From: Labilithrix sp.
GTDB lineage: Bacteria; Myxococcota_A; Polyangia; Polyangiales; Polyangiaceae
Direction of reading: 5' to 3'
Assembly (NCBI GenBank): GCA_019637175.1
Contig: JAHBWD010000004.1
Location: 124,001 to 188,000 of the forward strand
Length of the DNA: 64,000 nt
Part shown: in pieces, positions 1 to 64,000 of the stretch
Layout: every line of letters begins with the position of its first letter
Numbering within the stretch: position 1 is the first letter of the stretch
Translations under genes and position numbers: made by a program
Notes under the pieces: model-generated
What the model was told of the DNA's origin: nothing
What the model saw: the letters and a program-made list of their open reading frames with translations, nothing else
The model's database searches: none

Positions 1-1030
1 CGAGCTTCTTCGCCGAGTAGGTGTCGCAGAGGTAGGTCTTGAGGATCCCCTTCTCCACCACGACGTTCTTGCGGCTCGCGAGGCCCTCGCCGTCGTAAGG
101 GCGGGAGCCGGGCGCGCGGGGGATGAGCGGATCGTCCACGACGTCGACGAGCGAGCTCGCGACCTGCGTTCCTTCGCGCCCGAGCAGATAGCTCGACTTC
201 CGCCAGATCGCGCTGCCCATCACGCAGCCGGCCAGCATGCCGAGGATCGATCGCGCCGCGTCGGGATCGAAGACGACCGGCACCTCGCACGTCGACACCG
301 GCTTCGCGCCGAGCTTGCGCAGCGTGCGGCGCGCGGCCTCCTCGCCCACCTTCTTGGCGTCTTCGAGCTCTTCGAGGAAGCGCTTCGCCGTCCAGTAGTA
401 CCCGCGGCGCTTCTTGCCGCCTTCGTCTTCGGCGACGGGAACGACGCTGAGCGACTGGTACGATCCCTTGTATGCTGCACGGAATCCGCTCGACAGCACG
501 AGGGCCACGCCCCCGGCCGTGCGGCTGAACGTGGCGCCCTCGCTGTTCGAGATGCGCGGATCGAATTCGCGGGCGGCGCGCTCGCCGACCTTGGCGATAC
601 CGATGGCTTGCGCGGCGTCGACGCCGCCGCCCTTCGGATCGAACAGATCCAGATCGGGCGCGCGCTCGGGATCGGTCAGGAGCTCGGGCGCGGCAGGACC
701 GGCGAACGGGTCTTCCTGCGAGAGCTCGACGAGCTCGAGCGCGTCGCTGACGAAGCGATGGATGCCGGCTTCGGTCAGGTCGCTGGTCGAGGTCGTGGCG
801 ACCTGCTTGCCCTTCATGACGCGAAGGCCGGCGGAGCGATGCGCCGCCTCCTCGACGAGCTCGGGCTTGTCGAGGCGCACGCGCGCGGAGAGCTCGGCGC
901 CGGAGCGCAACATGCACTCGGCGACGGTCACGCCGCCCTTGGTCGCCGTCGCGATGATTCGATCTCCGAGCTCGAGCAGCTCGGTGAGCTCGGCGTCCGC
1001 GCGGGAGGTCATGGCGCCGGAGCGTAGCAT
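1..1030 (-). CDS. pmbA: TldD/PmbA-family protease subunit (PmbA/TldE), C-terminus off window
   Basis: The minus-strand frame is open from the left edge to an ATG at 1030 (a second in-frame ATG lies at 1012; neither has a clear ribosome site), giving about 343 residues. The protein matches peptidase family U62: a mid-protein VVFDPDAARSILGMLAG block and a later GSRPYDGEGLASR / KTYLCDTYSAKK block. The HExxxH zinc motif of TldD is absent at the equivalent position (GMLAGCVMGSAIWRKSS), so this is the PmbA/TldE partner rather than TldD. The family forms a TldD-TldE heterodimer that degrades unfolded peptides and matures some modified peptides. No tldD is visible; it may lie to the left. The C-terminal part is outside the window. 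Confidence 0.88.
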   Translation of the reverse strand, partial: MLRSGAMTSRADAELTELLELGDRIIATATKGGVTVAECMLRSGAELSARVRLDKPELVEEAAHRSAGLRVMKGKQVATTSTSDLTEAGIHRFVSDALELVELSQEDPFAGPAAPELLTDPERAPDLDLFDPKGGGVDAAQAIGIAKVGERAAREFDPRISNSEGATFSRTAGGVALVLSSGFRAAYKGSYQSLSVVPVAEDEGGKKRRGYYWTAKRFLEELEDAKKVGEEAARRTLRKLGAKPVSTCEVPVVFDPDAARSILGMLAGCVMGSAIWRKSSYLLGREGTQVASSLVDVVDDPLIPRAPGSRPYDGEGLASRKNVVVEKGILKTYLCDTYSAKKL

Positions 1031-1108
1031 CTTGTCGGGCCCGGCGACCCTCTCTTCGCTTGGCGAGGAGCTGCGGCCCTCGACCCCTTCTCCCGCCCCC
1101 TTCTCCTT

Positions 1109-1570
1109 CTATGGATGCAGCACGATCGTCTTTGCGACTTCGAGGTCGAGCTTCTTCTCCAACGTGACGCCGTTGGCCTTCAGGTCGAACGCGAGGATCG
1201 ACCAGTACTCCCATTCCTGCAGCGATCCGGGCCTGTCCGCGGGCATGTTCTTCACCGCGAAGGCGGCGACGTCGGCGAGCGTCTTGAACTGCGCCTTTCG
1301 GACCTGCGCGCCGGCGGGCGGATCGAGAGACAGCGCGCCCTTGTCGAGGCCGACGACCCTCGGGCCGTTCGCCGTGCCTTCGCCCGACGCGCCGTGGCAC
1401 GACGCGCAATTGTCGCCGTACGCCTTCTGGCCCGCGGTGACTTGCTCGGCGAACGTCTGCGGCTCGGCGCGCGTCTGCGCCGGCGGCATTTGCGCCGGGG
1501 CGGACGAATCGCCGCCGCAGGCCACGAAACAAAACACGAACGACACCGTCGCGATCGAAATCGTACGCAT
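1109..1570 (-). CDS. Monoheme cytochrome c lipoprotein
   Basis: 153 residues. The N-terminus is a lipoprotein signal peptide with a lipobox ending FVAC (Cys18). A single c-type heme site, CASCH, sits at residues 55-59 in the usual NCASCHGASGEG context of small class I cytochromes c, and a KNMPADRPG segment near residue 110 probably supplies the axial methionine. It should be a membrane-anchored periplasmic electron carrier. It starts 40 bases after the ECF sigma-factor gene on the same strand, so the two may be co-transcribed. The redox partner is unknown. Confidence 0.9.
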   Translation of the reverse strand: MRTISIATVSFVFCFVACGGDSSAPAQMPPAQTRAEPQTFAEQVTAGQKAYGDNCASCHGASGEGTANGPRVVGLDKGALSLDPPAGAQVRKAQFKTLADVAAFAVKNMPADRPGSLQEWEYWSILAFDLKANGVTLEKKLDLEVAKTIVLHP

Positions 1571-1609
1571 GACCCTCTCCTCGATTGTGTTTGCGCGCGC
1601 CGCTCGCGA

Positions 1610-2305
1610 TCAGGCGAGAATGCGCGCGAGCACCGCCGCGACCACCCGGTCGCAGCGCGAAAGATGAAAATCGAACGCGTGCGGCGCGGTGACGTCGAGC
1701 CGGCGCGCGATGTCTTCGCGCAACATCCCCCGCGCCCGATGCAGCCTCGTGCGCACGGTCGCTTCGGGGATCTCGAGGGCCGCCGCCGTCTCGTCCACGC
1801 TCATCTCTTCGACGGCGCGCAGCACGAACACGGCGCGGAACGTCGCCGGCAGCCCGTCGACCGCGCGCTCGAGGACGCCGCGCATCTCGACGTCGCTCGC
1901 CGCGTCTTCGGGGCTCCTCATGCTCGACGTCAAGGCGTCCTCCGAAATTGCCCGCGGGTCGAGATCATCGAGATCGTCGAGGCTCGTCACCCGCTTCGTC
2001 TTGCGCAGCCGCGCGAGCGCCGCGTGCACGGCGATGCGCACGAGCCACGTCGAGAGCTTCGCGCGCCCGCCGAAGTCGGCGAGGTGGGTGAACGCCGAGA
2101 CGTACGCGTCCTGCATCACGTCTTCGGCTTCGTCATCGGAGCGGACGATGGCCCGCGCCGCGCGAAACACGCGCCGGTTGTGCCGGCGCATGAGCACCTC
2201 GAAGCGCGCGACGTCTCCGCCGAGGACCCTGGCGACGATCTCCTCGTCGCTCGCCTCCGTGGGGCCCGCAGGGGGCGGCGCGTTCACGACGACATCGTAC
2301 TCCAT
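1610..2305 (-). CDS. ECF-type RNA polymerase sigma factor
   Basis: 231 residues, typical of a sigma-70 group 4 (ECF) factor. Region 2 is visible around residues 30-95 (RRHNRRVFRAARAIV, then DEAEDVMQDAYVSAF) and region 4 around 155-205, with a helix-turn-helix ending PEATVRTRLHRARGML. The linker between them is rich in Asp. The C-terminus carries the short RCDRVVAAVL tail common in proteobacterial ECF factors. No anti-sigma factor is adjacent; the only same-strand neighbour is the cytochrome c gene downstream. Signal and regulon cannot be inferred from sequence. Confidence 0.93.
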   Translation of the reverse strand: MEYDVVVNAPPPAGPTEASDEEIVARVLGGDVARFEVLMRRHNRRVFRAARAIVRSDDEAEDVMQDAYVSAFTHLADFGGRAKLSTWLVRIAVHAALARLRKTKRVTSLDDLDDLDPRAISEDALTSSMRSPEDAASDVEMRGVLERAVDGLPATFRAVFVLRAVEEMSVDETAAALEIPEATVRTRLHRARGMLREDIARRLDVTAPHAFDFHLSRCDRVVAAVLARILA

Positions 2306-2353
2306 GCCCCATGGAGTCGGGACGCGGTCAGGCGTTCCCGAAAAAAGCTCGCT

Positions 2354-3451
2354 TCAGGTCAGCGAGGCCACGAGCTCGGCGATCTGCGGGAGCGGGAGCA
2401 CCTTCTGCGGGATCCCCGCGCGAACGGCGGCGCCCGGCATCCCGTAGACGACCGCCGTCTCCTGAGCTTCCGCGATCACCATGCCTCCTGCGTCGCGGAT
2501 CGCCCTCGCGCCCTCGACCCCGTCGTCACCCATGCCCGTGAGGATGACGCCGATCGCGCGCGGCCCCGCCGCCGCCGCCACGCTCTTCAGCAAGCGGTCG
2601 GCGCTCGGCACGTAGCGATCGTCGGCCTTGGGCGCGCCGACGACGATGCGGAGCTCGACGCCGTTCTGGATGACCTCCATGCACTGCCGGCCCGGGCACA
2701 CGAAGCCGGTCAGCTTGCCCAAGCGGTCGCCGTCGACCGCTTCGCTCGTGCGCACGGCGCCGCGCTTGTCGAGGCGCTCGGCGAAGGTGCGCGTGAACTT
2801 GTCGGGCATGTGCTGCGCGACCACGATGCCCGCCGTGCTCGTCAGCGGCACCTTGCCGAAGATCTCGAGGAGCGCCGACGGCCCTCCGGTCGAGCTCGCG
2901 ATCGCGACGACGTGCTTCGGCGCGATGTACGCGCTCGACGCCCGCATCGCGCTCGAGTCGGGGCCGATCGGGCGGCCGTCGAGGCCGAAGTTGCCGCTCA
3001 CCTGCCGGCGCGATATCGGCGGCGGCGGGACGAAGTTCGTTCGGAGCTGCCGGACGAGCAGCACCTTCTCGAGGATCTGCTCGCGGAGATCGGTCGCGTC
3101 GGGCGAAATCTGGGCGGTCGGCTTGGCCACGAAGTCGAGCGCGCCGAGCTCGAGCGCCTTGAACACGTTCTCCTTCTGCGAATACGAGGAGACGACGATG
3201 ACCGGCGTGGGCTGCCGCGACATCAAGATGCGGAGGAAGGTGAAGCCATCCATCCGCGGCATCTCGAGGTCGAGCGTGATGACGTCGGGCTTGAGGAGCG
3301 ACGCGAGGCGCAGGGCCTCTTCGCCGTCGGCCGCCTTGCCCACGACCTCGACGCCGTCGTGCCCCACGAACACGTCGGCGATGTTCCGGCGGTTGTACGC
3401 CGAGTCATCCACCACGAGCAGGCGGATGGGGCTTGAGGGACCTTTCGTCAC
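2354..3451 (-). CDS. cheB: Chemotaxis response regulator protein-glutamate methylesterase CheB
   Basis: 365 residues from a GTG at 3451, two bases after the cheR stop; a longer open frame upstream only reads through cheR. The receiver domain fills residues 9-130 with phosphoacceptor Asp61 (TLDLEMP). After a linker, the methylesterase domain shows the expected Ser-His-Asp triad: Ser in IASSTGGPSAL, His in VAQHMPDKFT and Asp in GMGDDGVEGA. It should demethylate or deamidate receptor glutamates when phosphorylated by the operon's CheA. It is the last gene of the seven-gene chemosensory operon. The GTG start just behind cheR suggests translational coupling. Confidence 0.97.
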   Translation of the reverse strand: MTKGPSSPIRLLVVDDSAYNRRNIADVFVGHDGVEVVGKAADGEEALRLASLLKPDVITLDLEMPRMDGFTFLRILMSRQPTPVIVVSSYSQKENVFKALELGALDFVAKPTAQISPDATDLREQILEKVLLVRQLRTNFVPPPPISRRQVSGNFGLDGRPIGPDSSAMRASSAYIAPKHVVAIASSTGGPSALLEIFGKVPLTSTAGIVVAQHMPDKFTRTFAERLDKRGAVRTSEAVDGDRLGKLTGFVCPGRQCMEVIQNGVELRIVVGAPKADDRYVPSADRLLKSVAAAAGPRAIGVILTGMGDDGVEGARAIRDAGGMVIAEAQETAVVYGMPGAAVRAGIPQKVLPLPQIAELVASLT

Positions 3452-3453
3452 GT

Positions 3454-4353
3454 CTACGTCCGTTCGCCGCGTTCGCTCGCCGCCATCGGCTTGCGGTACA
3501 CGAGATCTTCGTTCAAGTGTAACAGCTCGAACGCGGTCGTGACATTCAACAGCGACTCGGCATGGCCGAGCAAGAGCACACCGCCCGCCACCAGGCGTTC
3601 GTGGAACATGTCGATGACGCGCTTGCGGCTCGCGGCGTCGAAATAGATGAGGACGTTGCGGCAGAAGATGACGTCGCACCGCCCCACGAGGTGCGTGCGC
3701 TCCTCGTCGAGGAGGTTCATCTGACCGAAATGGCAGAGCGCGCGCACCGCGGGGGAAACGGCGGTGTCGGCGATCTCCGGCTTCGCGCTCGCCACGAACC
3801 AGGACTTCTTCGCCGCCTCCGGCGTCGTGCGGAACGATGCGGCACCGTAGATCCCTCGGCGCGCCGCGGCGATGCACTTCTTGGAGAGATCCGATCCGTA
3901 GACGCGCACTTCCCAGCCGTCGAACAGGCCGCTCTCGAGGATCAGCATCGCGATCGTGTAGGCCTCTTCGCCGGTCGAGCAGCCCGCGCTCCACACCTGG
4001 AGCCGTCGCCGTGTCTTTCCGCGCTCCGCGAGCATGGGCAAGAGCTCGTTCTTGAACGCCCGGAGCTGGAAGTCCTCGCGAAAGAAATACGTCTCGTGCG
4101 TCGTCAGCAGCTCCCCGGCCTCTTCCCACTCTTCCGTGGCGAGCGGGCTGTACTTGAGGAGCTGATAGTAGTCGCCGTACGTGGCGAGCCCGCGCACGGT
4201 GAGCCGCTCGCGAAGCCGGCGCTCGAGCGAGAGCCGCGCCTCGGGTCCGAACCAGATGCCGAGCCGCTCGCTCACGAGATCGCGGAGCAGCCGGTACTCG
4301 TCGGCGCGAAGCTGCGGTTCGCCTGCGCCGGGCCCGAAGAGACGTCGCGTCAC
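3454..4353 (-). CDS. cheR: Chemoreceptor glutamate methyltransferase CheR
   Basis: 299 residues. It has the CheR N-terminal helical domain (EYRLLRDLVSERLGIWF), the THETYFFRE segment, an S-adenosylmethionine-binding loop (WSAGCSTGEEAYTIAM, about residue 125) and the CRNVLIYF motif near residue 232. It should methylate receptor glutamates, antagonising CheB. The GTG start at 4353 overlaps the TGA of the preceding HEAT gene in a GTGA arrangement, and cheB follows two bases after the stop, so translation of the three is probably coupled. No TPR extension or VirB-like domain is present. Confidence 0.97.
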   Translation of the reverse strand: MTRRLFGPGAGEPQLRADEYRLLRDLVSERLGIWFGPEARLSLERRLRERLTVRGLATYGDYYQLLKYSPLATEEWEEAGELLTTHETYFFREDFQLRAFKNELLPMLAERGKTRRRLQVWSAGCSTGEEAYTIAMLILESGLFDGWEVRVYGSDLSKKCIAAARRGIYGAASFRTTPEAAKKSWFVASAKPEIADTAVSPAVRALCHFGQMNLLDEERTHLVGRCDVIFCRNVLIYFDAASRKRVIDMFHERLVAGGVLLLGHAESLLNVTTAFELLHLNEDLVYRKPMAASERGERT

Positions 4354-6428
4354 GCCTCACCCTTCCGGCTTCCCTCGTCGGGCCGCGCCGCGAGCGCCGC
4401 CATGATCGCGCGTCGCACGTCGGCGCTGCGCTCTCGATCGAGGCGCGCGCGCAGGAGGCCCTCGGCTTCGGCGCCGCCCTCGTGCCCGAGGAGCTCGGCG
4501 GCGTAGCGCCTCACGGCCTCGGCGTCGTGATCGATCGCGCGCGCGAGCGCGACGAGCGCGCGCTCGTCGCCGGTCTTGGCGAGCTGCGCGAGCGCGAGCT
4601 TGACGACCTCGTGGTCTTGATGATCCGCCGCGCCCATGAGCGCGTCGACGCGCGCCTCGACGGGGATCGCGCCGACGACCTCCACGGCGGCGGCGGCGAC
4701 GGCGGCCTCGCGCGCGCGGAGGAGCGGACGCGCGGCGGCGAAGGCGCGCTCCGGATCGGCGTCTTTCAGCGCGCGCAGCGCGGAGCCGAGGCGAATCGGA
4801 TCGCGCGTCGTCGCCGCGAGAGACGCGAGCTGCTCGGCGCGGCCGAGCCGGCCGAGCGCGCGTATCGCCGCGTTGGCGACGACGGGCTCCTCGTCCGCCA
4901 TCGAGAGCGTCACCGCCTGCGCGGCGTCTTCGCCGCCGACCGACGCGAGCGCCTCGATCGCCGCACGTCGAACCGCGGCCTCACGATGCGTGAGCGCACC
5001 GGCGAGGAGCTCCGTGTCGCCCGGCTCGCTCTTCTTCGAACGCGCGAGCGCGTCGAGGATGATGGTCGCCGTGAGCGCCCCTTCGCCTCGCGGGTCGACG
5101 CCGCTCGCCGCCGCGCGCGCCGCGTCTGGCTCGCGCGAGGCGATCGCGAGGAGCGCCGCATGGGCCGCGCCCGCGACCTTGGGATCGGGGCTCTTCACGT
5201 GCGCCGCGACGAGCGGCAAGTCGGACGCGCCGCCGACGATCGCGAGGCTCTTCAGCGCCGGCGCGACGACCTCGGGCGACGCGTCGGAGAGCGCCTCGCG
5301 GACGGCCGCGAGCGGCGAAGGCTCACGCGGCGCGAGCTGAGGCAGCATCGAGATCGCCGCGCCGCGCAGCGAAGGCGCGGCCGTGCGACCGGCGACGAGC
5401 AGCGGCTCCACCGCTTCTTCGCCGAAGAGGCGAAGCGCGGCCTCCGCGCGATCGGCGACCGCGTCGTCGGCGAGCGCGTCGGCGAGGATCGCGACGTCGT
5501 CGGGATCGCGCACGAGGCCGAGCGCGAGCAGCGCGGCGCCGCGCGCGGGCGGATCGCTCCCGACCTTGGCGAGCGTGCGCAAGCGCGCGCGCGCCTGCGG
5601 CGAAGCGCGGAGCGTCTTCGCGGCGATGTCGAGAAGATCGTCGTCGCCCCACGCCTCTTCGATCGAGCGCCCGAGCGCGACCGTCGCCGCGCCGGCGAAC
5701 GTCGCGCCGCGATCGGCGCACGCCTCGGCGAGCGCGCGGATCGCGCGCGGCGCGACGCTCCCGCCCGCCGCCGCGATCGCCTGCTTGCGCAGGAGCGGAT
5801 CCGAAAAGAGCGGCTCGAGCGCAGACCAGGCGACGTTCACCTCGAGCTTCCGGAGCGCCTCGAGCGCGGCGAGGCGCTCGGGAACGCCGGCGCGCTCCTC
5901 GGACGCGAGCAGCTTCGTCAACGCGGTCGCCGCGAGCTCGCGCGCTTCGTCTCCCGCGAGGTGCGCTTGGCCCAAGCCTTCGGCCGCCGCGACGACGACG
6001 TTCGCGTCCGGATCGGCCAGCGACCGCGCGAGCGCGCGCATTCCCGCGAGCGTGGGCGCGCCGGCGAGCATCTCGACCGCGAGCTTGCGTCCGTCGGCGT
6101 CGAGGCGCGAGAGCGCGTCGATCGCGCCGGGCACCGCGTCGGGCCCGATGATCACGAGCGCCTCGACGGCCGCGTTGCGCAGACCGACGTCATCACGTTC
6201 GCCGAGCACGCGCGCGACCGCGAAGACGACGGCGGTGCGCGGCTCGACCCTCGCCGCGATCGCCGCGGCCTCCTTGCGGACGCGCCAATCCTCGTCGCCG
6301 AGCGCGGCGACGAGGAGCTCGCACGACTCGGGCGCGGGCAGCGCGGGGATCTCCTGCGTCGCGAGGCGGCGAACCTCGGGCTCTCGGTCGGCGAGGCGTG
6401 CGCGGACCTGCGAGACGCGGTCGCTCAT
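4350..6428 (-). CDS. Large HEAT-repeat protein inside the chemosensory operon
   Basis: 692 residues from an ATG at 6428; the open frame continues upstream but only as a shadow of cheW. The whole protein is alpha-helical repeat: units of about 30 residues with the pattern D-x-D-x-x-V-R-x-x-A-A-x-A-L (for example DEDWRVRKEAAAIAA, HREAAVRRAAIEALASVG, DPDDVAILADAL). This is the HEAT/PBS-lyase-like family; it has no signal peptide or membrane segment, so it is cytoplasmic. It overlaps cheW upstream (ATGA) and cheR downstream (GTGA). HEAT proteins occur in some myxobacterial che clusters (Cpc7 in the Myxococcus Che7 system) as protein-interaction partners. An adaptor or output role is inference. 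Confidence 0.92.
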   Translation of the reverse strand: MSDRVSQVRARLADREPEVRRLATQEIPALPAPESCELLVAALGDEDWRVRKEAAAIAARVEPRTAVVFAVARVLGERDDVGLRNAAVEALVIIGPDAVPGAIDALSRLDADGRKLAVEMLAGAPTLAGMRALARSLADPDANVVVAAAEGLGQAHLAGDEARELAATALTKLLASEERAGVPERLAALEALRKLEVNVAWSALEPLFSDPLLRKQAIAAAGGSVAPRAIRALAEACADRGATFAGAATVALGRSIEEAWGDDDLLDIAAKTLRASPQARARLRTLAKVGSDPPARGAALLALGLVRDPDDVAILADALADDAVADRAEAALRLFGEEAVEPLLVAGRTAAPSLRGAAISMLPQLAPREPSPLAAVREALSDASPEVVAPALKSLAIVGGASDLPLVAAHVKSPDPKVAGAAHAALLAIASREPDAARAAASGVDPRGEGALTATIILDALARSKKSEPGDTELLAGALTHREAAVRRAAIEALASVGGEDAAQAVTLSMADEEPVVANAAIRALGRLGRAEQLASLAATTRDPIRLGSALRALKDADPERAFAAARPLLRAREAAVAAAAVEVVGAIPVEARVDALMGAADHQDHEVVKLALAQLAKTGDERALVALARAIDHDAEAVRRYAAELLGHEGGAEAEGLLRARLDRERSADVRRAIMAALAARPDEGSRKGEA

Positions 6429-6943
6429 GTCACTTCGCCGAGCACCGACGACGCCGGCACTTCCTGGAGCGCGGCGTCGGCCAGCGGCCCGAACGCGCGC
6501 ACGTCGAGCACGAACACGAGGCCGTGCCCGTGCGTGGCGACGCCCTCGATCCCTCGGAGGTCGGCGCCGGACCCGAGCGGAGGCGCGGGCCTGATCTCTT
6601 CGCCTCCCGTCCCGAACACCTCGGTGACGAGATCGACGACGAGCGCGACGAGGCGGCCGGACGCGGCGGGCGCCTCCGGACGCCGCGCGACGTCGACGAC
6701 GATCCACTTGCACTTGCGCCCGTCGATCGGCGGGAGCCCGAAGCGCACGCGCAGATCGACGACGGGCACGACCTCCTCGCGGAACGAAGCGACGCCGCGC
6801 ACGGCCTGCGGAGCGCGCGGGAGCTCGATCACGTCGAGCGGATTGACGATCTCGCGCACGACCTCGATGCGCACCGCGTACGCGACGTCGCCGACCATGA
6901 AGCCGACCAGGCTCTTCCGGGGATCGTGGCGGTGCCTGGGCAT
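6425..6943 (-). CDS. cheW: CheW-like coupling protein (second copy)
   Basis: 172 residues forming a single CheW domain: KSLVGFMVGDVAYAVRI at the start, then RGVASFREEVVPVVDLRVRFGLP, the signature of CheW/FrzA proteins. It should bridge receptors and CheA. An insertion in the middle (RRPEAPAASGR) and a long GTGGEEIRPAPPLG loop distinguish it from the first CheW of this operon, so the two are not a recent duplicate. Its stop overlaps the ATG of the HEAT gene and it begins 13 bases after the other cheW gene. Confidence 0.94.
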   Translation of the reverse strand: MPRHRHDPRKSLVGFMVGDVAYAVRIEVVREIVNPLDVIELPRAPQAVRGVASFREEVVPVVDLRVRFGLPPIDGRKCKWIVVDVARRPEAPAASGRLVALVVDLVTEVFGTGGEEIRPAPPLGSGADLRGIEGVATHGHGLVFVLDVRAFGPLADAALQEVPASSVLGEVT

Positions 6944-6956
6944 GCAAGCTCCTGGG

Positions 6957-7451
6957 TCAGTCGAGGAAGAGCGGTGCGAGATCGAGCAAGAGGAGGACGG
7001 CGCCGGCGCTGATCGCCGGCCGGCCGATCCCGACGACGTGCGGAGGCTGCTCGCTGCCGAGCACGGTGGGCGGCTCGATCTCGCTCTCCGCGAGGCGGAA
7101 GACCTGAAGCACCTCGTCGACCAGCAAGCCGATCTGCTCCCCCGCCGCGTCGACGAGCAGGATGCGGCTCTTCTTGTCCATCGTGAACGTGCGCGTGAGG
7201 CGGAAGCGGCGCTTGAGATCGACGACGGTCACCAAGCGGCCGCGCACGCTCATCACGCCCACGACCTCCGGGTCGGCGCGCGGCACCTCGGTGATCGGGA
7301 GCGGCTTGAGGATCTCGACGATGTTGCCGATCTGGATCGCGTACGCCTCCGAGCCGAGCGTGAACGCGAGGTACTCGGCGCGCTTGCCGAGCTCGTCGGC
7401 GCGCTGAAGCGCGGAGCGACCTTCGACGCGTCGTGAGACGAGCGCCTTCAC
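6957..7451 (-). CDS. cheW: CheW-like coupling protein (first copy)
   Basis: 164 residues, one CheW domain preceded by about 25 residues of charged helix. The core motifs are YLAFTLGSEAYAIQIGNIVEI, VPRADPEVVGVMSVRGR and VVDLKRRFRL. The start codon overlaps the end of cheA by four bases. Having two dissimilar CheW proteins in one operon suggests two receptor classes or two interfaces in the array; that is inference. Confidence 0.95.
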   Translation of the reverse strand: MKALVSRRVEGRSALQRADELGKRAEYLAFTLGSEAYAIQIGNIVEILKPLPITEVPRADPEVVGVMSVRGRLVTVVDLKRRFRLTRTFTMDKKSRILLVDAAGEQIGLLVDEVLQVFRLAESEIEPPTVLGSEQPPHVVGIGRPAISAGAVLLLLDLAPLFLD

Positions 7452-9820
7452 GGTGAGCCTCCGTCGGCGAGGTGATCGCCGCGCGGACCTTCGAAGACGC
7501 CTGCGAGGCGCACTTCGCCGGCGCTCGCCAAGACTTCGTTGATGAGCGCGGCGGCGTCGAGCACGAGGCCGACGCGCTGATCGCCGAGCTCGGTCGCGCC
7601 CGCGAAGCCGCGCGCCTTCTTGAGCGACTTGCCGAGCGCCTTGATGACGATGTCTTGCTGGCCGACGAGGCGATCGACGATGAAGCCGACCCGTCGATCC
7701 GCGACCGTGGCGATGACGCAGTAGCTCTTCGGCCTGAGCCCGTAGCGCACCTCGGGGGGCTTCGGCGTGGGCGCCGACTCGTTGATCCAGACGCCCGGGC
7801 GGTAGCCCTCGAGCTGGAAGAGCTTCGCGAGGCGGCTGATCGGCAGCGTCGTTCCGCGCTGGGTCATGACCTCGCGACCTTCGAACGTGCGCACCATCGC
7901 GTCGTCGAACACGATGGCCTCCTCCACGCTCGCGAGCGGCATGCAGAACGTGCGGCCGGCGACCTCGAGGATGAGAACGCTGATGATCGCGAGCGTGATC
8001 GGCAGCGTGATCGTCATCTTCGTGCCGATGCCGACCTCGCTCGTGATGTCGACGACGCCGCCCAGCTTGGCGATGTTCGTCTTCACGATGTCCATGCCGA
8101 CGCCGCGGCCGGAGAGGCTCGTCGCTTCGTCGCGCGTCGTGAACCCGGGCTGGAACACGAGGCTCAAGACCTCCTTGACGCTCATCTCGCGCGCCTCAGC
8201 CTCGGAGACGATCCCTCGACGCAGCGCCGCGGCGATGATGACGGCCGGATCCATGCCTTTGCCGTCGTCTTCCACCTCGATGACGACGTGGTTGCCCTTC
8301 TGGAAGGCGTTGAGCGCGATGGTGCCCACCGGAGGCTTGCCGACGCGCATGCGCTCGTCGCGATCTTCGATGCCGTGATCGATCGCGTTGCGGATCATGT
8401 GCATCAGCGGATCGGAGAGCTCTTCGACGATGAGCTTGTCGATCTCCGTCTCGGCGCCCGTGATGACGAGGTTCACCTGCTTGTCGTGCTCGCGGGAGAT
8501 CTGGCGAACGATGCGCGCGAGCTTGTCGAACACCTGCCCGAGCGGAACCATGCGCACCTCGAGGATGCCGTTCTGCATCTGCGCGAGGTGGCGATCGAAC
8601 GATCGATGCAGGCGATGCAGATCGCCGGTGAGCTCTTTGAGCCCGGGGTCGAGGCGAACGCGCTCGGAGAGGCGCGCGACGACGCCGCGCACGATCGCGA
8701 GCTCGCCCACGATGTTCATCAAGTGATCGAGCTTGCGGATGTCGACGCGGACCGTCTGCGTGACGCTCCGGAGCGTCAGCTCGCGCTCGGCGCGCACCGG
8801 CTCGCGTCCTTGCGCCGGGGGGACGGGCGCGGCGGGCAGGACGGTGCCTCCGGGGCCGGGCGGCACCGACGGCAGCGGCGGCGGTGAAGACGTGCGCGTG
8901 GAGAGGCCGCCGTCGTCGAGCGCGTCGTCGCTCGATGTCGTCGGCGGCGACAGCGACTCGCCGCCGAGGCCGTAGAGGTGCTCGGGGAGCGAAGCGTCGT
9001 CGGGCGGGCGCGGCGGCGGGATGCTCGCGTGCGTGGCTCCGTCGCGGCGGCGGACCTCTTCGACCGACACGTTGGGGCCGGCGACCGCGCCACGCAGCGT
9101 CGCCAGCGCTGCGCGACTCGCGACGAGGATCTCGAGCTCGACGCTCTCGGCGTCGCCGCCTTCGCCGGTCGGGAGGAAGGTGATGATCTCGCCGTGAGGC
9201 CGCGTCTTCGCCTTCAGATCGTCGAGCGCCGAGTCGATCGTCGCGAGCTGGAACTGCACCCGCAAGCGAAAGAGCGAGAGCCCCGACTGGAGGTTCGTCC
9301 GCAGCCGATGCTCTTCGTACTCGGTCAGGACGCCGAGGAGGCCCGGATCGAGCTCGTACTGCGCGACGACGCTCCGGTTGTCGCCGCCGCGCTGCTGCGC
9401 GACCTGCCCGAGCGAAGCGAGCAGCGCCTTGACCTCCTGCGCGGGCTCCGGCGCGTCGCCCTTGGCCGCGGCGAGGATGCGGCCGTAGAGCTCGACGGAC
9501 TGGAAGAGCAGATCGAGCACCTGCGCCGTCAGCTCGATGCGCCCGAGGCGAAGATCGTCGAGCAGGTTCTCGAGCTCGTGCGAGAGGCCGCTCATCATCG
9601 CGGCGCCGAAGAGGCCCGAGAGCCCCTTCAGCGTGTGCACCGCGCGGAAGACGTCGTTGACGAGCTCGGCGTCGCTGCCGCCGCGGCGGCACACGTCGTC
9701 GAGCGCGAGGAGATCGCGGCTCAGGCCGTCGACGATCTCTTGCGCCTCCGAGAAGAACTCCTCGCGCGCCTTGTCGCCGGCGTTCTCTCCCCGACCGCCG
9801 CCGCCGGAGTGCTCAGCCAT
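7448..9820 (-). CDS. cheA: Chemotaxis histidine kinase CheA
   Basis: 790 residues. Order of domains: P1/Hpt at about 15-125 with phosphorylatable His62 in VHTLKGLSG; a long Pro/Ser-rich linker (about 245-345) in place of a clear P2 CheY-binding domain; dimerisation region (KLDHLMNIVGELAIV); HATPase_c with N-box NAIDHGIED, VEDDGKGMDP and GRGVGMDIVKTNI; and a C-terminal CheW-like P5 domain (about 640-775). It has no fused receiver, unlike FrzE. It overlaps the end of the single-domain cheY by eight bases. It should be the phosphodonor of this operon for CheY and CheB. Confidence 0.97.
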   Translation of the reverse strand: MAEHSGGGGRGENAGDKAREEFFSEAQEIVDGLSRDLLALDDVCRRGGSDAELVNDVFRAVHTLKGLSGLFGAAMMSGLSHELENLLDDLRLGRIELTAQVLDLLFQSVELYGRILAAAKGDAPEPAQEVKALLASLGQVAQQRGGDNRSVVAQYELDPGLLGVLTEYEEHRLRTNLQSGLSLFRLRVQFQLATIDSALDDLKAKTRPHGEIITFLPTGEGGDAESVELEILVASRAALATLRGAVAGPNVSVEEVRRRDGATHASIPPPRPPDDASLPEHLYGLGGESLSPPTTSSDDALDDGGLSTRTSSPPPLPSVPPGPGGTVLPAAPVPPAQGREPVRAERELTLRSVTQTVRVDIRKLDHLMNIVGELAIVRGVVARLSERVRLDPGLKELTGDLHRLHRSFDRHLAQMQNGILEVRMVPLGQVFDKLARIVRQISREHDKQVNLVITGAETEIDKLIVEELSDPLMHMIRNAIDHGIEDRDERMRVGKPPVGTIALNAFQKGNHVVIEVEDDGKGMDPAVIIAAALRRGIVSEAEAREMSVKEVLSLVFQPGFTTRDEATSLSGRGVGMDIVKTNIAKLGGVVDITSEVGIGTKMTITLPITLAIISVLILEVAGRTFCMPLASVEEAIVFDDAMVRTFEGREVMTQRGTTLPISRLAKLFQLEGYRPGVWINESAPTPKPPEVRYGLRPKSYCVIATVADRRVGFIVDRLVGQQDIVIKALGKSLKKARGFAGATELGDQRVGLVLDAAALINEVLASAGEVRLAGVFEGPRGDHLADGGSP

Positions 9821-10235
9821 CCGCGTCGTTCCCTGTCCGCGGCGCCGGCGCGTTCTTCAGCAGCCGCTCGCACGTGTCGCGCAGCAGCTCCGGGGTGAAG
9901 GGCTTCGGCACGTAGGCGTCGGCGCCGAGCTTCTTGCCTCGCTCGACGTCGCGCTCGGTCGCCTGCGTGGAGATGATGACGAGCGGGGTCGTTCGGTACT
10001 GCTCCGACTTTCGGATGAAGTGGATCAGCTCGAGCCCGTTGACGTCGGGCATGTTGATGTCGGTGATGATGAGATCGTATCGCTGGCGCGGGAGCAGGCG
10101 CATCGCGTCGAAGCCGCTCTGGGCCTCGGTGACCTCCAAGGGGCCCAGGGTGCTCGCCTCTTTCTGATCTTCGAGGATCGCGCGCACGAGCGACCGCGTG
10201 GATGCGGAGTCTTCGACCACGAGGATCCGACGCAC
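9813..10235 (-). CDS. cheY: Single-domain response regulator (CheY-like)
   Basis: About 140 residues forming one receiver domain and nothing else: acidic pair VVEDSAST near the start, phosphoacceptor Asp in YDLIITDINMP, Thr/Ser switch in VIISTQA and the conserved Lys in YVPKPF. The start is taken as GTG at 10235 (MRRILVVED); a TTG nine bases further out is possible and the frame is open beyond it without a good start. It is the promoter-proximal gene of the chemosensory operon and lies back to back with the CinA-like gene, leaving about 85 bases for both promoters. No DNA-binding output domain. Confidence 0.92.
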   Translation of the reverse strand: MRRILVVEDSASTRSLVRAILEDQKEASTLGPLEVTEAQSGFDAMRLLPRQRYDLIITDINMPDVNGLELIHFIRKSEQYRTTPLVIISTQATERDVERGKKLGADAYVPKPFTPELLRDTCERLLKNAPAPRTGNDADG

Positions 10236-10320
10236 GAGGATCAATCTATCAGGATCGCGCGAGACCGTGAGTTTTCCCCCTTCGGGGATCACGAAGCGCG
10301 TGGGGTGGTAGACTCGCGCC

Positions 10321-11061
10321 GTGGACGGGCAACCCGAGACCGCAGCCGCGCTCGTCATCGGCAACGAGCTGCTCTCCGGCAAGGTCGAGGAGGCCAACGT
10401 CCACGTCCTGGCGAAGGCGCTGCGCGGCCTCGGGATCGAGCTCCGCCGTGTGGTGCTCATCCTCGACGACGTCGAGGAGATCGCCCGCGAGGTGGCGGCG
10501 CTCGCGGCTTCGCACGACTGGCTCTTCACGTCCGGTGGCGTCGGGCCGACGCACGACGACGTGACGGTGATGGGCGTCGCCAAGGCGTTCGGCGTCGGCG
10601 TGGTCGAAGACGCGACGCTCGCGAAGATGCTCCGCGATCACTACAAGGAGCGCTGCACGCCGGGCCACCTCCAGATGGCGCTCGTGCCCGAGGGCGCGAC
10701 GCTCGAGTCGACCGAAGACGTGCGCTGGCCCACGATTCGCCTGAAAAACGTGTGGCTGATGCCGGGCGTGCCCGAGATCTTCAAGATGAAGCTCCCCGTC
10801 GTCGCCGGGCGGCTCGGGTCGGGCGCCGCGTTCCTTTCACGTGCAGTCTACACGAAAATGGACGAGGGAGATCTCAGGCCGCTGCTCGACGCCGTCGTCG
10901 CGCGCTTCCCCGACGTCGGCGTCGGCTCCTATCCGAAGTGGCAAGATCCGAGCTATCGCACGAAGCTCACGTTCGACGGCCGCGACGCCGCGCGGGTCGA
11001 CGCGGCGCGCGACGCGTTCCTCGCGCTGCTGCCCGCAGGCGAGCCGCAGCGCGTGGAGTGA
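10321..11061 (+). CDS. CinA-like molybdopterin-binding domain protein
   Basis: 246 residues from a GTG start. The protein is a MoCF/MogA-like domain: IGNELLSGKVEEANVHVLAKAL, then the phosphate-binding TSGGVGPTHDDVT motif, then PGVPEIFKMKLP. This is the N-terminal half of CinA; the C-terminal pyridine-nucleotide deamidase domain is missing, as in the short CinA homologues (COG1058). Short homologues have been linked to ADP-ribose pyrophosphatase or nicotinamide-nucleotide metabolism, but which applies here cannot be read from sequence. It converges on a small gene three bases from its stop. Confidence 0.9.
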   Translation: MDGQPETAAALVIGNELLSGKVEEANVHVLAKALRGLGIELRRVVLILDDVEEIAREVAALAASHDWLFTSGGVGPTHDDVTVMGVAKAFGVGVVEDATLAKMLRDHYKERCTPGHLQMALVPEGATLESTEDVRWPTIRLKNVWLMPGVPEIFKMKLPVVAGRLGSGAAFLSRAVYTKMDEGDLRPLLDAVVARFPDVGVGSYPKWQDPSYRTKLTFDGRDAARVDAARDAFLALLPAGEPQRVE

Positions 11062-11063
11062 GA

Positions 11064-11318
11064 TCAGGCGGGCTTGCTGCCGAGCTTGGCCGCGAGATCG
11101 CCGACGACCTTCGCGCGGGCGTCGAGCCAGCGCGCGCTCGCCTCGAGACCGCGCTTGGTGATCGACAGCCCGTCGGCCGCCCACGCGGTGATCTTGTCGA
11201 AGACCTGATCGACCCTGCTCGAGGGAGCCTCCTGCTTCGAGGGCTCGACGGTCTCGAGCGCCGGGGCCGCTTCGGTCTTCGGCTCTGCCTCTTGCGCCTT
11301 CTTCTTGTTGTTGGCCAT
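11064..11318 (-). CDS. Small alanine/lysine-rich protein of unknown function
   Basis: 84 residues from an ATG at 11318 with a good GGAGG site six bases upstream (minus strand); a start 12 bases earlier is less likely. The first 35 residues are charged and low-complexity (MANNKKKAQEAEPK). The rest looks like two amphipathic helices (VDQVFDKITAWAADGLSITKRGLEASARW). No signal peptide or known domain. The gene lies directly behind a 39-base inverted-repeat region. The strong ribosome site and non-random composition support a real gene; function unknown. Confidence 0.7.
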   Translation of the reverse strand: MANNKKKAQEAEPKTEAAPALETVEPSKQEAPSSRVDQVFDKITAWAADGLSITKRGLEASARWLDARAKVVGDLAAKLGSKPA

Positions 11319-11339
11319 CCTGTCCTCCACGACGCACTA

Positions 11340-11378
11340 ACGCGTCGCGTCACAAGATGACGCATTGTCGCGACGCGT
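11340..11378. promoter_or_regulatory. 10-bp perfect inverted repeat between hydrolase and small gene
   Basis: ACGCGTCGCG at 11340-11349 is matched by CGCGACGCGT at 11369-11378. Inside the 19-base loop ACAA and TTGT can extend the stem after a two-base bulge. Variants of TGACGCG / TGCGTCA recur four times between 11330 and 11380. It begins exactly at the stop codon of the hydrolase gene and ends 22 bases before the small gene's start, so it could be a terminator for the first or an operator or attenuator for the second. There is no T-tract on either side. Confidence 0.5.
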
Positions 11379-12046
11379 CAAGACCCTCCGGCGTCAATCC
11401 CTATCCTGGCGAAGAACCCCTGCGCTTCCAAAAGGATACGTGGAATCGACGCGGTGAGCTCATGCGTATCGTCGACCTCGATCAGCGCGACGTTGGGCCG
11501 ATCGGCCGCCCACGCGCGCGAGAGATCGACGGGCACGACGTCGTCGCGCGTGCCGTGAACGACGCAGACCGGCACCCGAACGTCGGGCCAGGGCCCCGGC
11601 CGCTCGTCGAGATCGCGCAGCTCGTCGACGAAGCCGAAGTCGACGCGGCCCTTCTGCTTCGTGGCGTAGTCGTCGACCTCGAGGAAGCCGTCGCGCCGCC
11701 ACGATTCCCACGCCGCATCGCCGATCCGCGCGCGCCATCGGTCGGCGAGTCGAAACGCGGGCGCCATCGCGAAGACGGCAGAGACGCGCGGCTCTTCTTC
11801 GGCGACGCGACAAGCCGTCAGGCCGCCGAGGCTCGATCCGATCAGCACGACGCGATCGCCGGCCCCGTCGATCGCCTCGCGCACGCGTGATTTCATCGCC
11901 GAAAAGCGCAGATGCTCGAACGACGGCACGCGCAGATCGAGCGCGTCGATCGCGAGCCCTCGCGCCGCGCCCCAGGCCTGGAAGGCGCGCGCCTTCGCCG
12001 ACGCCGGGCTCGACGCGAAGCCGTGGAGATAGATCCAGCGCGCCAC
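11378..12046 (-). CDS. YqiA-like alpha/beta-hydrolase (esterase)
   Basis: 222 residues from a GTG at 12046, three bases after the stop of the PDZ lipoprotein gene. The protein starts directly with the fold's first strand (MARWIYLHGFASSPASAKA). It has the nucleophile elbow IGSSLGGLTA (GxSxG), an acidic residue in HGTRDDVVPV and a histidine in DDTHELTASI, i.e. a complete Ser-Asp-His triad. Size and layout resemble the YqiA/UPF0227 family of cytoplasmic carboxylesterases. The substrate cannot be predicted. It appears to be the distal gene of a two-gene operon. Confidence 0.88.
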   Translation of the reverse strand: MARWIYLHGFASSPASAKARAFQAWGAARGLAIDALDLRVPSFEHLRFSAMKSRVREAIDGAGDRVVLIGSSLGGLTACRVAEEEPRVSAVFAMAPAFRLADRWRARIGDAAWESWRRDGFLEVDDYATKQKGRVDFGFVDELRDLDERPGPWPDVRVPVCVVHGTRDDVVPVDLSRAWAADRPNVALIEVDDTHELTASIPRILLEAQGFFARIGIDAGGS

Positions 12047-12048
12047 GG

Positions 12049-12435
12049 CTACCGCCGCTGCTCCTGCTCCGGAGAGAGCAAAGGGCTTCGCACGATCTTC
12101 ACGTCCATCCGCGCGCCGCGGCGCTCGACCAGCAGCGTCATCGTGCTGCCCACGTCGCCACGGACGGCGGTCCGCACGTCGTCGTTGCTCATCGACGTGA
12201 CCGACTTGCCGTCGATCGCGAGGATCTCGTCGTCGATCTCGAGGCCGGCCTTGGCGGCGCCCTCGTCGGGCGGCACCCCGCGGACGAAGAGCCTCCCGTC
12301 GTGCCGCTTCCCGAGCGCCGCGCCGATGGTGCCCGGCTGTTTGGCGGCGCACGCCATCAAGAAGAGAGCCAATAGCGCCGCCAAGAATGATACGACGGCA
12401 TGAGCGACGCGCCGGTGGCGCTGCCCCTTCCACAA
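12049..12435 (-). CDS. Small PDZ-domain lipoprotein
   Basis: 128 residues if translated from TTG at 12435, chosen because it gives a textbook lipoprotein signal: basic WKGQRHRR, a hydrophobic AVVSFLAALLALF stretch and the lipobox LMAC. No ATG or GTG is available near this point; the frame stays open further upstream but without a signal-peptide context. The mature part is one PDZ domain (GVPPDEGAAKAGLEIDDEILAIDGK), followed by RGARMDVKIVR. There is no protease domain. It probably recruits a partner at the membrane. The non-ATG start makes the exact N-terminus uncertain. Confidence 0.78.
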   Translation of the reverse strand: MWKGQRHRRVAHAVVSFLAALLALFLMACAAKQPGTIGAALGKRHDGRLFVRGVPPDEGAAKAGLEIDDEILAIDGKSVTSMSNDDVRTAVRGDVGSTMTLLVERRGARMDVKIVRSPLLSPEQEQRR

Positions 12436-12473
12436 ATGCTGGATTTTTCCACAACTTGGCTGAAGGGTCGCCG

Positions 12474-12503
12474 TTGCATTCGAACGCGACCGCTCGCTAC
12501 ACT
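12474..12503 (+). promoter_or_regulatory. Possible sigma-70-type promoter of the double-FHA gene
   Basis: TTGCAT at 12474-12479 and TACACT at 12498-12503 are separated by 18 bases, in the only AT-richer stretch between the divergent PDZ and FHA genes. The match to consensus is weak at -35 (three of six) and moderate at -10 (four of six). Confidence 0.3.
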
Positions 12504-12521
12504 TCTCTCGCTCGACGCCGT

Positions 12522-12542
12522 CCGACGGCTGAGCGCCGTCGG
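12522..12542 (+). promoter_or_regulatory. 8-bp stem-loop in the leader of the double-FHA gene
   Basis: CCGACGGC (12522-12529), loop TGAGC, GCCGTCGG (12535-12542): a perfect inverted repeat 50 bases before the ATG and about 20 bases after the possible -10 box. It could be a leader hairpin or a dimer-binding operator. Sequence alone does not decide. Confidence 0.4.
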
Positions 12543-12592
12543 GGCCCCACGTGATCGTGGGGACGGGACAAGGGCCTGAGCGCGTTCCGCCC

Positions 12593-14191
12593 ATGTGGAA
12601 GCTGGTCATCGAGGACGACGAAGGGAAACGCACGGTCGTTCCGCTGACGCGCGATGACTACACCATCGGGCGTCAGGAGGGGAACACGATCCGTCTGACG
12701 GAGCGGAACGTCTCCCGTGAGCACGGTCGCATTCGACGACGGCGTCAGGGTCCCAACGGCGCAGGCACGAAGCCGAGCGACGCGTTCGTGCTCGAGGATC
12801 GCCAGAGCTACAACGGCCTCTTCGTCAACGGCCTCCGCGTCGCCCACACGCAAGATCTCCAGCACGGCGACCTGATCCAGATCGGCGACTACCGCATCGT
12901 CCTCCAAGACGACGCGGCCTCCGCGGTCGAGACCGCCGTGATCCCGATCACGACGACCGAGCCCGACGCGAAGGCGACGATCCCGATGGCCGCGGCGTTC
13001 CGCGGGCAGGATCTCACCGAGCGCCCGAGCCGCTTCGTGATGCTCGTCGGGCCGACGCCCGGCGTCGAGTATCCGCTCGATCGCGAGCGGATGACGATCG
13101 GCCGCGCCGAAGACGCGAGCATCTCGGTCAACCACAACTCGGTCTCGCGGCTGCACTGCGAGGTGCACGCGCTCGGCGACGGGCGCTACGAGATCGTCGA
13201 CAAGGGCTCGTCGAACGGCGTGCGCGTCAACGCGGTCGAGCTGAAGCGAAGCATCATCGAGGCGGGTGACGTCATCGAGCTCGGCGACGTGCGCTTCAAG
13301 TTCGTCGGCGCGGGGCAGGTCTTCGTGCCCGGCCCGAACGAGAGCCAGCAGCTGACGGCCATCAGCGATCGCGAGGCCGAGCTCGCCGATCCGAAGCGGC
13401 GGAGCTGGGGAGGCTACGCGCTGCCGATCTTCGGCGCCGGCGTCGTCGGCGCGATCATCATCCTCGCGTTCGTGTGGGTGCTGCGCGCGCGCGCCAACGC
13501 CGATCAGCCGCAGAACAACATCACCACGACGACCGACAGCGAGCAGGCGCTCTTGCTCGAGGCGAAGCAGACGTGCACGGTCGACGACTGCGACGCGGCC
13601 TACCTCCAGGTGAGCCAGCTCCCCGAGCGCTCGCCGTGGCGCGACTCGGCGGAGTTCAGGGCCATCGAGGCGACATGGGCCGACTCGCTCATGAAGCGCG
13701 CGCGCGGCGAGATCGACGTCGCGCAGAAGCGGGCCCTCCTCACGAAGGTGGCGTCGACCAAGTCGCTCGACGACTTCCGCCGCCGTCAGGCCAACGCCGA
13801 GATCGCCGCGCTCGACAGCCCGTCGCCGACGCCGAGCATGCTCCCGACGGTGACGAAAGACGCGGGCGCAACGCCGTCGGCGGTCGTCGTCGCCCCGCCG
13901 CCCACGCGCAATCCGCAGCCGCACGCGACGATCACGAGCGCGAGCGCGACCGCGGCCACCACGCCGCCGACCACGGCGCCGCCGCCGAAGCCTCCGTCGG
14001 CGGGGAGCGCCCTCGACCGCGCGCGAACCGCCGCGCTCGAAGGCCGCTCGGGCGAGGTCCGAACGCTCCTCGAGGCCAAGGTGCGTGCGGGCCACGGCTC
14101 GGTGGAAGAGATTCGTCTGGTGAAGGGCGCCTGTCAGGCCCAGAGCGACATGGGCTGCATCGCCGACATCAACAAGACGTACAACCACTGA
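12593..14191 (+). CDS. Membrane protein with two cytoplasmic FHA domains
   Basis: 532 residues from ATG 12593 (MWKLVIEDDEGKRTVVPL); an in-frame GTG 14 codons upstream is less likely. The first FHA domain (about 20-105) shows YTIGRQEGNTIRL and NVSREHGRI; the second (about 150-235) shows MTIGRAEDASISV, SVSRLHCEV and KGSSNGVRVN. A single membrane segment follows (ALPIFGAGVVGAIIILAFVWVL, roughly 280-305; quoted in part from its 22 residues), then a low-complexity Pro/Thr-rich region and a short C-terminal helical domain with paired Cys. The FHA domains would read phosphothreonine from Ser/Thr kinases and pass the state through the membrane. The C-terminal domain has no recognised function. Confidence 0.9.
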   Translation: MWKLVIEDDEGKRTVVPLTRDDYTIGRQEGNTIRLTERNVSREHGRIRRRRQGPNGAGTKPSDAFVLEDRQSYNGLFVNGLRVAHTQDLQHGDLIQIGDYRIVLQDDAASAVETAVIPITTTEPDAKATIPMAAAFRGQDLTERPSRFVMLVGPTPGVEYPLDRERMTIGRAEDASISVNHNSVSRLHCEVHALGDGRYEIVDKGSSNGVRVNAVELKRSIIEAGDVIELGDVRFKFVGAGQVFVPGPNESQQLTAISDREAELADPKRRSWGGYALPIFGAGVVGAIIILAFVWVLRARANADQPQNNITTTTDSEQALLLEAKQTCTVDDCDAAYLQVSQLPERSPWRDSAEFRAIEATWADSLMKRARGEIDVAQKRALLTKVASTKSLDDFRRRQANAEIAALDSPSPTPSMLPTVTKDAGATPSAVVVAPPPTRNPQPHATITSASATAATTPPTTAPPPKPPSAGSALDRARTAALEGRSGEVRTLLEAKVRAGHGSVEEIRLVKGACQAQSDMGCIADINKTYNH

Positions 14192-14201
14192 AGCGCGTCG
14201 T

Positions 14202-14372
14202 TCAGGCGAGCACGAACTCCTCGTCGGCCGGCGCGGCGAGCCACCGATCGAACGTGTGCCACCACCGCGCGCCCGGCAGCGCTTCCACGCGCGGCGGCTC
14301 GGCCATCGGCGGCGGCGGTGCGTCTGCGAACGACATTCCCTCGAGATCGAAGTCTTTCGTGTCCCTGCTCAT
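14202..14372 (-). CDS. Small hypothetical protein (56 residues)
   Basis: A 56-residue frame begins MSRDTKDFDLEGMSFAD and contains PARWWHTFDRWL-like aromatic residues (ARWWHTFDRW) before ending EEFVLA. The ATG at 14372 has GAGGGA eight bases upstream on the minus strand. The composition (three Trp, acidic and Pro-rich) is unlike a shadow frame. It is convergent with the FHA gene, 11 bases from its stop. No domain recognised; probably cytoplasmic. Confidence 0.55.
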   Translation of the reverse strand: MSRDTKDFDLEGMSFADAPPPPMAEPPRVEALPGARWWHTFDRWLAAPADEEFVLA

Positions 14373-14530
14373 CGCTCGTCCCTCGAGCCGGCTGATTCAT
14401 CCTTCGTGCCACGCGCTGCGCCTCGAAGAATCCATGCTTTCGACAAGTCGGGGCTGCTCACGCGCCGACGGCTGTCGGAGGCCCGACAGCCGTTGACGGC
14501 CGCGTCGGTCCCACGGTCTGATCGCGCGCG

Positions 14531-15070
14531 ATGAACGAGCACGATCCGTTCGCGCAGCTCGAGCGCTCCCATCGAAGGCTCGAAGAGCGCCTGAGCGACC
14601 TCGCCGACGTCGCGACCCGCGCGCGGGCAGAAGGAGGCGAAGGCGCGCGGCTCGATCGCGAAGCGATCGCGCTCGCGCGAGACGTCGCCGGCTTCTTCGC
14701 GCGCGCCGTGCGCCGGCACGAGGAAGACGAAGAGTCGTCTCTCTTCCCGCGGCTGCGCGAGCGCGCCGAGCTCGCGCCGCTGCTCGCGCGGCTCGCAGAG
14801 GAGCATCGAGAGCACGCGTCGCTCCACGCACGCCTCGATCGCGCGCTCGACGGGCTCGATCGCGATCCGCCCGACGCGGGGGCGCTCGAAGAGCTCGTCG
14901 CGACGAGCGACGCGCTCGCAGGTGCGTATCGCGCTCACCTCGACGACGAGGAGAAGACGCTCTTCCCGGCGGCGCGCGCGGCCCTCGACGCCGCGGCGCT
15001 CGACGCGATCGCTCGCGAAATGAGCGATCGCCGCGGCGGCGCCGGCGGCGGCGGCGGTAGGCGGCGGTAG
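14531..15070 (+). CDS. Hemerythrin HHE-domain protein
   Basis: 179 residues. The helical bundle carries the expected metal-ligand pattern: RSHRRLEE near residue 14, RHEEDEESSLFP, EEHREHASLHARL and AHLDDEEKTLFPAA. These supply the His and Glu/Asp ligands of a diiron hemerythrin-like site. Proteins of this group bind O2 or NO or repair Fe-S centres; which applies is not visible. It ends in a Gly/Arg-rich tail (GGAGGGGGRRR). It stands alone, 87 bases before the bactofilin gene. Confidence 0.87.
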   Translation: MNEHDPFAQLERSHRRLEERLSDLADVATRARAEGGEGARLDREAIALARDVAGFFARAVRRHEEDEESSLFPRLRERAELAPLLARLAEEHREHASLHARLDRALDGLDRDPPDAGALEELVATSDALAGAYRAHLDDEEKTLFPAARAALDAAALDAIAREMSDRRGGAGGGGGRRR

Positions 15071-15156
15071 TACGAACCGCACACTACCGCAGCGAAATGC
15101 GTCGTCGCGCAGCAAGGTCGAGGCGCGCGATACGAGGTGCCGTATCCTGATCGACG

Positions 15157-15771
15157 ATGTGGCCCTTTCGTCAAAAGTCGCGCGATGAGATCCCGACCTT
15201 CGAGGTCGACAACACGATCGGCGCCGGCACGCGCGTGCTCGGCGATCTGAAGGGGCCCGGAGGCTTCCGGATCGACGGCACCGTCGAAGGCGCGGTCGAC
15301 GCGGACGGTCCGGTGGTCATCGGTGAACGCGGCGCCGTCGAGGGGAGCGTCCGAGGGCGCGAGGTGGTCGTGCTCGGTGTCGTGCGCGGCGACGTCCGCG
15401 CTTCCGGTCACCTCGAGATCGGACCGAACGGCAAGGTCATCGGCGACGTGAGCGTCGAGAGCTTCCGCATGCACAAGGGCGGCGTCTTCCGGGGAACCAG
15501 CCGCATGCCGACCGGCGACGAGGCCAACCCGACGACGCTGCCCTTCGCGCTGCCGGTAGCGGCGATCGCGGAGGCTCCCGCGTCGTCGGCGCGGCCGGCG
15601 CTCGAGGGCGAGCACGCGCTCGAGGCGCTCGAAGCGCGTCGGGGCCGTACGCTTCCTCCACCGAGCGGCGCCGTGCCTCCTCCTTCGATCGCGGATCTGC
15701 CGCCCGTGCCCGCCGAGGCGGTGAGCCACGAGCGGATCGTCACGTCGGAAGATCGAGCGACCGGGACGTAG
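15157..15771 (+). CDS. Bactofilin-family cytoskeletal protein
   Basis: 204 residues. After MWPFRQKSRDE, the bactofilin (DUF583) beta-helix runs from about 20 to 120 with its characteristic repeats: GAGTRVLGDLKGPGGFRIDG, VEGSVRGREVVVLG, VRGDVRASGHLEIG and GKVIGDVSVESF. The C-terminal 80 residues are Pro/Ala-rich and disordered. Bactofilins polymerise into cytoplasmic filaments that position envelope or chromosome-segregation proteins; myxobacteria have several. It is convergent with the repeat-protein gene that follows, three bases away. Confidence 0.93.
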   Translation: MWPFRQKSRDEIPTFEVDNTIGAGTRVLGDLKGPGGFRIDGTVEGAVDADGPVVIGERGAVEGSVRGREVVVLGVVRGDVRASGHLEIGPNGKVIGDVSVESFRMHKGGVFRGTSRMPTGDEANPTTLPFALPVAAIAEAPASSARPALEGEHALEALEARRGRTLPPPSGAVPPPSIADLPPVPAEAVSHERIVTSEDRATGT

Positions 15772-15774
15772 GCG

Positions 15775-17301
15775 TCAGTGACTGAACCAGAGGCGCCACG
15801 CGGCGACCGCCGCGGCGATCACGAGCAGGACGGCGATCCACGCCATCCCGCCTGACTTCTCGGAGTCTTTCCGCCGGATCTTGACGGTGTCGACGGCGCT
15901 CTTCGCGGCCTTGTCGGCGACCTTCTCGTCGCGCTTCTTCTGTTCGGCCTTCTTCTCGTCGGCCTCTTTGTCGTCGGCCTCTTTGGCCTCCGCCGCTTTC
16001 TTCTCGGCGGCGGCCTTCTCTTCCGCGACCTTCTCTTCGGCCGCCTTCTCCTCGGCGGCCTTCTCTTCGGCCGCCTTCTTCTCGGCAGCAGCCTTCTCCT
16101 CGGCGGCCTTCTCTTCGGCCGCCTTCTTCTCGGCGGCAGCCTTCTCTTCGGCCGCCTTCTTCTCGGCGGCGGCCTTCTCTTCGGCCGCCTTCTTCTCGGC
16201 GGCAGCCTTCTCTTCGGCGGCCTTTTTCTCGGCGGCAGCCTTCTCCGCCGCTCGCTTCTCGGCGGCGGCCTTCTCCTCCGCGGCCTTCTTCTCGGCGGCG
16301 GCCCTCTCGGCAGCGGCCTTCTGCGCCGCCGCGTCGACCTTCGGTGTCTCGCGCAGATTGGCGAGCAGCGGATCGTCGTCGGCCTTGCCCGCGGCGGGCG
16401 GGCTCGAAGCTGCGCGCGGCGGGTTCGTCGGCGCCTTGCCCGCGAGCAGCGCTCGCACGGCTTCGACGTCGTTCGACTCGGCGAGGGGACCGCTCATCAC
16501 CCAACGCTCGTAGGTGGGGAGCGAGACGCGACGCTCGCCGACGGTGATGTCGAACGGCCCTTGCGAGACCTTGCGTGCCTCGCCGAAGAGCGGCACCTCG
16601 AGGCGTCGCTCGTTGGTCTCGGCGAGCTTGGCGGCGAGCTCACGCGCGGCGCTGGTGTACTTCTCCGCGTTGCCCAAGAGCTGGGCGAGGTTCTTTTCGA
16701 AGACCTCGAGCTCGACCTCCTGCGTGCCCGAGCCGTCGGCGGCTGCGCGCGGCAACGCCGCCGCGAGCTCGACGGTGAGCTCGGAGACGCGATCCTTCGA
16801 GAGCGAGCGGAGGAGACGATCCGGCAACCCGTCGAGAACGCGCTCGATCGCCGCGTTGTCGGCGCGCTCGCCGAGCATCTGCCCGACCGCCTGCACGAGG
16901 TCGCCCTCGATCCGGATCTCGTCTTCTCCCCCGCCCTCGGCGAGGTAGTAGAAGCTGCTCGTGATGCGGTCGACGCCGACCGTGTGGACGCGCAGCCCCG
17001 CCTCGACGAGCTTCGGGACGAGCTTGCTCGAGACCGCGACGAGCGGGCTCTTCGCCGCCGCCTGCGCCGTGAGCGGCATCTTCGCCGGGGGGATCTGCTC
17101 CTCCGGCATGACGAGCTTGGTGTTGCGCCGAATCTCGTCGGTGAGCGCCTCGCGAGCGACCACGCTCACTTCGGTCGACCACGCGAGAATGCCCTTCGGC
17201 ACGTGCCAGCCCGCTGCCGCACCGGTGTGAGCAACGATTCGCGCGCGCTCGTCCTCGCCGACGAATAAAACGCCAGGGAGGACCAGAGGAGGGCTGGCCA
17301 T
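15775..17301 (-). CDS. C-terminally anchored protein with long Ala/Glu/Lys (TolA-like) repeat
   Basis: About 508 residues from ATG 17301; an in-frame GTG at 17322 is an alternative. Residues 1-315 form a globular domain without an obvious relative. Residues about 320-460 are an almost pure Ala-Glu-Lys repeat (units such as AEKKAAEEKAA), expected to be one long helix or coiled coil. A basic stretch (VDTVKIRRKDSEK) precedes the only membrane segment at the extreme C-terminus (MAWIAVLLVIAAAVAAWRLW). It is therefore probably a tail-anchored protein with its bulk in the cytoplasm. The repeat looks like TolA domain II, but the anchor is at the opposite end. Function unknown. Confidence 0.88.
   Translation of the reverse strand: MASPPLVLPGVLFVGEDERARIVAHTGAAAGWHVPKGILAWSTEVSVVAREALTDEIRRNTKLVMPEEQIPPAKMPLTAQAAAKSPLVAVSSKLVPKLVEAGLRVHTVGVDRITSSFYYLAEGGGEDEIRIEGDLVQAVGQMLGERADNAAIERVLDGLPDRLLRSLSKDRVSELTVELAAALPRAAADGSGTQEVELEVFEKNLAQLLGNAEKYTSAARELAAKLAETNERRLEVPLFGEARKVSQGPFDITVGERRVSLPTYERWVMSGPLAESNDVEAVRALLAGKAPTNPPRAASSPPAAGKADDDPLLANLRETPKVDAAAQKAAAERAAAEKKAAEEKAAAEKRAAEKAAAEKKAAEEKAAAEKKAAEEKAAAEKKAAEEKAAAEKKAAEEKAAEEKAAAEKKAAEEKAAEEKAAEEKVAEEKAAAEKKAAEAKEADDKEADEKKAEQKKRDEKVADKAAKSAVDTVKIRRKDSEKSGGMAWIAVLLVIAAAVAAWRLWFSH
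15990..16345. repeat. Degenerate tandem repeat encoding Ala/Glu/Lys helix
   Basis: About 350 bases made of near-copies of 18- and 33-base units built from ttctcggcggcggcc and cttctcttcggccgcc. It encodes the AEKKAAEEKAA stretch of the tail-anchored protein. Codons vary at third positions, so it is protein-selected repetition rather than a fresh microsatellite, but copy number could still change by slippage. Confidence 0.85.
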
Positions 17302-17390
17302 CGAGTCGGACGAGGCTAACACGGAACCGCAGGCGAGCGCCCACTTCGTGCACGTGGTGACTACGGTAGCGCTGATCTATAAGTAAGCCG

Positions 17391-17741
17391 GTGAAACGGG
17401 AGACCATCCAGCGCGTAGCCACGCCCACGGCCATCCTGGTCGGCCTCGACGACGCGCTCGCGGTGATGTGTACGGATCTGCTCGCCGACGGGGGCCTGCG
17501 CGTCCTGCGCGTCGGACACGTGGCCGCAGCCAGCGAGCGCATTCCCGTCGTGATGCCTCAGCTCGTGCTCACCTCGACCACGCTCTCGGACGAGGACACG
17601 GAGACGCTCGCCGACCGCTGCGTGGCCGTCGGCGCCGAGGTCCTCAAGCTCGCCCCGGGCACCGATCCCGAGGCGCTGCGCCCGATGCTGAAGAACGCCG
17701 CGCAGACCGCGCTCATTCGATCGCTGCGCGGCGCCCGCTGA
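17391..17741 (+). CDS. Hypothetical protein with receiver-like fold
   Basis: 116 residues from a GTG start. The strand pattern (TAILVGLDDALAVMCTDLLADGG, then LRVLRVGHVAAASERI, then PQLVLTST) resembles a response-regulator receiver domain, but the acidic pair is reduced and the phosphoacceptor Asp position reads VLTSTTL, so it would not be phosphorylated in the usual way. It could be a pseudo-receiver. It precedes a small zinc-knuckle gene on the same strand by 49 bases. Confidence 0.7.
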   Translation: MKRETIQRVATPTAILVGLDDALAVMCTDLLADGGLRVLRVGHVAAASERIPVVMPQLVLTSTTLSDEDTETLADRCVAVGAEVLKLAPGTDPEALRPMLKNAAQTALIRSLRGAR

Positions 17742-17790
17742 CGCCGAGAAGAGGCGGCCCCGGGAGCCTGCGTGCTAGGCTCGGAAACGC

Positions 17791-18021
17791 ATGGAAGCTT
17801 CGAGCGTCGAGCGCATGACCTGCCCCGCGTGCGGCGGAGCCGGCGGTGGCCCGTTCGGCCCGGCGGGCAGCGCATGGGACGACGAAGACTACGTCTGTCC
17901 TCGCTGCGAGGGCGAGGGCATGATCGCGCTCGACGACGTGATGGTGCAGAGCCAGCGCCCCGGCATCGTCAAGGCCGAGCCCGAGAAGGTCGAGAAAACG
18001 AAGCGCAAGGCCAGCGCTTGA
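17791..18021 (+). CDS. Small zinc-knuckle protein (DnaJ-type CxxCxGxG pair)
   Basis: 76 residues with two zinc knuckles, CPACGGAGGG and CPRCEGEGM, spaced as in the DnaJ central domain or in small tryptophan RNA-binding attenuator-like proteins. One zinc ion is probably held by the four Cys. The C-terminus is Lys-rich. No J domain is present. The start is ATG 17791; ATG 17815 (MTCPACGG) is possible. Role unknown. Confidence 0.75.
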   Translation: MEASSVERMTCPACGGAGGGPFGPAGSAWDDEDYVCPRCEGEGMIALDDVMVQSQRPGIVKAEPEKVEKTKRKASA

Positions 18022-18043
18022 GCCGCGCGCGCGCTGCCGCGGA

Positions 18044-19324
18044 GTGATCGTGGGCGCCGCCGTCGTCGCGATGCACGCGCGCTCGGGCCTCGTCGGGCTC
18101 AACGTCGTGACCGCCGCGCTCGACGCCGATCCGCGCACCGCAGGCCTCGACGTCCGCTTCGCGAAGACGGCGGGCGAGATGGCGAGTCATCTCCGCGAGG
18201 TGCACGCGGCGGGCGCGTCGCCGATCGCCGCCTGGTCGTTCTACTCGCCCGACTTCGAGGCCTCGCGACGCGACCTGACCGCCGTGAAGGAGCTGACGCG
18301 CGATCTCCGCGTGCTGCACGTCGCCGGCGGCGTCCACGCGTCGGCCGAGCCGCTCGCCACGCTGCGCGCCGGCTTCGACCTCGTCGCGATCGGCGAGGGC
18401 GAGCGCACGTTCGTCTCGCTCGCGCACGCCGTCGCGCGCGGCGACGACGTGCGCGCGCTCTCGGGCACCGCGCACATCGACGAGGACGGCGGCTTCGTGT
18501 CCCACGGTCCCGGCGAGCGGCCCGAGCTCGACGACTTTCCGCCGTTCAACGCCCGTTACAAGAAGTGGAACGCGCTCGAGATCACGCGCGGCTGCGTCTA
18601 CGCATGCACGTTCTGTCAGACGCCGTACATGTTCAAGGCGCGCTTCCGTCATCGCAGCGTCGCCAACGTGCGCGCGCACGTCGACGCGATGACCGCGTCC
18701 GGCTCGACGTTCGTGCGCTTCCTCACGCCGACGTCGCTCTCCTACGGCTCGAGCGACACGAGCGTGAACCTCGACGCCGTCGAGGCGTTGCTCGCGTCCG
18801 TGCGCGAAGGCGCCGGCCCGCGCGCGAAGATCTACTTCGGGACCTTCCCTTCGGAGGTGCGCCCCGAGCACGTCAGCGAGCGCGCGCTCGCGATCCTCGC
18901 GCGATACGCCGACAACCGCACGCTCGTCATCGGCGGTCAGTCGGGCTCCGATCGCATCCTCCGCGAGACGCGCCGCGGCCACGACGTCGACGCCGTCGTG
19001 CGCGCCGTCACGCTCTGCGTGGCCGCGGGCTTCCGCCCCGACGTCGACTTCTTGCTCGGGCTGCCCGGCGAGACGAACGACGATCGCGACGCGTCGATGA
19101 AGCTCGCCGAGCGCCTCGTCGGCCTCGGCGCGCGCATCCACTCGCACGCCTTCATGCCGCTCCCGGGAACGCCGCTCCGCGACGCCGAACCTCAGCCGAT
19201 CGACGAGGAGACGAGCCTGGCGATGGCGCGCCTCGAGTCGCGCGGGCGCGCCTACGGCCAGTGGCGCAAGCAGGTCGTCACCGCGAGCGACCTCGTGCGC
19301 GCGCGCCGCGCGCGCGTGCCATAA
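18044..19324 (+). CDS. B12-binding-domain radical SAM protein
   Basis: 426 residues from GTG 18044. The N-terminal 160 residues resemble a cobalamin-binding Rossmann domain (LHVAGGVHASAEP, VAIGEGERTF). The radical SAM Cys triad is C184-x3-C188-x2-C191 (GCVYACTFC). A GGQSGSDRILRETRRGH segment and a FLLGLPGET motif follow, as in MiaB-like and B12-type radical SAM enzymes. It resembles the MJ_1487-like group (TIGR04013). The reaction is unknown; candidates are methyl transfer or methylthiolation. Adjacent manA is nine bases downstream but need not be related. Confidence 0.88.
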   Translation: MIVGAAVVAMHARSGLVGLNVVTAALDADPRTAGLDVRFAKTAGEMASHLREVHAAGASPIAAWSFYSPDFEASRRDLTAVKELTRDLRVLHVAGGVHASAEPLATLRAGFDLVAIGEGERTFVSLAHAVARGDDVRALSGTAHIDEDGGFVSHGPGERPELDDFPPFNARYKKWNALEITRGCVYACTFCQTPYMFKARFRHRSVANVRAHVDAMTASGSTFVRFLTPTSLSYGSSDTSVNLDAVEALLASVREGAGPRAKIYFGTFPSEVRPEHVSERALAILARYADNRTLVIGGQSGSDRILRETRRGHDVDAVVRAVTLCVAAGFRPDVDFLLGLPGETNDDRDASMKLAERLVGLGARIHSHAFMPLPGTPLRDAEPQPIDEETSLAMARLESRGRAYGQWRKQVVTASDLVRARRARVP

Positions 19325-19332
19325 TCCGCGCG

Positions 19333-20553
19333 ATGGTCGAGCGGCTCTCGTGCACGGTGATGCCCTACGCGTGGGGATCGCGGACCGCGATCGCCGAGCT
19401 CACCGGTCGCCCCGCGCCCACGGCCGGGCCCGAGGCCGAGCTGTGGATGGGCGCGCACCCGGTGGCGCCGTCGCGCTTGCGCCGCGGCGACCGCGAGGAG
19501 TCGCTCGCCGAGATCGTCGCCCGCGATCCCGATCGCGAGCTCGGCGCCGAGGTGCGCGCGGCCTTCGGCGATCGCCTCCCCTTCCTCCTCAAGGTCCTCG
19601 CCGCCGAGGAGCCGCTCTCGATCCAGGCGCACCCGACGACGGATCAGGCGCGCGCCGGCTTCGACGACGAAGAGCGACGCGGCGTCCCGCGCGACGCGGC
19701 GACGCGCAACTACCGCGACGCCTCGCACAAGCCCGAGCTCTTGTGCGCGCTCACGCCGTTCTACGCCCTGTGCGGCTTTCGCCGCGCGGCGGACACGCTC
19801 CGCCTGTTCGACGCGCTCGACGTCGAGGAGATCGCGCCGTACATCGCCCCGCTTCGAAGCGCGCCCGATCCAAGCGGCCTCGGCGCCGCGTTTCGCGCCC
19901 TCATGACGATGCCCGACGCCGCGCGCGCGCACGTCGTGTCGACGGTCGTCGCCGCGTGCGAGAAGCATGCAGGCGTGTTCGTGAACGAGTGCGGCTGGGC
20001 CGTTCGCCTCTCGCAGCTCTACCCGGGCGACGTCGGCGTCGTGAGCGCGCTCCTCTTGAACCTCGTGCGCCTCGCGCCGGGAGAGGCCATCTACCTGGGC
20101 GCGGGGAACCTCCACGCCTATCTCGGCGGCGTCGGCGTCGAGATCATGGCGAGCTCCGACAACGTCCTCCGCGGCGGCCTCACGAAGAAGCACGTCGACG
20201 TCCCCGAGCTCATGAAGGTGCTCGACTTCGCCGACGGCCCGATCGAGATCCTCCGCGCTCGACCGCTCGACGCGCACGAGAGCGTGTACGACACGCCCGC
20301 CGCCGAGTTCCGCCTCTCCCGCATCACCCTCTCGAGCGACGACGGGCGCGTCGAGCGCGTCGTCCGAGGTCCGGAGGTCGTCCTCTGCACCGACGGCCCG
20401 GTGACGCTCCGGGGAAATGCGGGCGGAGCGCCGGGTCTCCCCCTCGGGCGCGGAAGCTCTGCCTTCATTCCCGCCTGCACCGGGGGCTACACGGTCGAGC
20501 GGCCGATTCCGGGCACCGGCAACCTCTACCGCGCGACCGTCAATCTCACGTAG
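19333..20553 (+). CDS. manA: Mannose-6-phosphate isomerase, class I
   Basis: 406 residues from ATG 19333. Family motifs are clear: PYAWGSRTAIAEL and AELWMGAHP near the start, the zinc-site QAHPTTDQA (Gln and His), Glu in HKPELLCAL, and the later His in GAGNLHAYLGG, followed by MASSDNVLRGGLT. It interconverts mannose 6-phosphate and fructose 6-phosphate, feeding GDP-mannose for polysaccharide or glycolysis. It is cytoplasmic. The start lies nine bases after the radical SAM stop. Confidence 0.95.
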   Translation: MVERLSCTVMPYAWGSRTAIAELTGRPAPTAGPEAELWMGAHPVAPSRLRRGDREESLAEIVARDPDRELGAEVRAAFGDRLPFLLKVLAAEEPLSIQAHPTTDQARAGFDDEERRGVPRDAATRNYRDASHKPELLCALTPFYALCGFRRAADTLRLFDALDVEEIAPYIAPLRSAPDPSGLGAAFRALMTMPDAARAHVVSTVVAACEKHAGVFVNECGWAVRLSQLYPGDVGVVSALLLNLVRLAPGEAIYLGAGNLHAYLGGVGVEIMASSDNVLRGGLTKKHVDVPELMKVLDFADGPIEILRARPLDAHESVYDTPAAEFRLSRITLSSDDGRVERVVRGPEVVLCTDGPVTLRGNAGGAPGLPLGRGSSAFIPACTGGYTVERPIPGTGNLYRATVNLT

Positions 20554-20565
20554 CCTTCTCCCTTG

Positions 20566-21813
20566 ATGCACGTGGCCCCGCAGCACCCGCCCGCGCGGCG
20601 GTCGGATCCGGAAGCGACGCGGAAGATCATCGGCGGCGTCCTCTACGCGCTCGGCATGATCTCGGGCGCGCTGCTGCTGCTCATCGTCTTCTTGATCCCG
20701 GCGTTCACCTCGAAGAACTCCGGCGCCGAGCTCTACGCGATGTTCATCGGCACGCTCTTCGCGATGCCGATGCTCGCGATCTACCTGTGGGTTCCGTGGA
20801 TCGTCGATCGCTACGATCCCGAGCCCTGGTGGTGCTTGCTCCTCGCGCTCGCGTGGGGAGGCATCGCGGCTTGCGGCTTCTCCGCGCTCATCAACACCGC
20901 GGTGCACGTGATGGGCGCCGCGATCGGAGGCCCCGCGTTCGGCGACGTGCTCGGCGCGTGCGTGAGCGCGCCCATCGTCGAAGAGTTCATGAAGGGGATG
21001 GCCGTCTTCGGCATCTTCTTCTTCCTGCGGCGCCAGTTCGACGGCGTCGTCGACGGCGTGATCTACGCGACGTTCGCGGCGCTCGGGTTCGCCGCCGTCG
21101 AGAACGTCATCTATTACGGCAACGCGGCGAAGAGCGAGCTGCTCTCGAACCAGGAGGGCGTCCTCGCGGGCACCTTCGTGGTGCGCGGCATCCTCGCGCC
21201 GTGGGGCCACCCGCTCTACACGTCGATGACCGGGCTCGGCTTCGGCATCGCGCGCGAGACGAACAAGACGTGGCTCAAGTGGATGGCGCCCCTCGGCGGC
21301 TACCTGTTCGCCGCGTTCCTCCACGCCGTGTGGAACACGGCGGCGACGCTCTCGAACGCGCTCGTCTTGTTGATGCTGCCGCTCTGGTTCCTCTTCGTGC
21401 TCGCCTTCTTTTTCCTCGTCATCTGGCTCGTGAAGAGGAAGGGCAAGATCATCAAAGACCACCTGCGCGACGAGGTGCTGATGGGCAACCTCACGCCGTG
21501 GGAGCTCGAGCTCATCGGATCTCCATGGGGCCGCATCCGGGCGACGTTCTCGTACGGCGGCGGCGCCGGGCGGAAGTTCATCGACGCCGCGGCGCGCCTC
21601 GCGCTCAGCAAGTGGCACACCGGCCGCGCGACCCAAGGCAGAAAGCTCACGATCAGCGCCGACATGATCCTGCCGCTCAGGCAAGACCTGCATCGCCTGC
21701 GCGCAGAGGTCTCACGCGCGATGGGGCGTCAGGTGCAGCAACCGCAAGCGTGGGCGCCGCCGCCGGTCGGTGCGCAGCAGCAGCGGCCGCCGCAACAGCA
21801 GTGGCGCGGCTGA
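20566..21813 (+). CDS. PrsW-family intramembrane metalloprotease
   Basis: 415 residues from ATG 20566 (a TTG just before it is less likely). Seven or eight membrane segments cover residues 20-310. Catalytic motifs of PrsW/CPBP-like proteases are present: EEFMKG (Glu139, Glu140, Lys143), VENVIYY (Glu179) and LHAVWN (His253). The C-terminal 100 residues are cytoplasmic and end in a Gln/Pro-rich tail. PrsW in Bacillus cleaves an anti-sigma factor; the substrate here is unknown. It converges on a zinc-ribbon gene one base away. Confidence 0.9.
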   Translation: MHVAPQHPPARRSDPEATRKIIGGVLYALGMISGALLLLIVFLIPAFTSKNSGAELYAMFIGTLFAMPMLAIYLWVPWIVDRYDPEPWWCLLLALAWGGIAACGFSALINTAVHVMGAAIGGPAFGDVLGACVSAPIVEEFMKGMAVFGIFFFLRRQFDGVVDGVIYATFAALGFAAVENVIYYGNAAKSELLSNQEGVLAGTFVVRGILAPWGHPLYTSMTGLGFGIARETNKTWLKWMAPLGGYLFAAFLHAVWNTAATLSNALVLLMLPLWFLFVLAFFFLVIWLVKRKGKIIKDHLRDEVLMGNLTPWELELIGSPWGRIRATFSYGGGAGRKFIDAAARLALSKWHTGRATQGRKLTISADMILPLRQDLHRLRAEVSRAMGRQVQQPQAWAPPPVGAQQQRPPQQQWRG

Positions 21814-21814
21814 C

Positions 21815-22039
21815 TCAGGCGGAAGCGACGCGTCGGTCGCAGAGCATCATGCGCAGCTCGTCGACCGTGCGCGCGAGGCGCTCGGCGCGACGGTGCGCGA
21901 CCTTGTGCGAGCCGCACACGGTGACCTGCGTCCCGTCCTCGAGGCGGGTCATGCCGAGCGTCCGCGCGTCGGTGGATCCGCACACGGCGCAGGTCGCCGC
22001 CCCCTTCACGCTCCTCCGATCGATGTCGCCCATGCGCAT
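21815..22039 (-). CDS. Small zinc-ribbon protein
   Basis: About 74 residues from ATG 22039 (ATG 22033 and TTG 22075 are alternatives). A CAVCGS motif near residue 18 and a later VTVCGSH provide Cys and His ligands for one zinc. The C-terminal half is a charged helix (HRRAERLARTVDELRMML). No signal peptide. Not assigned to a known family; it may be a regulatory or nucleic-acid-binding protein. Confidence 0.7.
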   Translation of the reverse strand: MRMGDIDRRSVKGAATCAVCGSTDARTLGMTRLEDGTQVTVCGSHKVAHRRAERLARTVDELRMMLCDRRVASA

Positions 22040-22125
22040 GCGGCGAACGTCGCCTCCGAAGCGGCGCGCGGCCAACTTTTCGGCTCGTGCTTGCCGTCCC
22101 CTCCGGCGAGACCTACCGTGAGGGC

Positions 22126-22524
22126 GTGAGCGCCGACCCGCCGCGGAACTTCCTCATCTCGACCGAAGAGCGCATCCGCGCGCTCACGATCGGCGTCCCG
22201 GCGTACGCGGCGCGCAAGCGTCACATCGAGGATCTCGTCGACCGCTTCGTCGCGACGCTGGTCGAAGCGCACGACGTGCTCGTCGCGAAGGGCGCGCTCG
22301 TCGAGATCGAGGCCGCGCTGCTCGCGCGCGCGCGCGCGTTCGATCGCAAGAAGCTCGATCGCCTCGTCGACGCGCACAACCGCTACTACCCGATCGAGGC
22401 GAACCTCTCGATCGACCGCGCGACCGGCGATTACCTCCTCGGAGGGAGGCGCTGGCTCCCCGAGGCGCCGTGGACGCCCGAACGCTTGGTCGCGAGCGCG
22501 CAGAGCGCGCTCGCCAAGCGGTGA
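22126..22524 (+). CDS. Conserved-looking hypothetical protein upstream of prepilin peptidase
   Basis: 132 residues from GTG 22126, chosen because GAGGG sits six bases upstream; a GTG 13 codons earlier also exists. The sequence is helical with charged heptad-like segments (RIRALTIGVPAYAARKRHIEDLVDRF) and ends GGRRWLPEAPWTPERLVASA. No known domain. The stop overlaps the prepilin peptidase start by one base, so the two are probably co-translated. Confidence 0.75.
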   Translation: MSADPPRNFLISTEERIRALTIGVPAYAARKRHIEDLVDRFVATLVEAHDVLVAKGALVEIEAALLARARAFDRKKLDRLVDAHNRYYPIEANLSIDRATGDYLLGGRRWLPEAPWTPERLVASAQSALAKR

Positions 22525-23372
22525 TGCAGGTCTCCGAGCTCTCGCCTCACCTCGTGCGCGCGCTCGGCGGGCTCTTCGGCCTCGCCGGCGGCGTCGCTGC
22601 GGGCCGCCTCGCCGACGCGTTACCGCCCCGCTACGAGATCCGCCACCTCACCCAGGGATCGGCGAGAGCCCGCCGCAACGTCGTGCTGGTCGTCCTCGGG
22701 ATCCTCATCGGGGTCGCGCTCGCACACTTCACGCTCATGGCCCCCGAGCGCTCGGTCGCGCGCGCGGGGATCGCGTTCGGCACGAACCTCGTCCTCGCGA
22801 TCTCCCTCACCGGCGCCGCCGCGGTCGATCTCGAGCACATGATCCTGCCCAACGAGGTGACGCTCGGCGGAGCCGCGCTCGCGCTCGCGACCGCGTACTT
22901 CCGCGACGTCGGCCTCGTCGGGGCGCTCGTCGGCATGGTGGCGGGCGTCGCGATCACCTACCTCCCCGCCCTCCTCTACAAGAAGATCCGTGGGCGGAGC
23001 GGGATGGGCATCGGCGACGCCAAGCTCGCGCTCCTGGCCGGCGCGTGGCTCGGCGCCGAGGGCGTGCTCTTCGTGATTTTCGCCGGCGCGGTGCAGTCGG
23101 CGCTCTCCGCCACCGTCATGCGCCTCGCCGGCTTTCAGCTCGCCGTCCCCGAGAGCGTGAAGGCCGAGATCGACGAGCTCAGGGCCAAGGCCGCCGCCGG
23201 CGACGCCGAAGCGCGCGAGCTGCTCGGCGACGATCCGATGGCCGCTGATGTAGGTGACGCGTTGGCGAACATGCGACTCCCGCTCGGGCCCTTCCTCGTC
23301 CTCGGCTGCCTCGAGTTTCTGTTCGGGCAGCGCGAGATCCTGCGCGCTTGGGCGAGCTTCTTCGATCCTTAG
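22524..23372 (+). CDS. Type IV prepilin peptidase-like A24 aspartic protease
   Basis: 282 residues. Two catalytic aspartates are in place: Asp102 in VDLEHMILPNE and Asp165 in GMGIGDAKLAL, the hallmark GxGD motif of PilD/GspO peptidases. There are six to eight membrane segments. The N-terminal methyltransferase domain with its paired CxxC zinc site is absent or much reduced, so the enzyme may cleave without methylating. An unusual soluble insertion (about 215-255, EIDELRAKAAAGDAEAREL) lies before the last segment. It probably processes prepilins or pseudopilins encoded elsewhere. Confidence 0.88.
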   Translation: MQVSELSPHLVRALGGLFGLAGGVAAGRLADALPPRYEIRHLTQGSARARRNVVLVVLGILIGVALAHFTLMAPERSVARAGIAFGTNLVLAISLTGAAAVDLEHMILPNEVTLGGAALALATAYFRDVGLVGALVGMVAGVAITYLPALLYKKIRGRSGMGIGDAKLALLAGAWLGAEGVLFVIFAGAVQSALSATVMRLAGFQLAVPESVKAEIDELRAKAAAGDAEARELLGDDPMAADVGDALANMRLPLGPFLVLGCLEFLFGQREILRAWASFFDP

Positions 23373-23409
23373 CTGGCGTCGCTCGACCGCTTTCTCTTAT
23401 CGTTCTCTC

Positions 23410-25692
23410 ATGCGGAAATTTTACGGCGCGTTCGCCGCGGCGTGTCTCGCGGTGGCGACGGCGGTGGGCGCGTGCGGGACCGACGTCGGCGAGGCGACCT
23501 TCCCTCCTCCTGACGGTGACGCGGCGCCGATCGACGATCCGTCGGGGCCGATCCTCGGCGACTCGTCGATGAACCCCGACGCGCTCGCGCTCACGATCTC
23601 GCCGATCGATCAAGTCGTGACGTACGCGTCGGGATCGGCCGCGCCGACGATCCAGTACGTCGCACGGACGGCGGGCTCGCAAGTCCCCGCGGCGTTCACG
23701 ATCGATCGCGGCGAGATCGGCACGATCGGCCTCACGAGCGGCCTCTTCACCGCGTCGGGCAACGTCGGCGGCAAGGCGAAGATCACCGCGGCGTGGAACG
23801 GCAAGACCGCGAGCACCACCGTGACGGTGAAGCTGAAGATCACGCAGAACGGCGGCGCGGACGCCGACGCCGGCGCCGACGGCGGCGCGGGAGGCAACGG
23901 CGGCGTGGGCGGCGAAGGCCCGGGCGGCCCGGTCGCCGCCGGGACGATCACGATCCTCAAGGGCGCGGCGCAGGCCGACGCCGGCATGACCTTCCTCTAT
24001 CCGTACGACAAGACCGTATGGCCGCGCGGCATCCTCGCGCCGCTGCTCCAGTGGACGCCGGGCGCGCAAGGCGACTACGACGCCGTCTACATCAAGCTGA
24101 CCGAAGCGGCGTTCGAGTACGAAGGCTTCTTCGCGAAGACGGCGACGCCGTTCATCCATCACCCGATCCCGCAGAACGCGTGGAAGCAGCTCCTCTCTTC
24201 GAACGCGGGCGAAGACGTCGACGTCACGCTCGTCTTCGCGAAGAACGGCGCCGCCTACGGTCCGCTCAAGGAGAAGTGGAAGGTCGCGTCGGCGCCGCTC
24301 AAGGGCATCGTCTATTACAACTCCTACGGCACGCGCCTCGCGAAGAACTTCACCGGAGCGATGGGCGGCGACGGCATGTTCGGCGGCGCGACGCTCGGCA
24401 TCCGCGGAGGCTCCACCGATCCGACGCTCGTCGCCGGAGGCGACGGCGACGCGACGTACTGCCGCGTCTGCCACTCCGTCGCGGCCAACGGATCGGTGCT
24501 CATCACCCAGAGGCGCCTCGGCGGCGACCGCCAATTCTCGACCTACGATCTCAAGACCGGCGCCGAGACGACGATGAGCCCCGAAGGCGGCAACGCGTCG
24601 ACGACGCTCGCGCGCTACGCGTGGCCCGCGATCTATCCCGACGGCTCGCTCTTCCTCGGCGACTCGAGCCCGGCCGACGGCTCTTCGAGCGCGGCGAACG
24701 AGCTCTTCGAGGTCGTGAGCGGCGCCGGCCCCGTGACCCCGACGCAGGTGGCGGCGACGGGTTGGCCCGCCGGATTCCGCGCGGCGCTCCCGGCGTTCTC
24801 GCCCAACGGCAAGAGGCTCGCGTTCACGATGTTCGCCGGCGCGACGGGCGCCGACGGTCGCAGCCTCGGCGTGATCAGCTTCGACAAAGCGACGAAGGCG
24901 TTCTCCGCGCTGACGTCGATCTACACGCCGCCCGACGCGGCGCACACCGCGGTCTATCCGTCGTTCCTCCCGACGAACGACGGCATCGTGTTCCAAGTCG
25001 AGACCCGGTACAACGGCCACGACTTCGGTGGAACGCGGTCTGACGCCGACGTCTCGCCGCCCGATCCCCGCGCGAGCGTGGGCACGCGCGCCGAGCTCTG
25101 GTGGGTCGATCTCAAGGGCGCGACGCCGGTCGCGAAGCGCCTCGACGTGCTCAACGGCAGCGGCTATCTCCCGACGGGCCCGAACGCGCACGACGACGAC
25201 GCGACGCTCAACTACGAGCCGACGGTGAACCCCGTTCCTTCGGGCGGCTACGCGTGGGTCGTCTTCACGAGCCGGCGCCTCTACGGCAACGTCGCGACGA
25301 TCAACCCGTACTACAGCGATCCGCGCTACCACGATCTCACGGCGACACCGACGCCGAAGAAGCTGTGGGTCGCCGCGATCGATCTCAACGCGCCCGCAGG
25401 CACCGATCCGAGCCACCCGGCGTTCTACCTCCCCGCGCAGGAGCTGCTCGCGGGCAACTCGCGCGGCTACTGGGTCGTCGATCCGTGCAAGAGCGACGGC
25501 AACGCCTGCGAGACCGGCGACGAGTGCTGCGGCGGCTTCTGCCGCCCCGACAGCGCAGGCAAGCTCGTGTGCACGGCCACCGTCCCGACGTGCGCGCAGG
25601 AGTTCGAGAACTGCAAGTCGAACGCCGACTGCTGCAACACGCCCGCGTTCCAGTGCGTCAACGGCCGCTGCGCGCTCGGCGCACCGAAATGA
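23410..25692 (+). CDS. Heme-motif lipoprotein with beta-propeller and Cys-rich tail
   Basis: 760 residues from ATG 23410; the open frame upstream overlaps the peptidase gene. The lipobox is AVGAC. An Ig-like segment (to about 140) is joined by a low-complexity Asp/Gly/Ala linker to a region containing one c-type heme motif, CRVCH (Cys351, Cys354, His355). A TolB/WD40-like propeller follows (FSPNGKRLAFTMF, YPSFLPTNDGIVF). The last 60 residues are rich in Cys with two knottin-like blocks (GDECCGGFC and NADCCNTPAFQC). It should be exposed on the cell surface or in the periplasm. No family was recognised for the whole. Confidence 0.85.
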   Translation: MRKFYGAFAAACLAVATAVGACGTDVGEATFPPPDGDAAPIDDPSGPILGDSSMNPDALALTISPIDQVVTYASGSAAPTIQYVARTAGSQVPAAFTIDRGEIGTIGLTSGLFTASGNVGGKAKITAAWNGKTASTTVTVKLKITQNGGADADAGADGGAGGNGGVGGEGPGGPVAAGTITILKGAAQADAGMTFLYPYDKTVWPRGILAPLLQWTPGAQGDYDAVYIKLTEAAFEYEGFFAKTATPFIHHPIPQNAWKQLLSSNAGEDVDVTLVFAKNGAAYGPLKEKWKVASAPLKGIVYYNSYGTRLAKNFTGAMGGDGMFGGATLGIRGGSTDPTLVAGGDGDATYCRVCHSVAANGSVLITQRRLGGDRQFSTYDLKTGAETTMSPEGGNASTTLARYAWPAIYPDGSLFLGDSSPADGSSSAANELFEVVSGAGPVTPTQVAATGWPAGFRAALPAFSPNGKRLAFTMFAGATGADGRSLGVISFDKATKAFSALTSIYTPPDAAHTAVYPSFLPTNDGIVFQVETRYNGHDFGGTRSDADVSPPDPRASVGTRAELWWVDLKGATPVAKRLDVLNGSGYLPTGPNAHDDDATLNYEPTVNPVPSGGYAWVVFTSRRLYGNVATINPYYSDPRYHDLTATPTPKKLWVAAIDLNAPAGTDPSHPAFYLPAQELLAGNSRGYWVVDPCKSDGNACETGDECCGGFCRPDSAGKLVCTATVPTCAQEFENCKSNADCCNTPAFQCVNGRCALGAPK

Positions 25693-25704
25693 CGCGCTCG
25701 GCGC

Positions 25705-25730
25705 GACGCCCATCGCGCGCGACGGGCGTC
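25705..25730. terminator. Hairpin between convergent lipoprotein genes
   Basis: GACGCCC (25705-25711) and GGGCGTC (25724-25730) form a perfect 7-bp GC-rich stem with a 12-base loop in the 36 bases between two convergent stops. A bidirectional terminator is likely, though there is no T-tract. Confidence 0.45.
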
Positions 25731-26592
25731 ACCGATCGCGCACGCGACGCGTGAGACGAAACGTGCCTGCCGGCGCCGGCGAAGCGTCGGCCTCGGCGTA
25801 GCTTCCGGAGAAGTCGAGCGAGGTGAGGCGCGCGTCGCGGAGGCGTACGCGCGCTTCGCCGTGCACCTTCATGCGCAGGCCGCCCTCGCTCGAGGCGTCG
25901 AGCGAGACCTCGAAGACACCGTCGCCTCCGCCGGTGCGGACGAGCGTCGCGGATCCCGACGCGAGCGTCCAGGCGCGAGGGTGGATGACGCGGAGGATCG
26001 CGGCGGCGAGATCGTCGCGGCGCTCGCCGATCCGCATGGCTTCCACGGGGAGCACCTGATCGACGCGGGCGCGCGCGCCGAGATCGGGGAACACGTCGAG
26101 GACGCGCTGCGCCTCCTCCGTCGAGACGCCCTGCGCGCCGGCCGGGTCGCGCACGTGAGGCGCTCGCGCGTCCACCACGTACTCTTTGCCGTCGATCGCC
26201 GTGGGCTTCTCGGCGCCCTGATAGCCGTTGGTGTTCCGCGTGAAGCGAAGGCGGACACGCGACGGCGCGGGTCCGTCGACCGCGAGCACCTCCGCCTCGT
26301 AGTCGGATGCATAAGTGGAGAGCTGCTCGCCGCCCTGCGGATCGTCCGATCGGCTCTCGGCGAAGACGGCGACGGCCCATTTTTCCCCGACCGCGGCGGG
26401 GGGATGCCCGAACCGGACCCCGTCGGCAGGATCGCCTCCGTCGACGGGAGCGAGCCGATCGGCGAGAGGAGGCACGACGAGATCGGCAGAAGGCCCGACC
26501 GCCTCGCGCTCGGGTTTGCACGCGAGCAAGAGCGGCTGTCCCACAACGACTGCCAATACACCCACACGCAAGATGGTCACTGCGGCGGCCAC
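25729..26592 (-). CDS. Lipoprotein of unknown function
   Basis: 287 residues from GTG 26592; a GTG 12 bases further in is possible. The signal peptide VTILRVGVLAVVVGQPLLLAC ends in the lipobox LLAC (lead residues quoted in part). The mature protein is a soluble domain of beta strands with a central YVVDARAPHVRDP segment and a C-terminal RLTSLDFSGSYAE. No known domain, but it could be a lipoprotein of the DUF-type beta-sandwich class. It lies 41 bases from a divergent gene with its own ribosome site. Confidence 0.78.
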   Translation of the reverse strand: MAAAVTILRVGVLAVVVGQPLLLACKPEREAVGPSADLVVPPLADRLAPVDGGDPADGVRFGHPPAAVGEKWAVAVFAESRSDDPQGGEQLSTYASDYEAEVLAVDGPAPSRVRLRFTRNTNGYQGAEKPTAIDGKEYVVDARAPHVRDPAGAQGVSTEEAQRVLDVFPDLGARARVDQVLPVEAMRIGERRDDLAAAILRVIHPRAWTLASGSATLVRTGGGDGVFEVSLDASSEGGLRMKVHGEARVRLRDARLTSLDFSGSYAEADASPAPAGTFRLTRRVRDR

Positions 26593-26633
26593 GCGAGAGG
26601 TGTACCTTTGATCTCTCCCTGGAGGAACCTGGC

Positions 26634-27971
26634 GTGGCAAAGCCGAGGAACGATCGCAATCAGGCAGTCACGAAGTTCTGCCTCGCGATGGAAGATCATC
26701 GTCGCACCGAAGCCGGCCGAGTGAGGACCTCCAAGGAGTTCGTCGCCCACTTCTTCCCCTACGACGAGCAGAAGGTCAAAGATCAGGTCTTCCTTCACAT
26801 GCCGAACGAGGTTCGCGGGCCCGTGCTCGCGAAGTGGGGGATCCGCGGCGCGAAGGCTGCGCTCAAAGACGACGACGAGAAGGTTCGCTACGTCGTCCAC
26901 GACGCGCTCGTCGCCGGCGACATCGACGACGTCGCGTTCGAGGCCGGCATCACGTCGGAGATCCTCGTCGACTGGATCGTCCTCGCCGAATGGTGGTCGT
27001 TCTGGCGCAACGGCCGGCTGACGGGCGCCGCGATCCAGAAGGCGCTCGCGACGGCGCGCGAGCTGCACCTCATCGACGACAAGTGGTTCTTGCTCAACGT
27101 CCAGGGCCGCGGCGGGAAGCTCAAGGGCACCGACGTGCTGTGCGACACGCTGAGCAAGGATCAGATCGTCGCGTGGGTGCGCAAGATCCACGAGACCGGC
27201 GACGGCTCGCCCGCGGGGATCATCGCCGCGGTCGGCTGGGAGACGGTCTTGGTGAAGACGGCGCAAGACGCGCTGCTCTTCGCGCTCGACGCGTTCGCGC
27301 GAAAGGCCGGCCTCGCGCCGGAGGTGGCGGAGACGAAGACGTCCATCGGCGGTGCAGCTCTCTCCGGCGGCGCTGCACCGCAATCGTCATCGATCAACGC
27401 CGGTCGCCTCTCGCACGCGGCGGAAGCCGCGCCTGCGAGCAACGAGCCCGAGACGGCGAGGCACGCTCGGCTCCCCGAGAATCACCCGACGGTGAGCGCC
27501 CCGGTCGACGCGGCGGCGCTCGCCGAGGCCGACGCGCTCGCGGCGCAGGCGCGCCGTCACGACTCCGGCATCCCCGTCGCGATCCCGGACGTGCCTGCGA
27601 TCGACGGAGGCGAAGACGCGCCTCCGAGCACCGACGAGCGCGAAGAGAGCCCTCGCCTCGCGGAAGCGCGCGAGGCGATGATGGCGACGCTCATGCAGAG
27701 CGAAGCGAAGCAGAAAGCGGTGATCTCGCGCGAGCCGTGGGACGAGTCGGAGATCCCGGCGAAGCCCTCGTCGCTCGAGTGGCCGGAGCCTCCGCCGGTC
27801 GTCGCGTCGCCGGCGAACGGCGAGGCCACCTCGTCGGCGCCGCCCGCGAGCCTCGAGCTCATCGAAGACCCCGACGCTCCGAAGGTCGCGCCGCCTCCGC
27901 CGAAGGTGCCCGCCCCGAATCCGCCGCCCGTCCCGCGAAAGGGCGGCAACCCTCCGCCACGCCTGAAGTAG
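26634..27971 (+). CDS. Hypothetical protein with helical N-domain and Pro-rich tail
   Basis: 445 residues from GTG 26634, preceded by GGAGG nine bases upstream. Residues 1-230 are helical and carry conserved-looking aromatic blocks ([51 protein letters not shown]). From about 245 onward it is Ala/Glu/Pro-rich and predicted disordered, ending in [10 protein letters not shown]. No signal peptide or membrane segment. The N-domain was not recognised. It is 67 bases before the TM2-protein gene, on the same strand. Confidence 0.82.
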
Positions 27972-28038
27972 ATTTCTCAGGAAGCTTCGCAGCACCTCGC
28001 CGTATCAGAGCGAGCACCAAACTCGACAGGAGCCAATC

Positions 28039-28257
28039 ATGAGCAACGGTGAGCAGAAAGCCTGGATGACGACTCTTCTCCTCTGTGCGTTCGCGGGGAC
28101 GCTCGGGGTTCACCGCTTCTACGTGGGCAAGATCGGCAGCGGCGTCGCGCAGCTGCTCACCCTCGGGGGCTGCGGGATCTGGACGCTCATCGATCTCATC
28201 ATGATCCTGACCGGCAAGTTCACCGACGCGCAGGGCCGCCCGCTGCTCAAGCAGTGA
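28039..28257 (+). CDS. TM2-domain membrane protein
   Basis: 72 residues with a clear AGGAG ribosome site. Two membrane helices flank the TM2 motif: [21 protein letters not shown] then [20 protein letters not shown] (first helix 21 residues, quoted loosely). The short linker GKIGSG and the tail [14 protein letters not shown] are typical. TM2 proteins are widespread small membrane proteins of unknown function. A perfect hairpin terminator follows 24 bases after the stop. Confidence 0.93.
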
Positions 28258-28280
28258 TCGCCAACCCGTGAGGGTTCGCC

Positions 28281-28310
28281 GAGACCCCGCGCTTCACGGC
28301 GCGGGGTCTC
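28281..28310. terminator. Perfect 12-bp bidirectional terminator hairpin
   Basis: GAGACCCCGCGC (28281-28292), loop TTCACG, GCGCGGGGTCTC (28299-28310), followed by TTCACTTT. It sits between the convergent TM2 gene and a lipoprotein gene. A small extra stem AACCC-GTGA-GGGTT lies at 28263-28276. Confidence 0.9.
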
Positions 28311-28311
28311 T

Positions 28312-29217
28312 TCACTTTCGCCGGTAGCCGACGACCGTGAGCGCCGGCAGCTCGCTGCCCGGATCGGGCACGACGCGCCCCTCTCGAACGCGGCCCGCGC
28401 CGATCGACACGAACGATCCCTCTTCGATCGCGCGCGTGTCGTCGAGCTGCGTGCCCGATCCGCCGAGGACGAACAGCTCGACGGCGGCTCCTTCGGGCAG
28501 CCCCTTCGGGTTCGGGAGCTTGAACTTCACCTTCGGCTTGCCCGCGAAGACGCTCACGTTCATCGCGGGACCGAACGCGTAGAGGCCGTCGAGCGCGAGC
28601 TCCGGCGGAAGGAAGCACGGCCTCTCGCCGTCGGTGACCGGCGCGGCGGAGAGCTTGTCGTAGAGATCGCCCTCGACGAGATCGTCGGGCGCGAAGGTGA
28701 GCTCGAGGCCGCCGGCGAACGAGACCGTGCGCGTTTGCGCGGCGTCTCCGCGCGGCGGAAGGCTCGTCGGCGCGTCGAGCGAGTAAACGCGCAGATCGCG
28801 CGCGAGATCGAGCACGCCGTCGATCGCGCTCAGCGCGGGCGCGCAGTACGCGTCCGAGAGGCGCCGCCCTTCGGGCGGGATGACGCGCACGGAGAGGCGC
28901 TCCATGCACCGATTCGGCTCCCTCACGAGCACGGTGTACCAGCCGCCTTCGGTCGTCTTCACCCACGGCAGGCAGACCGCGCTGTCGGGGTGATAGGCGC
29001 AGTACGCGACGCTCGCGCCGACGAGGATCTCGCCCCCGTCGGTCGTGACGCGCCCCGTGGAGCCGGCGAGCCAGCTCGCGTTGCACGACGCGGGCTTCGT
29101 TCGCTCGGTCTCCGAGAGGGTGATCGTCGGGCGGGGAACGACGGGCGCCTCGCTCGCCGGCGCGCTCGAAGAGCACGCCGCCGCGAAGGCGCCGAGCGCG
29201 AGGACGCAGCGACGCAT
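28312..29217 (-). CDS. Lipoprotein of unknown function
   Basis: 301 residues from ATG 29217, two bases after the preceding stop. The signal peptide MRRCVLALGAFAAACSS carries the lipobox AAAC. The mature region contains scattered Cys pairs (TKPASCNASW, AYCAYHPDSAVCLPW, EPNRCMERL, DAYCAPALS) that suggest disulfides and export, and a C-terminal beta-rich domain (KPKVKFKLPNPKGLPEGAAV). No relative recognised. It is the last gene before the terminator in a four-gene minus-strand run of secreted proteins. Confidence 0.8.
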   Translation of the reverse strand: MRRCVLALGAFAAACSSSAPASEAPVVPRPTITLSETERTKPASCNASWLAGSTGRVTTDGGEILVGASVAYCAYHPDSAVCLPWVKTTEGGWYTVLVREPNRCMERLSVRVIPPEGRRLSDAYCAPALSAIDGVLDLARDLRVYSLDAPTSLPPRGDAAQTRTVSFAGGLELTFAPDDLVEGDLYDKLSAAPVTDGERPCFLPPELALDGLYAFGPAMNVSVFAGKPKVKFKLPNPKGLPEGAAVELFVLGGSGTQLDDTRAIEEGSFVSIGAGRVREGRVVPDPGSELPALTVVGYRRK

Positions 29218-29219
29218 CG

Positions 29220-30041
29220 TCAGCGCGCCAGGCCGAGCGCGGCGCGGATCTCGGCGGGCTCGTCGATCTGACCCGTCTCGCCGATGACGTTGCCGGGTTT
29301 CATGATGAGCGCGATGCGCGCGCCCGACGAGCTCGTTCGCTGGGGAATGAAGCCGTTCCAGTGGTTGGGGCTGCCGCCGGCGGCGCTGCCCGCGGGCTCG
29401 TACGCGAGGATGAAGCGGTCGCCGAGGGCGAAGCGCCTGCGGAGGCCTTCCGCGGTGCCCGCCGAGCCCGGGGCGCCCTGCGGGTTGTCGGTCGAGACGA
29501 GCACGACGTCGGCGCCGTCGGCCTTGAGCTGATCGAGCACGTTGCCCGGCTTCGTCCACACGCCGAGCTTCTGCATGCAGATGCCGCACGTCTCGGTGAC
29601 GCCGAGCATGTAGATCGGCTTGGCGCAGTTGGCGCGCAGATCATAGGTGCCGCCCTTCGCGAGCGGCAGCGTGCCCGACTTTGCGATCTTGCCGATCGTC
29701 GTGCCGACCGTGCCCGTGGGCGGACAGCTCACGCCCGGCGGAACCGCCGTCTCGCACTTGTTCGCCGAGGAGCAGGTCTGCTTGCCGGCGCACGTTCCAC
29801 ACTCGCCGCCGCAGCCGTCGGATCCGCACTCCTTGTCGCGGCAGCTCGGGGAGCAGCTCTCGTCGGGGGTGCTCGGATCGGAGTCGGTCGCCCGCTCGCC
29901 GTCTTGGCTCTCGCTCCCGTCCGGCGCCGCTCGCGACGCCCCGGAAGAGCCGCCGGTCACCGTGGTCGTTCCCACGGTGCACGCGGTGAGGGCGCCGAGC
30001 GCCGCGAAGACGAAGAGGTGCCTGATTCCCCGGTAAGCCAT
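29220..30041 (-). CDS. Cys-rich lipoprotein with thioredoxin-like domain
   Basis: 273 residues. The signal peptide ends with lipobox LTAC. Residues 55-95 form a Cys-rich knot (SCSPSCRDKECGSDGCGGEC, then GTCAGKQTC). From about 105 it looks like a thioredoxin/AhpC-type fold with CGIC in the active-site position (GVTETCGICMQKLGVW) followed by LKADGADVVLVSTDNP. It would be a surface or periplasmic disulfide or redox protein. The neighbouring upstream gene is a diheme dehydrogenase fusion, which suggests a shared oxidative role; that is inference. Confidence 0.82.
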   Translation of the reverse strand: MAYRGIRHLFVFAALGALTACTVGTTTVTGGSSGASRAAPDGSESQDGERATDSDPSTPDESCSPSCRDKECGSDGCGGECGTCAGKQTCSSANKCETAVPPGVSCPPTGTVGTTIGKIAKSGTLPLAKGGTYDLRANCAKPIYMLGVTETCGICMQKLGVWTKPGNVLDQLKADGADVVLVSTDNPQGAPGSAGTAEGLRRRFALGDRFILAYEPAGSAAGGSPNHWNGFIPQRTSSSGARIALIMKPGNVIGETGQIDEPAEIRAALGLAR

Positions 30042-30082
30042 GTGGGCCGTAGTACGCGGCCCGGCGCGCGACCCTTCCTCGA

Positions 30083-32188
30083 CTACGGGCAGGCGGCCGG
30101 AAGTGCGCGGATCCAGGTCTCTATTGCGCTCACTCCGGCCTCGTCGACGACGCGCGTGGCGAGCTGGGGCATGCGGCTCGCGTCGAGCGCCCGCATCCGG
30201 AGGGCGAGCGTGGAGCGCGACGGATCGCCCGGGGCGACGAGCTTCGCTCCCGCGACGCCGAGATCGCCGGCTTGGGGCGCGACGTCACAGGTCTTCGTCT
30301 CCGCGAACGACTTGTCGATCCGGAGATCGAACGTGGCCGCGCCCGCGCCCGCGCCTTCGCGATGACACATCGAGCAGTTCGCGTGGAGATAGCCCCGCGC
30401 TCTCTCTTCGGCGCTCCCTTCCGACGTCGCCGAGCGAAGCGGCGCGAGCGCGCCCGGCCTCATCGGCACGTCGACGACGTTCGCGAACCGCGCGAGCTGG
30501 TTCGTTCCCGTTCCGTCGTCGCGATCGAGCTGCCGCGCCTCGAGGCCGAGCGTGAAGCCCGCCGCCGGCGTGTGGCAGGCGAAGCACTCCGCGCGCGAGG
30601 GGAAGTACCACGAGCCCCCGTTCGGCAGCGGCTTGACCTTGCCGGCGGGGAGGAGGATCGCGTCGGTCTGCTCGTCGTTCCACTCGTACGAGTAGCCCGC
30701 CCACGACATGTCCTCGTAGCGAACGAACAGGCGCGTCTCGATGCGCTTGCCGCCGATCACGAACGTCTTCACCGCGACGCTGCTCGGAGGCAGGTCGAGA
30801 TCGCCGTCGGGGAGCACCGTCGCCTTCCTGCCGGGGACGATCGAGACCCATCGCTCCTTGTCGGCGCCGTCCGACCAGAGCGGGCTGTTGACGTCGTACG
30901 CGATGAGGCCGGGCGGCGGGCGCGAAGGGTTCTTCGGATCGAGGCAGCCCGTCTCGCTCAGCTTCACGCCCGGGCCTTCGGGCGGCGCGGTCTCGTCGCC
31001 GGGGAGGAGCTGGTTGATCTTCCCCGTCGCGTAGTCGGCGACGTAGATCTCGCCGTCCGCGTCTTGCGCGAACGTCGAGATCTTGAAGTTCGTCTGCGCG
31101 AGCAAGAGCGCGACGAACGCTCCTTCGGGGGTCTGATCGACCGCCCAGATGCGACCGCTGCCGAAGTCGCCGTACACGTACTTGCCGTAGAGCGCAGGCA
31201 GCTTCGATCCGCGGTAGACGTAGCCGCCCGTGACCGACACGCCGTCGGCGCGGCCGTACTCGACGACCGGGTCGATGAAGCCCTCGGTCGGGCACGTCGT
31301 CGCGTTGAAGCAGTGCTTGCCCTCGCGGACGTTCCACCCGTAGTTGCCGCCGAGCACGATGCGATCGATCTCTTCGTACTTGCCCTGGCCGACGTCGCCG
31401 GCCCACAGCTCGCCCGTCACGGTGTCGAACGCGAACTTCCACGGGTTGCGCAGCCCGTAGGCGTAGATCTCCGGGCGCCCGCCGCCGGCGGCGAACGGGT
31501 TCGACGGAGGGATCGCATACGGATCGCCGCCGTTCGGATCGATCCGCAGGATCTTGCCGAGCAGGCTGTTCTTGTCTTGCCCGCTCCCGAGCGGATCGCC
31601 GCCCGAGCCGCCGTCGCCCATCGAGATGTAGAGGAAGCCGTCGGGGCCGAACGCGATCTTGCCGCCGTTGTGGTTGGAGAACGGATCGTCGACGACGAGG
31701 ATCCGCTTCTCGCTCGCGGGATCGATCGTCGCGCCGCCGTCGGTGCTCGTGTAGCGCGCGATGACCGACTGGAGCGGGAGCGCCGGCGTCGACGGCGTGC
31801 GCCGCTCGCTGAAGTGGAGATAGACGAAGCCGCTCTCGGAGAACTTCGGATCGAACGCGATGCCGAGGAGGCCGAGCTCTCCGCCGGAGACGATCTTCGA
31901 GGAGATGTCGAGCACGGTGGCGACGTCGCCTCCGCCGGGCGAGACCGACTTCACGACGCCGCCCTGCTCGAGCACGTAGAGGCGCCCGCTCGGTCCGAGC
32001 CCGATCTCGATCGGGGCGTCGAACGTGGCGCCGCCCACCGCGGGCATGACCGCGACGCGCGCCTCGGAGACGCGCGGCGGAGGCAGGCACGCACGCGGCG
32101 AGAGCGTCGTGTCGTCACTCGAGCACGCCGCGAGCACGCCGCCGAAGGCGACCGGGAGACCTACGAGACAAGCAAGGAGACGCCGCAC
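30083..32188 (-). CDS. Glucose/sorbosone dehydrogenase-diheme cytochrome c fusion lipoprotein
   Basis: 701 residues with lipobox LAAC near residue 22. Residues 40-370 are the six-bladed GSDH propeller of PQQ-type soluble aldose dehydrogenases (RLYVLEQGGVVKSV, GLLGIAFDPKF, HNGGKIAFGPDGFLYISMGD, YGLRNPWKFAFD). The C-terminal 300 residues resemble the SO2930-type diheme cytochrome family, with heme sites CFACH (Cys535-His539) and CSMCH (Cys605-His609). It would oxidise a sugar or related alcohol and pass electrons through its own hemes. PQQ dependence is inferred from the fold only. Confidence 0.9.
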   Translation of the reverse strand: MRRLLACLVGLPVAFGGVLAACSSDDTTLSPRACLPPPRVSEARVAVMPAVGGATFDAPIEIGLGPSGRLYVLEQGGVVKSVSPGGGDVATVLDISSKIVSGGELGLLGIAFDPKFSESGFVYLHFSERRTPSTPALPLQSVIARYTSTDGGATIDPASEKRILVVDDPFSNHNGGKIAFGPDGFLYISMGDGGSGGDPLGSGQDKNSLLGKILRIDPNGGDPYAIPPSNPFAAGGGRPEIYAYGLRNPWKFAFDTVTGELWAGDVGQGKYEEIDRIVLGGNYGWNVREGKHCFNATTCPTEGFIDPVVEYGRADGVSVTGGYVYRGSKLPALYGKYVYGDFGSGRIWAVDQTPEGAFVALLLAQTNFKISTFAQDADGEIYVADYATGKINQLLPGDETAPPEGPGVKLSETGCLDPKNPSRPPPGLIAYDVNSPLWSDGADKERWVSIVPGRKATVLPDGDLDLPPSSVAVKTFVIGGKRIETRLFVRYEDMSWAGYSYEWNDEQTDAILLPAGKVKPLPNGGSWYFPSRAECFACHTPAAGFTLGLEARQLDRDDGTGTNQLARFANVVDVPMRPGALAPLRSATSEGSAEERARGYLHANCSMCHREGAGAGAATFDLRIDKSFAETKTCDVAPQAGDLGVAGAKLVAPGDPSRSTLALRMRALDASRMPQLATRVVDEAGVSAIETWIRALPAACP

Positions 32189-32227
32189 GCCACGAGCATG
32201 CCGCGTCTCGCACCTGCCGTGAAGCCG

Positions 32228-33463
32228 TCAGTATCCCGGAGGCAGGACGACGTTCTGGAGCGGCGTCGTCGTCGACGGGCAATTCGTCGGATCGGTGCTG
32301 CCGTCGCGCTCGACGCACTTCTTCACCGGACCGTTCAGGTAGTCCATGTAGAGGTCGTGGTAGCCCGGCATGCCCGGGGCGAACGCGCGATCGGGGCGGG
32401 CCGCGCCCCACGAGTTCTTCACGCGGAAGAACTGCACCTCGGTGCTCGGCTGGAGCGCCGCGTCGAGGAGCGCCTTGTCGGCGGGCACGCTCGGATCGAG
32501 CGTCACGCCGGCCTCGAGCACGCGACCGTTCGAAAGCTTCGCCTGATAATCCTCGAGCACCGTCATGTGCCCGCCCTGACGGCCCGGTCCAAACTCGCCG
32601 AGCGTCGTCATGTTGAACGAGCCACGCAGCGGCCCCTCGCGGTTCTCCATCGCGTTGAAGTCGACGAACCACGTGATGATGACCGGCTGCGCGTCGTGGA
32701 GCGCCTTCTGGACGCGGAGCTGAAACCCGCGCCGATCCGACGAGTAGTAGACCTGACGCCAGTCGTTCATCGCCTGCGTGAGGCGCTTCTGCAGGGCGGG
32801 CTGCCCCGGCCCCGCGGAGTAAGAGACGACGAAGTCGCCGGCGCGCTGGATCGGCGTGCCCGCGGGATCGGCGGGAGACGCCGCCGACGAGAACGTGCGC
32901 GTCACGCCTTCGCCGAACACGCGGTCGAGCATCCCGCTGACCTCACCCGAGAGGCCCCACGCGCGATCGAGCTCGCGCCGGAGGAGCGCGCGATCGCGAC
33001 GCGCGGCGGGCTCCTTGAGCGCGCCGTTCTTCAGCGACTCGTTGATCGCGTTCAGCGCCGAGCTCTGGCGGAACGACATCTCGTTCTCCGTGTCGGCCGG
33101 GATGAACGCGCCCTCGTCGACGAGGCCGTAGCGCTTCACGATCCCGTTCGCGGTGCTGTAGTTGCCGCCCGTCGAGATCTGGCTCGAGAAGCCGGCGACG
33201 ATCTGATCGAACCAGTGCCAGTACGTCCAGTACGACTGCGAGACGTCGAAGTCTTCGCCCGTCGCCGTCTTGTGCATCGACTCGACCCAGCTCGCGTGAG
33301 CGTAGAGCCAGCAGTTGCCGATCGCCTGCCGCTCGACGTCCGTCTGTGGCACGTTGACGATCTCGTCGTCGGTCACCGACGACGGGGGCTCGCTGTTGGG
33401 CGCCGCGCAGCCGAGGGCGAGGCTGGTTCCGAGGGCGAGCATGCTGACGAGACGGAGCTTCAT
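32228..33463 (-). CDS. Papain-fold (C1-type) cysteine peptidase lipoprotein
   Basis: 411 residues from ATG 33463; the frame extends further without a signal peptide. Lipobox LALGC places Cys19 as lipid anchor. The catalytic set of family C1 is present: IGNCWLYAHASWVES (Cys51, in the GxCW context), His in GGHMTVLEDYQ and Asn in RVKNSWGAARP. There is almost no propeptide before Cys51, unusual for papain-like enzymes, and the spacing is longer than papain, closer to bleomycin hydrolase-like members. The enzyme should face the periplasm or outside. It is first in a four-gene run with the GSDH-cytochrome. Confidence 0.88.
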   Translation of the reverse strand: MKLRLVSMLALGTSLALGCAAPNSEPPSSVTDDEIVNVPQTDVERQAIGNCWLYAHASWVESMHKTATGEDFDVSQSYWTYWHWFDQIVAGFSSQISTGGNYSTANGIVKRYGLVDEGAFIPADTENEMSFRQSSALNAINESLKNGALKEPAARRDRALLRRELDRAWGLSGEVSGMLDRVFGEGVTRTFSSAASPADPAGTPIQRAGDFVVSYSAGPGQPALQKRLTQAMNDWRQVYYSSDRRGFQLRVQKALHDAQPVIITWFVDFNAMENREGPLRGSFNMTTLGEFGPGRQGGHMTVLEDYQAKLSNGRVLEAGVTLDPSVPADKALLDAALQPSTEVQFFRVKNSWGAARPDRAFAPGMPGYHDLYMDYLNGPVKKCVERDGSTDPTNCPSTTTPLQNVVLPPGY

Positions 33464-33535
33464 AGGCGGGATCCTGGAAGAGGTTATTCCAGCCTCGATC
33501 ATCGCCGAAATCGGTGCGATCGAGCTAGCGCCTAC

Positions 33536-33567
33536 ATAATGACCCGAGGTAGGCCAATGTCTACCTC
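33536..33567 (-). promoter_or_regulatory. Candidate promoter with overlapping 7-bp inverted repeat
   Basis: On the minus strand TAGACA (33563-33558) and CATTAT (33541-33536) are 16 bases apart, 73 bases before the peptidase start. The perfect repeat GAGGTAG-N8-CTACCTC (33546-33567) covers the -35 element, as an operator would. It also lies 52 bases downstream of the ALDH stop and could instead be a weak terminator. Confidence 0.4.
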
Positions 33568-33618
33568 AAACCACATTTACCGCAGTCACGGTCGCATTCC
33601 GACAGTGGTGAACGCGGG

Positions 33619-35127
33619 TCAGCCGAACACGATCCCCTGCGCGAGCGGCAGATCGCGCGAGTAGTTCACCGTGTTGGTGCTCCGGCGCATGTACGCGCGC
33701 CAGGCGTCGGAGCCCGACTCGCGGCCCCCGCCGGTCTCCTTCTCGCCGCCGAAGGCGCCTCCGATCTCCGCGCCGCTCGGCCCGATGTTGACGTTCGCGA
33801 TCCCGCAGTCGGACCCCTCGGACGAGACGAAGCGCTCCGCCTCCCGCAGATCGCTCGTGAAGATGCACGACGAGAGCCCCTGAGGGACGTCGTTGTGCAT
33901 CGCGATCGCCTCGTCCATCTCGCGGTACGTCATCACGTAGAGGATCGGCGCGAAGGTCTCCTCGCGGACGATCTCGCGCTGCGCGTCCATCCGCGCGATC
34001 GCGGGGCGAACGTAGAACCCGCCGCTGCGCCCGGCGACGTCGACGCGCTCGCCGCCGGTCACCCGGCCGCCTTCCTTCTTCGCGCGCGCGAGCGCCGCCT
34101 GCATCGCCTCGAACGAAGCGCCGTCGACGAGCGGGCCCACGAGCGTCGCCGCCTCGCGCGGATCGCCGACCGCGACCTGCGTGTACGCGCGCTCGAGGCG
34201 CGAGGTGATCTCGGCGGCGACGCTCTCGTGCGCGATCAGACGGCGGAGCGTCGTGCAGCGCTGGCCGCACGTGCCCACCGCGCTGAACAGGATCGCGCGC
34301 GTCGCGAGATCGAGATCGGCCGTGGGCGCGACGATCATCGCGTTGTTGCCGCCGAGCTCGAGCAGCGAGCGCCCGAAGCGCGCGGCGACGCGGGGCGCGA
34401 CCGCGCGGCCCATGCGCGTCGAGCCGGTCGCGCTCACCAGCGGAACGCGGCGATCGTCGGTGAGGCGCTCGCCGACCTTCGCGTCGCCGATGACGATCTC
34501 CGAGAGCCCCTTGGGCGCGGCGCTTCCCGTCGCGGCGAAGCGCGCGCGCGCGCGCTCGAAGAGCGACTGGCAGGCGAGCGCCGTGAGCGGCGTCTTCTCC
34601 GAGGGCTTCCACACCACGGCGTCGCCGCACGCGATCGCGAGCGCGAAGTTCCACGCCCAGACGGCGACGGGGAAGTTGAACGCGCTGATCACGCCGACGA
34701 CGCCGAGCGGGTGCCACGCCTCGCTCATGCGATGGCCCGGCCGCTCCGAGGCGATGCTGAGCCCGTAGAGCTGGCGCGAGAGCCCGCAGGCGAAGTCGCA
34801 GATGTCGATCATCTCCTGCACCTCGCCGCGCGCCTCGGCGATGATCTTGCCAGCCTCGATCGTGACGAGATCGGCGAGCTCGTTCTTCGCCGCGCGCAGC
34901 TCTTCGCCGAAGAGACGAACGAGCTCGCCTCGTCGCGGGGCGGGCACCGCGCGCCACGCGAGGAAGGCCTCGTGCGCGCGACCGATCGCGGCGTCGACGT
35001 CGCTTGGCGTGCTCGAGGCGATCTTCGCCGTGACGCTCCCGTCGATCGGCGATCGAGCGACGAGATCGCCGCCTTCGAAGGTCTTCGGATCGAGGCCGAC
35101 CGCCCCCAGCTCGCGCGTGATGTCCAT
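33619..35127 (-). CDS. Aldehyde dehydrogenase, ALDH7 (aminoadipate-semialdehyde dehydrogenase) type
   Basis: 502 residues. The ALDH core is complete: NFPVAVWAWNFALAIACGD, WKPSEKTPLTA, the general base Glu257 in LLELGGNN, catalytic Cys291 in GQRCTTLRRL and the late EETFAPILYV. The RCTTLRRL and PLGVVGVISAFNFP contexts resemble ALDH7 (antiquitin/AmaB), which oxidises alpha-aminoadipate semialdehyde in lysine breakdown. Substrate specificity is inference. It is cytoplasmic. The gene is divergent from the PAD lipoprotein gene across 143 bases. Confidence 0.92.
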   Translation of the reverse strand: MDITRELGAVGLDPKTFEGGDLVARSPIDGSVTAKIASSTPSDVDAAIGRAHEAFLAWRAVPAPRRGELVRLFGEELRAAKNELADLVTIEAGKIIAEARGEVQEMIDICDFACGLSRQLYGLSIASERPGHRMSEAWHPLGVVGVISAFNFPVAVWAWNFALAIACGDAVVWKPSEKTPLTALACQSLFERARARFAATGSAAPKGLSEIVIGDAKVGERLTDDRRVPLVSATGSTRMGRAVAPRVAARFGRSLLELGGNNAMIVAPTADLDLATRAILFSAVGTCGQRCTTLRRLIAHESVAAEITSRLERAYTQVAVGDPREAATLVGPLVDGASFEAMQAALARAKKEGGRVTGGERVDVAGRSGGFYVRPAIARMDAQREIVREETFAPILYVMTYREMDEAIAMHNDVPQGLSSCIFTSDLREAERFVSSEGSDCGIANVNIGPSGAEIGGAFGGEKETGGGRESGSDAWRAYMRRSTNTVNYSRDLPLAQGIVFG

Positions 35128-35270
35128 GACGGGCTGTCTACACCTCCGAGCGGCCTGGTTCGAGCGGCAAAGCGCCGACAGTGCTGCCTTTTTGCATCAC
35201 CGCCGGAATCCCTCGCGGACTCGATCGAGACGCGGACGACAGCGGGGCCGTCACTAGACTCCGCCCCGCC

Positions 35271-37112
35271 ATGAAACGCATGCCCCGCCTCGCGCTCGCC
35301 GCGGGCTTCCTCGTCGCCGCGTGCGGAGGAGCCGACGCCGGCGAGATCTCCGATCCGACGCCCGCGGGGCCGGGCGGGAGCGGCAGCGCGCCGCCTTCGT
35401 CGACGAGCACGCCCCCCGGCGGGGAGCTTCCCGGCTCGCCCGTCGACCTCCGCGCCGACACCAACCGCGACGGCGTCGTGAGCTTCGAAGACCCGACCGA
35501 CGACGACGGCGAAGACACGTGGGACGCGAAGCACGGCGCGATCTTCCTCGCGAACCTCGACGACGACGAGGTCAAGTGCCCCACCAACGTCGACGACGTC
35601 GACTTTCCGAAGTGCAACGACGCCGCGGACGACGTCGTCAACGGGGAAGACGACGCGCGCGATCTCGCGCGCCTCGCGACGCGTCCGTGGCCAGAGGCGC
35701 CCGCCGACACGACGGGATCGATCACCACGAGCGCCGCCGATCACGTTCGCCTCTTCAAGGTGCGCGGCGAATCGTTCGAGGTGCTCGGCGAAGACGGCGC
35801 GCTCAGCGGCGACGAGATCCGCGCCGGCGTGCACCTCGCCATCGAGGGGCGCGACATCGTGCGCGACTTGGCGAAGTGGGACGGCTTCGTCGACGTCGTC
35901 TTCACCGTCAGGAGCGGCGGCGCTTCGGAGAGCGACACGGTGAAGATGCGCGTCGCGCCGCTCATCACCGCGCATCACCTCTCGCCCGCAGAGACGACGT
36001 ACGTGTCGCTCGTCAACACGGCGGGCGGCGTCGCCACGCGGACCGATCTCGCGACGGCCGCGACCGCCGCCGGCGTGCCGGCGCCGCAGACGATCGCCAC
36101 GCAGGATCAGTGGACCCAGGACTTCTTCGAGACCGGCTACATGTCGATGCCGGGGCCGAACGGCACGCAGCACGTCATGCGCGTGAACATCCGGTCGGCG
36201 AACATGTCGTCACCGCAGTCGACGCGCAACCCGCTGCGCCGCGCCGGCCGCGTCGTCTTCACGCACCTCCGCGGCAAAGACTCCGCCGGCATTCAGGAGT
36301 ACGACCCGAGCCGCTTCGGCAGGTTCGACACGCTCAACTCGTTCGGCAACTTCGAAACGATCCCGCCGTACACGCGCGGCGGCGAGAGCTTCCCCCTCGG
36401 GCGCATCCTCCGCGGCAGCACGCCTTCGTACTTCCCCGACAAAGCCTTCGGCCGGATGATGGAGGCCCAGAAGGTCCAGGAGCCGCTCTACGTCGACACG
36501 TCGTGGCTCATCGTCGGCCACGTCGACGAGACGATCTCCTTCGTGAAGTCGCCCTCGCCGCGCGGCTGGGCGCTGCTCGTGAACGATCCCGCGGCGGCGC
36601 GCGAGATGCTCCAGGCGCAGGCCGACGCGGGATACGGCGACACGCCGATGTTCGTGGGCAAGCTCTGGAGCACGACGCGAAGCGCGCAGGTCACGATCAA
36701 CCAGGTGCTCGCGAACACCGAGGTCATGCAGGCGAGCGCCGAGGCCGCGGCCGAGATCGACGGCCAGCTCACCGTGATCAAGGCCGCGACGGGGATCTCC
36801 GACGACGAGATCATCCGCGTGCCCTTCCTCTGGGAGGCGCGCAGCTCCGGCCTCGTGGCCTATCAGCCGGGTTTGGTCAACGGCCTCTACCTCGCGCCCG
36901 ATCACTTCGTCGCGCCGAACCCGCACGGGCCGCAGATCGAGGGCGTCGACATCTTCAAGGCGGCGATGCAAGAGAGGCTCGCGCCGACCGGCGTCACGGT
37001 CCATTTCGCGGAAGACTGGGACCTCTATCACCGGAACCTCGGCGAGGTTCACTGCGGAACCAACGCGACGCGGGCGGTGCCTGCGGCCAAGTGGTGGGAG
37101 AGCGGACGATGA
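35271..37112 (+). CDS. Lipoprotein with protein-arginine deiminase (PAD) domain
   Basis: 613 residues from ATG 35271. The signal peptide ends with lipobox LVAAC (Cys18), so the enzyme is predicted to be exported and lipidated. After a Pro/Ser linker, residues 60-110 match the PAD middle-domain calcium loop (ADTNRDGVVSFEDPTDDDGE). The rest is the PAD catalytic domain: LNSFGNFETIPP and FPLGRILRG align with the vertebrate enzymes, and the four catalytic residues are Asp284 (DQWTQDFFE), His417 and Asp419 (WLIVGHVDETISFV) and Cys595 (GEVHCGTNATR). PADs convert peptidyl-arginine to citrulline with Ca2+. The bacterial enzyme of Porphyromonas is unrelated in sequence. Overlaps an exported HEAT-repeat gene by four bases. 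Confidence 0.93.
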   Translation: MKRMPRLALAAGFLVAACGGADAGEISDPTPAGPGGSGSAPPSSTSTPPGGELPGSPVDLRADTNRDGVVSFEDPTDDDGEDTWDAKHGAIFLANLDDDEVKCPTNVDDVDFPKCNDAADDVVNGEDDARDLARLATRPWPEAPADTTGSITTSAADHVRLFKVRGESFEVLGEDGALSGDEIRAGVHLAIEGRDIVRDLAKWDGFVDVVFTVRSGGASESDTVKMRVAPLITAHHLSPAETTYVSLVNTAGGVATRTDLATAATAAGVPAPQTIATQDQWTQDFFETGYMSMPGPNGTQHVMRVNIRSANMSSPQSTRNPLRRAGRVVFTHLRGKDSAGIQEYDPSRFGRFDTLNSFGNFETIPPYTRGGESFPLGRILRGSTPSYFPDKAFGRMMEAQKVQEPLYVDTSWLIVGHVDETISFVKSPSPRGWALLVNDPAAAREMLQAQADAGYGDTPMFVGKLWSTTRSAQVTINQVLANTEVMQASAEAAAEIDGQLTVIKAATGISDDEIIRVPFLWEARSSGLVAYQPGLVNGLYLAPDHFVAPNPHGPQIEGVDIFKAAMQERLAPTGVTVHFAEDWDLYHRNLGEVHCGTNATRAVPAAKWWESGR

Positions 37113-38050
37113 AGACGACGATGAAGATCGGCCTCGCGACCGCGCTCGCGCTCGCGCTCGCCGCGACCGGCGCGCCGGCGTCGGCGAGCGGCCTCGCGGT
37201 CGACGCCGGCGAGCTGCCCGCGAAGACCCGCGCGTCGCTGCGCATCGACATCGATCGCGCCCGCGGAGAAGCGCCCGACCTCTTCCGCCAGGTCGACGAG
37301 ATCGTCGCCAAGGCCAACGAGATCGACGCGGCGTCGCGCCGGCCGGGCGCGCCGCTCACGATGCACTTCAAGGTGCTCGGCCCGCGCGCGCTCATGCCGA
37401 TGCTCGAGCTGCTCGCGTGGGGCGGTCAGGTGAAGGCCGGTCTCACGCCGACCGCGCACGCCGCGCTCCGCGTCGGCCTCATCGAGGCCGTCGGGATCAT
37501 CCGCGACGGGCGCGCGGTGCCGGTGCTCGCGCGCATCGTCGATCGCGAGCGCGACGTCGACACGACGCGCGCGGCGGCCGACGCGCTCGGGCGGATCGGC
37601 ACGCACGAGTCCTTCGGCGCCCTGACCGCCGCGCTCGGGAACGCAGACGGCGCCGGCGGCGAGCGGCTGCACGCGATCTTGATCGGCATCGGCGCATCGC
37701 ATCGCCTCGACGCCGCGCGCCTCCTCGCGCGCAGGGCCGAGGGCGCCGACGAGGCGACCGCCCGCGCGGTCGCCAAGGCGCTCGGGACCGCCGGCAACGC
37801 GTGGGCGTGGAAGACGCTCGCGTCGCGCGGCGAAGAGTCCGCGGTGCGCGAGGTCGCGGCGCGGGCGCTCGTGAAGATCTACGTCGAGCACGCGGGCGAG
37901 GCGCGCACCGCGGCGTCGAACGCGCTGCTCGTCGTCGGTGACGCCCACACGGCGACGTTCATCGCCGACGCCAAGCGCACCGCTTCTGCGGACGTCGCCG
38001 CGGCGCTCGACGCGCTCGCCGCGCGCATGGCGAAGAACCCGGTTCGCTGA
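37109..38050 (+). CDS. Exported HEAT-repeat protein coupled to the PAD gene
   Basis: 313 residues from ATG 37109, overlapping the PAD stop (ATGA). A type I signal peptide (MKTTMKIGLATALALALA) is followed by an ASASG cleavage region; no lipobox. The mature protein is alpha-helical with HEAT-like units (IRDGRAVPVLARIVDRERD, TRAAADALGRIGTHESFGAL, VREVAARALVKIYVEH). HEAT repeats bind other proteins. Translational coupling to the PAD gene suggests a partner, inhibitor or substrate-presenting factor for it; that is inference. Confidence 0.88.
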   Translation: MKTTMKIGLATALALALAATGAPASASGLAVDAGELPAKTRASLRIDIDRARGEAPDLFRQVDEIVAKANEIDAASRRPGAPLTMHFKVLGPRALMPMLELLAWGGQVKAGLTPTAHAALRVGLIEAVGIIRDGRAVPVLARIVDRERDVDTTRAAADALGRIGTHESFGALTAALGNADGAGGERLHAILIGIGASHRLDAARLLARRAEGADEATARAVAKALGTAGNAWAWKTLASRGEESAVREVAARALVKIYVEHAGEARTAASNALLVVGDAHTATFIADAKRTASADVAAALDALAARMAKNPVR

Positions 38051-38132
38051 GCTCCGCGCGCACGACACACAAAGCAAGACCGCCGAGCACCTCGCGGCGC
38101 CCGGCGGCCTCTTCGCGTTCAGCTCGCGTGGA

Positions 38133-39485
38133 TCAGAAGTTCCACATCGGCTGCTTGTTCTGCGCGCGGACGATGCCGGCGTCGGTCGCGCCGCCCTCGA
38201 GGGCCTTCATGATGCTGTCGATCGCGAAGTTGAAGCCGAGGTAGACGCGCATGTCTTGGTAGCGGCTGAAGAACGGGTTGCCGAACGTGCCGTCCTCGTT
38301 GAGGATCGGTCGCGACATCCAGTATCCGACTTCGGCCGTGAACCACGCGTTGGCCATGTAGTCGAGCCAGAAGCTGAAGTACGAGAGCTGGCGCACGTTC
38401 GTGGGCTGGAAGCCCGGCGCCGACTCGACGGGGACGTTCTGCCCCGCGACCTGCACCGTCTGCTCGTTGTTGCCCGGCTGGTAGGCCCACTGGCTCGTGC
38501 CGCGGTAGGCGAACGCGGGAGAGAACTTGCCCCACTCGCCGACGACCGTGATGCCGTAGATGAGCTGGTCGGAGGGGTTCGTGAGGCCGAGGAGCTGGCT
38601 GCCGCAGTTCAGCGAGGCGCCGCCGCAGAGGGGCTGATACGGCATCTCGCCGCGCCGCTCGGGCGTCGAGTACCGATAGATCGGGTGCGAATAGGTCATG
38701 TTGCCGATCATCAAGACTTCGCCGCCGAGCACGTGCTCGAAGCCTTTGACGAGCTGCAACGTCGCGCCGGGGTTGACGATGAGCGTGCGCGCGCGCGACT
38801 CGGGCGACGTCGGCGCGCCGAGGTTCAACGCGACCATCGGCTTGATGCCGACGCCCGGGATCTCCGGGATCTTGCGGTACCAGAGGCCGAGCGTCGTGTC
38901 GCTGAAGCGCGGCTCGTTGCGCGTCTGCGTGAAGTCGCCGTTGGTGAACTCGTAGAAGAAGATCGAGAGCAGGCGGAGCTGGAAGGCGTCGTTGATCGCA
39001 TATCGCGGCATGAGCCAGATCGACATGTCGACCATCGGGTTGTAGTCCTGCTGCTGACCGGCGAACGCCGTCGCCGTCGTCATGCTGGTCATCGCGAAGA
39101 TGTTCGTGCCCGCCCAGGGGCGCGGCTTCGGCTTCGCCTTCGGCTCTTCGGGCGCGGCCGACGGGCTGTCGGACGGGGCGGCGGCGCTGCCGAGCGAGAT
39201 CGCCGGCTGCGTGGTCTCGACCGCCGGAGCCGGATCGCTCGACGCGGGAGCCGCGGCCGGCTCGGTGGGCGCGGCCGGCGCCGAGCCGCCTTCAGCGGGC
39301 GCCGGATCGGTCGGCTGGACCAACTTCAGCGTCGGCTTCTCGCCGCGCTTCGCCTGGGCCACGAGCGTGGGCTTGGCGGGCTGCCCTTCCTCCGTTGGAG
39401 GAGCGCTCGGGGCGCCGAACGCGACCGAGGCCGTCATCAACGAGAGGCCGACCAACATCGCCGACAGACACGTGGAACGCTTCAT
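38133..39485 (-). CDS. Outer-membrane beta-barrel protein with Pro/Ala-rich N-terminal linker
   Basis: 450 residues from ATG 39485 with GGAG eight bases upstream; the open frame starts earlier but lacks a signal. Signal peptide to about residue 25 (SLMTASVAFGAP). Residues 30-140 are a low-complexity Ala/Pro/Glu linker. From about 145 to the end, alternating strands with aromatic girdles (QLRLLSIFFYEFTNGDF, TTLGLWYRKIPEIPGVGIKP, YMANAWFTAEVGYWMSRP) and a C-terminal Phe (QPMWNF) point to an outer-membrane barrel. Transport substrate unknown. Confidence 0.82.
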   Translation of the reverse strand: MKRSTCLSAMLVGLSLMTASVAFGAPSAPPTEEGQPAKPTLVAQAKRGEKPTLKLVQPTDPAPAEGGSAPAAPTEPAAAPASSDPAPAVETTQPAISLGSAAAPSDSPSAAPEEPKAKPKPRPWAGTNIFAMTSMTTATAFAGQQQDYNPMVDMSIWLMPRYAINDAFQLRLLSIFFYEFTNGDFTQTRNEPRFSDTTLGLWYRKIPEIPGVGIKPMVALNLGAPTSPESRARTLIVNPGATLQLVKGFEHVLGGEVLMIGNMTYSHPIYRYSTPERRGEMPYQPLCGGASLNCGSQLLGLTNPSDQLIYGITVVGEWGKFSPAFAYRGTSQWAYQPGNNEQTVQVAGQNVPVESAPGFQPTNVRQLSYFSFWLDYMANAWFTAEVGYWMSRPILNEDGTFGNPFFSRYQDMRVYLGFNFAIDSIMKALEGGATDAGIVRAQNKQPMWNF

Positions 39486-39607
39486 TTCGGGGCTCCGCAC
39501 AACGAGAGAGGAAACGAACGGGGGCGGCCCATGCAATAGCCATGCTCTGAAGCGCCCACCCCTAAGTTGCTGATATATCGAGAAAGTTCTGGCCCGGTCC
39601 GGTTGCT

Positions 39608-39623
39608 CGTCAAGTTGTTGACG
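39608..39623. promoter_or_regulatory. 6-bp inverted repeat upstream of the barrel gene
   Basis: CGTCAA-GTTG-TTGACG, about 125 bases before the outer-membrane protein start, in an AT-richer stretch of a 295-base gap that otherwise shows no gene. Possible operator; on the minus strand its right arm reads TTGACG, like a -35 element. Confidence 0.35.
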
Positions 39624-39713
39624 ACGGCGAGAAGTGGCCCGCGAACGGGGCAGGCGCATCTACCCCTGCCGCGGGTTTCGCGCAAGGGCTCACGGCGGGT
39701 TTTCGGACGCGAT

Positions 39714-39734
39714 CCGCGCTCGCGCTGAGCGCGG
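39714..39734. terminator. Hairpin downstream of the OmpP1/FadL gene
   Basis: CCGCGCT (39714-39720), loop CGCGCTG, AGCGCGG (39728-39734): perfect 7-bp stem that can extend with one bulge. It lies 47 bases after the OmpP1/FadL stop on the minus strand. No T-tract. Confidence 0.4.
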
Positions 39735-39780
39735 AATCACCGGAAAAATCCAGGCGATCGTCGCTCCCGCGCGCGGCGGC

Positions 39781-41463
39781 TCAGTCGTCCCACCAGTCTT
39801 TCTTCTTCTCCGGCGGCTTGCCCGAGTCCGGCTTCGGCTCTTCGTCGGGCTTCTCGCTCGTGTCGCGGTCCTTCTCGCGCTCGCGCTCGCGGTCTCGGTC
39901 TCGGTCTCGGTCTCGATCGCGCTCGTCGTCCTGCTTCTCTCGGTCGGCCGCCAGCTCGTCGGACGACGCCGCGTACCCGGGCTCGTAGGTGTTGCCGAAA
40001 TGGACGGGCCGCATCGGGCCGAAGAGCTCGTCGAAGGTGACGCTCATCCCGAACGAGAAGAGGTTCGTGAACCCGCGGTAGGCGCCCTCGTTGACCGCGG
40101 GGAGCAGATCGCCCGCGTTGTCGAGCGGCCGCCCGTTCTTGGCGCCGTTGACCGGTCGAACGTCGCCCTGCCCCACGCCGACGACGCGGTTGATCGACGC
40201 GATCGCCGCGTACGAGATGTCGAACGAGAACGCGCCGTGGCGGTAGCCGATGCCGAGCGTGCCCGCGATCTTCGCGAGCGTGTCGAAGTCGAGGCGCGTG
40301 TAGCGGAAGTCGGTCGCCGACGAGTCGAAGTACGCGCCGCCGCGGACCGAGACGACGCCGTCCCACGCCTCCATGTTGTACGCGCCGCCGCCGCGGACGC
40401 CGAACGTGTCGCGGTAGCCGTGCACGACGAGCGTCTCGATGTTCTTGAGCGCGCCGAGCTCGGGGACGACGATGCGCGGACCGTCGCCTTGCGCCGCGCC
40501 CCATCCTTCGTAGGTGATGTCGAGCTCGAGATCGTAGACCTCGAAGTTGCCCGCCATCGAGATGTAGCGGCCGCCCGCGCGCACGACGAGCGGGAGGCGC
40601 GTCGAGAGGAACGCCTGCCCCTCGCTCGGAGGCCGCAGCGACGTGAGCGTGCCTTGCGCGTCGACCGAGACGGGCGTCTTGACCGTGAGCCCGAACGCGT
40701 AGCTCGGCGCCGGACGGACGATCGCCCCGAACGTCGCCGCGAACGAGGTCGCCTTCGCCTGGAGCGTGCTCCGCGAGTCGCAGGGCTGGTACTCGGGGTT
40801 GGGGCAGTCGTCTTGACTGATGTCGGTGAACGACACGGTCGTCTGATCGAACTTCGAGAGGACGAGGTGCGCCGAGACGCCGAGATCGAGCCACGGCGTC
40901 ACGCGGTACGCGAGCGCGGTGGTCGGGTAGATGATCGTCGATCGCGACTGGATGAAGTCGTAGCGCGAGGCCGCCGGCGCCTGGGCGACGCCGAGAGGGA
41001 ACGTCCGGTTGCCGACCGCCGGCGGACCGAAGGCGCCGATCGCCATCGTGAAGCGATCGAAGGTGCCGAAGTCGGTCGAGAGCGCGGCGAACGGCGCGAA
41101 GAAGGGACCGCCCGCGTTGCGCACCAGCGGGAACGGCTTGCCGCCCCACGGCGTCGCCGGATCGTTCGGATCGTCGGGGAACTCGCCCGATCGCTGGAAC
41201 GAGAACGAGTGGAGGACGAGGTTGCCGCCGCCGAAGAGGCGCGTTCCCCGCTGGCGCGCGAAGCCCGCGGGGTTGTGGTAGATGGCCGTGCCGTCGTCGG
41301 CCTTGGCGACGAAGGCGCCGCCGCGCGCGAGCGCCTGCGCGCCGTTGTCGGGGATCTCGAAGCCGCCCGCGCGCGCATCGGGCGCGAACGTCGAGACGAC
41401 CGCCGCGAAGACGAGCGCCGAGCGAACGCGTAGCCGAGGGCCTCTCACGCGTGAAGCGTGCAC
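39781..41463 (-). CDS. OmpP1/FadL-family outer-membrane transporter with charged C-terminal tail
   Basis: 560 residues, first start 41463. A signal peptide ends near SAPDARAGG; the mature N-terminus GGFEIPDNGAQALARGGAFV, with the GTAIYHNPAGFAR motif, is the FadL hatch signature. Strands continue to about residue 480 (SVTFDELFGPMRPVHFG). The final 70 residues are not barrel: a run of Asp/Arg dipeptides (DRDRDRDRDREREREKD) and a Lys/Pro-rich end. FadL proteins import hydrophobic compounds. The tail is unusual for an OMP and is encoded by a hexamer repeat. Follows the Cys-rich lipoprotein gene by 28 bases, probably one operon. Confidence 0.88.
   Translation of the reverse strand: MHASRVRGPRLRVRSALVFAAVVSTFAPDARAGGFEIPDNGAQALARGGAFVAKADDGTAIYHNPAGFARQRGTRLFGGGNLVLHSFSFQRSGEFPDDPNDPATPWGGKPFPLVRNAGGPFFAPFAALSTDFGTFDRFTMAIGAFGPPAVGNRTFPLGVAQAPAASRYDFIQSRSTIIYPTTALAYRVTPWLDLGVSAHLVLSKFDQTTVSFTDISQDDCPNPEYQPCDSRSTLQAKATSFAATFGAIVRPAPSYAFGLTVKTPVSVDAQGTLTSLRPPSEGQAFLSTRLPLVVRAGGRYISMAGNFEVYDLELDITYEGWGAAQGDGPRIVVPELGALKNIETLVVHGYRDTFGVRGGGAYNMEAWDGVVSVRGGAYFDSSATDFRYTRLDFDTLAKIAGTLGIGYRHGAFSFDISYAAIASINRVVGVGQGDVRPVNGAKNGRPLDNAGDLLPAVNEGAYRGFTNLFSFGMSVTFDELFGPMRPVHFGNTYEPGYAASSDELAADREKQDDERDRDRDRDRDREREREKDRDTSEKPDEEPKPDSGKPPEKKKDWWDD
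39868..39922. repeat. Hexamer microsatellite (tctcgg/tcgcgc) inside OmpP1/FadL gene
   Basis: About nine consecutive six-base units, five of them exact tctcgg or one-base variants, encode the Asp-Arg / Glu-Arg dipeptide tail. Because the unit is a multiple of three, slippage would change tail length without a frameshift. Confidence 0.8.
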
Positions 41464-41491
41464 GCTACGACTCTATCGCAAGAGCGCGTCG

Positions 41492-42844
41492 TCAGGTGCC
41501 GGGGCAGCCCGGGGCCCCCGTCGGCTTGCCCGAGAGCGGGTTCGTGCAGGGCGCGCACTTGAAGCCCTTCGTGCAGCTTCCCCGCGAGATGCCGAGCGAC
41601 TGGATGAACCCGAAGCTGAGGCAGTCGCTCAGGCACACGCCCGTGTAGCTGCCGGTGAGGAACGTGCTGCCGCTGCACGCCGGCCCGCGGAAGTTCGGCT
41701 GGAGCATCTCGTTCGGGACGCAGAGCTCGGCGCCCTTGCTGCACGTGCCGTCGTCGTCGTCGAGGTTGCCTTGCTGCGCCTCGGGCACGAGCGCCTTCGG
41801 CACGCACTTCGCGCGCGACGTGCCTTGATCGGTGCAGCACGCGGTGAACGTCTTGGCGGGCTGCTTCGGGGCGTCGCAGCTCACGGTCTTGCAGGCGCCC
41901 GTCTCCTTGCCGTCCATCGGGTTGAAGCACGGCGTGCAGAGCTCGCCTTCGTCGCACACGTCCTTGGTGAGCTGCGCCTTCTGCGAGGCGACCTGCGGGA
42001 TGCCCGCGGCGAGGCAGCGGCCTTCGGCGCCGGCGACCGCGGCGCACGTCTTCGGGAGGTACTGGCCGCCGGCGGCGATCGACTTCTCCGGCGCGCAGAG
42101 TCCGGTCGCGCACGTGCCGAGGAGCGACGCGGCGCTCGCGGGCACGAGGCTCGAAGGAACGCAGCGCATGCCCGCGGGCGCGACCCCAGCGACGGGATCG
42201 CACGCGGGGAACGTCTTGACGTCGACGACGGGCGCGCCGGTGTACGGGCACGCGAGGTTCGACGGCGCGGGCGAGCCCTGGCCGCCGGGCGCGGGATCGC
42301 TCTCTTCGCACGTCGACGCCTGCTGCTTGCCGATCTCGCAGACGCCGGTGGGCTCGTTGTTCTTGAGCGGGTTGAGGCACGGCGCGCAGCGCTCGTCCTC
42401 GTCGCAGACGTCGCCCTCGCCGCGGTTCAAGAGGCCCGCCTTCGACCCGACCTCGGGGACGCAGAGGCTCATGCAGCGGCCCTCGCCGAAGGGCGAGTTG
42501 CACGTCTTCGGCGCGGCGCCGCCGCTCGCGACGAGCTTGTCGGGGACGCAGAGACCGGGGCCGCCTTCGGAGCACGTGTCGAGCGCGCTCGCGACGGCCG
42601 AGGGCACCTTGCCCTTCGGGATGCAGCGCGCCTGACCGCCGTCGCCGCACGCGCACTTCGGGTACGTCGTCGGATCTTCGGGGGTGAGCGCGGTCGTGCA
42701 CTGCCCGTTGTCGCTCGCGGGCTTCGCGCCCGACTGGCCGCCTCGCTGGCTCGCGAGGACGTCGCCGTCGACGCTCGGCATCGAGCACGCGGCGAGAAGC
42801 AGCGCGGTCATGCCCGCGGTCGCGATGAAATGCTTGGCTCCCAT
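41492..42844 (-). CDS. Cys-rich lipoprotein of three tandem repeats
   Basis: 450 residues from ATG 42844; the open frame upstream is unlikely coding. The lipobox is LLAAC in a normal signal peptide. The mature protein is three tandem copies of a roughly 130-residue unit, each with about a dozen Cys. Landmarks recur three times: RCIPKGKVPS / RCVPSSLVPA / KCVPKALVPE; LCVPDKL / LCAPEKS / LCVPNEM; and a closing C-x5-CxPCxNPL-x4-TG block (CAPCLNPLKNNEPTG, CTPCFNPMDGKETG, CAPCTNPLSGKPTG). Disulfide-rich exported protein; function unknown. Divergent from a TetR gene and followed by the FadL gene. Confidence 0.87.
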   Translation of the reverse strand: MGAKHFIATAGMTALLLAACSMPSVDGDVLASQRGGQSGAKPASDNGQCTTALTPEDPTTYPKCACGDGGQARCIPKGKVPSAVASALDTCSEGGPGLCVPDKLVASGGAAPKTCNSPFGEGRCMSLCVPEVGSKAGLLNRGEGDVCDEDERCAPCLNPLKNNEPTGVCEIGKQQASTCEESDPAPGGQGSPAPSNLACPYTGAPVVDVKTFPACDPVAGVAPAGMRCVPSSLVPASAASLLGTCATGLCAPEKSIAAGGQYLPKTCAAVAGAEGRCLAAGIPQVASQKAQLTKDVCDEGELCTPCFNPMDGKETGACKTVSCDAPKQPAKTFTACCTDQGTSRAKCVPKALVPEAQQGNLDDDDGTCSKGAELCVPNEMLQPNFRGPACSGSTFLTGSYTGVCLSDCLSFGFIQSLGISRGSCTKGFKCAPCTNPLSGKPTGAPGCPGT

Positions 42845-43153
42845 GTTCACCAACCCCGAAGGGCTGACTTCAAGAGTCGGACCACGCCTCACGCGTGGGT
42901 CTTCACGATGTTGCTCGCCAAGCACACCGTTGAATTTTCGGATCGCCGTGAACGGCTCCGATGTAGGCACGCCGCCCAGGGAGAAAGCCGACCAGGTGAG
43001 TCGTTGCCTCGCGGCGTGGATAGGCCCTGGACCACGCGGCATCGAAGGATTTCGCCGAGGGTGGAACACGGATGTTTCTTTGGTCGGCGCCGCGCGAGCC
43101 TGCCATGAAAACACCGGTGGCTACGCCCCGGGCGCTGATCGATAATCTCCTTC
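42845..43153. other. 309-base intergenic region between divergent genes
   Basis: Separates the Cys-rich lipoprotein from the TetR gene. It holds a CCACGC-CTCAC-GCGTGG inverted repeat at 42882-42898, about 40 bases before the lipoprotein start. I see no convincing small gene in it: several frames are open but lack ribosome sites and coding composition. It should carry both promoters and perhaps the TetR operator. Confidence 0.5.
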
Positions 43154-43909
43154 ATGACGAGGGCTGCGGCGGCGAACAAGCGCGGGGGCTCACGCGCGCG
43201 AAGCAGCGGATCGGCGACGCCAAAGGCTCCCTCTCAGCGGACGTCGGCGGTGCACGCGATCCCCGAGTCGCAGCGCATCCCCGAGTCGGAGCGCGCCCCG
43301 GGGCGCGGCAAGTACGACCGCTCGCGATCGCCCGACGAGCGCCAGAAAGAGCAGCTCCGGCGCCTGCTCGACGCGGCCGGCCACGTCTTCGCCGAGGTGG
43401 GCTGGGCCGACGCGACGGTCGAGGCGATCGTCAACCGCGCGGGCATGAGCCGCCGCACGTTCTACGAGCACTTCGACGATCTGCGCGAGTGCCTCCTCGT
43501 GCTCCATCAGAAGGTCTCGAAGGTCTCGTTTCGCGCCGTCGAGTCACAGGTGAACGCGCAGGCCGAGCCGCCGGAGATGCTCCGCATGGGCGTCACCGCG
43601 CTGCTCGGCGGCATCGCGATGTTCCCCCACATGGCGCGCGTGATGTTCCGCGTCGTCCGCTCCGCGGGCCCCGAGTTCGAGGTCATCCACGAGCAGATGA
43701 TGCAGCGCTTCGCCAAGCTGGTCGAAAGCGGCGTGCAGCGCGCCCACGAGGCCGGCCGCGCGAAGCGCCCGCCGGACGAGCTGCGCGTCTTCGCGCTCGT
43801 CTCCGGCATGGAGGCGGTCGCGATGCGCTACGTCATGCGCGGCGAAGAGGCGAAGGCCCTCGAGGCGGCGCCCGTCCTCATCGACATGGTGCAGAAGGTC
43901 TTCGCGTAG
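43154..43909 (+). CDS. TetR/AcrR-family transcriptional regulator
   Basis: 251 residues, longer than usual because of about 55 basic, disordered N-terminal residues. The TetR DNA-binding domain follows: QLRRLLDAAGHVFAEVGWAD, then ATVEAIVNRAGMSRRTFYEHF, the standard helix-turn-helix. The C-terminal ligand domain is helical with no recognisable effector signature. Position suggests it controls the divergent Cys-rich lipoprotein/FadL operon. Confidence 0.92.
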   Translation: MTRAAAANKRGGSRARSSGSATPKAPSQRTSAVHAIPESQRIPESERAPGRGKYDRSRSPDERQKEQLRRLLDAAGHVFAEVGWADATVEAIVNRAGMSRRTFYEHFDDLRECLLVLHQKVSKVSFRAVESQVNAQAEPPEMLRMGVTALLGGIAMFPHMARVMFRVVRSAGPEFEVIHEQMMQRFAKLVESGVQRAHEAGRAKRPPDELRVFALVSGMEAVAMRYVMRGEEAKALEAAPVLIDMVQKVFA

Positions 43910-43921
43910 GCTCGGGCGCGA

Positions 43922-44317
43922 TCAGAACGAGACGACCGGCCGCGGGAGCCGGAAGAGCGGGTGCTCGTCCGAGACGCCGCGCACCAGCAGATCGACGCTC
44001 CACGCGATCGCGAGCCCGGTGACGGCGCCGATCGCGTCCCACGCGAAGTCCTTCCACGAAGGCACGCCCGCGCCGGCGAGATCGGCGAGCTCCTTGACGC
44101 CGCCGGCCGTGAGCGTCACCGCGCCGGCGAAGATCAGCGCGTGGCCGCGCGCGTCGAAGATCGCGGCGCCGAGCGCGTAGCTGCCCGCGCCGATCCCGGC
44201 GGAGACGCCGAAGTGCGCGGCCTTGTCGCCTGCGATCCAAGGATCGTCGTCGGCGCGCGCCGTCGCGGGCGTCGACACGATCAGGAGCGCCAAGGCCGCG
44301 CAGCGCGCCTTCACCAT
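43922..44317 (-). CDS. DUF2279-like (YfiM) membrane protein
   Basis: 131 residues with a cleavable signal (TPATARADDD). The GDKAAHFGVSAGIG motif and later PSWKDFAWDAIGAVTGLAIAW match the YfiM/DUF2279 group of small periplasmic or inner-membrane proteins with a conserved DKxxHF. Two or three hydrophobic segments follow. It starts two bases past the stop of the large metalloprotease gene, so the two are translationally linked. Function unknown. Confidence 0.8.
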   Translation of the reverse strand: MVKARCAALALLIVSTPATARADDDPWIAGDKAAHFGVSAGIGAGSYALGAAIFDARGHALIFAGAVTLTAGGVKELADLAGAGVPSWKDFAWDAIGAVTGLAIAWSVDLLVRGVSDEHPLFRLPRPVVSF

Positions 44318-44318
44318 C

Positions 44319-47300
44319 TCACGGCGCGGGCATCGCGCTCTCGAGCGGCATCACGAACGTCGAGACGAGCTGACGCATCACCTCGATGTTCGCGACGTAG
44401 CGCTTGAGCGCCGCGTCCGCGCCCGGGAAGTCCGGGTTGAGCTGCGGTTTGCCGGCGAGGAGCCGGAGCTTCGGCGTGCCGTCCGGGTTCAGCACGTAGT
44501 TGCCGCCGGCGTCGGTCTCGACGACGTACGCCTCGTAGACGAGGTTGTTCGCCCACTCGAGCATGCGCGCGCCGATGCTCTTCTCGTGCGCGACGCCGAA
44601 GAGCGTCTCCGTTCCGGTCGTGTGCGCGCGGTACGTGATGCTCGTCACGGGATCGACGAACACGTACGTCTCGGCGGCGGGCCACGAGATCTGCTCCGAC
44701 GCGAGCGCCGTGATCCGCGAGTCGTCGATGAAGCTGCGCGACCAGCTCGTCGGGAAGAACATCGTGCCCCACACCATCGCGTAGAGCTGCTCGTTCCACC
44801 CGAACGCCGGATCGACGAGCTTCGGCGTCGCCGGACGGGCCCCGAGCCCCGCCGGCAGGTGCCACGCCGGATAGGCGAGCGCCGCGCTCGGCGACGCGGT
44901 GCTGCCCGGAGGCGTCGTCGCCCACGGCGCGAACGTCTCGATGTCGCCCGTCATCAGCGAGGCGAAGAGGCGCCGCACCTGATCGGGGTAGACCGTGGCG
45001 AAGTTCACGTTCTTGTAGCGACCGTCGATGAAGTCTTCCTTCGAGTTCGAGATGAAGGAGTCGAACGCCTCGGCGAGGTAATAGACCGCCCAGATCTTGT
45101 CGTAGAACGATCCGACCTGCTTCTGGTAGTCGCCCCACCAGTACCCCTTGCCGTAGTCGAAGTCGTTGTGGATGAAGCGCCCCGCGCCGAGCGCGACCTT
45201 GAAGTCGTACGGCGTCTCCGCCGGCAGCGGAAAGGGATCGGCCACGTAGATGTAGTCGACGAGGCCGTACGGCTGGATGCCCGGGCACAGATCGCTCGCG
45301 GTCGAGCAGTAGTGACCCGGCTCGGGGCGCGTGAGCATGCGCGTGAAGAGATCGAACGCGACGCTCGTCGCCATCGCGAGCGGACCGTAGTTGCCCTCGG
45401 CGAGGAGCTGAGGCGAAGGCTTCGTCGGATCGTCGACCTCGAGCACCATCGCGAACGCGAACGTCTTCGCGATGAGCTGGATCGCGTCGAGATAGTGACC
45501 CTGCACGCGCGAGACGACGTCGTACGAGTTGAACATCGTGCGCCCGCGGCGGAAGGCGTCGAGGATGTAGCGGTTCTCGTAGGCGCTCTCGAGGAAGCGC
45601 ACCTGCTCGTAGGCGTCGGCGCCGGCGTCGTAGGCGAACGAAGGGACGTTGCCGGAGTCGGCGTACTCGTCGGACGAGAAGAGGTAGCCGCGGCGGACGC
45701 GCCCCTGCGGATCGACCGCCTTCGCCGTCGTGGCGAACGACGCGTACGCCGGGATCGGCGCGAAGTCCGACATGTCGCGGTAGTCGACGACGTCGAGCGG
45801 CGCGCCGAGGCAGCTCGTGCCGATCGGCGACGCGGGATCGGGCTTGCATCCTTCGACGAGGCCGAACTCCGCCTGGTACTGCGTGTAGTGCATGTACTTG
45901 TATTCGGCGCTGTTCGGCTGCGGGAAGGCGTTGACGCCGAAGAGCCCCGGCGGATCGTCGAACGCGAGCGCCTCGAAGGCCTTCACCTGGCCGGCGCCGC
46001 CGGCCGACGTCGACATGCCGGGCGCGGCCCAGACGTCGACGACGCCGCCGTAGCCGAAGCGGATGGCCGCGCGGTCGTACTTGCCGATGAGGAACATGTC
46101 GAGCGACTGATCGCCCGGGTAGTCCATGACGCTCGACGTCGCGAAGCCGCCGATGCCGCCGTTGATCTCCGCGTCGGTGAGCGGATCGGTGTAGCGCGGC
46201 CCGATGCAGCCGGCGCCGTCGGTGTTGCCCGCGGCGCAGGCGCGCGTGACCGTCCCGTTGTTCGTGCGGAGCGCCCAGTAGCTCGGGTCGTAGTTGAGCG
46301 AGTCGAACGTGCCGGCGAAGTTGTGCCGCAGGCCCATCGAGTGGCCGAACTCGTGCGAGAAGACGCCGGTGGCATACTCGCGCCGTGCCCACTGATAGAC
46401 CTTGTCGCGGTAATCTTTGACGGCGCCGGGATCGTTGGGATCGGGCGGCGGATAGAGCTTCTGCGCCTTGCGCGCGAGGCCGAGGAGGTGATCGGTGTCG
46501 GGCGCCGCGCGCCGGCACGAGTGACGCTTGGCGCGGCCCATCGCGGCGCGTTTCTCGAGCGCGCGGCGCATGACCGGGCTCGTGCGCGCGAACGGCGAGG
46601 CGCGCTCGATCGTCGCGCGCGTCGGGGGCTCCTTCGGGTTGAAGCCCGCGGCCTGCGCGACCTCCGGCGTGATCATCTTCGCTTCGATCTCGCTGCCGCG
46701 GAGCTTCGCGAGCCGCTGCATCAAGACCGCGTTGCCCGGTCCGAGCCGGCCGCCGGCCTGGAGATCCTTCATCCGCTCGCGATGACGCGCCGCGGGCGGT
46801 CCCGGCCGCGCGGCCTTCGGCGCGCCGGTCGTGAAGGGCGTCATCGCCCTCGGATCGAACGACGCCATGCGCTCGGCGAGCTCGCTCGCGCTCATCGGGG
46901 CGGGCTTCTCGGCGGGACCGCCCGCGCGGTTCGCGCCGACCCAGTCCGTCACGTCTTGCCCTTCGATGAAGGCCTCGGGGGGGATGCGCCCGGAGATGAG
47001 CTCGACGAGATCGACGAGCTGCGCGGCGGCGCGATCGAGCGTGTGGCCCCACTGGTTCACGCTGCCGGCGATCTTCTCGCCGGTGAGCGGATCCTCCGCG
47101 TCGACCATGATGCCCCACGGCCCCTGCGCTTGCGGCGAGACGACGTAGGTGAAGAAGTTGTAGCGAAGATCGCCCATGCGCGGGCTGATCGGTTTGTCGC
47201 CGCACGCCGGGTCGTCCTTCGCGGGATCGACGGGGTTGTGACAGAGGACGAAGACGCGCGGCACCTCCGCGGGCGAGGCTTCGCCGATCGGCGGCACGAA

Positions 47301-48677
47301 GTCGTCGGACCAGCGCGCGGGCCAGGCCGTCTGCGCTTCGCAACCCGCGTCTTTGGTGCGGCGGCACTCGGCGAGGCGGCCCGCGAGGATCGCCACGCGC
47401 ACGCTGTCGCTCCAGGTGTCGACGACCTTCTTGGCGCCGTCGAACAGATCCGCCGGGAAATCGCGGTTCACGTGCCACGGGATGGTGCGGATCTTCCGCT
47501 CGCGCAGGGGGATGGTGCACGCGTGGCGGAACGTGTCGCAGCGTGAGCCGCGACCGGCGTCTTCACACTCGTCTTCGGTGCCGTTGGCGTCGAGATCGCG
47601 ATGGGGATCGGCGCCGGGCGGCGTCATCTTCGCGTCGTTGCACGAGAGGATCGGATCGTGATGCGACTTGTGGAAGACGTTCCACCGCGACGCGAAGCGA
47701 TGCCACTTGTCGTCGACGATGCCGTAGCGGCGATCGTAGCCGTAGCGATCGTTCGTGAAGTAGCCGAACATCTCCATCCGGCGCCCGTCGTAGTCGAGGG
47801 GCTCGTAGTCGGTGTCGACCACCTTCTTGAACGCGAGACGGAGCTTCACCTCGCTCGGGTTGCAGCTGATGCGCGGGTACTCGCCGATGAGCTGACAGGC
47901 GGGGAAGTCGCCCCACTCCTCGTCGTGGATCATCTGCGGCGCGGCGAACGCCTTGTTCGTGATGTCGAAGTAGCCGTTCGGAATGTCGTAGGTCGGCGCG
48001 TCGGGGCTCTCGGGCTCGCTGATGTGATACGCGATCGGATCCCATTTCACCGCGCCCCAGAGGCTCATCTGCGAGAGCGCGTCGAGATCGTAGGCGTTGG
48101 TGACGTTGTTCTTCGACCAGTCGACGCGGAGGTACTCGCGCTGGTTCCACGGTCGATCGACGGCGTTCTCTTCGACGACGTTGTTCTCTTCGCCGGTCTC
48201 CGAGTTGTAGCTGCGGCGGATGTCGAAGTGCTTGACGATGTCGAAGCTCGCGACGAGCTGCCCGTCGTTCGTGGGGCGCGCGGGACCGGTTTGCCCGGCC
48301 CCGGGGCGCGGCTCGTCGTTGCGCGGTCCGCCCGTGGTGCCCTTGCCGTCGGTGTCGTCGACGAGCTCGTAAGCGAGGCGCGCGAGGAGCTGCGTCTCGG
48401 TGATCTCCCACTTGATGCGGACGGTGGGCTGCGCGTCGGTGCTCGTGAAGAGCGACTCGGATCCGGCGCCGGCCGAGACGTCGACCACCGTCGTGCGGTA
48501 GTAGAACTCGGGGTTGTCGGACGGATCGTCGAGGCTCTCGCCGACGAAGAACGTCTTGGGCATCGCGCCGAGCTCGACGCGATTGATGGGATCACGCTCG
48601 ACGGCGCATCCCGAGCTGGCGGCACATCCCAAAGCGAGCGCGGCGACGCCGAAACGCGCTGAACGAGCGAACCCCAT
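44319..48677 (-). CDS. Very large zinc-metalloprotease (metzincin-like) lipoprotein
   Basis: 1452 residues. The N-terminus MGFARSARFGVAALALGCAA is a lipoprotein signal. The metzincin zinc site HEFGHSMGLRH occupies residues 775-785 (three His ligands plus catalytic Glu776), followed by a Met-turn in SSVMDYPGDQ, as in the DUF4953/DUF5117-type zinc-dependent proteases. Residues 25-770 and 850-1452 are large beta-rich domains with many aromatic residues. It should act outside the inner membrane on proteins; substrate unknown. It is alone in an operon with a DUF2279-like gene. Confidence 0.9.
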   Translation of the reverse strand: MGFARSARFGVAALALGCAASSGCAVERDPINRVELGAMPKTFFVGESLDDPSDNPEFYYRTTVVDVSAGAGSESLFTSTDAQPTVRIKWEITETQLLARLAYELVDDTDGKGTTGGPRNDEPRPGAGQTGPARPTNDGQLVASFDIVKHFDIRRSYNSETGEENNVVEENAVDRPWNQREYLRVDWSKNNVTNAYDLDALSQMSLWGAVKWDPIAYHISEPESPDAPTYDIPNGYFDITNKAFAAPQMIHDEEWGDFPACQLIGEYPRISCNPSEVKLRLAFKKVVDTDYEPLDYDGRRMEMFGYFTNDRYGYDRRYGIVDDKWHRFASRWNVFHKSHHDPILSCNDAKMTPPGADPHRDLDANGTEDECEDAGRGSRCDTFRHACTIPLRERKIRTIPWHVNRDFPADLFDGAKKVVDTWSDSVRVAILAGRLAECRRTKDAGCEAQTAWPARWSDDFVPPIGEASPAEVPRVFVLCHNPVDPAKDDPACGDKPISPRMGDLRYNFFTYVVSPQAQGPWGIMVDAEDPLTGEKIAGSVNQWGHTLDRAAAQLVDLVELISGRIPPEAFIEGQDVTDWVGANRAGGPAEKPAPMSASELAERMASFDPRAMTPFTTGAPKAARPGPPAARHRERMKDLQAGGRLGPGNAVLMQRLAKLRGSEIEAKMITPEVAQAAGFNPKEPPTRATIERASPFARTSPVMRRALEKRAAMGRAKRHSCRRAAPDTDHLLGLARKAQKLYPPPDPNDPGAVKDYRDKVYQWARREYATGVFSHEFGHSMGLRHNFAGTFDSLNYDPSYWALRTNNGTVTRACAAGNTDGAGCIGPRYTDPLTDAEINGGIGGFATSSVMDYPGDQSLDMFLIGKYDRAAIRFGYGGVVDVWAAPGMSTSAGGAGQVKAFEALAFDDPPGLFGVNAFPQPNSAEYKYMHYTQYQAEFGLVEGCKPDPASPIGTSCLGAPLDVVDYRDMSDFAPIPAYASFATTAKAVDPQGRVRRGYLFSSDEYADSGNVPSFAYDAGADAYEQVRFLESAYENRYILDAFRRGRTMFNSYDVVSRVQGHYLDAIQLIAKTFAFAMVLEVDDPTKPSPQLLAEGNYGPLAMATSVAFDLFTRMLTRPEPGHYCSTASDLCPGIQPYGLVDYIYVADPFPLPAETPYDFKVALGAGRFIHNDFDYGKGYWWGDYQKQVGSFYDKIWAVYYLAEAFDSFISNSKEDFIDGRYKNVNFATVYPDQVRRLFASLMTGDIETFAPWATTPPGSTASPSAALAYPAWHLPAGLGARPATPKLVDPAFGWNEQLYAMVWGTMFFPTSWSRSFIDDSRITALASEQISWPAAETYVFVDPVTSITYRAHTTGTETLFGVAHEKSIGARMLEWANNLVYEAYVVETDAGGNYVLNPDGTPKLRLLAGKPQLNPDFPGADAALKRYVANIEVMRQLVSTFVMPLESAMPAP

Positions 48678-48790
48678 GCAAAATTCCCCCCCGACGGGTC
48701 CCGCGCCTCCCTAAGCACGGAACGAGTCGGGCCGGCGCATCTAGCACAGGAAAGGAGGCGCGCCAGGTCCGGGAGAAACGGCGACGGCGC

Positions 48791-49561
48791 TCAGGGCTTC
48801 GTCAGCGTGAACGAGCCGGCGCACGTGGGACAGGTCCACGTCCCGGTGATCGTCTTGTCGGTCACCTTCGCGGTGAACGGAAACGCGAGCGTGCCGGCGG
48901 CTCCCTGGACCGCAAACGTCCACGTACCGGTGAGGGTGTCCCCCGCGAGGGTGACCGCCGCGCTGGGCGCGGCGCCCGTCGTCGTGCCGACGAGCGCGCA
49001 CGACGGGATCGAACGGAGCTGGAGGCCCGTGACGTTCCCCGCGCTCGTGAGGGTCGCCCCCGCGGCGCTGAAGGTGATGCTCAGGTTGCCGGCGTTGTTG
49101 AACGTGCACCCGGACGCGACGCGCGTGTTCGTGTACGTGCCCGACCACGGCCCGTCGAGCGACTGGAACGCGGCGCCGATCGCGACGTCGCCGTCCATCG
49201 ACGTCGCGCACGCGGCCGTTCCCGAGCACGCCCCGCTCCATCCGGCGAACACCGAGCCGGGCTCGGACGCGGCCGAGAGCGTCACCGCCGTGCCGCGCTC
49301 GAACGTGCCCGAGCACGTGGTCCCCGCACACGTCACGCCGCCCGGCATCGACGCGATCGAGCCCGGGCCGGAGAGCGTCACCGTGAGCGTGACCGTCTCC
49401 GGCTGGAGCGCAGGACCGCCGCCTTCGGGCGCGCCTGCGTCAGGCCTCGGCGGCGCTCGCTCCGGCATCGGGATGTCGTCCGTCGCGAGCGAGTCTTCGA
49501 TGTCGGGCGCTCCGCACGCCGCGAACAGGACGACCATCGACGTGAGCACGACGGGCCGCAT
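48791..49561 (-). CDS. Lipoprotein with InlB-like repeat and beta-sandwich domain
   Basis: 256 residues from ATG 49561; the longer frame upstream is not used because the signal MRPVVLTSMVVLFAAC starts here. After an Asp/Pro-rich linker, residues 60-120 match the divergent InlB B-repeat (SGPGSIASMPGGVTCAGTTC, then SVFAGWSGACSGTAACATSM). The C-terminal 120 residues form a Cys-containing beta domain (GTWTCPTCAGSFTLTKP). Exported adhesion or scaffold-like protein; no enzyme motif. Confidence 0.83.
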   Translation of the reverse strand: MRPVVLTSMVVLFAACGAPDIEDSLATDDIPMPERAPPRPDAGAPEGGGPALQPETVTLTVTLSGPGSIASMPGGVTCAGTTCSGTFERGTAVTLSAASEPGSVFAGWSGACSGTAACATSMDGDVAIGAAFQSLDGPWSGTYTNTRVASGCTFNNAGNLSITFSAAGATLTSAGNVTGLQLRSIPSCALVGTTTGAAPSAAVTLAGDTLTGTWTFAVQGAAGTLAFPFTAKVTDKTITGTWTCPTCAGSFTLTKP

Positions 49562-49797
49562 TCTTCCCAGAGTAGCAATTTCCGCGGATGGGCTCCACGA
49601 AAGTCCGCAGGCGGCGCGGCGGCGCGCCGATCCCGACGAGACCGCATGGAAGCATCGGTTCCATCGTTCCATCCGGAGGCGTCGCGCTCGACGTCCGCGC
49701 GCCCCACGATCGAGGGATCGCCTGCTTTTTCGAGGCTGAATCGCTTCGAGTCCTTCGCGCAGCGCGGCCGGCGCGGCCTTTGCTGCCGTCGTATCCC

Positions 49798-51321
49798 ATG
49801 AGGACCCTTTCGACGATCCACGCTCTCCTCGCATCGATGGTCGTGCTGAGCGCCTGCAGCTCGGGTGACGAGAAGGCGAACGCCGCTCCGGCCGGCGGCG
49901 GCGCGGTCGGCGCGACCGACGACGACGCAGGCGGCGCGGGGCAGGCCCCCGGCGCAGACGCCGGCGGTTACGACGCCGCTCCCCCTTTTGCACACCCTGT
50001 CTACGTGCCGAATCGTTTCGTGACCGCGACGGCGGCCGGCGGCGGGGACGGCTCGGCCGCTGCGCCGTGGACCCTCGCGGAGGCGATGGCGCAGGCCGTG
50101 GCCGGAGACCGCGTCCAGGTCGCGGAGGGCGTCTACACGGGACCGAATACGCGGAGACGATACGAGCCCGCGTTCTACCCCGCTCACGACGGCACGCCGA
50201 GCGCCCCCATCGTCTTCTTCGCGGAGCATCGCGCCGTCTACTCCACGACGGGCCGCTCCGAAATACGCTGCGGTGGAGGGGTGCAGGAGGCCGGCTGCCC
50301 AGCGATCGGCTGCCTCGAAAACAGCCACGTCGTGCTCGACGGCTTCTTCGTGGACGAGGCGAGCTCCCCGTCGACGGCCGACAGCGGGCCCGTCGTCATC
50401 TGGGGCTCGGACCACTGCTCCGTCGAGTACTTCGAGATCAAGAACCTCCCGCTCGCGCGGGCCGACAACCACAACGCGTTGCGAATCGAGGCCGCCACCG
50501 ACGCCGTCGTCCGCAACAACCGGCTGACCGGAACGAAAGAGACGAACAACCCGAGCCAGAACTTCGCCGCCATCATGGCGTACGACGCCATCCGGATCCT
50601 CATCGAGCACAACGACATCGACGACACCGACGTGGGGATGTTCATCAAGGGCGATCACCAGTACCCGGGGCTCGGCCTCGGCGCCTTCACGATCCAGAAG
50701 AACAAGATCACCCGGTCGCGCTGGGCGGGGCTGCGTTTCGGCGGGATCAAAGCCGCCGAGCCCGCGTACGGGGCGTCGGTCATTCGACAGAATCTGATCG
50801 CCGGCGCTCCCGTCGGGGTCTTGTTCACCGCCTACGACTCGGTGAGCCCGAGGAACTTCACGCTCCAGAACAACACGGTCGCCGGCTGCGCGAGCGGGAT
50901 CGTCTTGGGCTCGCCGACGGCCTCGAACGGCGTCACGAGCGTCTATACGCAGTCGTCCGTGAAGGACAACCTCGTCTCCGGCGGAACGGTCGGGATCGAG
51001 ATTCACGTCAACGCGACCCAGCGCTCGCTCGTCGTCGCGAACGGACTCTCGAGCGACTACGGCTTCTTCTCGAACGTGCAGTACGTCGGAGGGCTCGAGA
51101 CCTGGCGCGGCGACGGCGGTCCGGCGTACGCGACGCTCGCCGCGTGGCGCACGGCCTCTGGATTCGACACGCACTCCAGGACGGGCGACCCCGCCTTCGT
51201 CGACGCCGCTGCCGGCGACTACCGGCTCGCGAGCGGATCGGCTGCGCGCACCGCCTCGAGCACCGGCGGCCCCGTCGGCTGTTACGTGAGCGGCGGCGAC
51301 ATCATCGGCATCGTCCCTTGA
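49798..51321 (+). CDS. Right-handed parallel beta-helix lipoprotein
   Basis: 507 residues from ATG 49798; the open frame begins 70 codons earlier but lacks a signal there. Lipobox VLSAC. After an Ala/Gly/Asp linker, repeats of a pectate-lyase-like parallel beta-helix run from about 80 to 400 (AAPWTLAEAMAQAVAGDRVQV, ALRIEAATDAVVRNNRL, AIRILIEHNDIDDTDVGMFIKGD, FTLQNNTVAGCASGIVLG; longest quoted in part). Such folds bind or cleave polysaccharides. No catalytic signature could be picked out, so binding versus lysis is open. Confidence 0.85.
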   Translation: MRTLSTIHALLASMVVLSACSSGDEKANAAPAGGGAVGATDDDAGGAGQAPGADAGGYDAAPPFAHPVYVPNRFVTATAAGGGDGSAAAPWTLAEAMAQAVAGDRVQVAEGVYTGPNTRRRYEPAFYPAHDGTPSAPIVFFAEHRAVYSTTGRSEIRCGGGVQEAGCPAIGCLENSHVVLDGFFVDEASSPSTADSGPVVIWGSDHCSVEYFEIKNLPLARADNHNALRIEAATDAVVRNNRLTGTKETNNPSQNFAAIMAYDAIRILIEHNDIDDTDVGMFIKGDHQYPGLGLGAFTIQKNKITRSRWAGLRFGGIKAAEPAYGASVIRQNLIAGAPVGVLFTAYDSVSPRNFTLQNNTVAGCASGIVLGSPTASNGVTSVYTQSSVKDNLVSGGTVGIEIHVNATQRSLVVANGLSSDYGFFSNVQYVGGLETWRGDGGPAYATLAAWRTASGFDTHSRTGDPAFVDAAAGDYRLASGSAARTASSTGGPVGCYVSGGDIIGIVP

Positions 51322-51365
51322 GCCGACACGAGCGCGACGCTGCGCGAGCGCGTACAATCGACGAC

Positions 51366-52142
51366 GTGAGCGCCGCGCCGCGTTGCCGTCGATGGTCCGC
51401 GCTCCTCGTCGCGCTGGCGCTCGCCGTCACCACGGCCGACGCGCGCGCGAACGGGCCGGAAGGCAAGCGCCAGGTCGAGCCCGCGCGCGCGGCGCAAGAT
51501 CTCTACAAGAAGGGCGCCGAGAAGTTCCGGACGGGCGACTTCGAGGGCGCGCTCGCGCTCCTCGAGCAGGCCTACGCGCTCGATCCCCACCCCGTGCTCG
51601 TCTACAACATCGCGCGCGCGCACGAGGGCCTCGGCGCGCTCGATGCCGCGGTGCGCGCCTACGAAGAGTACGTCGCGCTCGCGCCGACCGCGTCGGATCG
51701 CGGCGCCGTCGAGTCGCGCGTCGCCGCGCTCAAGAAGCAGATCGCCGAGCGCGCCGAGCTCGAACGACGCGCGAGCGAGCGGACGGAGGCGCGCGTCGAG
51801 ACGCTCCCGGCGCGCGACGACGCACCGGCGACCGCGCCTCCGGCCGCGCGCTCGCCGGTACCTTGGATCGTGGCGGGCGCGGGGGTGACCGCAGGGATCG
51901 CCGGCGGCGTGCTCCACCTGGTCGCGAGCTCGCGCTACGACGGCGCGGTCTCCGAGCCGAGCGCGCAGCGCGCCGCGGAGCTGGAGAGCAGCGCGCGCTC
52001 CCTGCAAACGACCGCCAACATCGTCTTGATCGCCGGCATCGTCGTCGCCGTGAGCGGGGTCGTCGTGGGCCTGCTTTCGGGCGACGCGAGCAACAAGTCG
52101 ACGGCGGGCGGCCCCCCCTGGTCGCGCCCGCTGGCGTTCTGA
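51366..52142 (+). CDS. TPR-repeat membrane protein
   Basis: 258 residues from GTG 51366 with TACAAT-like sequence just upstream. Signal-like N-terminus, then two TPR units (AAQDLYKKGAEKFRTGDFEGALALLEQAYAL, in part; PVLVYNIARAHEGLGALDAAVRAYEEY). A short coiled segment leads to two C-terminal membrane helices (IVAGAGVTAGIAGGVLHLV and NIVLIAGIVVAVSGVVVGLL). This layout is common in myxobacterial envelope proteins. It converges on the kinase gene. Confidence 0.85.
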   Translation: MSAAPRCRRWSALLVALALAVTTADARANGPEGKRQVEPARAAQDLYKKGAEKFRTGDFEGALALLEQAYALDPHPVLVYNIARAHEGLGALDAAVRAYEEYVALAPTASDRGAVESRVAALKKQIAERAELERRASERTEARVETLPARDDAPATAPPAARSPVPWIVAGAGVTAGIAGGVLHLVASSRYDGAVSEPSAQRAAELESSARSLQTTANIVLIAGIVVAVSGVVVGLLSGDASNKSTAGGPPWSRPLAF

Positions 52143-52150
52143 AGCGACCG

Positions 52151-53731
52151 TCAGAGCTTCTCGTAAGCGGGCTTCGACGTCCCCGGCGTCGCGCTGGCGC
52201 GGCTCCTCGTGTGGACCTTCGGTCGCTCGCGCGGCGTGAGCGTCACCGACAGCGTACGCGCGACGGTCGGCACGATCGTCTGCTTGAACGTGTCGAAGCC
52301 CTCACGCCGGATCTCGACCTCGACGGGATCGAAGCTCGCCGGGAGGCGGACCTCGGCGGGCGTCCGCGCGGCGACTTCGCGCCCGTCGACCCACACCGAC
52401 GCGCCCGGCGGAACACTCTCCATCCGCAGCGCCACCTCGGCAGGGAGCGGCGAGACCTCGGGCGGAGCCGACGGCGCGGACGACACGCCGCTCGCGACGG
52501 GAGCCGCAGGGGGCGGCGCCGGAGCCTCGGGTCGGCTCGGTGGTCGAAGCGCGGCGACGGCTCCGGCGGCGAGCAAGAGCGCGGCCGAGGGTAGCGCGAT
52601 CGCCGCGACGCGCCGTCGCGAGCCGCTCGTCTTCGAGCGCGACGCATCGCCATCGTCCGGCGCCGAGACGATCGGCGCGATCGCTCGGCTCGGCTCGACG
52701 CGCGGGAGCTCGATCGTGACGTCGCTCTCGGCGGCTGGGACGCTCGCGACGGACGAACCGGCGTACAAGAGCTCGCGCATCTGCGTCTTCTCACGCGCGC
52801 GCTCGTCGAAGAGCTCGCGCATCGAGGCCGCGAGCTCTTGCTCGGGAAGGAGCTCGCCCGGCGAGCGATGAACGAACGCGGTGAGCTCGCGGCGCATCTC
52901 CGCGGTCGTGGCGTAGCGGTCGCGAGCGTGACGCGCGAGCGCGCGGAGGCAGATCGCCTCGAGCTCCGCGGGGCACTCGGGCGCGATCTCGCGCGGCGGA
53001 ACGATGGGCTCCTCGGTGATCGCTTTGAGTGTCGCGAGCTCGCTGTCGCGCATGAAAAGGCGCCTTTGCGTCGCGAGCTCGTACAAGAGGATGCCGGCCG
53101 CGAAGATGTCCGAGCGCCGATCGAGCGGACGCCCCAGCGCTTGCTCGGGCGACATGTACGCGAACTTCCCCTTGATGACGCCTGCTTCGGTCTTCGTGTG
53201 GCGCTTCATCGCCATCGCGATGCCGAAGTCGAGGAGCTTCACGGCGCCGTCGTAGGTCACGAAGACGTTCTGCGGGCTGACGTCGCGATGCACGAGCTGG
53301 CGAGGAGCGCCCCGCTCGTCCGTCAGCTCGTGCGCGGCGTGAAGCCCGGCGCAGCACTCGGCGACGACGTGCGCGGCGAGACGCGGCCCGAGCTGGAATC
53401 CGCGTGACCAGGCGCGCCGCAGGATGCTGCCGACGCTCTCGCCTTCGAGGTACTCGAGCGCGAGGAACAGGTCTTCTCCTTCGCGATCGAACTCGTGGAC
53501 CGTGACGACGTTCGGGTGGCGCACGGCGGCGAGGATCGCCGCCTCGTCCATGAACATGTCTCTGTATTCCAGCTCCTTCGCGAGGTGCGGGAGGATGCGT
53601 TTGAGCACGACGGGGTGGCAGAACCCGCCGGGACCGAGGGCGCGCGCGAGGAGGATCTCGGCCATCCCGCCCACGGCGAGCGCCGCGATCACTTCGTAGC
53701 GGCCGAGCGACCGCGGCGTCTCCGAGCGCAA
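52151..53731 (-). CDS. Membrane Ser/Thr protein kinase with C-terminal PEGA domain
   Basis: 526 residues. The kinase domain covers 10-270: ATP-binding Lys44 (VVLKRI), catalytic HRD Asp150 in LVHRDVSPQN, DFG Asp168 in KLLDFGIA and activation-loop YMSPEQ. One membrane segment near 375 (AAIALPSAALLLAAGAVAAL) is followed by a Pro/Ala linker and an extracytoplasmic PEGA domain (GASVWVDGREVAARTPAEVRL). The kinase belongs to the PknB-like group typical of myxobacteria. The next gene encodes an FHA-domain activator, a plausible phosphothreonine reader. Confidence 0.95.
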   Translation of the reverse strand: MRSETPRSLGRYEVIAALAVGGMAEILLARALGPGGFCHPVVLKRILPHLAKELEYRDMFMDEAAILAAVRHPNVVTVHEFDREGEDLFLALEYLEGESVGSILRRAWSRGFQLGPRLAAHVVAECCAGLHAAHELTDERGAPRQLVHRDVSPQNVFVTYDGAVKLLDFGIAMAMKRHTKTEAGVIKGKFAYMSPEQALGRPLDRRSDIFAAGILLYELATQRRLFMRDSELATLKAITEEPIVPPREIAPECPAELEAICLRALARHARDRYATTAEMRRELTAFVHRSPGELLPEQELAASMRELFDERAREKTQMRELLYAGSSVASVPAAESDVTIELPRVEPSRAIAPIVSAPDDGDASRSKTSGSRRRVAAIALPSAALLLAAGAVAALRPPSRPEAPAPPPAAPVASGVSSAPSAPPEVSPLPAEVALRMESVPPGASVWVDGREVAARTPAEVRLPASFDPVEVEIRREGFDTFKQTIVPTVARTLSVTLTPRERPKVHTRSRASATPGTSKPAYEKL

Positions 53732-53772
53732 CCCGCGAAGGATAGCTCAGCCGCCCGCGCCCCCGAGAGCCG

Positions 53773-55125
53773 TTATTTCGCGGGCGTCGTCACCCGCCTC
53801 CGGATCATGTCGAAGTAGCGGCGTCCGATGCCCGCGGCCTCGGCGGCGCGCGCGGCGTTGCCTCCGTGCTCCGCGAGGAGCGTGATCGTGTACCGCCGCT
53901 CGAGCTCCTCGCTCGTCTTGAGCCGTGCGATCGGCAGCGGCAAGCGCTGCGCGACCACGCCGTCGATGAAGTCGCCCGACGGCGTCGCGCTCGGCGCGAG
54001 GGGCGACGCGCTCGCCGAGAGCGGCGCGAGGTCTCCCAGCGCGAGCTGCCGCGCGACGGCGTTCCGGAGCGCGCGAGCGTTTCCCGGCCAAGCGTCGTCG
54101 ACCCACCGCGCGAGCACCCCCGCCGGCACGTCGCCCGCGCCGCCGAGCGCGTGCCAGAAGTGCGACGCGAGGAACGCGACGTCTCCCTGTCGCCGCCGGA
54201 GCGGAGGCAGCTCGATGCGGCCGACGCTCAGGCGATGGAAGAGATCGTCGCGGAAACGGCCCGCCTGCACCTCGCGATCGAGGTTGCGGCGCGTGGCCGC
54301 GAGCACGAACACGTCGACCTTGATCCAGCGATCGCCGCCGATGCGCCGGACCTCTCCGCGCTCGATCGCGCGCAGCAGCTTCGATTGGAGCGCGACGTCG
54401 AGATCGCCGATCTCGTCGATGAGGAGCGTGCCGCCGTGCGCCTGCTCGAAGACACCTTTGCGCATCGTGAGCGCGTTCGTGAACGCGCCTCGCTCGTGGC
54501 CGAAGAGCTCCGCCTCGAGCAGGTTGGGCGGCGTGGCCGTGCAGTCGAAGACGACGTACGGCCCGTCGCGACGCGGGCTCGCGTCGTGCAGCGCCTCCGC
54601 GAGCACCTCCTTGCCCGTGCCGGTCTCGCCTTCGATGACGACGGGGATCGCTCCGTGCGCGAGCCGGGCCATGAGCGGATACAGCCGGCGCATCTCCGGG
54701 CTCCGTCCCATCAGCTTGCCGAAGTGATCGTCGGCGGCGTCCGCGCTCGACGTGGAGGCCGGCTGAACGCGCTTCACGCGGAGAGTCGTCGAGCCGAGTC
54801 GCACCTCTTCGCCGCCCGCGAGGCGCGCCTCGACGATCTCGATCCCGTCGACGAAAGTCCCGTTCGTCGACTGAAGGTCGCGCACGACGAGCTTGCCACC
54901 ATGGACGAACGCCTCGAGGTGGCGCCGCGAGACCTCGGGGTCGGCGAGGCGGAGATCGCACGCCGGGCTCTGTCCGACGAGCGCCGGGCCAGGGCGCTCG
55001 GGCTCGATGACGAGCCTCGACGCCGGGGTCGACACTCCCGCGATCTCGATACAAAATGCAGGCGCGGCGTCGAAGACCCCGGCCTTCCGGACCGTCCCGG
55101 CGTGATCGTCGAATGGGTTCGTCAT
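53773..55125 (-). CDS. FHA-domain sigma-54-dependent activator
   Basis: 450 residues. FHA domain at about 35-115 (ALVGQSPACDLRL, VSRRHLEAFV, QSTNGTFVDG). AAA+ domain: Walker A GETGTGKE (166-173), Walker B LLIDE (234-238) and the sigma-54-contact loop reads GAFTNA (213-218) instead of GAFTGA. A C-terminal Fis-type helix-turn-helix (LAEHGGNAARAAEAAGIGRRY) completes it. Phosphothreonine input and sigma-54 output are expected; regulon unknown. It precedes the PEGA kinase gene on the same strand by 41 bases. Confidence 0.93.
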   Translation of the reverse strand: MTNPFDDHAGTVRKAGVFDAAPAFCIEIAGVSTPASRLVIEPERPGPALVGQSPACDLRLADPEVSRRHLEAFVHGGKLVVRDLQSTNGTFVDGIEIVEARLAGGEEVRLGSTTLRVKRVQPASTSSADAADDHFGKLMGRSPEMRRLYPLMARLAHGAIPVVIEGETGTGKEVLAEALHDASPRRDGPYVVFDCTATPPNLLEAELFGHERGAFTNALTMRKGVFEQAHGGTLLIDEIGDLDVALQSKLLRAIERGEVRRIGGDRWIKVDVFVLAATRRNLDREVQAGRFRDDLFHRLSVGRIELPPLRRRQGDVAFLASHFWHALGGAGDVPAGVLARWVDDAWPGNARALRNAVARQLALGDLAPLSASASPLAPSATPSGDFIDGVVAQRLPLPIARLKTSEELERRYTITLLAEHGGNAARAAEAAGIGRRYFDMIRRRVTTPAK

Positions 55126-55892
55126 GGCTCAACAAGAGAAGTAGCCCGAATAGGGCCGGCGCGTCAGGCGTCAGGCGCTTCGCGTTCGCGACGACGATGC
55201 TCGCGGTGAGCGCAGGGATGATCGCGTGCCCTTTCGCCGCGCTCGACTACACGGGCAAGACCTGTTCGCAGGCGAGCCCCTGCCCGGCGGGTTGGTCTTG
55301 CGAGGACGGCCGATGTGCGCGCCCCTCGAGCGCCGACGGGGCGCCGCCGCTCGAGGACGGCGGAGGCGTGGACAGCGGATCGACTTCGGACGGCGCGCTC
55401 GACAGCGCGCTCGAAGCCGCGTCGTGCCCCTCCGCGCCCGACGAGCTCCTGCCGAGCAGCGCCGATCCGGGCTTCGAGCTGGGCTGCGACGCGTGGCGCG
55501 CGGTCGAGATCGCGCAGCTCTCGGCCTCGAACGTGGCGCGCTGCGGAGCGACGTCGTGTCGCGTCTGCTCGACCGCCCTGTTCCACTTGCTCTCCGTGGA
55601 GATGCAGGGAGTCGCGGGCGAGCAGCTCCGCGGTTCGTTCTTCGCCCGCGCCGACGACGCCGACGGCGCCGACGGCGGCCGGGGCATCGCGCAAATCCTG
55701 TCGGGGGGCGACCACTACGACGGGAACGCGATCGTGCTGACGCGCGAGTGGCAACGCGTGACGGTCGTCGCGACGTTGCCGGAGACCGGGCCGATGACAC
55801 TCGCCTTCAAGCTGGATCCGAGCTCGTCGGGGACGTGCGTCCTCGTCGACGACGCTCGCCTCGTGCGGCTCGCCGACGCCTCGGCGGACTGA
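55113..55892 (+). CDS. Putative lipoprotein with Cys-rich EGF-like start
   Basis: 259 residues from ATG 55113, overlapping the divergent activator gene by 13 bases. A signal-like stretch (ATTMLAVSAGMIAC, lipobox-like MIAC) lies about 30 residues in. The mature N-terminus has a Cys-rich block (GKTCSQASPCPAGWSCEDGR, then CARPSSADG), an Asp/Ser linker and a C-terminal beta-sandwich (LSVEMQGVAGEQLRGSFFAR, TREWQRVTVVATLPETGPMT) like a carbohydrate-binding module. No catalytic motif. Confidence 0.75.
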   Translation: MGSSWLNKRSSPNRAGASGVRRFAFATTMLAVSAGMIACPFAALDYTGKTCSQASPCPAGWSCEDGRCARPSSADGAPPLEDGGGVDSGSTSDGALDSALEAASCPSAPDELLPSSADPGFELGCDAWRAVEIAQLSASNVARCGATSCRVCSTALFHLLSVEMQGVAGEQLRGSFFARADDADGADGGRGIAQILSGGDHYDGNAIVLTREWQRVTVVATLPETGPMTLAFKLDPSSSGTCVLVDDARLVRLADASAD

Positions 55893-55966
55893 CCCGAGCC
55901 CACTTTCGTGGAGGATGAGCGGTCGCGCCGCGAGGGGAGTCACGGTAACTTGGTCGTGGCTCCACC

Positions 55967-57148
55967 ATGTCCGATCAGATCCTCGTTGGAACGCGCAAGG
56001 GAACGCTCATCTTCGATCGCACCGGCGCGGGCTGGGCCGCGCGCCCGATCGCCCACGCCGGCATGTCGATCAGCTACGCGGCGCGAGACCCGCGTGACGG
56101 AGCGCTCTGGGTCGCGATGGATCACGCGCACTGGGGCCCCAAGCTCTCCCGCTCGAGAGACGACGGCGCGACCTGGGAGAGCTCGATTCCGATCGGCTAC
56201 CCGAAAGGCGCGCGCTTCGTCGAGCAGCACCTCCCCACCCCGGAGACGGATCCCGGCGCGGAGAAGCCGACGACCTACAAGGAGGCCTCGCTCCTCAAGG
56301 TCTGGGTGCTCGCGTTCGGCGGCCCCGACCAGCCGGGGACGATCCACGCCGGCACGCTGCCCGGCGGCCTCTTCACGAGCCACGACGGCGGCGACCGCTG
56401 GGAGCTCAATCGCCCGCTATGGGATCACGAGAGCCGCGGAGGCGATCTGTTCGCGGGCGACGCCACGAGCAAGAATCACTGGGGCGGCACCCCGGCCGCC
56501 ATGGCCTACGGCGAGTTCGTCCCGGGCATCCACTCGATCGTCGTCGACCCGCGCGACGCCAATCACATCCTCGTCGCCGTGTCGTGCGCCGGCGTGCTCG
56601 AGACGCGCGACGGCGGCAAGACGTGGCAGGGGCGGAACCGCGGCATGCTCAACGACTACCTGCCGAACCCCGAAGCGGAGTGGGGCCACGATCCGCACTT
56701 CATCGCGCAGTGTGCCGCCCAGCCGGAACGCCTCTGGCAGCAGAACCACACCGGCGTCTTCACGAGCGACGACTGCGGCCTCCGCTGGAAGCGCGTGAGC
56801 CGACCCGACGTCGCCGTTCACTTCGGCTTCCCGATCGCCGCCGACGAGCGCGACGGTCGCACCGCCTGGGTCGTCCCCGCCAAAGGGGACGACGAGCGCA
56901 TGACGATCGCCGGCGGGCTCTTCGTCGCCCGAACGCGCGACGGCGGTGAGACCTGGCAGGCGTTTCGCGAAGGCCTGCCGCAAACGAACGCCTACGACGT
57001 CGTCTATCGTCACGCGCTCGACGCGCGCGGCGGCCGTGTGTGCTTCGGCACGACGACCGGCAACGTCTACCTCTCCGAAGACGGCGGCGAGACGTGGCGG
57101 TGCCTCGGGAACAACTTCCCTCCCGTTCACTCCGTGCGCTTCTCCTGA
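55967..57148 (+). CDS. BNR/sialidase-fold beta-propeller protein
   Basis: 393 residues, cytoplasmic (no signal peptide). Asp-box repeats of the BNR type are spaced around the sequence: SRDDGATWESS, SHDGGDRWELN, TRDGGKTWQGR, SDDCGLRWKRV, TRDGGETWQAF and SEDGGETWRCL. The propeller resembles the exo-alpha-sialidase/VPS10 fold, but the absence of a clear catalytic Tyr/Glu/Arg set and of a signal makes a sialidase role doubtful. It is 33 bases upstream of a ThiS/MoaD-like gene, suggesting one unit. Confidence 0.85.
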   Translation: MSDQILVGTRKGTLIFDRTGAGWAARPIAHAGMSISYAARDPRDGALWVAMDHAHWGPKLSRSRDDGATWESSIPIGYPKGARFVEQHLPTPETDPGAEKPTTYKEASLLKVWVLAFGGPDQPGTIHAGTLPGGLFTSHDGGDRWELNRPLWDHESRGGDLFAGDATSKNHWGGTPAAMAYGEFVPGIHSIVVDPRDANHILVAVSCAGVLETRDGGKTWQGRNRGMLNDYLPNPEAEWGHDPHFIAQCAAQPERLWQQNHTGVFTSDDCGLRWKRVSRPDVAVHFGFPIAADERDGRTAWVVPAKGDDERMTIAGGLFVARTRDGGETWQAFREGLPQTNAYDVVYRHALDARGGRVCFGTTTGNVYLSEDGGETWRCLGNNFPPVHSVRFS

Positions 57149-57181
57149 TCGAGACTCATCGAGAACGAAGCGAGCGCGACG

Positions 57182-57454
57182 ATGCCCCACGTGAGCTTCA
57201 CCCGACACCTCCAGCGCTTCTTCCCGACGCTCGCCGAGGGCGACGTGCCCGGCGGCACCGTCCGCGAGATCGTCGACGAGCTCGAGCGGCGGTACCCCGG
57301 GCTCGCGTCGTACCTCACGGACGAGACCGGCAAGGTGAGGCGCCACGTGAACATCTTCGTCGGCGAAGAGCCGATTCGCGATCGCGATCGGCTCACCGAT
57401 CCGCTCGCGCCGGGCGACGAGGTCTTCATCCTGCAAGCGCTCTCGGGCGGGTAG
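57182..57454 (+). CDS. ThiS/MoaD-like ubiquitin-fold protein
   Basis: 90 residues. It has the beta-grasp pattern (VSFTRHLQRFFPTLAEGDVP, TVREIVDELERRYPG, RHVNIFVGEEPIRDRDR) and ends exactly in Gly-Gly (LQALSGG), as required for adenylation and sulfur loading by a MoeB/ThiF-type E1. No E1, MoaE or ThiG gene is in the window. Pairing with a BNR propeller suggests a conjugation or sulfur-carrier system outside cofactor biosynthesis; that is inference. Confidence 0.87.
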   Translation: MPHVSFTRHLQRFFPTLAEGDVPGGTVREIVDELERRYPGLASYLTDETGKVRRHVNIFVGEEPIRDRDRLTDPLAPGDEVFILQALSGG

Positions 57455-57585
57455 CGACACGCAGTGGCTCCTCGACAGGCCCCCTGATGCGCCGGGCCGA
57501 AAGGTCCGATGGCCGCGAAGAAGAAGAAAACCCGACGGGGGGCTCGCGGCAGCCGGAGGGGCGCCGTAGTAGATAGTCGGTGGGA

Positions 57586-58173
57586 ATGGCGCGCGCCCGC
57601 AAGAGCTCGAGGCTCGTGAGCCGCAAGGCGGAGATTGCCGTGCGACAAGGGCGCTTGCGGCTCGCGCTCGTCGCCGACACGCACGGCGCGCCGCACGAGA
57701 AGACGGCGGAGCGGCTCCGCGCGCTCGCGCCCACCGCGATCCTCCACGCGGGCGACATCGGGGCGCTGACCGTGCTCGACGATCTCGCGCGCATCGCGCC
57801 GACGCACGCGGTGCGCGGCAACATCGACGGGACCGACGACGGTCTGCCGGACGAGATGACGATCGACGTGAAGGACGAGGCGACGGGCGAGACGCTCTTC
57901 ACGATCTTCCTCGTTCACATCGCGGTGTACGGGCCGAAGCTCCGCGCGGAGATCGCGCGTCGCGCGCAGGTCGCCGGTGCGCAGATCGTCGTGTGCGGGC
58001 ACTCTCACGTCCCGTTCATCGGCCACGATCGAGGGATCACCGTCATGAACCCGGGCTCGATCGGACCGAAGCGCTTCGCGCTGCCGATCGTCTTCGGCGT
58101 GATGGAGCTCCGCGACGGCAAGCTCGCGCTCGAGCACGTCGACGTCGAGACGGGCGCGCGCTGGCTTCCGTGA
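57586..58173 (+). CDS. YfcE/MJ0936-family metallophosphoesterase
   Basis: 195 residues from ATG 57586 (a GTG six bases earlier is possible). Metal motifs of the calcineurin-like family are in order: VADTHGAP (Asp-x-His), [18 protein letters not shown] and CGHSHVPF. The small size fits the single-domain phosphodiesterase group. It likely hydrolyses phosphodiesters in the cytoplasm; the natural substrate is unknown. Convergent with the ABC permease gene. Confidence 0.93.
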
Positions 58174-58179
58174 ATCCGT

Positions 58180-58863
58180 TCAGGCGCGTCGCGTGAGGAG
58201 CAGCGCGAGAGCCACGTACGCCGCGCAGATCACGGCCAAGAACACCGAGCTCGTTCGCTGGGAGAGATCGGCCGCGAGGCTGCCGCCGAGGAGGCTCGTC
58301 ACGTGCCCGCGAGGAACGAAGACGGAGCCGACGCCGGCGCCCGCGCCGACGATCCAGTCGAAGGCGAGGAACACGCCGCGCATCGCGCCCTTGCCGATCG
58401 CCGAGCCCGCGGAGAAATACGCGGCGTAGGCGGCGCCGCCGAGCGCGCCGATCCAGATCGACGTCGGCAGATCGCGAGAGAGCGGCGGATCCTGAGCGCC
58501 GTGGGCGAGGACGCAGACGAGGCCGGCGAGGAGGCTGCACACGAGCGCCGCGCTCGCGAGCGCGACGAGGATCGTCGCCAAGGCGGCCGGCCGCGGCGCC
58601 GCGCCGAGCGCGACGACGCCTCGAATGCCGCGGCGGAGGCCGGCGCCGCCGAGCGCCGAACCGACGATGCCGTAGGCGACGAGCGGGAGCACCACGACGC
58701 CGAACGCGCCGCGCATCACGTGATCGGCGCCGGTCGTCGATCCCTGCGACTTGACGACGACGGCGCTCGCGATTGCGATCACCGTCCACACGAAGACGGA
58801 GAGCCACGCGCGCGGCGTGCGGATCAGGCGAAGCGCGGGGACGCGCGCGAGCGTGAGGGTCAT
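58180..58863 (-). CDS. ABC-type membrane permease (second of two)
   Basis: 227 residues from ATG 58863, overlapping the ATPase stop (ATGA). Six or so membrane segments span the protein (WLSVFVWTVIAIASAVVV, GVVVLPLVAYGIVGSALGG, ALATILVALASAALVCSLLA, SSVFLAVICAAYVALALLL). It lacks a recognisable EAA loop; the overall look is ABC-2-like export permease. It is the distal gene of a three-gene operon with the degenerate ATPase and a larger permease. Confidence 0.8.
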   Translation of the reverse strand: MTLTLARVPALRLIRTPRAWLSVFVWTVIAIASAVVVKSQGSTTGADHVMRGAFGVVVLPLVAYGIVGSALGGAGLRRGIRGVVALGAAPRPAALATILVALASAALVCSLLAGLVCVLAHGAQDPPLSRDLPTSIWIGALGGAAYAAYFSAGSAIGKGAMRGVFLAFDWIVGAGAGVGSVFVPRGHVTSLLGGSLAADLSQRTSSVFLAVICAAYVALALLLTRRA

Positions 58864-59888
58864 GTCGAGCCCTCGGGCGGCGCGGCCTCCGGCGGCGGAG
58901 GTGCAGGTGGCGCAGGCGGCGCAGGCGGCGCGACCGACGGAAGCGTGGGCGCGCGAGGCGACGCGAGCGCGGCGCGGATCGCGTCGAGCGGCATCACCGC
59001 CGACTCGATCGCGTCGACGCTCGTGCGCGTGCGCGCCGCCGAAGCGGAGACGGCGCGCGCGAGCGCGAGCAGATCGGGCCCGCTGACGATCACCGCGACG
59101 AGCGCCCTGTCGTCGGCGGTCTTCGGGGGCGCGAAGCTCGCGGTCTCGACCGCGGTGATCGCCTGCTCGGCGGCGAGCGCCGCGACGAACGGCGCGGCGG
59201 GCGCCGCGACGATCGCGCGGAGCTTCGCGCCGCCCGGCCCGACGTGCGCGAGCGCGGCCGGCAGGTGATTGAACACGCCCTGCGTGATCACGCCGAGCTG
59301 ATCGGCGAGGCGCGTCGCGTCGCGCACCGAAGCCGTCGTGACGACGATCGACGCGCCCGCCGCGGCGCGCGCGCGGATCGCCTCGACGACGCGCGTGGGC
59401 GCCGAAGGATCGAGGCCCGCGAGCGGCTCTTCGAGGAGCAGGATCGACGCGCGCGAGCTCAGCGCGAGCGCGAGCGCGATCGCGCGCGCCTCGCCGCGCG
59501 AGAGCGAGCGCACACGACGCGACGCGAGCGCCTCGACGCCGATCGGAGCGAGCCGAGACGCCGCCGTGGAAGGCTCCTCGCCGCGGATGCGCGCCGCGAG
59601 ATCGCAGACTTCGTCGACGCGCAGGCCGTCGGGGAGCACGACGTCGAACGGGACGTGCGCGATCGCTGCGCGCGACGCCGCGGGCTCTTTGCCGTCGACG
59701 CGGACGGTGCCGGATCGCGGCGCCACGGTCCCGGCGATCAGGCCGAGGAGCGCCGCCGCGCCGTCGGCGGGCGTCCCGAGGATCGCGAGCACGCCGGTAT
59801 CCCACGTGAAGCCGACGTTGCGCACGTACGGCGTCACGCGCCCGCGCTCGCTGTCGCCTCGCGCCGTCACCGCTTGGAGCTCGATCAT
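58860..59888 (-). CDS. ABC ATPase homologue lacking catalytic residues
   Basis: 342 residues from ATG 59888. The ABC fold is clear: signature LSRGE (129-133) and Walker B ILLLEEP (149-155). But the Walker A loop reads GTPADGAA (38-45) in place of GxxxxGK[S/T], so both the P-loop lysine and Ser/Thr are missing. The Q-loop position lacks Gln (HVPFDVVLPDG) and the switch region VVTTASVRDATRLAD has no His. Residues 230-342 are an Ala/Pro-rich extension. It should not hydrolyse ATP. Overlaps a permease gene at each end. Confidence 0.88.
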   Translation of the reverse strand: MIELQAVTARGDSERGRVTPYVRNVGFTWDTGVLAILGTPADGAAALLGLIAGTVAPRSGTVRVDGKEPAASRAAIAHVPFDVVLPDGLRVDEVCDLAARIRGEEPSTAASRLAPIGVEALASRRVRSLSRGEARAIALALALSSRASILLLEEPLAGLDPSAPTRVVEAIRARAAAGASIVVTTASVRDATRLADQLGVITQGVFNHLPAALAHVGPGGAKLRAIVAAPAAPFVAALAAEQAITAVETASFAPPKTADDRALVAVIVSGPDLLALARAVSASAARTRTSVDAIESAVMPLDAIRAALASPRAPTLPSVAPPAPPAPPAPPPPEAAPPEGST

Positions 59889-60703
59889 CCGTCCGCCTCC
59901 CCGCGCTCGAGGAGCACGGCGTCGCGGCGCACGAGGAACACCGCGATGAAGACGAAGAGCGCCAGCGCGAGCGCCGCGCGGAGCGCGCGCGCGGCGTCGG
60001 CGGTGCCCGGCGAGAGCGCGGTGCGGAGCGCCGAGAGCGCCGACGGGATCGAGAGCACGTCGGTCACGCCCTCGGGGATCGCCGAGCCCATCATCGCGAC
60101 GACCATCTCGGGGAAGACGACGACGACGAGGAGGAACATGTAGCCGCCGAGCCGCGATCGCGCGCCGAGCGCGGCGAAGGCGACGGGCGAGACCACCAAC
60201 GCGAACGCGACGGCGAAGGCGACGCCGGCGCCGGTCGACTGGAGGATCTTCGCGACCGAAGAGAGGCGTGCGCTCGCCGCGACGCCGACGAGCCCGGTGA
60301 AGAGCGTCCCGCCGCCGACGAGGATCGCGATGAGCAGCGCGAGGCCGCCGACGCGCGCGAGCAGATATCCGCGCAGCGACGTCGTCCGCGCGACGAGCAG
60401 ATCGCGAATGCCCTCGGTGCGATCGCGCCGGAGCGCGTGCGCGGCCGACGCGAACGCGAGGAGGAATCCCCCGCCCCACGCGAGCGCCGAGGACGCGACG
60501 ATCGGCACGTTGTGCACCGGCGACGACGCGCTGCGCACGGCGAGCGAGATCGCGAGGATCGAGAGCGCGAGGGTCGTGAAGATGCAGATCGCGATCGACA
60601 GGGCCGGGAGGATCCCGCGACGCGCCAGCGTCAGCCCCAGCGCGAAGAGCGGCCAGATCGCGCGGCGCGCCGGCCGAGAACGAGGCTCACGAGACGCGTC
60701 CAC
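59885..60703 (-). CDS. ABC-type membrane permease (first of two)
   Basis: 272 residues from GTG 60703, chosen because GAGG precedes it and an earlier ATG (60766) would overlap the divergent gene's start. Six or seven membrane segments, e.g. ILPALSIAICIFTTLALSIL, IVASSALAWGGGFLLAFASA, LVVVVFPEMVVAMMGSAIP. Resembles export-type ABC permeases. First gene of the operon; its stop overlaps the start of the degenerate ATPase. Confidence 0.82.
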   Translation of the reverse strand: MDASREPRSRPARRAIWPLFALGLTLARRGILPALSIAICIFTTLALSILAISLAVRSASSPVHNVPIVASSALAWGGGFLLAFASAAHALRRDRTEGIRDLLVARTTSLRGYLLARVGGLALLIAILVGGGTLFTGLVGVAASARLSSVAKILQSTGAGVAFAVAFALVVSPVAFAALGARSRLGGYMFLLVVVVFPEMVVAMMGSAIPEGVTDVLSIPSALSALRTALSPGTADAARALRAALALALFVFIAVFLVRRDAVLLERGEADG

Positions 60704-60764
60704 CGCCTCGAAAAGACCACAGGTTCGTCGGTTCCGCCAGCCGATGCTAAGGTGCGCGGCCTTC

Positions 60765-63104
60765 ATGTCCCTCACCGGCGCCCCGCCCCCCGTGCCTGCC
60801 GAGAGGCCGCGCCTCACGTGGGCGCGCGGGGCACTGCTGGTCTTGCCGCTCGTGTACGTGGCGGGAACCGCGGTGAGCGCGGGCGAGGCGTCACCGCGCG
60901 CGTGGCTCGCGATCGCGGTCGGCATCGCCGTCGCGCTCGCGGGCGCGTTCACGCACGTGCGCGTGTGGACGTCGAGCGCGCTCTCGATCGCCGCGGCCAC
61001 GGTCGCGCTCTCGCAGCGATGGCCGGCCCTCGCCTTCGCGCGCGAGCTGGCGCTGCTCGGCGCCGGCGTTTCGGCCGTCCGCGCGGTCTTCGCGATCGAG
61101 AGAGACGCCGGGCTCGGCGCGCGCGCGAGCGACGCGATCGCGGCGCGGAGCGTCGAACCGAAGCTTCTCGAGCGCGCGGCGCTCGCGATCGTCGTCCTCG
61201 CGTGGGGCGCCGCCGCGGGCGTCGACTTCGTCGTCTGGATCGGCGCGTCACCCGATCTCGCGAACGTCGCCTCGATGATCGCGGCCGCCGGCGGCGCGGC
61301 TTCGCTCTTCGGCGTCGGCGCCGCCGCGCTGTTCCTCTCCGGCGTGCGCCGGCTCGAGCTCGGCGCGCCTCCTCGCGCGATCGCGTGCGCGGCGGCGGCG
61401 GGCGTCGGCCTGCTCGTCGCGATCGCGGTCGCCCTGACGACCTCCGCGCGCGCAGACGCCGCGGCGGCGATCGGCGCCGCGCTCGCCTTCCCTGCCGTCG
61501 TCCGCCTCGCGCAGACGAAGGACGGCCTCGAGCTCGCGACGCGCGGCCGCCGCGCGATGACGCTCGCCCTCTTCGGCGGCCCCGTCGCGATGCTCGCCGC
61601 CGTCGCCGCGGAAGGTCACACGGCGGGCGGCGGGCTCGTCGCGCTCTTCGTCGCGCTCGCGACGCTCGCGATCGGGTCCGTCGCGGCGAAGCTCGAGGAG
61701 CCGCTCCTCCCGATGAAAGGTCGCCTCCTCGACTCGCTCGCCGAGGCGACGCGCGCCGCGCACGATAGGGAGGCGCGCGCCGCGATCGCGAACGCGCTCG
61801 CGCACCTCCGCGACGCCGCCGGGCAGGGCGCGCCTTCGCCGGAGCTGTGGATGCTGCATCCTACACGCATTTGCACGATCGACGCGGCGGGCTACCTGAA
61901 CGAGCGCCCGGCCGAGCTGCCCGCCGCGATCCTCGACGTCGCCGCGGGCGAGCCCGAGGGCACCGTGCGCCTCGACGTCCTCCAGGCGCTGGAGGTGAGG
62001 CGCCCCGATCTCCGTCCGCTCCAGCGCTGGCTCGAGGATCGCGGCGCGCTCTTCGCGACGCTCGTCGCCGAGGGAGAGGAGCCCGACGGGCTCGTGATCG
62101 TCCCCGCGGGCGCTCGCGTCGAGCCGCTAACGATCGACGAGGTCCGCGCCGCCAAGCGCTTCGCCGACGCGTTCGTCGCCGTCTGCCAGGCGCGGAGCGC
62201 GCGCGAACGACACCTCGAACGCGAGCGCGAGCTCCGCGATCGGATCGACGCGCTCGACGACGAGCTCGAGCGCGCTGCCCACGCGACCTCGCTCGACGGC
62301 TCGCGCAACGTCCTCGCATCGGCGCGCCTCGCGCGCCCGGCGACGGTCGGCATCTACGCCGCGGCCTCGCGGATGGCGTACGAGGCCCTCGAGCGATCGG
62401 TCGCGCGCGGCGCGCCGGTCGCGATCGTGGCGCGCGCGGGCGTCGACCCGGTGCCTTACGTCGCCCGGGCGCACCTCGGCGGGCCGCGGCGCGAAGCGCC
62501 GCTCGTCATCGTCGACGGGACGTCGTCGCGCGAGCACGACGTCGAGCGATGGAAGCACGAGCACACCTCGCCGATCGCGCTCGCCGATCGCGGCTTGCTC
62601 GTCCTCGTCGACGGCGCGGCGCTCCCTCGCGACGTGCAGGTGCTCATCGCTCGCGCCTTGTCGGAGCGGCGCCCGCCGTGGGAGCGCGCCACGCCGCTCG
62701 ACGTCGCCGTCGCGCTCACGGCCACCGCCGATCCCGACGCGCTCGCCGAGCAGGGGCGCCTGACGCCCGAGCTCCACGCGCGCTTCGAGGAGGCACGACC
62801 GATCGAGCTGCCTGGCCTGCGCGATCGCGCCGAAGATCTCTTCTCGATCGTCGCCGATCGCCTCGCGCGCGAAGGGCTCCGCGTCTCGGGCAAGCCGATC
62901 GGGATCGATCAAGCCGCGTTCGCCCACCTCGTCGAGCATCCCTTCGAGAGCGAAGACGCCGAGCTCGCCTCGATCGTGTCCCGCCTCGCGGCGCGCGTGA
63001 CCTCCGAGGGGCGCGACGTCGTGCGCGCGGCCGACGTCGTCCGCGTCCTCTCGCCCGGCGAGCAGGCCGGCGAGCCCGAGCGGAGCGCGTCGAGGCGATC
63101 GTGA
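60765..63104 (+). CDS. Polytopic membrane protein with degenerate sigma-54-activator AAA+ domain
   Basis: 779 residues from ATG 60765. Residues 20-320 hold about nine membrane segments (ALLVLPLVYVAGTAVSAG, AWLAIAVGIAVALAGAF, VALFVALATLAIGSVAAKL). A GAF-like region (about 360-480) leads by a short coiled coil to residues 525-730, which align with the AAA+ domain of NtrC-type activators. The Walker A position reads VARAGVDPV (555-563), no GAFTGA loop is present, and Walker B reads LLVLVDGA. The PGLRDRAEDL block matches the family PLRERxEDI. It probably cannot hydrolyse ATP. Two lipoprotein genes overlap behind it. Confidence 0.87.
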   Translation: MSLTGAPPPVPAERPRLTWARGALLVLPLVYVAGTAVSAGEASPRAWLAIAVGIAVALAGAFTHVRVWTSSALSIAAATVALSQRWPALAFARELALLGAGVSAVRAVFAIERDAGLGARASDAIAARSVEPKLLERAALAIVVLAWGAAAGVDFVVWIGASPDLANVASMIAAAGGAASLFGVGAAALFLSGVRRLELGAPPRAIACAAAAGVGLLVAIAVALTTSARADAAAAIGAALAFPAVVRLAQTKDGLELATRGRRAMTLALFGGPVAMLAAVAAEGHTAGGGLVALFVALATLAIGSVAAKLEEPLLPMKGRLLDSLAEATRAAHDREARAAIANALAHLRDAAGQGAPSPELWMLHPTRICTIDAAGYLNERPAELPAAILDVAAGEPEGTVRLDVLQALEVRRPDLRPLQRWLEDRGALFATLVAEGEEPDGLVIVPAGARVEPLTIDEVRAAKRFADAFVAVCQARSARERHLERERELRDRIDALDDELERAAHATSLDGSRNVLASARLARPATVGIYAAASRMAYEALERSVARGAPVAIVARAGVDPVPYVARAHLGGPRREAPLVIVDGTSSREHDVERWKHEHTSPIALADRGLLVLVDGAALPRDVQVLIARALSERRPPWERATPLDVAVALTATADPDALAEQGRLTPELHARFEEARPIELPGLRDRAEDLFSIVADRLAREGLRVSGKPIGIDQAAFAHLVEHPFESEDAELASIVSRLAARVTSEGRDVVRAADVVRVLSPGEQAGEPERSASRRS

Positions 63105-63697
63105 TCGCCCGCGCGCTCTTCGCCGTGCTCCTCGCCGCGCTCGCGGGCTGCGCCTTCATCCCTTCCACGGTCTCGCTCGACGCGCCGCGGAGCCGGCCGC
63201 GCGCCTCGGCGCCGACGGGCCCGCGCGTCCTCGTGGTCGGCCCCTTCGTCGACGCGCGCCACGAACGTGGCCGCTGCGGCATGAAGAAGAACGGCTACAA
63301 CGGCGACCTCGCCGACGTCTTCTGCGACGCGCCCCCCGCGAGCTGGATCGCAGCGCGCCTCACGGGCGATCTGCGCGCCGCGGGCCTCGACGCGGTCGAG
63401 CCTCCCGAGAGCGCGCCGATCCGGGTCGAGGGCACGCTCCTCCAGTTCTTCACCGAGCCTCGGATCGGCGGCTTCACGCTCGATCAAGAGACCGACATCC
63501 ACGTGAAGCTCAGGGTGACGTCGTCCGACGGCCTCGTCGCCGAGCGCGAGCTCTACGTGAAGGGCGTCGAGACGTCGATCGCGGCCGATGACGAGACGAT
63601 CCAAGCATCGGTCGACGACGCGTCGCGGCGCATCGCCGAGGCGATGAGCCGGGCGGTCGTCTCACTCGTCACGCACGTCCCGCGGGGGCCGCGGTGA
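63101..63697 (+). CDS. Small lipoprotein, YajG-like architecture
   Basis: 198 residues from GTG 63101, overlapping the previous stop (GTGA). Lipobox LAGC in MIARALFAVLLAALAGC. The mature part begins LVVGPFVDARHERGRCGMKK and continues with a WIAARLTGDLRAAGLDAV helix and RVEGTLLQFFTEPRIGG strands, ending in a helix. This layout resembles YajG and ABC-auxiliary lipoproteins, but family membership is uncertain. Two Cys (GRCGMKK and VFCDAP) may form a disulfide. Confidence 0.8.
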   Translation: MIARALFAVLLAALAGCAFIPSTVSLDAPRSRPRASAPTGPRVLVVGPFVDARHERGRCGMKKNGYNGDLADVFCDAPPASWIAARLTGDLRAAGLDAVEPPESAPIRVEGTLLQFFTEPRIGGFTLDQETDIHVKLRVTSSDGLVAERELYVKGVETSIAADDETIQASVDDASRRIAEAMSRAVVSLVTHVPRGPR

Positions 63698-63852
63698 TCC
63701 GCGTCGCCGCGATCGCGATCGCCGCGGCGTTCGCGCTCTGCGCGTGCGCTCGCCACGTCGTCGTCGATCCCGAAGAGGTCGCCGCGCACGACTCGCGCGG
63801 CTGGACGATCCACCGCTACCCGCGCGTGGCCGACGCCGGCGTCGATCGCTGA
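63694..63852 (+). CDS. Micro-lipoprotein (52 residues)
   Basis: A 52-residue frame from GTG 63694, overlapping the preceding stop (GTGA). The signal MIRVAAIAIAAAFALCACA has two possible lipobox cysteines (ALC, CAC); the mature peptide is about 34 residues (VVVDPEEVAAHDSRGWTIHR, then YPRVADAGVDR). Overlap, signal and short length resemble the end of an operon of entericidin-like or accessory lipoproteins. Function unknown. Confidence 0.7.
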   Translation: MIRVAAIAIAAAFALCACARHVVVDPEEVAAHDSRGWTIHRYPRVADAGVDR

Positions 63853-63859
63853 ACCACCA

Positions 63860-64000
63860 TCACCGCAAGCGCTGCGCCTTGACGAGCCGACCGTCGACGC
63901 GCACCTCGACCTCGAGCGGACCGCGCGCCTCGGCGACGGAGAAGCGCGCGACGCCTTGCTCGTCGGCTCGCTCTTCCGTCGTCGCGCCGTCTCTGCGCGC
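63860..64000 (-). CDS. C-terminal fragment of an unidentified protein
   Basis: The minus frame is open from the right edge to a TGA at 63862-63860, giving the last 46 residues of a protein (EQGVARFSVAEARGPLEVEV, then RVDGRLVKAQRLR). It looks like the last strands of a beta-sandwich. The rest lies outside the window. Confidence 0.5.
   Translation of the reverse strand, partial: ARRDGATTEERADEQGVARFSVAEARGPLEVEVRVDGRLVKAQRLR

Follow-up and report, generated by a model that had tools for sequence, protein, structure and literature searches.

A predicted lipoprotein peptidylarginine deiminase paired with an exported HEAT-repeat protein in Labilithrix and other Myxococcota

Introduction

What does a PADI-type protein-arginine deiminase (PAD) do in a member of the Myxococcota, and does it act alone? 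The question is raised by a gene in a 64,000 bp stretch of contig JAHBWD010000004.1 (positions 124,001–188,000) of Labilithrix sp., a soil myxobacterium; the stretch is here called the window. The original prediction, made by a model from the sequence, described a PADI-type deiminase with all four catalytic residues, a middle-domain calcium loop and a lipoprotein signal, outside the branch of the superfamily that holds PPAD of Porphyromonas. PPAD is an exported bacterial protein deiminase. Bacterial PADIs have, to our knowledge, no assigned function. The literature searched contained no paper on a protein-arginine deiminase in Myxococcota, and HEAT repeats were not mentioned in any of the papers listed on arginine deiminases, lipoproteins and citrullination. 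No description of a PAD paired with an exported HEAT-repeat protein was found in the literature searched.

Results

Features are on the forward strand unless stated otherwise. The PAD gene lies at 35271–37112, from an ATG at 35271 to a TGA ending at 37112, and encodes 613 aa. Pfam PAD (PF03068) matched residues 220–610 (35928–37100), the catalytic domain, with E 3.3e-96 and a score of 323 bits (cut-off 25). When the protein was used to query the PDB with phmmer, human PAD3 (170 bits) and PAD4 were returned, with E values of approximately 1e-48. The predicted family is thus correct. The profile search proposed with the prediction gave a strong match to PAD, but PAD_M was matched below threshold (E 0.0075, residues 58–106). 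The only further family at E ≤1 was EF-hand_5 (E 0.13); with no match to PAD_porph at that level, a PPAD-type identity was rejected, as had been foreseen. The calcium loop is also present. It is the EF-hand-like RADTNRDGVV (residues 61–70; 35451–35480), located where the middle domain begins, supported by the weak EF-hand_5 and PAD_M matches and conserved in alignment A1. Cys103 and Cys115, in a middle-domain loop, are kept in most class-1 (window-type Myxococcota) relatives and in Streptomyces, with Cys115 invariant in A5, and are possibly a disulfide. Elsewhere in the window, downstream of an aldehyde dehydrogenase gene (33619–35127), a gene on the reverse strand (32228–33502) encodes a lipoprotein-like protein with a weak match to Peptidase_C1_2.

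An AlphaFold2 model of the PAD, built from a 53-row alignment (pLDDT 90.3, pTM 0.87), bears out, for the overall fold, the proposed superposition on human PAD4: it matched the calcium-bound enzyme with Z 42.0 and an rmsd of 1.8 Å over 508 residues at 29% identity (Foldseek E 1e-49). Calcium-bound inhibitor complexes outranked calcium-free structures as matches, which shows likeness to the ordered form only. The match spans PAD4 residues 112–663, comprising the middle and catalytic domains, and the mature protein starts approximately 40 residues ahead of its middle domain. No PAD_N domain was found in the window PAD. Since the top alignments of the model with PAD4 start at residue 112, we conclude that the protein consists of the middle and catalytic domains without PAD_N, and is of the two-domain PADI type.

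A lipobox signal, MKRMPRLALAAGFLVAAC, forms the N-terminus (35271–35324); in it, MKRMPRLALAAGFLVAA precedes Cys18 and the +2 residue is Gly. Cys18 is invariant in A1, and a recognisable lipobox signal was found by a stricter scan in 55 of 67 class-1 Myxococcota relatives, in keeping with the predicted lipidation. The same scan found none in 12 Streptomyces PADs. From its sequence, the window PAD is apparently anchored outside the cytoplasm, in the periplasm or at the cell surface. Two further PADs (L030 and L060) have Somatomedin_B domains ahead of the PAD domain, likewise an extracellular trait.

For the active site, the PAD4 sequence was aligned with 119 bacterial rows (102 class-1 Myxococcota, 12 Streptomyces and five from a divergent class 2 described below). 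PAD4 D350, H471, D473 and C645 align exactly with Asp284 (36120–36122), His417 and Asp419 in GHVDE (36519–36527) and Cys595 in EVHCGTN (37053–37055), the four residues named in the original prediction, and all four are invariant in the 119 bacterial rows. The equivalent of PAD4 W347 is also invariant. PAD4 R374 aligns with Ala325, across an adjoining insertion, and substrate recognition may therefore differ from that of PAD4.

The calcium sites are kept unequally. Ca1 ligands are conserved as Q283, E287, F358 and E362, with L410 replaced by F361; we take F407 and L410 to be Ca1 ligands of PAD4. Ca2 ligands are mostly replaced (E351 by F285, D369 by R308 and N373 by R324), and only S370, presumably also a Ca2 ligand in PAD4, is retained, as S309. 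All six Ca3 ligands, PAD4 N153, D155, D157, D165, D176 and D179, are kept as N95, D97, D99, D117, D128 and D131. The other PAD4 ligands were taken from PMC3559651 and PMC13023937. In fungal and actinobacterial PADIs, site 2 is described as characteristically lost (Cummings et al. 2021, PMC8826395). As most Ca2 ligands are gone, calcium control of the window PAD is probably unlike that of the vertebrate enzymes. The calcium-switch residue PAD4 D388 (D389 in PAD2) aligns with D337, next to a gap, and the Streptomyces rows have D or N there; Gly has been reported at this position in the two-domain PADI branch (PMC8826395).

PADs were found in 94 of the 379 Myxococcota genomes sampled (25%), and in 65 of the 237 cleaner genomes. 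PADIs have been reported from 0.76% of bacteria overall and from 11% of cyanobacteria, the highest share among the bacterial groups listed (PMC8826395), percentages that come from a different method and database than our 25%. The statement in the original prediction that PADI homologues occur chiefly in cyanobacteria does not stand, as the species counts are 136 actinobacterial and 69 proteobacterial versus 56 cyanobacterial (PMC8826395). In a tree of Myxococcota, Streptomyces and human rows, the window PAD groups with class-1 Myxococcota and Streptomyces, opposite human PAD3, PAD4 and class 2 (support 100/97). The tree hints that Streptomyces arose inside the HEAT-linked Myxococcota radiation; the hint is not significant (p-AU 0.18) and we do not claim it. 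A search of plasmids returned matches only in Streptomyces and Embleya. The window enzyme is an additional member of the already known two-domain PADI family, and the new part of the finding is the exported HEAT partner.

The gene for this partner lies at 37109–38050 and encodes a 313 aa HEAT-repeat protein with a Sec signal at approximately residues 1–26. Its ATG overlaps the PAD stop codon TGA (37110–37112) in the ATGA at 37109–37112. This overlapping gene is the most informative feature of the locus. The window partner falls just short of the HEAT_2 cut-off (E 5.5e-6, 27.0 versus 27.7 bits), while its relatives exceed it, and its counterparts in relatives form one clear family. HEAT_2 has 83 matches across the 9.1 Mb host genome. 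The partner was modelled as an alpha-solenoid (pLDDT 94) that best matches artificial alphaRep HEAT proteins (Z 15.6). As a fold match, this indicates a scaffold only, and HEAT solenoids bind many things. In the model, Arg77 (37337–37339) belongs to the loop of residues 76–83; it is among the best conserved residues of class-1 partners (50/52 rows, 96%).

Among the 379 genomes, 67 genes matched the HEAT family with at least 79 bits. A PAD on the same strand adjoins 65 of them, with the HEAT gene downstream in 63 and upstream in two. The remaining two matches are partial, and the PAD matches of their genomes (G030:C272 and G312:C837) begin no more than 71 bases from a contig start. No genome among the 379 has a HEAT-family gene without a PAD. 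Where loci were checked, the partner start overlaps the PAD stop in 57 of 58, and 56 of 58 partners have a Sec-like N-terminus. At four places (L084, L089, L116 and L121) the gene order is swapped yet the genes are adjacent. Chance or artefact was rejected as the source of the PAD call and of the pairing, since the domain match and the gene pairing are both far beyond chance.

Genomes carry one to four co-duplicated copies of the pair. Distances between PADs correlate with those between partners (Mantel r 0.77; 2000 permutations gave at most 0.22), and where a genome has more than one pair, the real within-genome assignment ranks fourth of 384. We conclude that PAD and partner tend to be duplicated together. 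Two PADs are present in the host genome (9.1 Mb in 151 contigs), for which Labilithrix and other Myxococcota are the closest named relatives. The second PAD (G000:C109:12847–14028; L002, L041) shares approximately 53% identity with the window protein; its N-terminus is lipobox-like, and a HEAT gene of its own follows it.

With both classes counted, a HEAT neighbour was found at approximately 102 of 117 PAD places; many of the remaining places are fragmentary or at the end of a contig. HEAT neighbours are absent at the L049/L062 and L120 PADs. The former (G007:C124; L049, L062, L176) is in a genome whose two other PADs have a HEAT neighbour, and is itself approximately 65% identical to the window protein. 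At the 12 Streptomyces loci, no HEAT neighbour was found within approximately 5 kb of the PAD. The window PAD is acidic and its partner basic (pI 4.7 versus 9.6), a complementarity that holds for most class-1 pairs. It was rejected as a general feature, because basicity is not the rule among class-2 partners (pI 4.6–7.2). For six Streptomyces PADs (among L128–L140) the computed pI is neutral to basic (7.4–9.8), whereas Myxococcota class-1 PADs are acidic (4.2–5.6).

Class 2 comprises very divergent, lipoprotein-like Myxococcota PADs (L033, L035–L038 and L141–L173). In nearly all of them, the gene directly downstream encodes a different HEAT_2 protein. The first five (L033, L035–L038) score 111–157 bits against the window protein, below human PAD3. 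Their downstream genes match HEAT_2 with E values of 5e-12 to 3e-24, and the N-termini are mostly export-like. When a partner model built from the neighbours of these five PADs was applied to the others, a class-2 HEAT partner was found at 32 of 36 further PAD places, giving 37 places with the first five. One (L163, G120:C110) has a tandem PAD pair followed by a single HEAT gene. Only one column is conserved in all 37 class-2 partner rows (100%), and it is an Arg, mostly in R-x-G, for example TRAG; in a profile alignment, this loop Arg falls close to Arg77 of class 1. The tree joins class 2 to the animal PADs as a sister group, but long branches meet there and we do not claim this relationship.

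Discussion

We propose, with a probability of roughly 0.6, that the PAD and HEAT genes form a two-gene module for citrullination outside the cytoplasm, in which the HEAT protein is an adaptor, a first substrate or a reversible plug (inhibitor). It builds on computational results for the family and the fold, for the residues of the active site and the calcium sites and for the signals for export, and on the near-universal pairing and the co-duplication of the two genes. The first gene would supply a lipid-anchored, very probably calcium-dependent PAD that uses the PAD Cys/His/Asp/Asp chemistry outside the cytoplasm. The second, translationally coupled to it, would supply an exported HEAT-repeat solenoid acting on or with the PAD, most likely by binding it and presenting the conserved loop Arg77 to the active-site cleft. 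Enzymatic activity, a physical complex, the role of Arg77 and the final substrates of the module are what we infer. That an enzyme modifying arginine has a dedicated neighbour with a conserved loop Arg suggests a substrate or a plug, though the Arg could be structural.

A more specific version, which we put forward tentatively, is a self-controlled surface system. Here the loop Arg of the partner would enter the active site of the PAD, where it would serve as a plug or as the first substrate, and its citrullination would switch the pair on or off. As both PAD classes, which are farther from each other than the window PAD is from human PAD3, have exported HEAT partners, the pairing would be old.

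It is also conceivable, if rather doubtful, that the partner is no more than the chief substrate: a structural protein of the cell surface in which the adjoining PAD citrullinates the conserved loop Arg. The strict pairing, the placing of Arg77 in a loop of the model, and the fact that few residues are better conserved than Arg77 or the loop Arg of class 2 all fit this, but conservation alone is equally compatible with a substrate, a plug and a structural Arg.

The module also has to be weighed against a toxin and immunity pair like SitA/SitI of Myxococcus, which is delivered by outer membrane exchange. SitA proteins are outer-membrane lipoproteins with an immunity gene downstream (PMC5562445), and in the window, too, a lipobox enzyme is followed directly by a second gene, in a family with one to four co-duplicated copies per genome. 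However, the toxin domain at the C-terminus varies between SitA proteins, which are encoded on or close to mobile elements (PMC5562445), whereas all copies here share the same PAD domain, conserved phylum-wide. SitA C-termini are nucleases and SitA2-CTD is toxic in the cytoplasm (PMC5562445), whereas the HEAT partners carry export signals. We consider this explanation improbable.

That the PAD fold is kept but the enzyme is inactive, or acts on free arginine or small guanidino compounds instead of protein arginine, is quite improbable. The replacement of R374 by Ala325 and of most Ca2 ligands would allow it, but the catalytic quartet and the W347 equivalent are invariant, Cummings et al. (PMC8826395) state that PADI homologues share their catalytic and substrate-binding residues, and active fungal PADIs of the two-domain type are cited in the same study. 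A stand-alone PAD acting on prey or environmental proteins, with the HEAT protein an unrelated envelope protein sharing the operon, would account for the Streptomyces PADs and the few Myxococcota PADs (L062, L120) that lack a HEAT neighbour, but it is very improbable given the 65 of 67 HEAT-family genes that adjoin a PAD, the lack of any genome with HEAT and without PAD, and the separate HEAT partner of the second PAD class.

In the window PAD, the catalytic domain, the four catalytic residues, the Ca1 and Ca3 ligands and the middle-domain fold are shared with vertebrate PADI1–4, as represented by human PAD4; the lack of PAD_N, the replacement of most Ca2 ligands, the lipoprotein signal and the HEAT partner gene are not. 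The two-domain PADIs of actinobacteria, fungi and proteobacteria have the same layout and Ca2 ligand loss, the window PAD groups with those of Streptomyces, and His235-His236 in its linking strand resembles the triple-His motif reported for this type. Unlike in the window, neither a lipobox nor a HEAT partner was found at the 12 Streptomyces loci. An assignment to the three-domain PADIs (animal, SPM/NX cyanobacterial, Clade Ai) was rejected, because PAD_N and most Ca2 ligands are missing. The cyanobacterial PADIs, proposed as the source of the animal enzymes (PMC8826395), share family and chemistry with the window PAD but have PAD_N and the Clade Ai calcium sites, a comparison drawn from that study. 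PPAD is likewise exported, but belongs to a different branch.

The animal PADs are a subject of research on rheumatoid arthritis, NET formation and skin biology. In the genomes sampled here, PADs are common in the phylum that includes the myxobacteria, predicted to be extracytoplasmic and almost always found with one kind of partner. A two-gene operon with one conserved Arg provides a concrete handle on what bacterial PADIs do. Should the partner prove to be an adaptor or inhibitor, it would represent a PAD-binding protein that arose by natural evolution.
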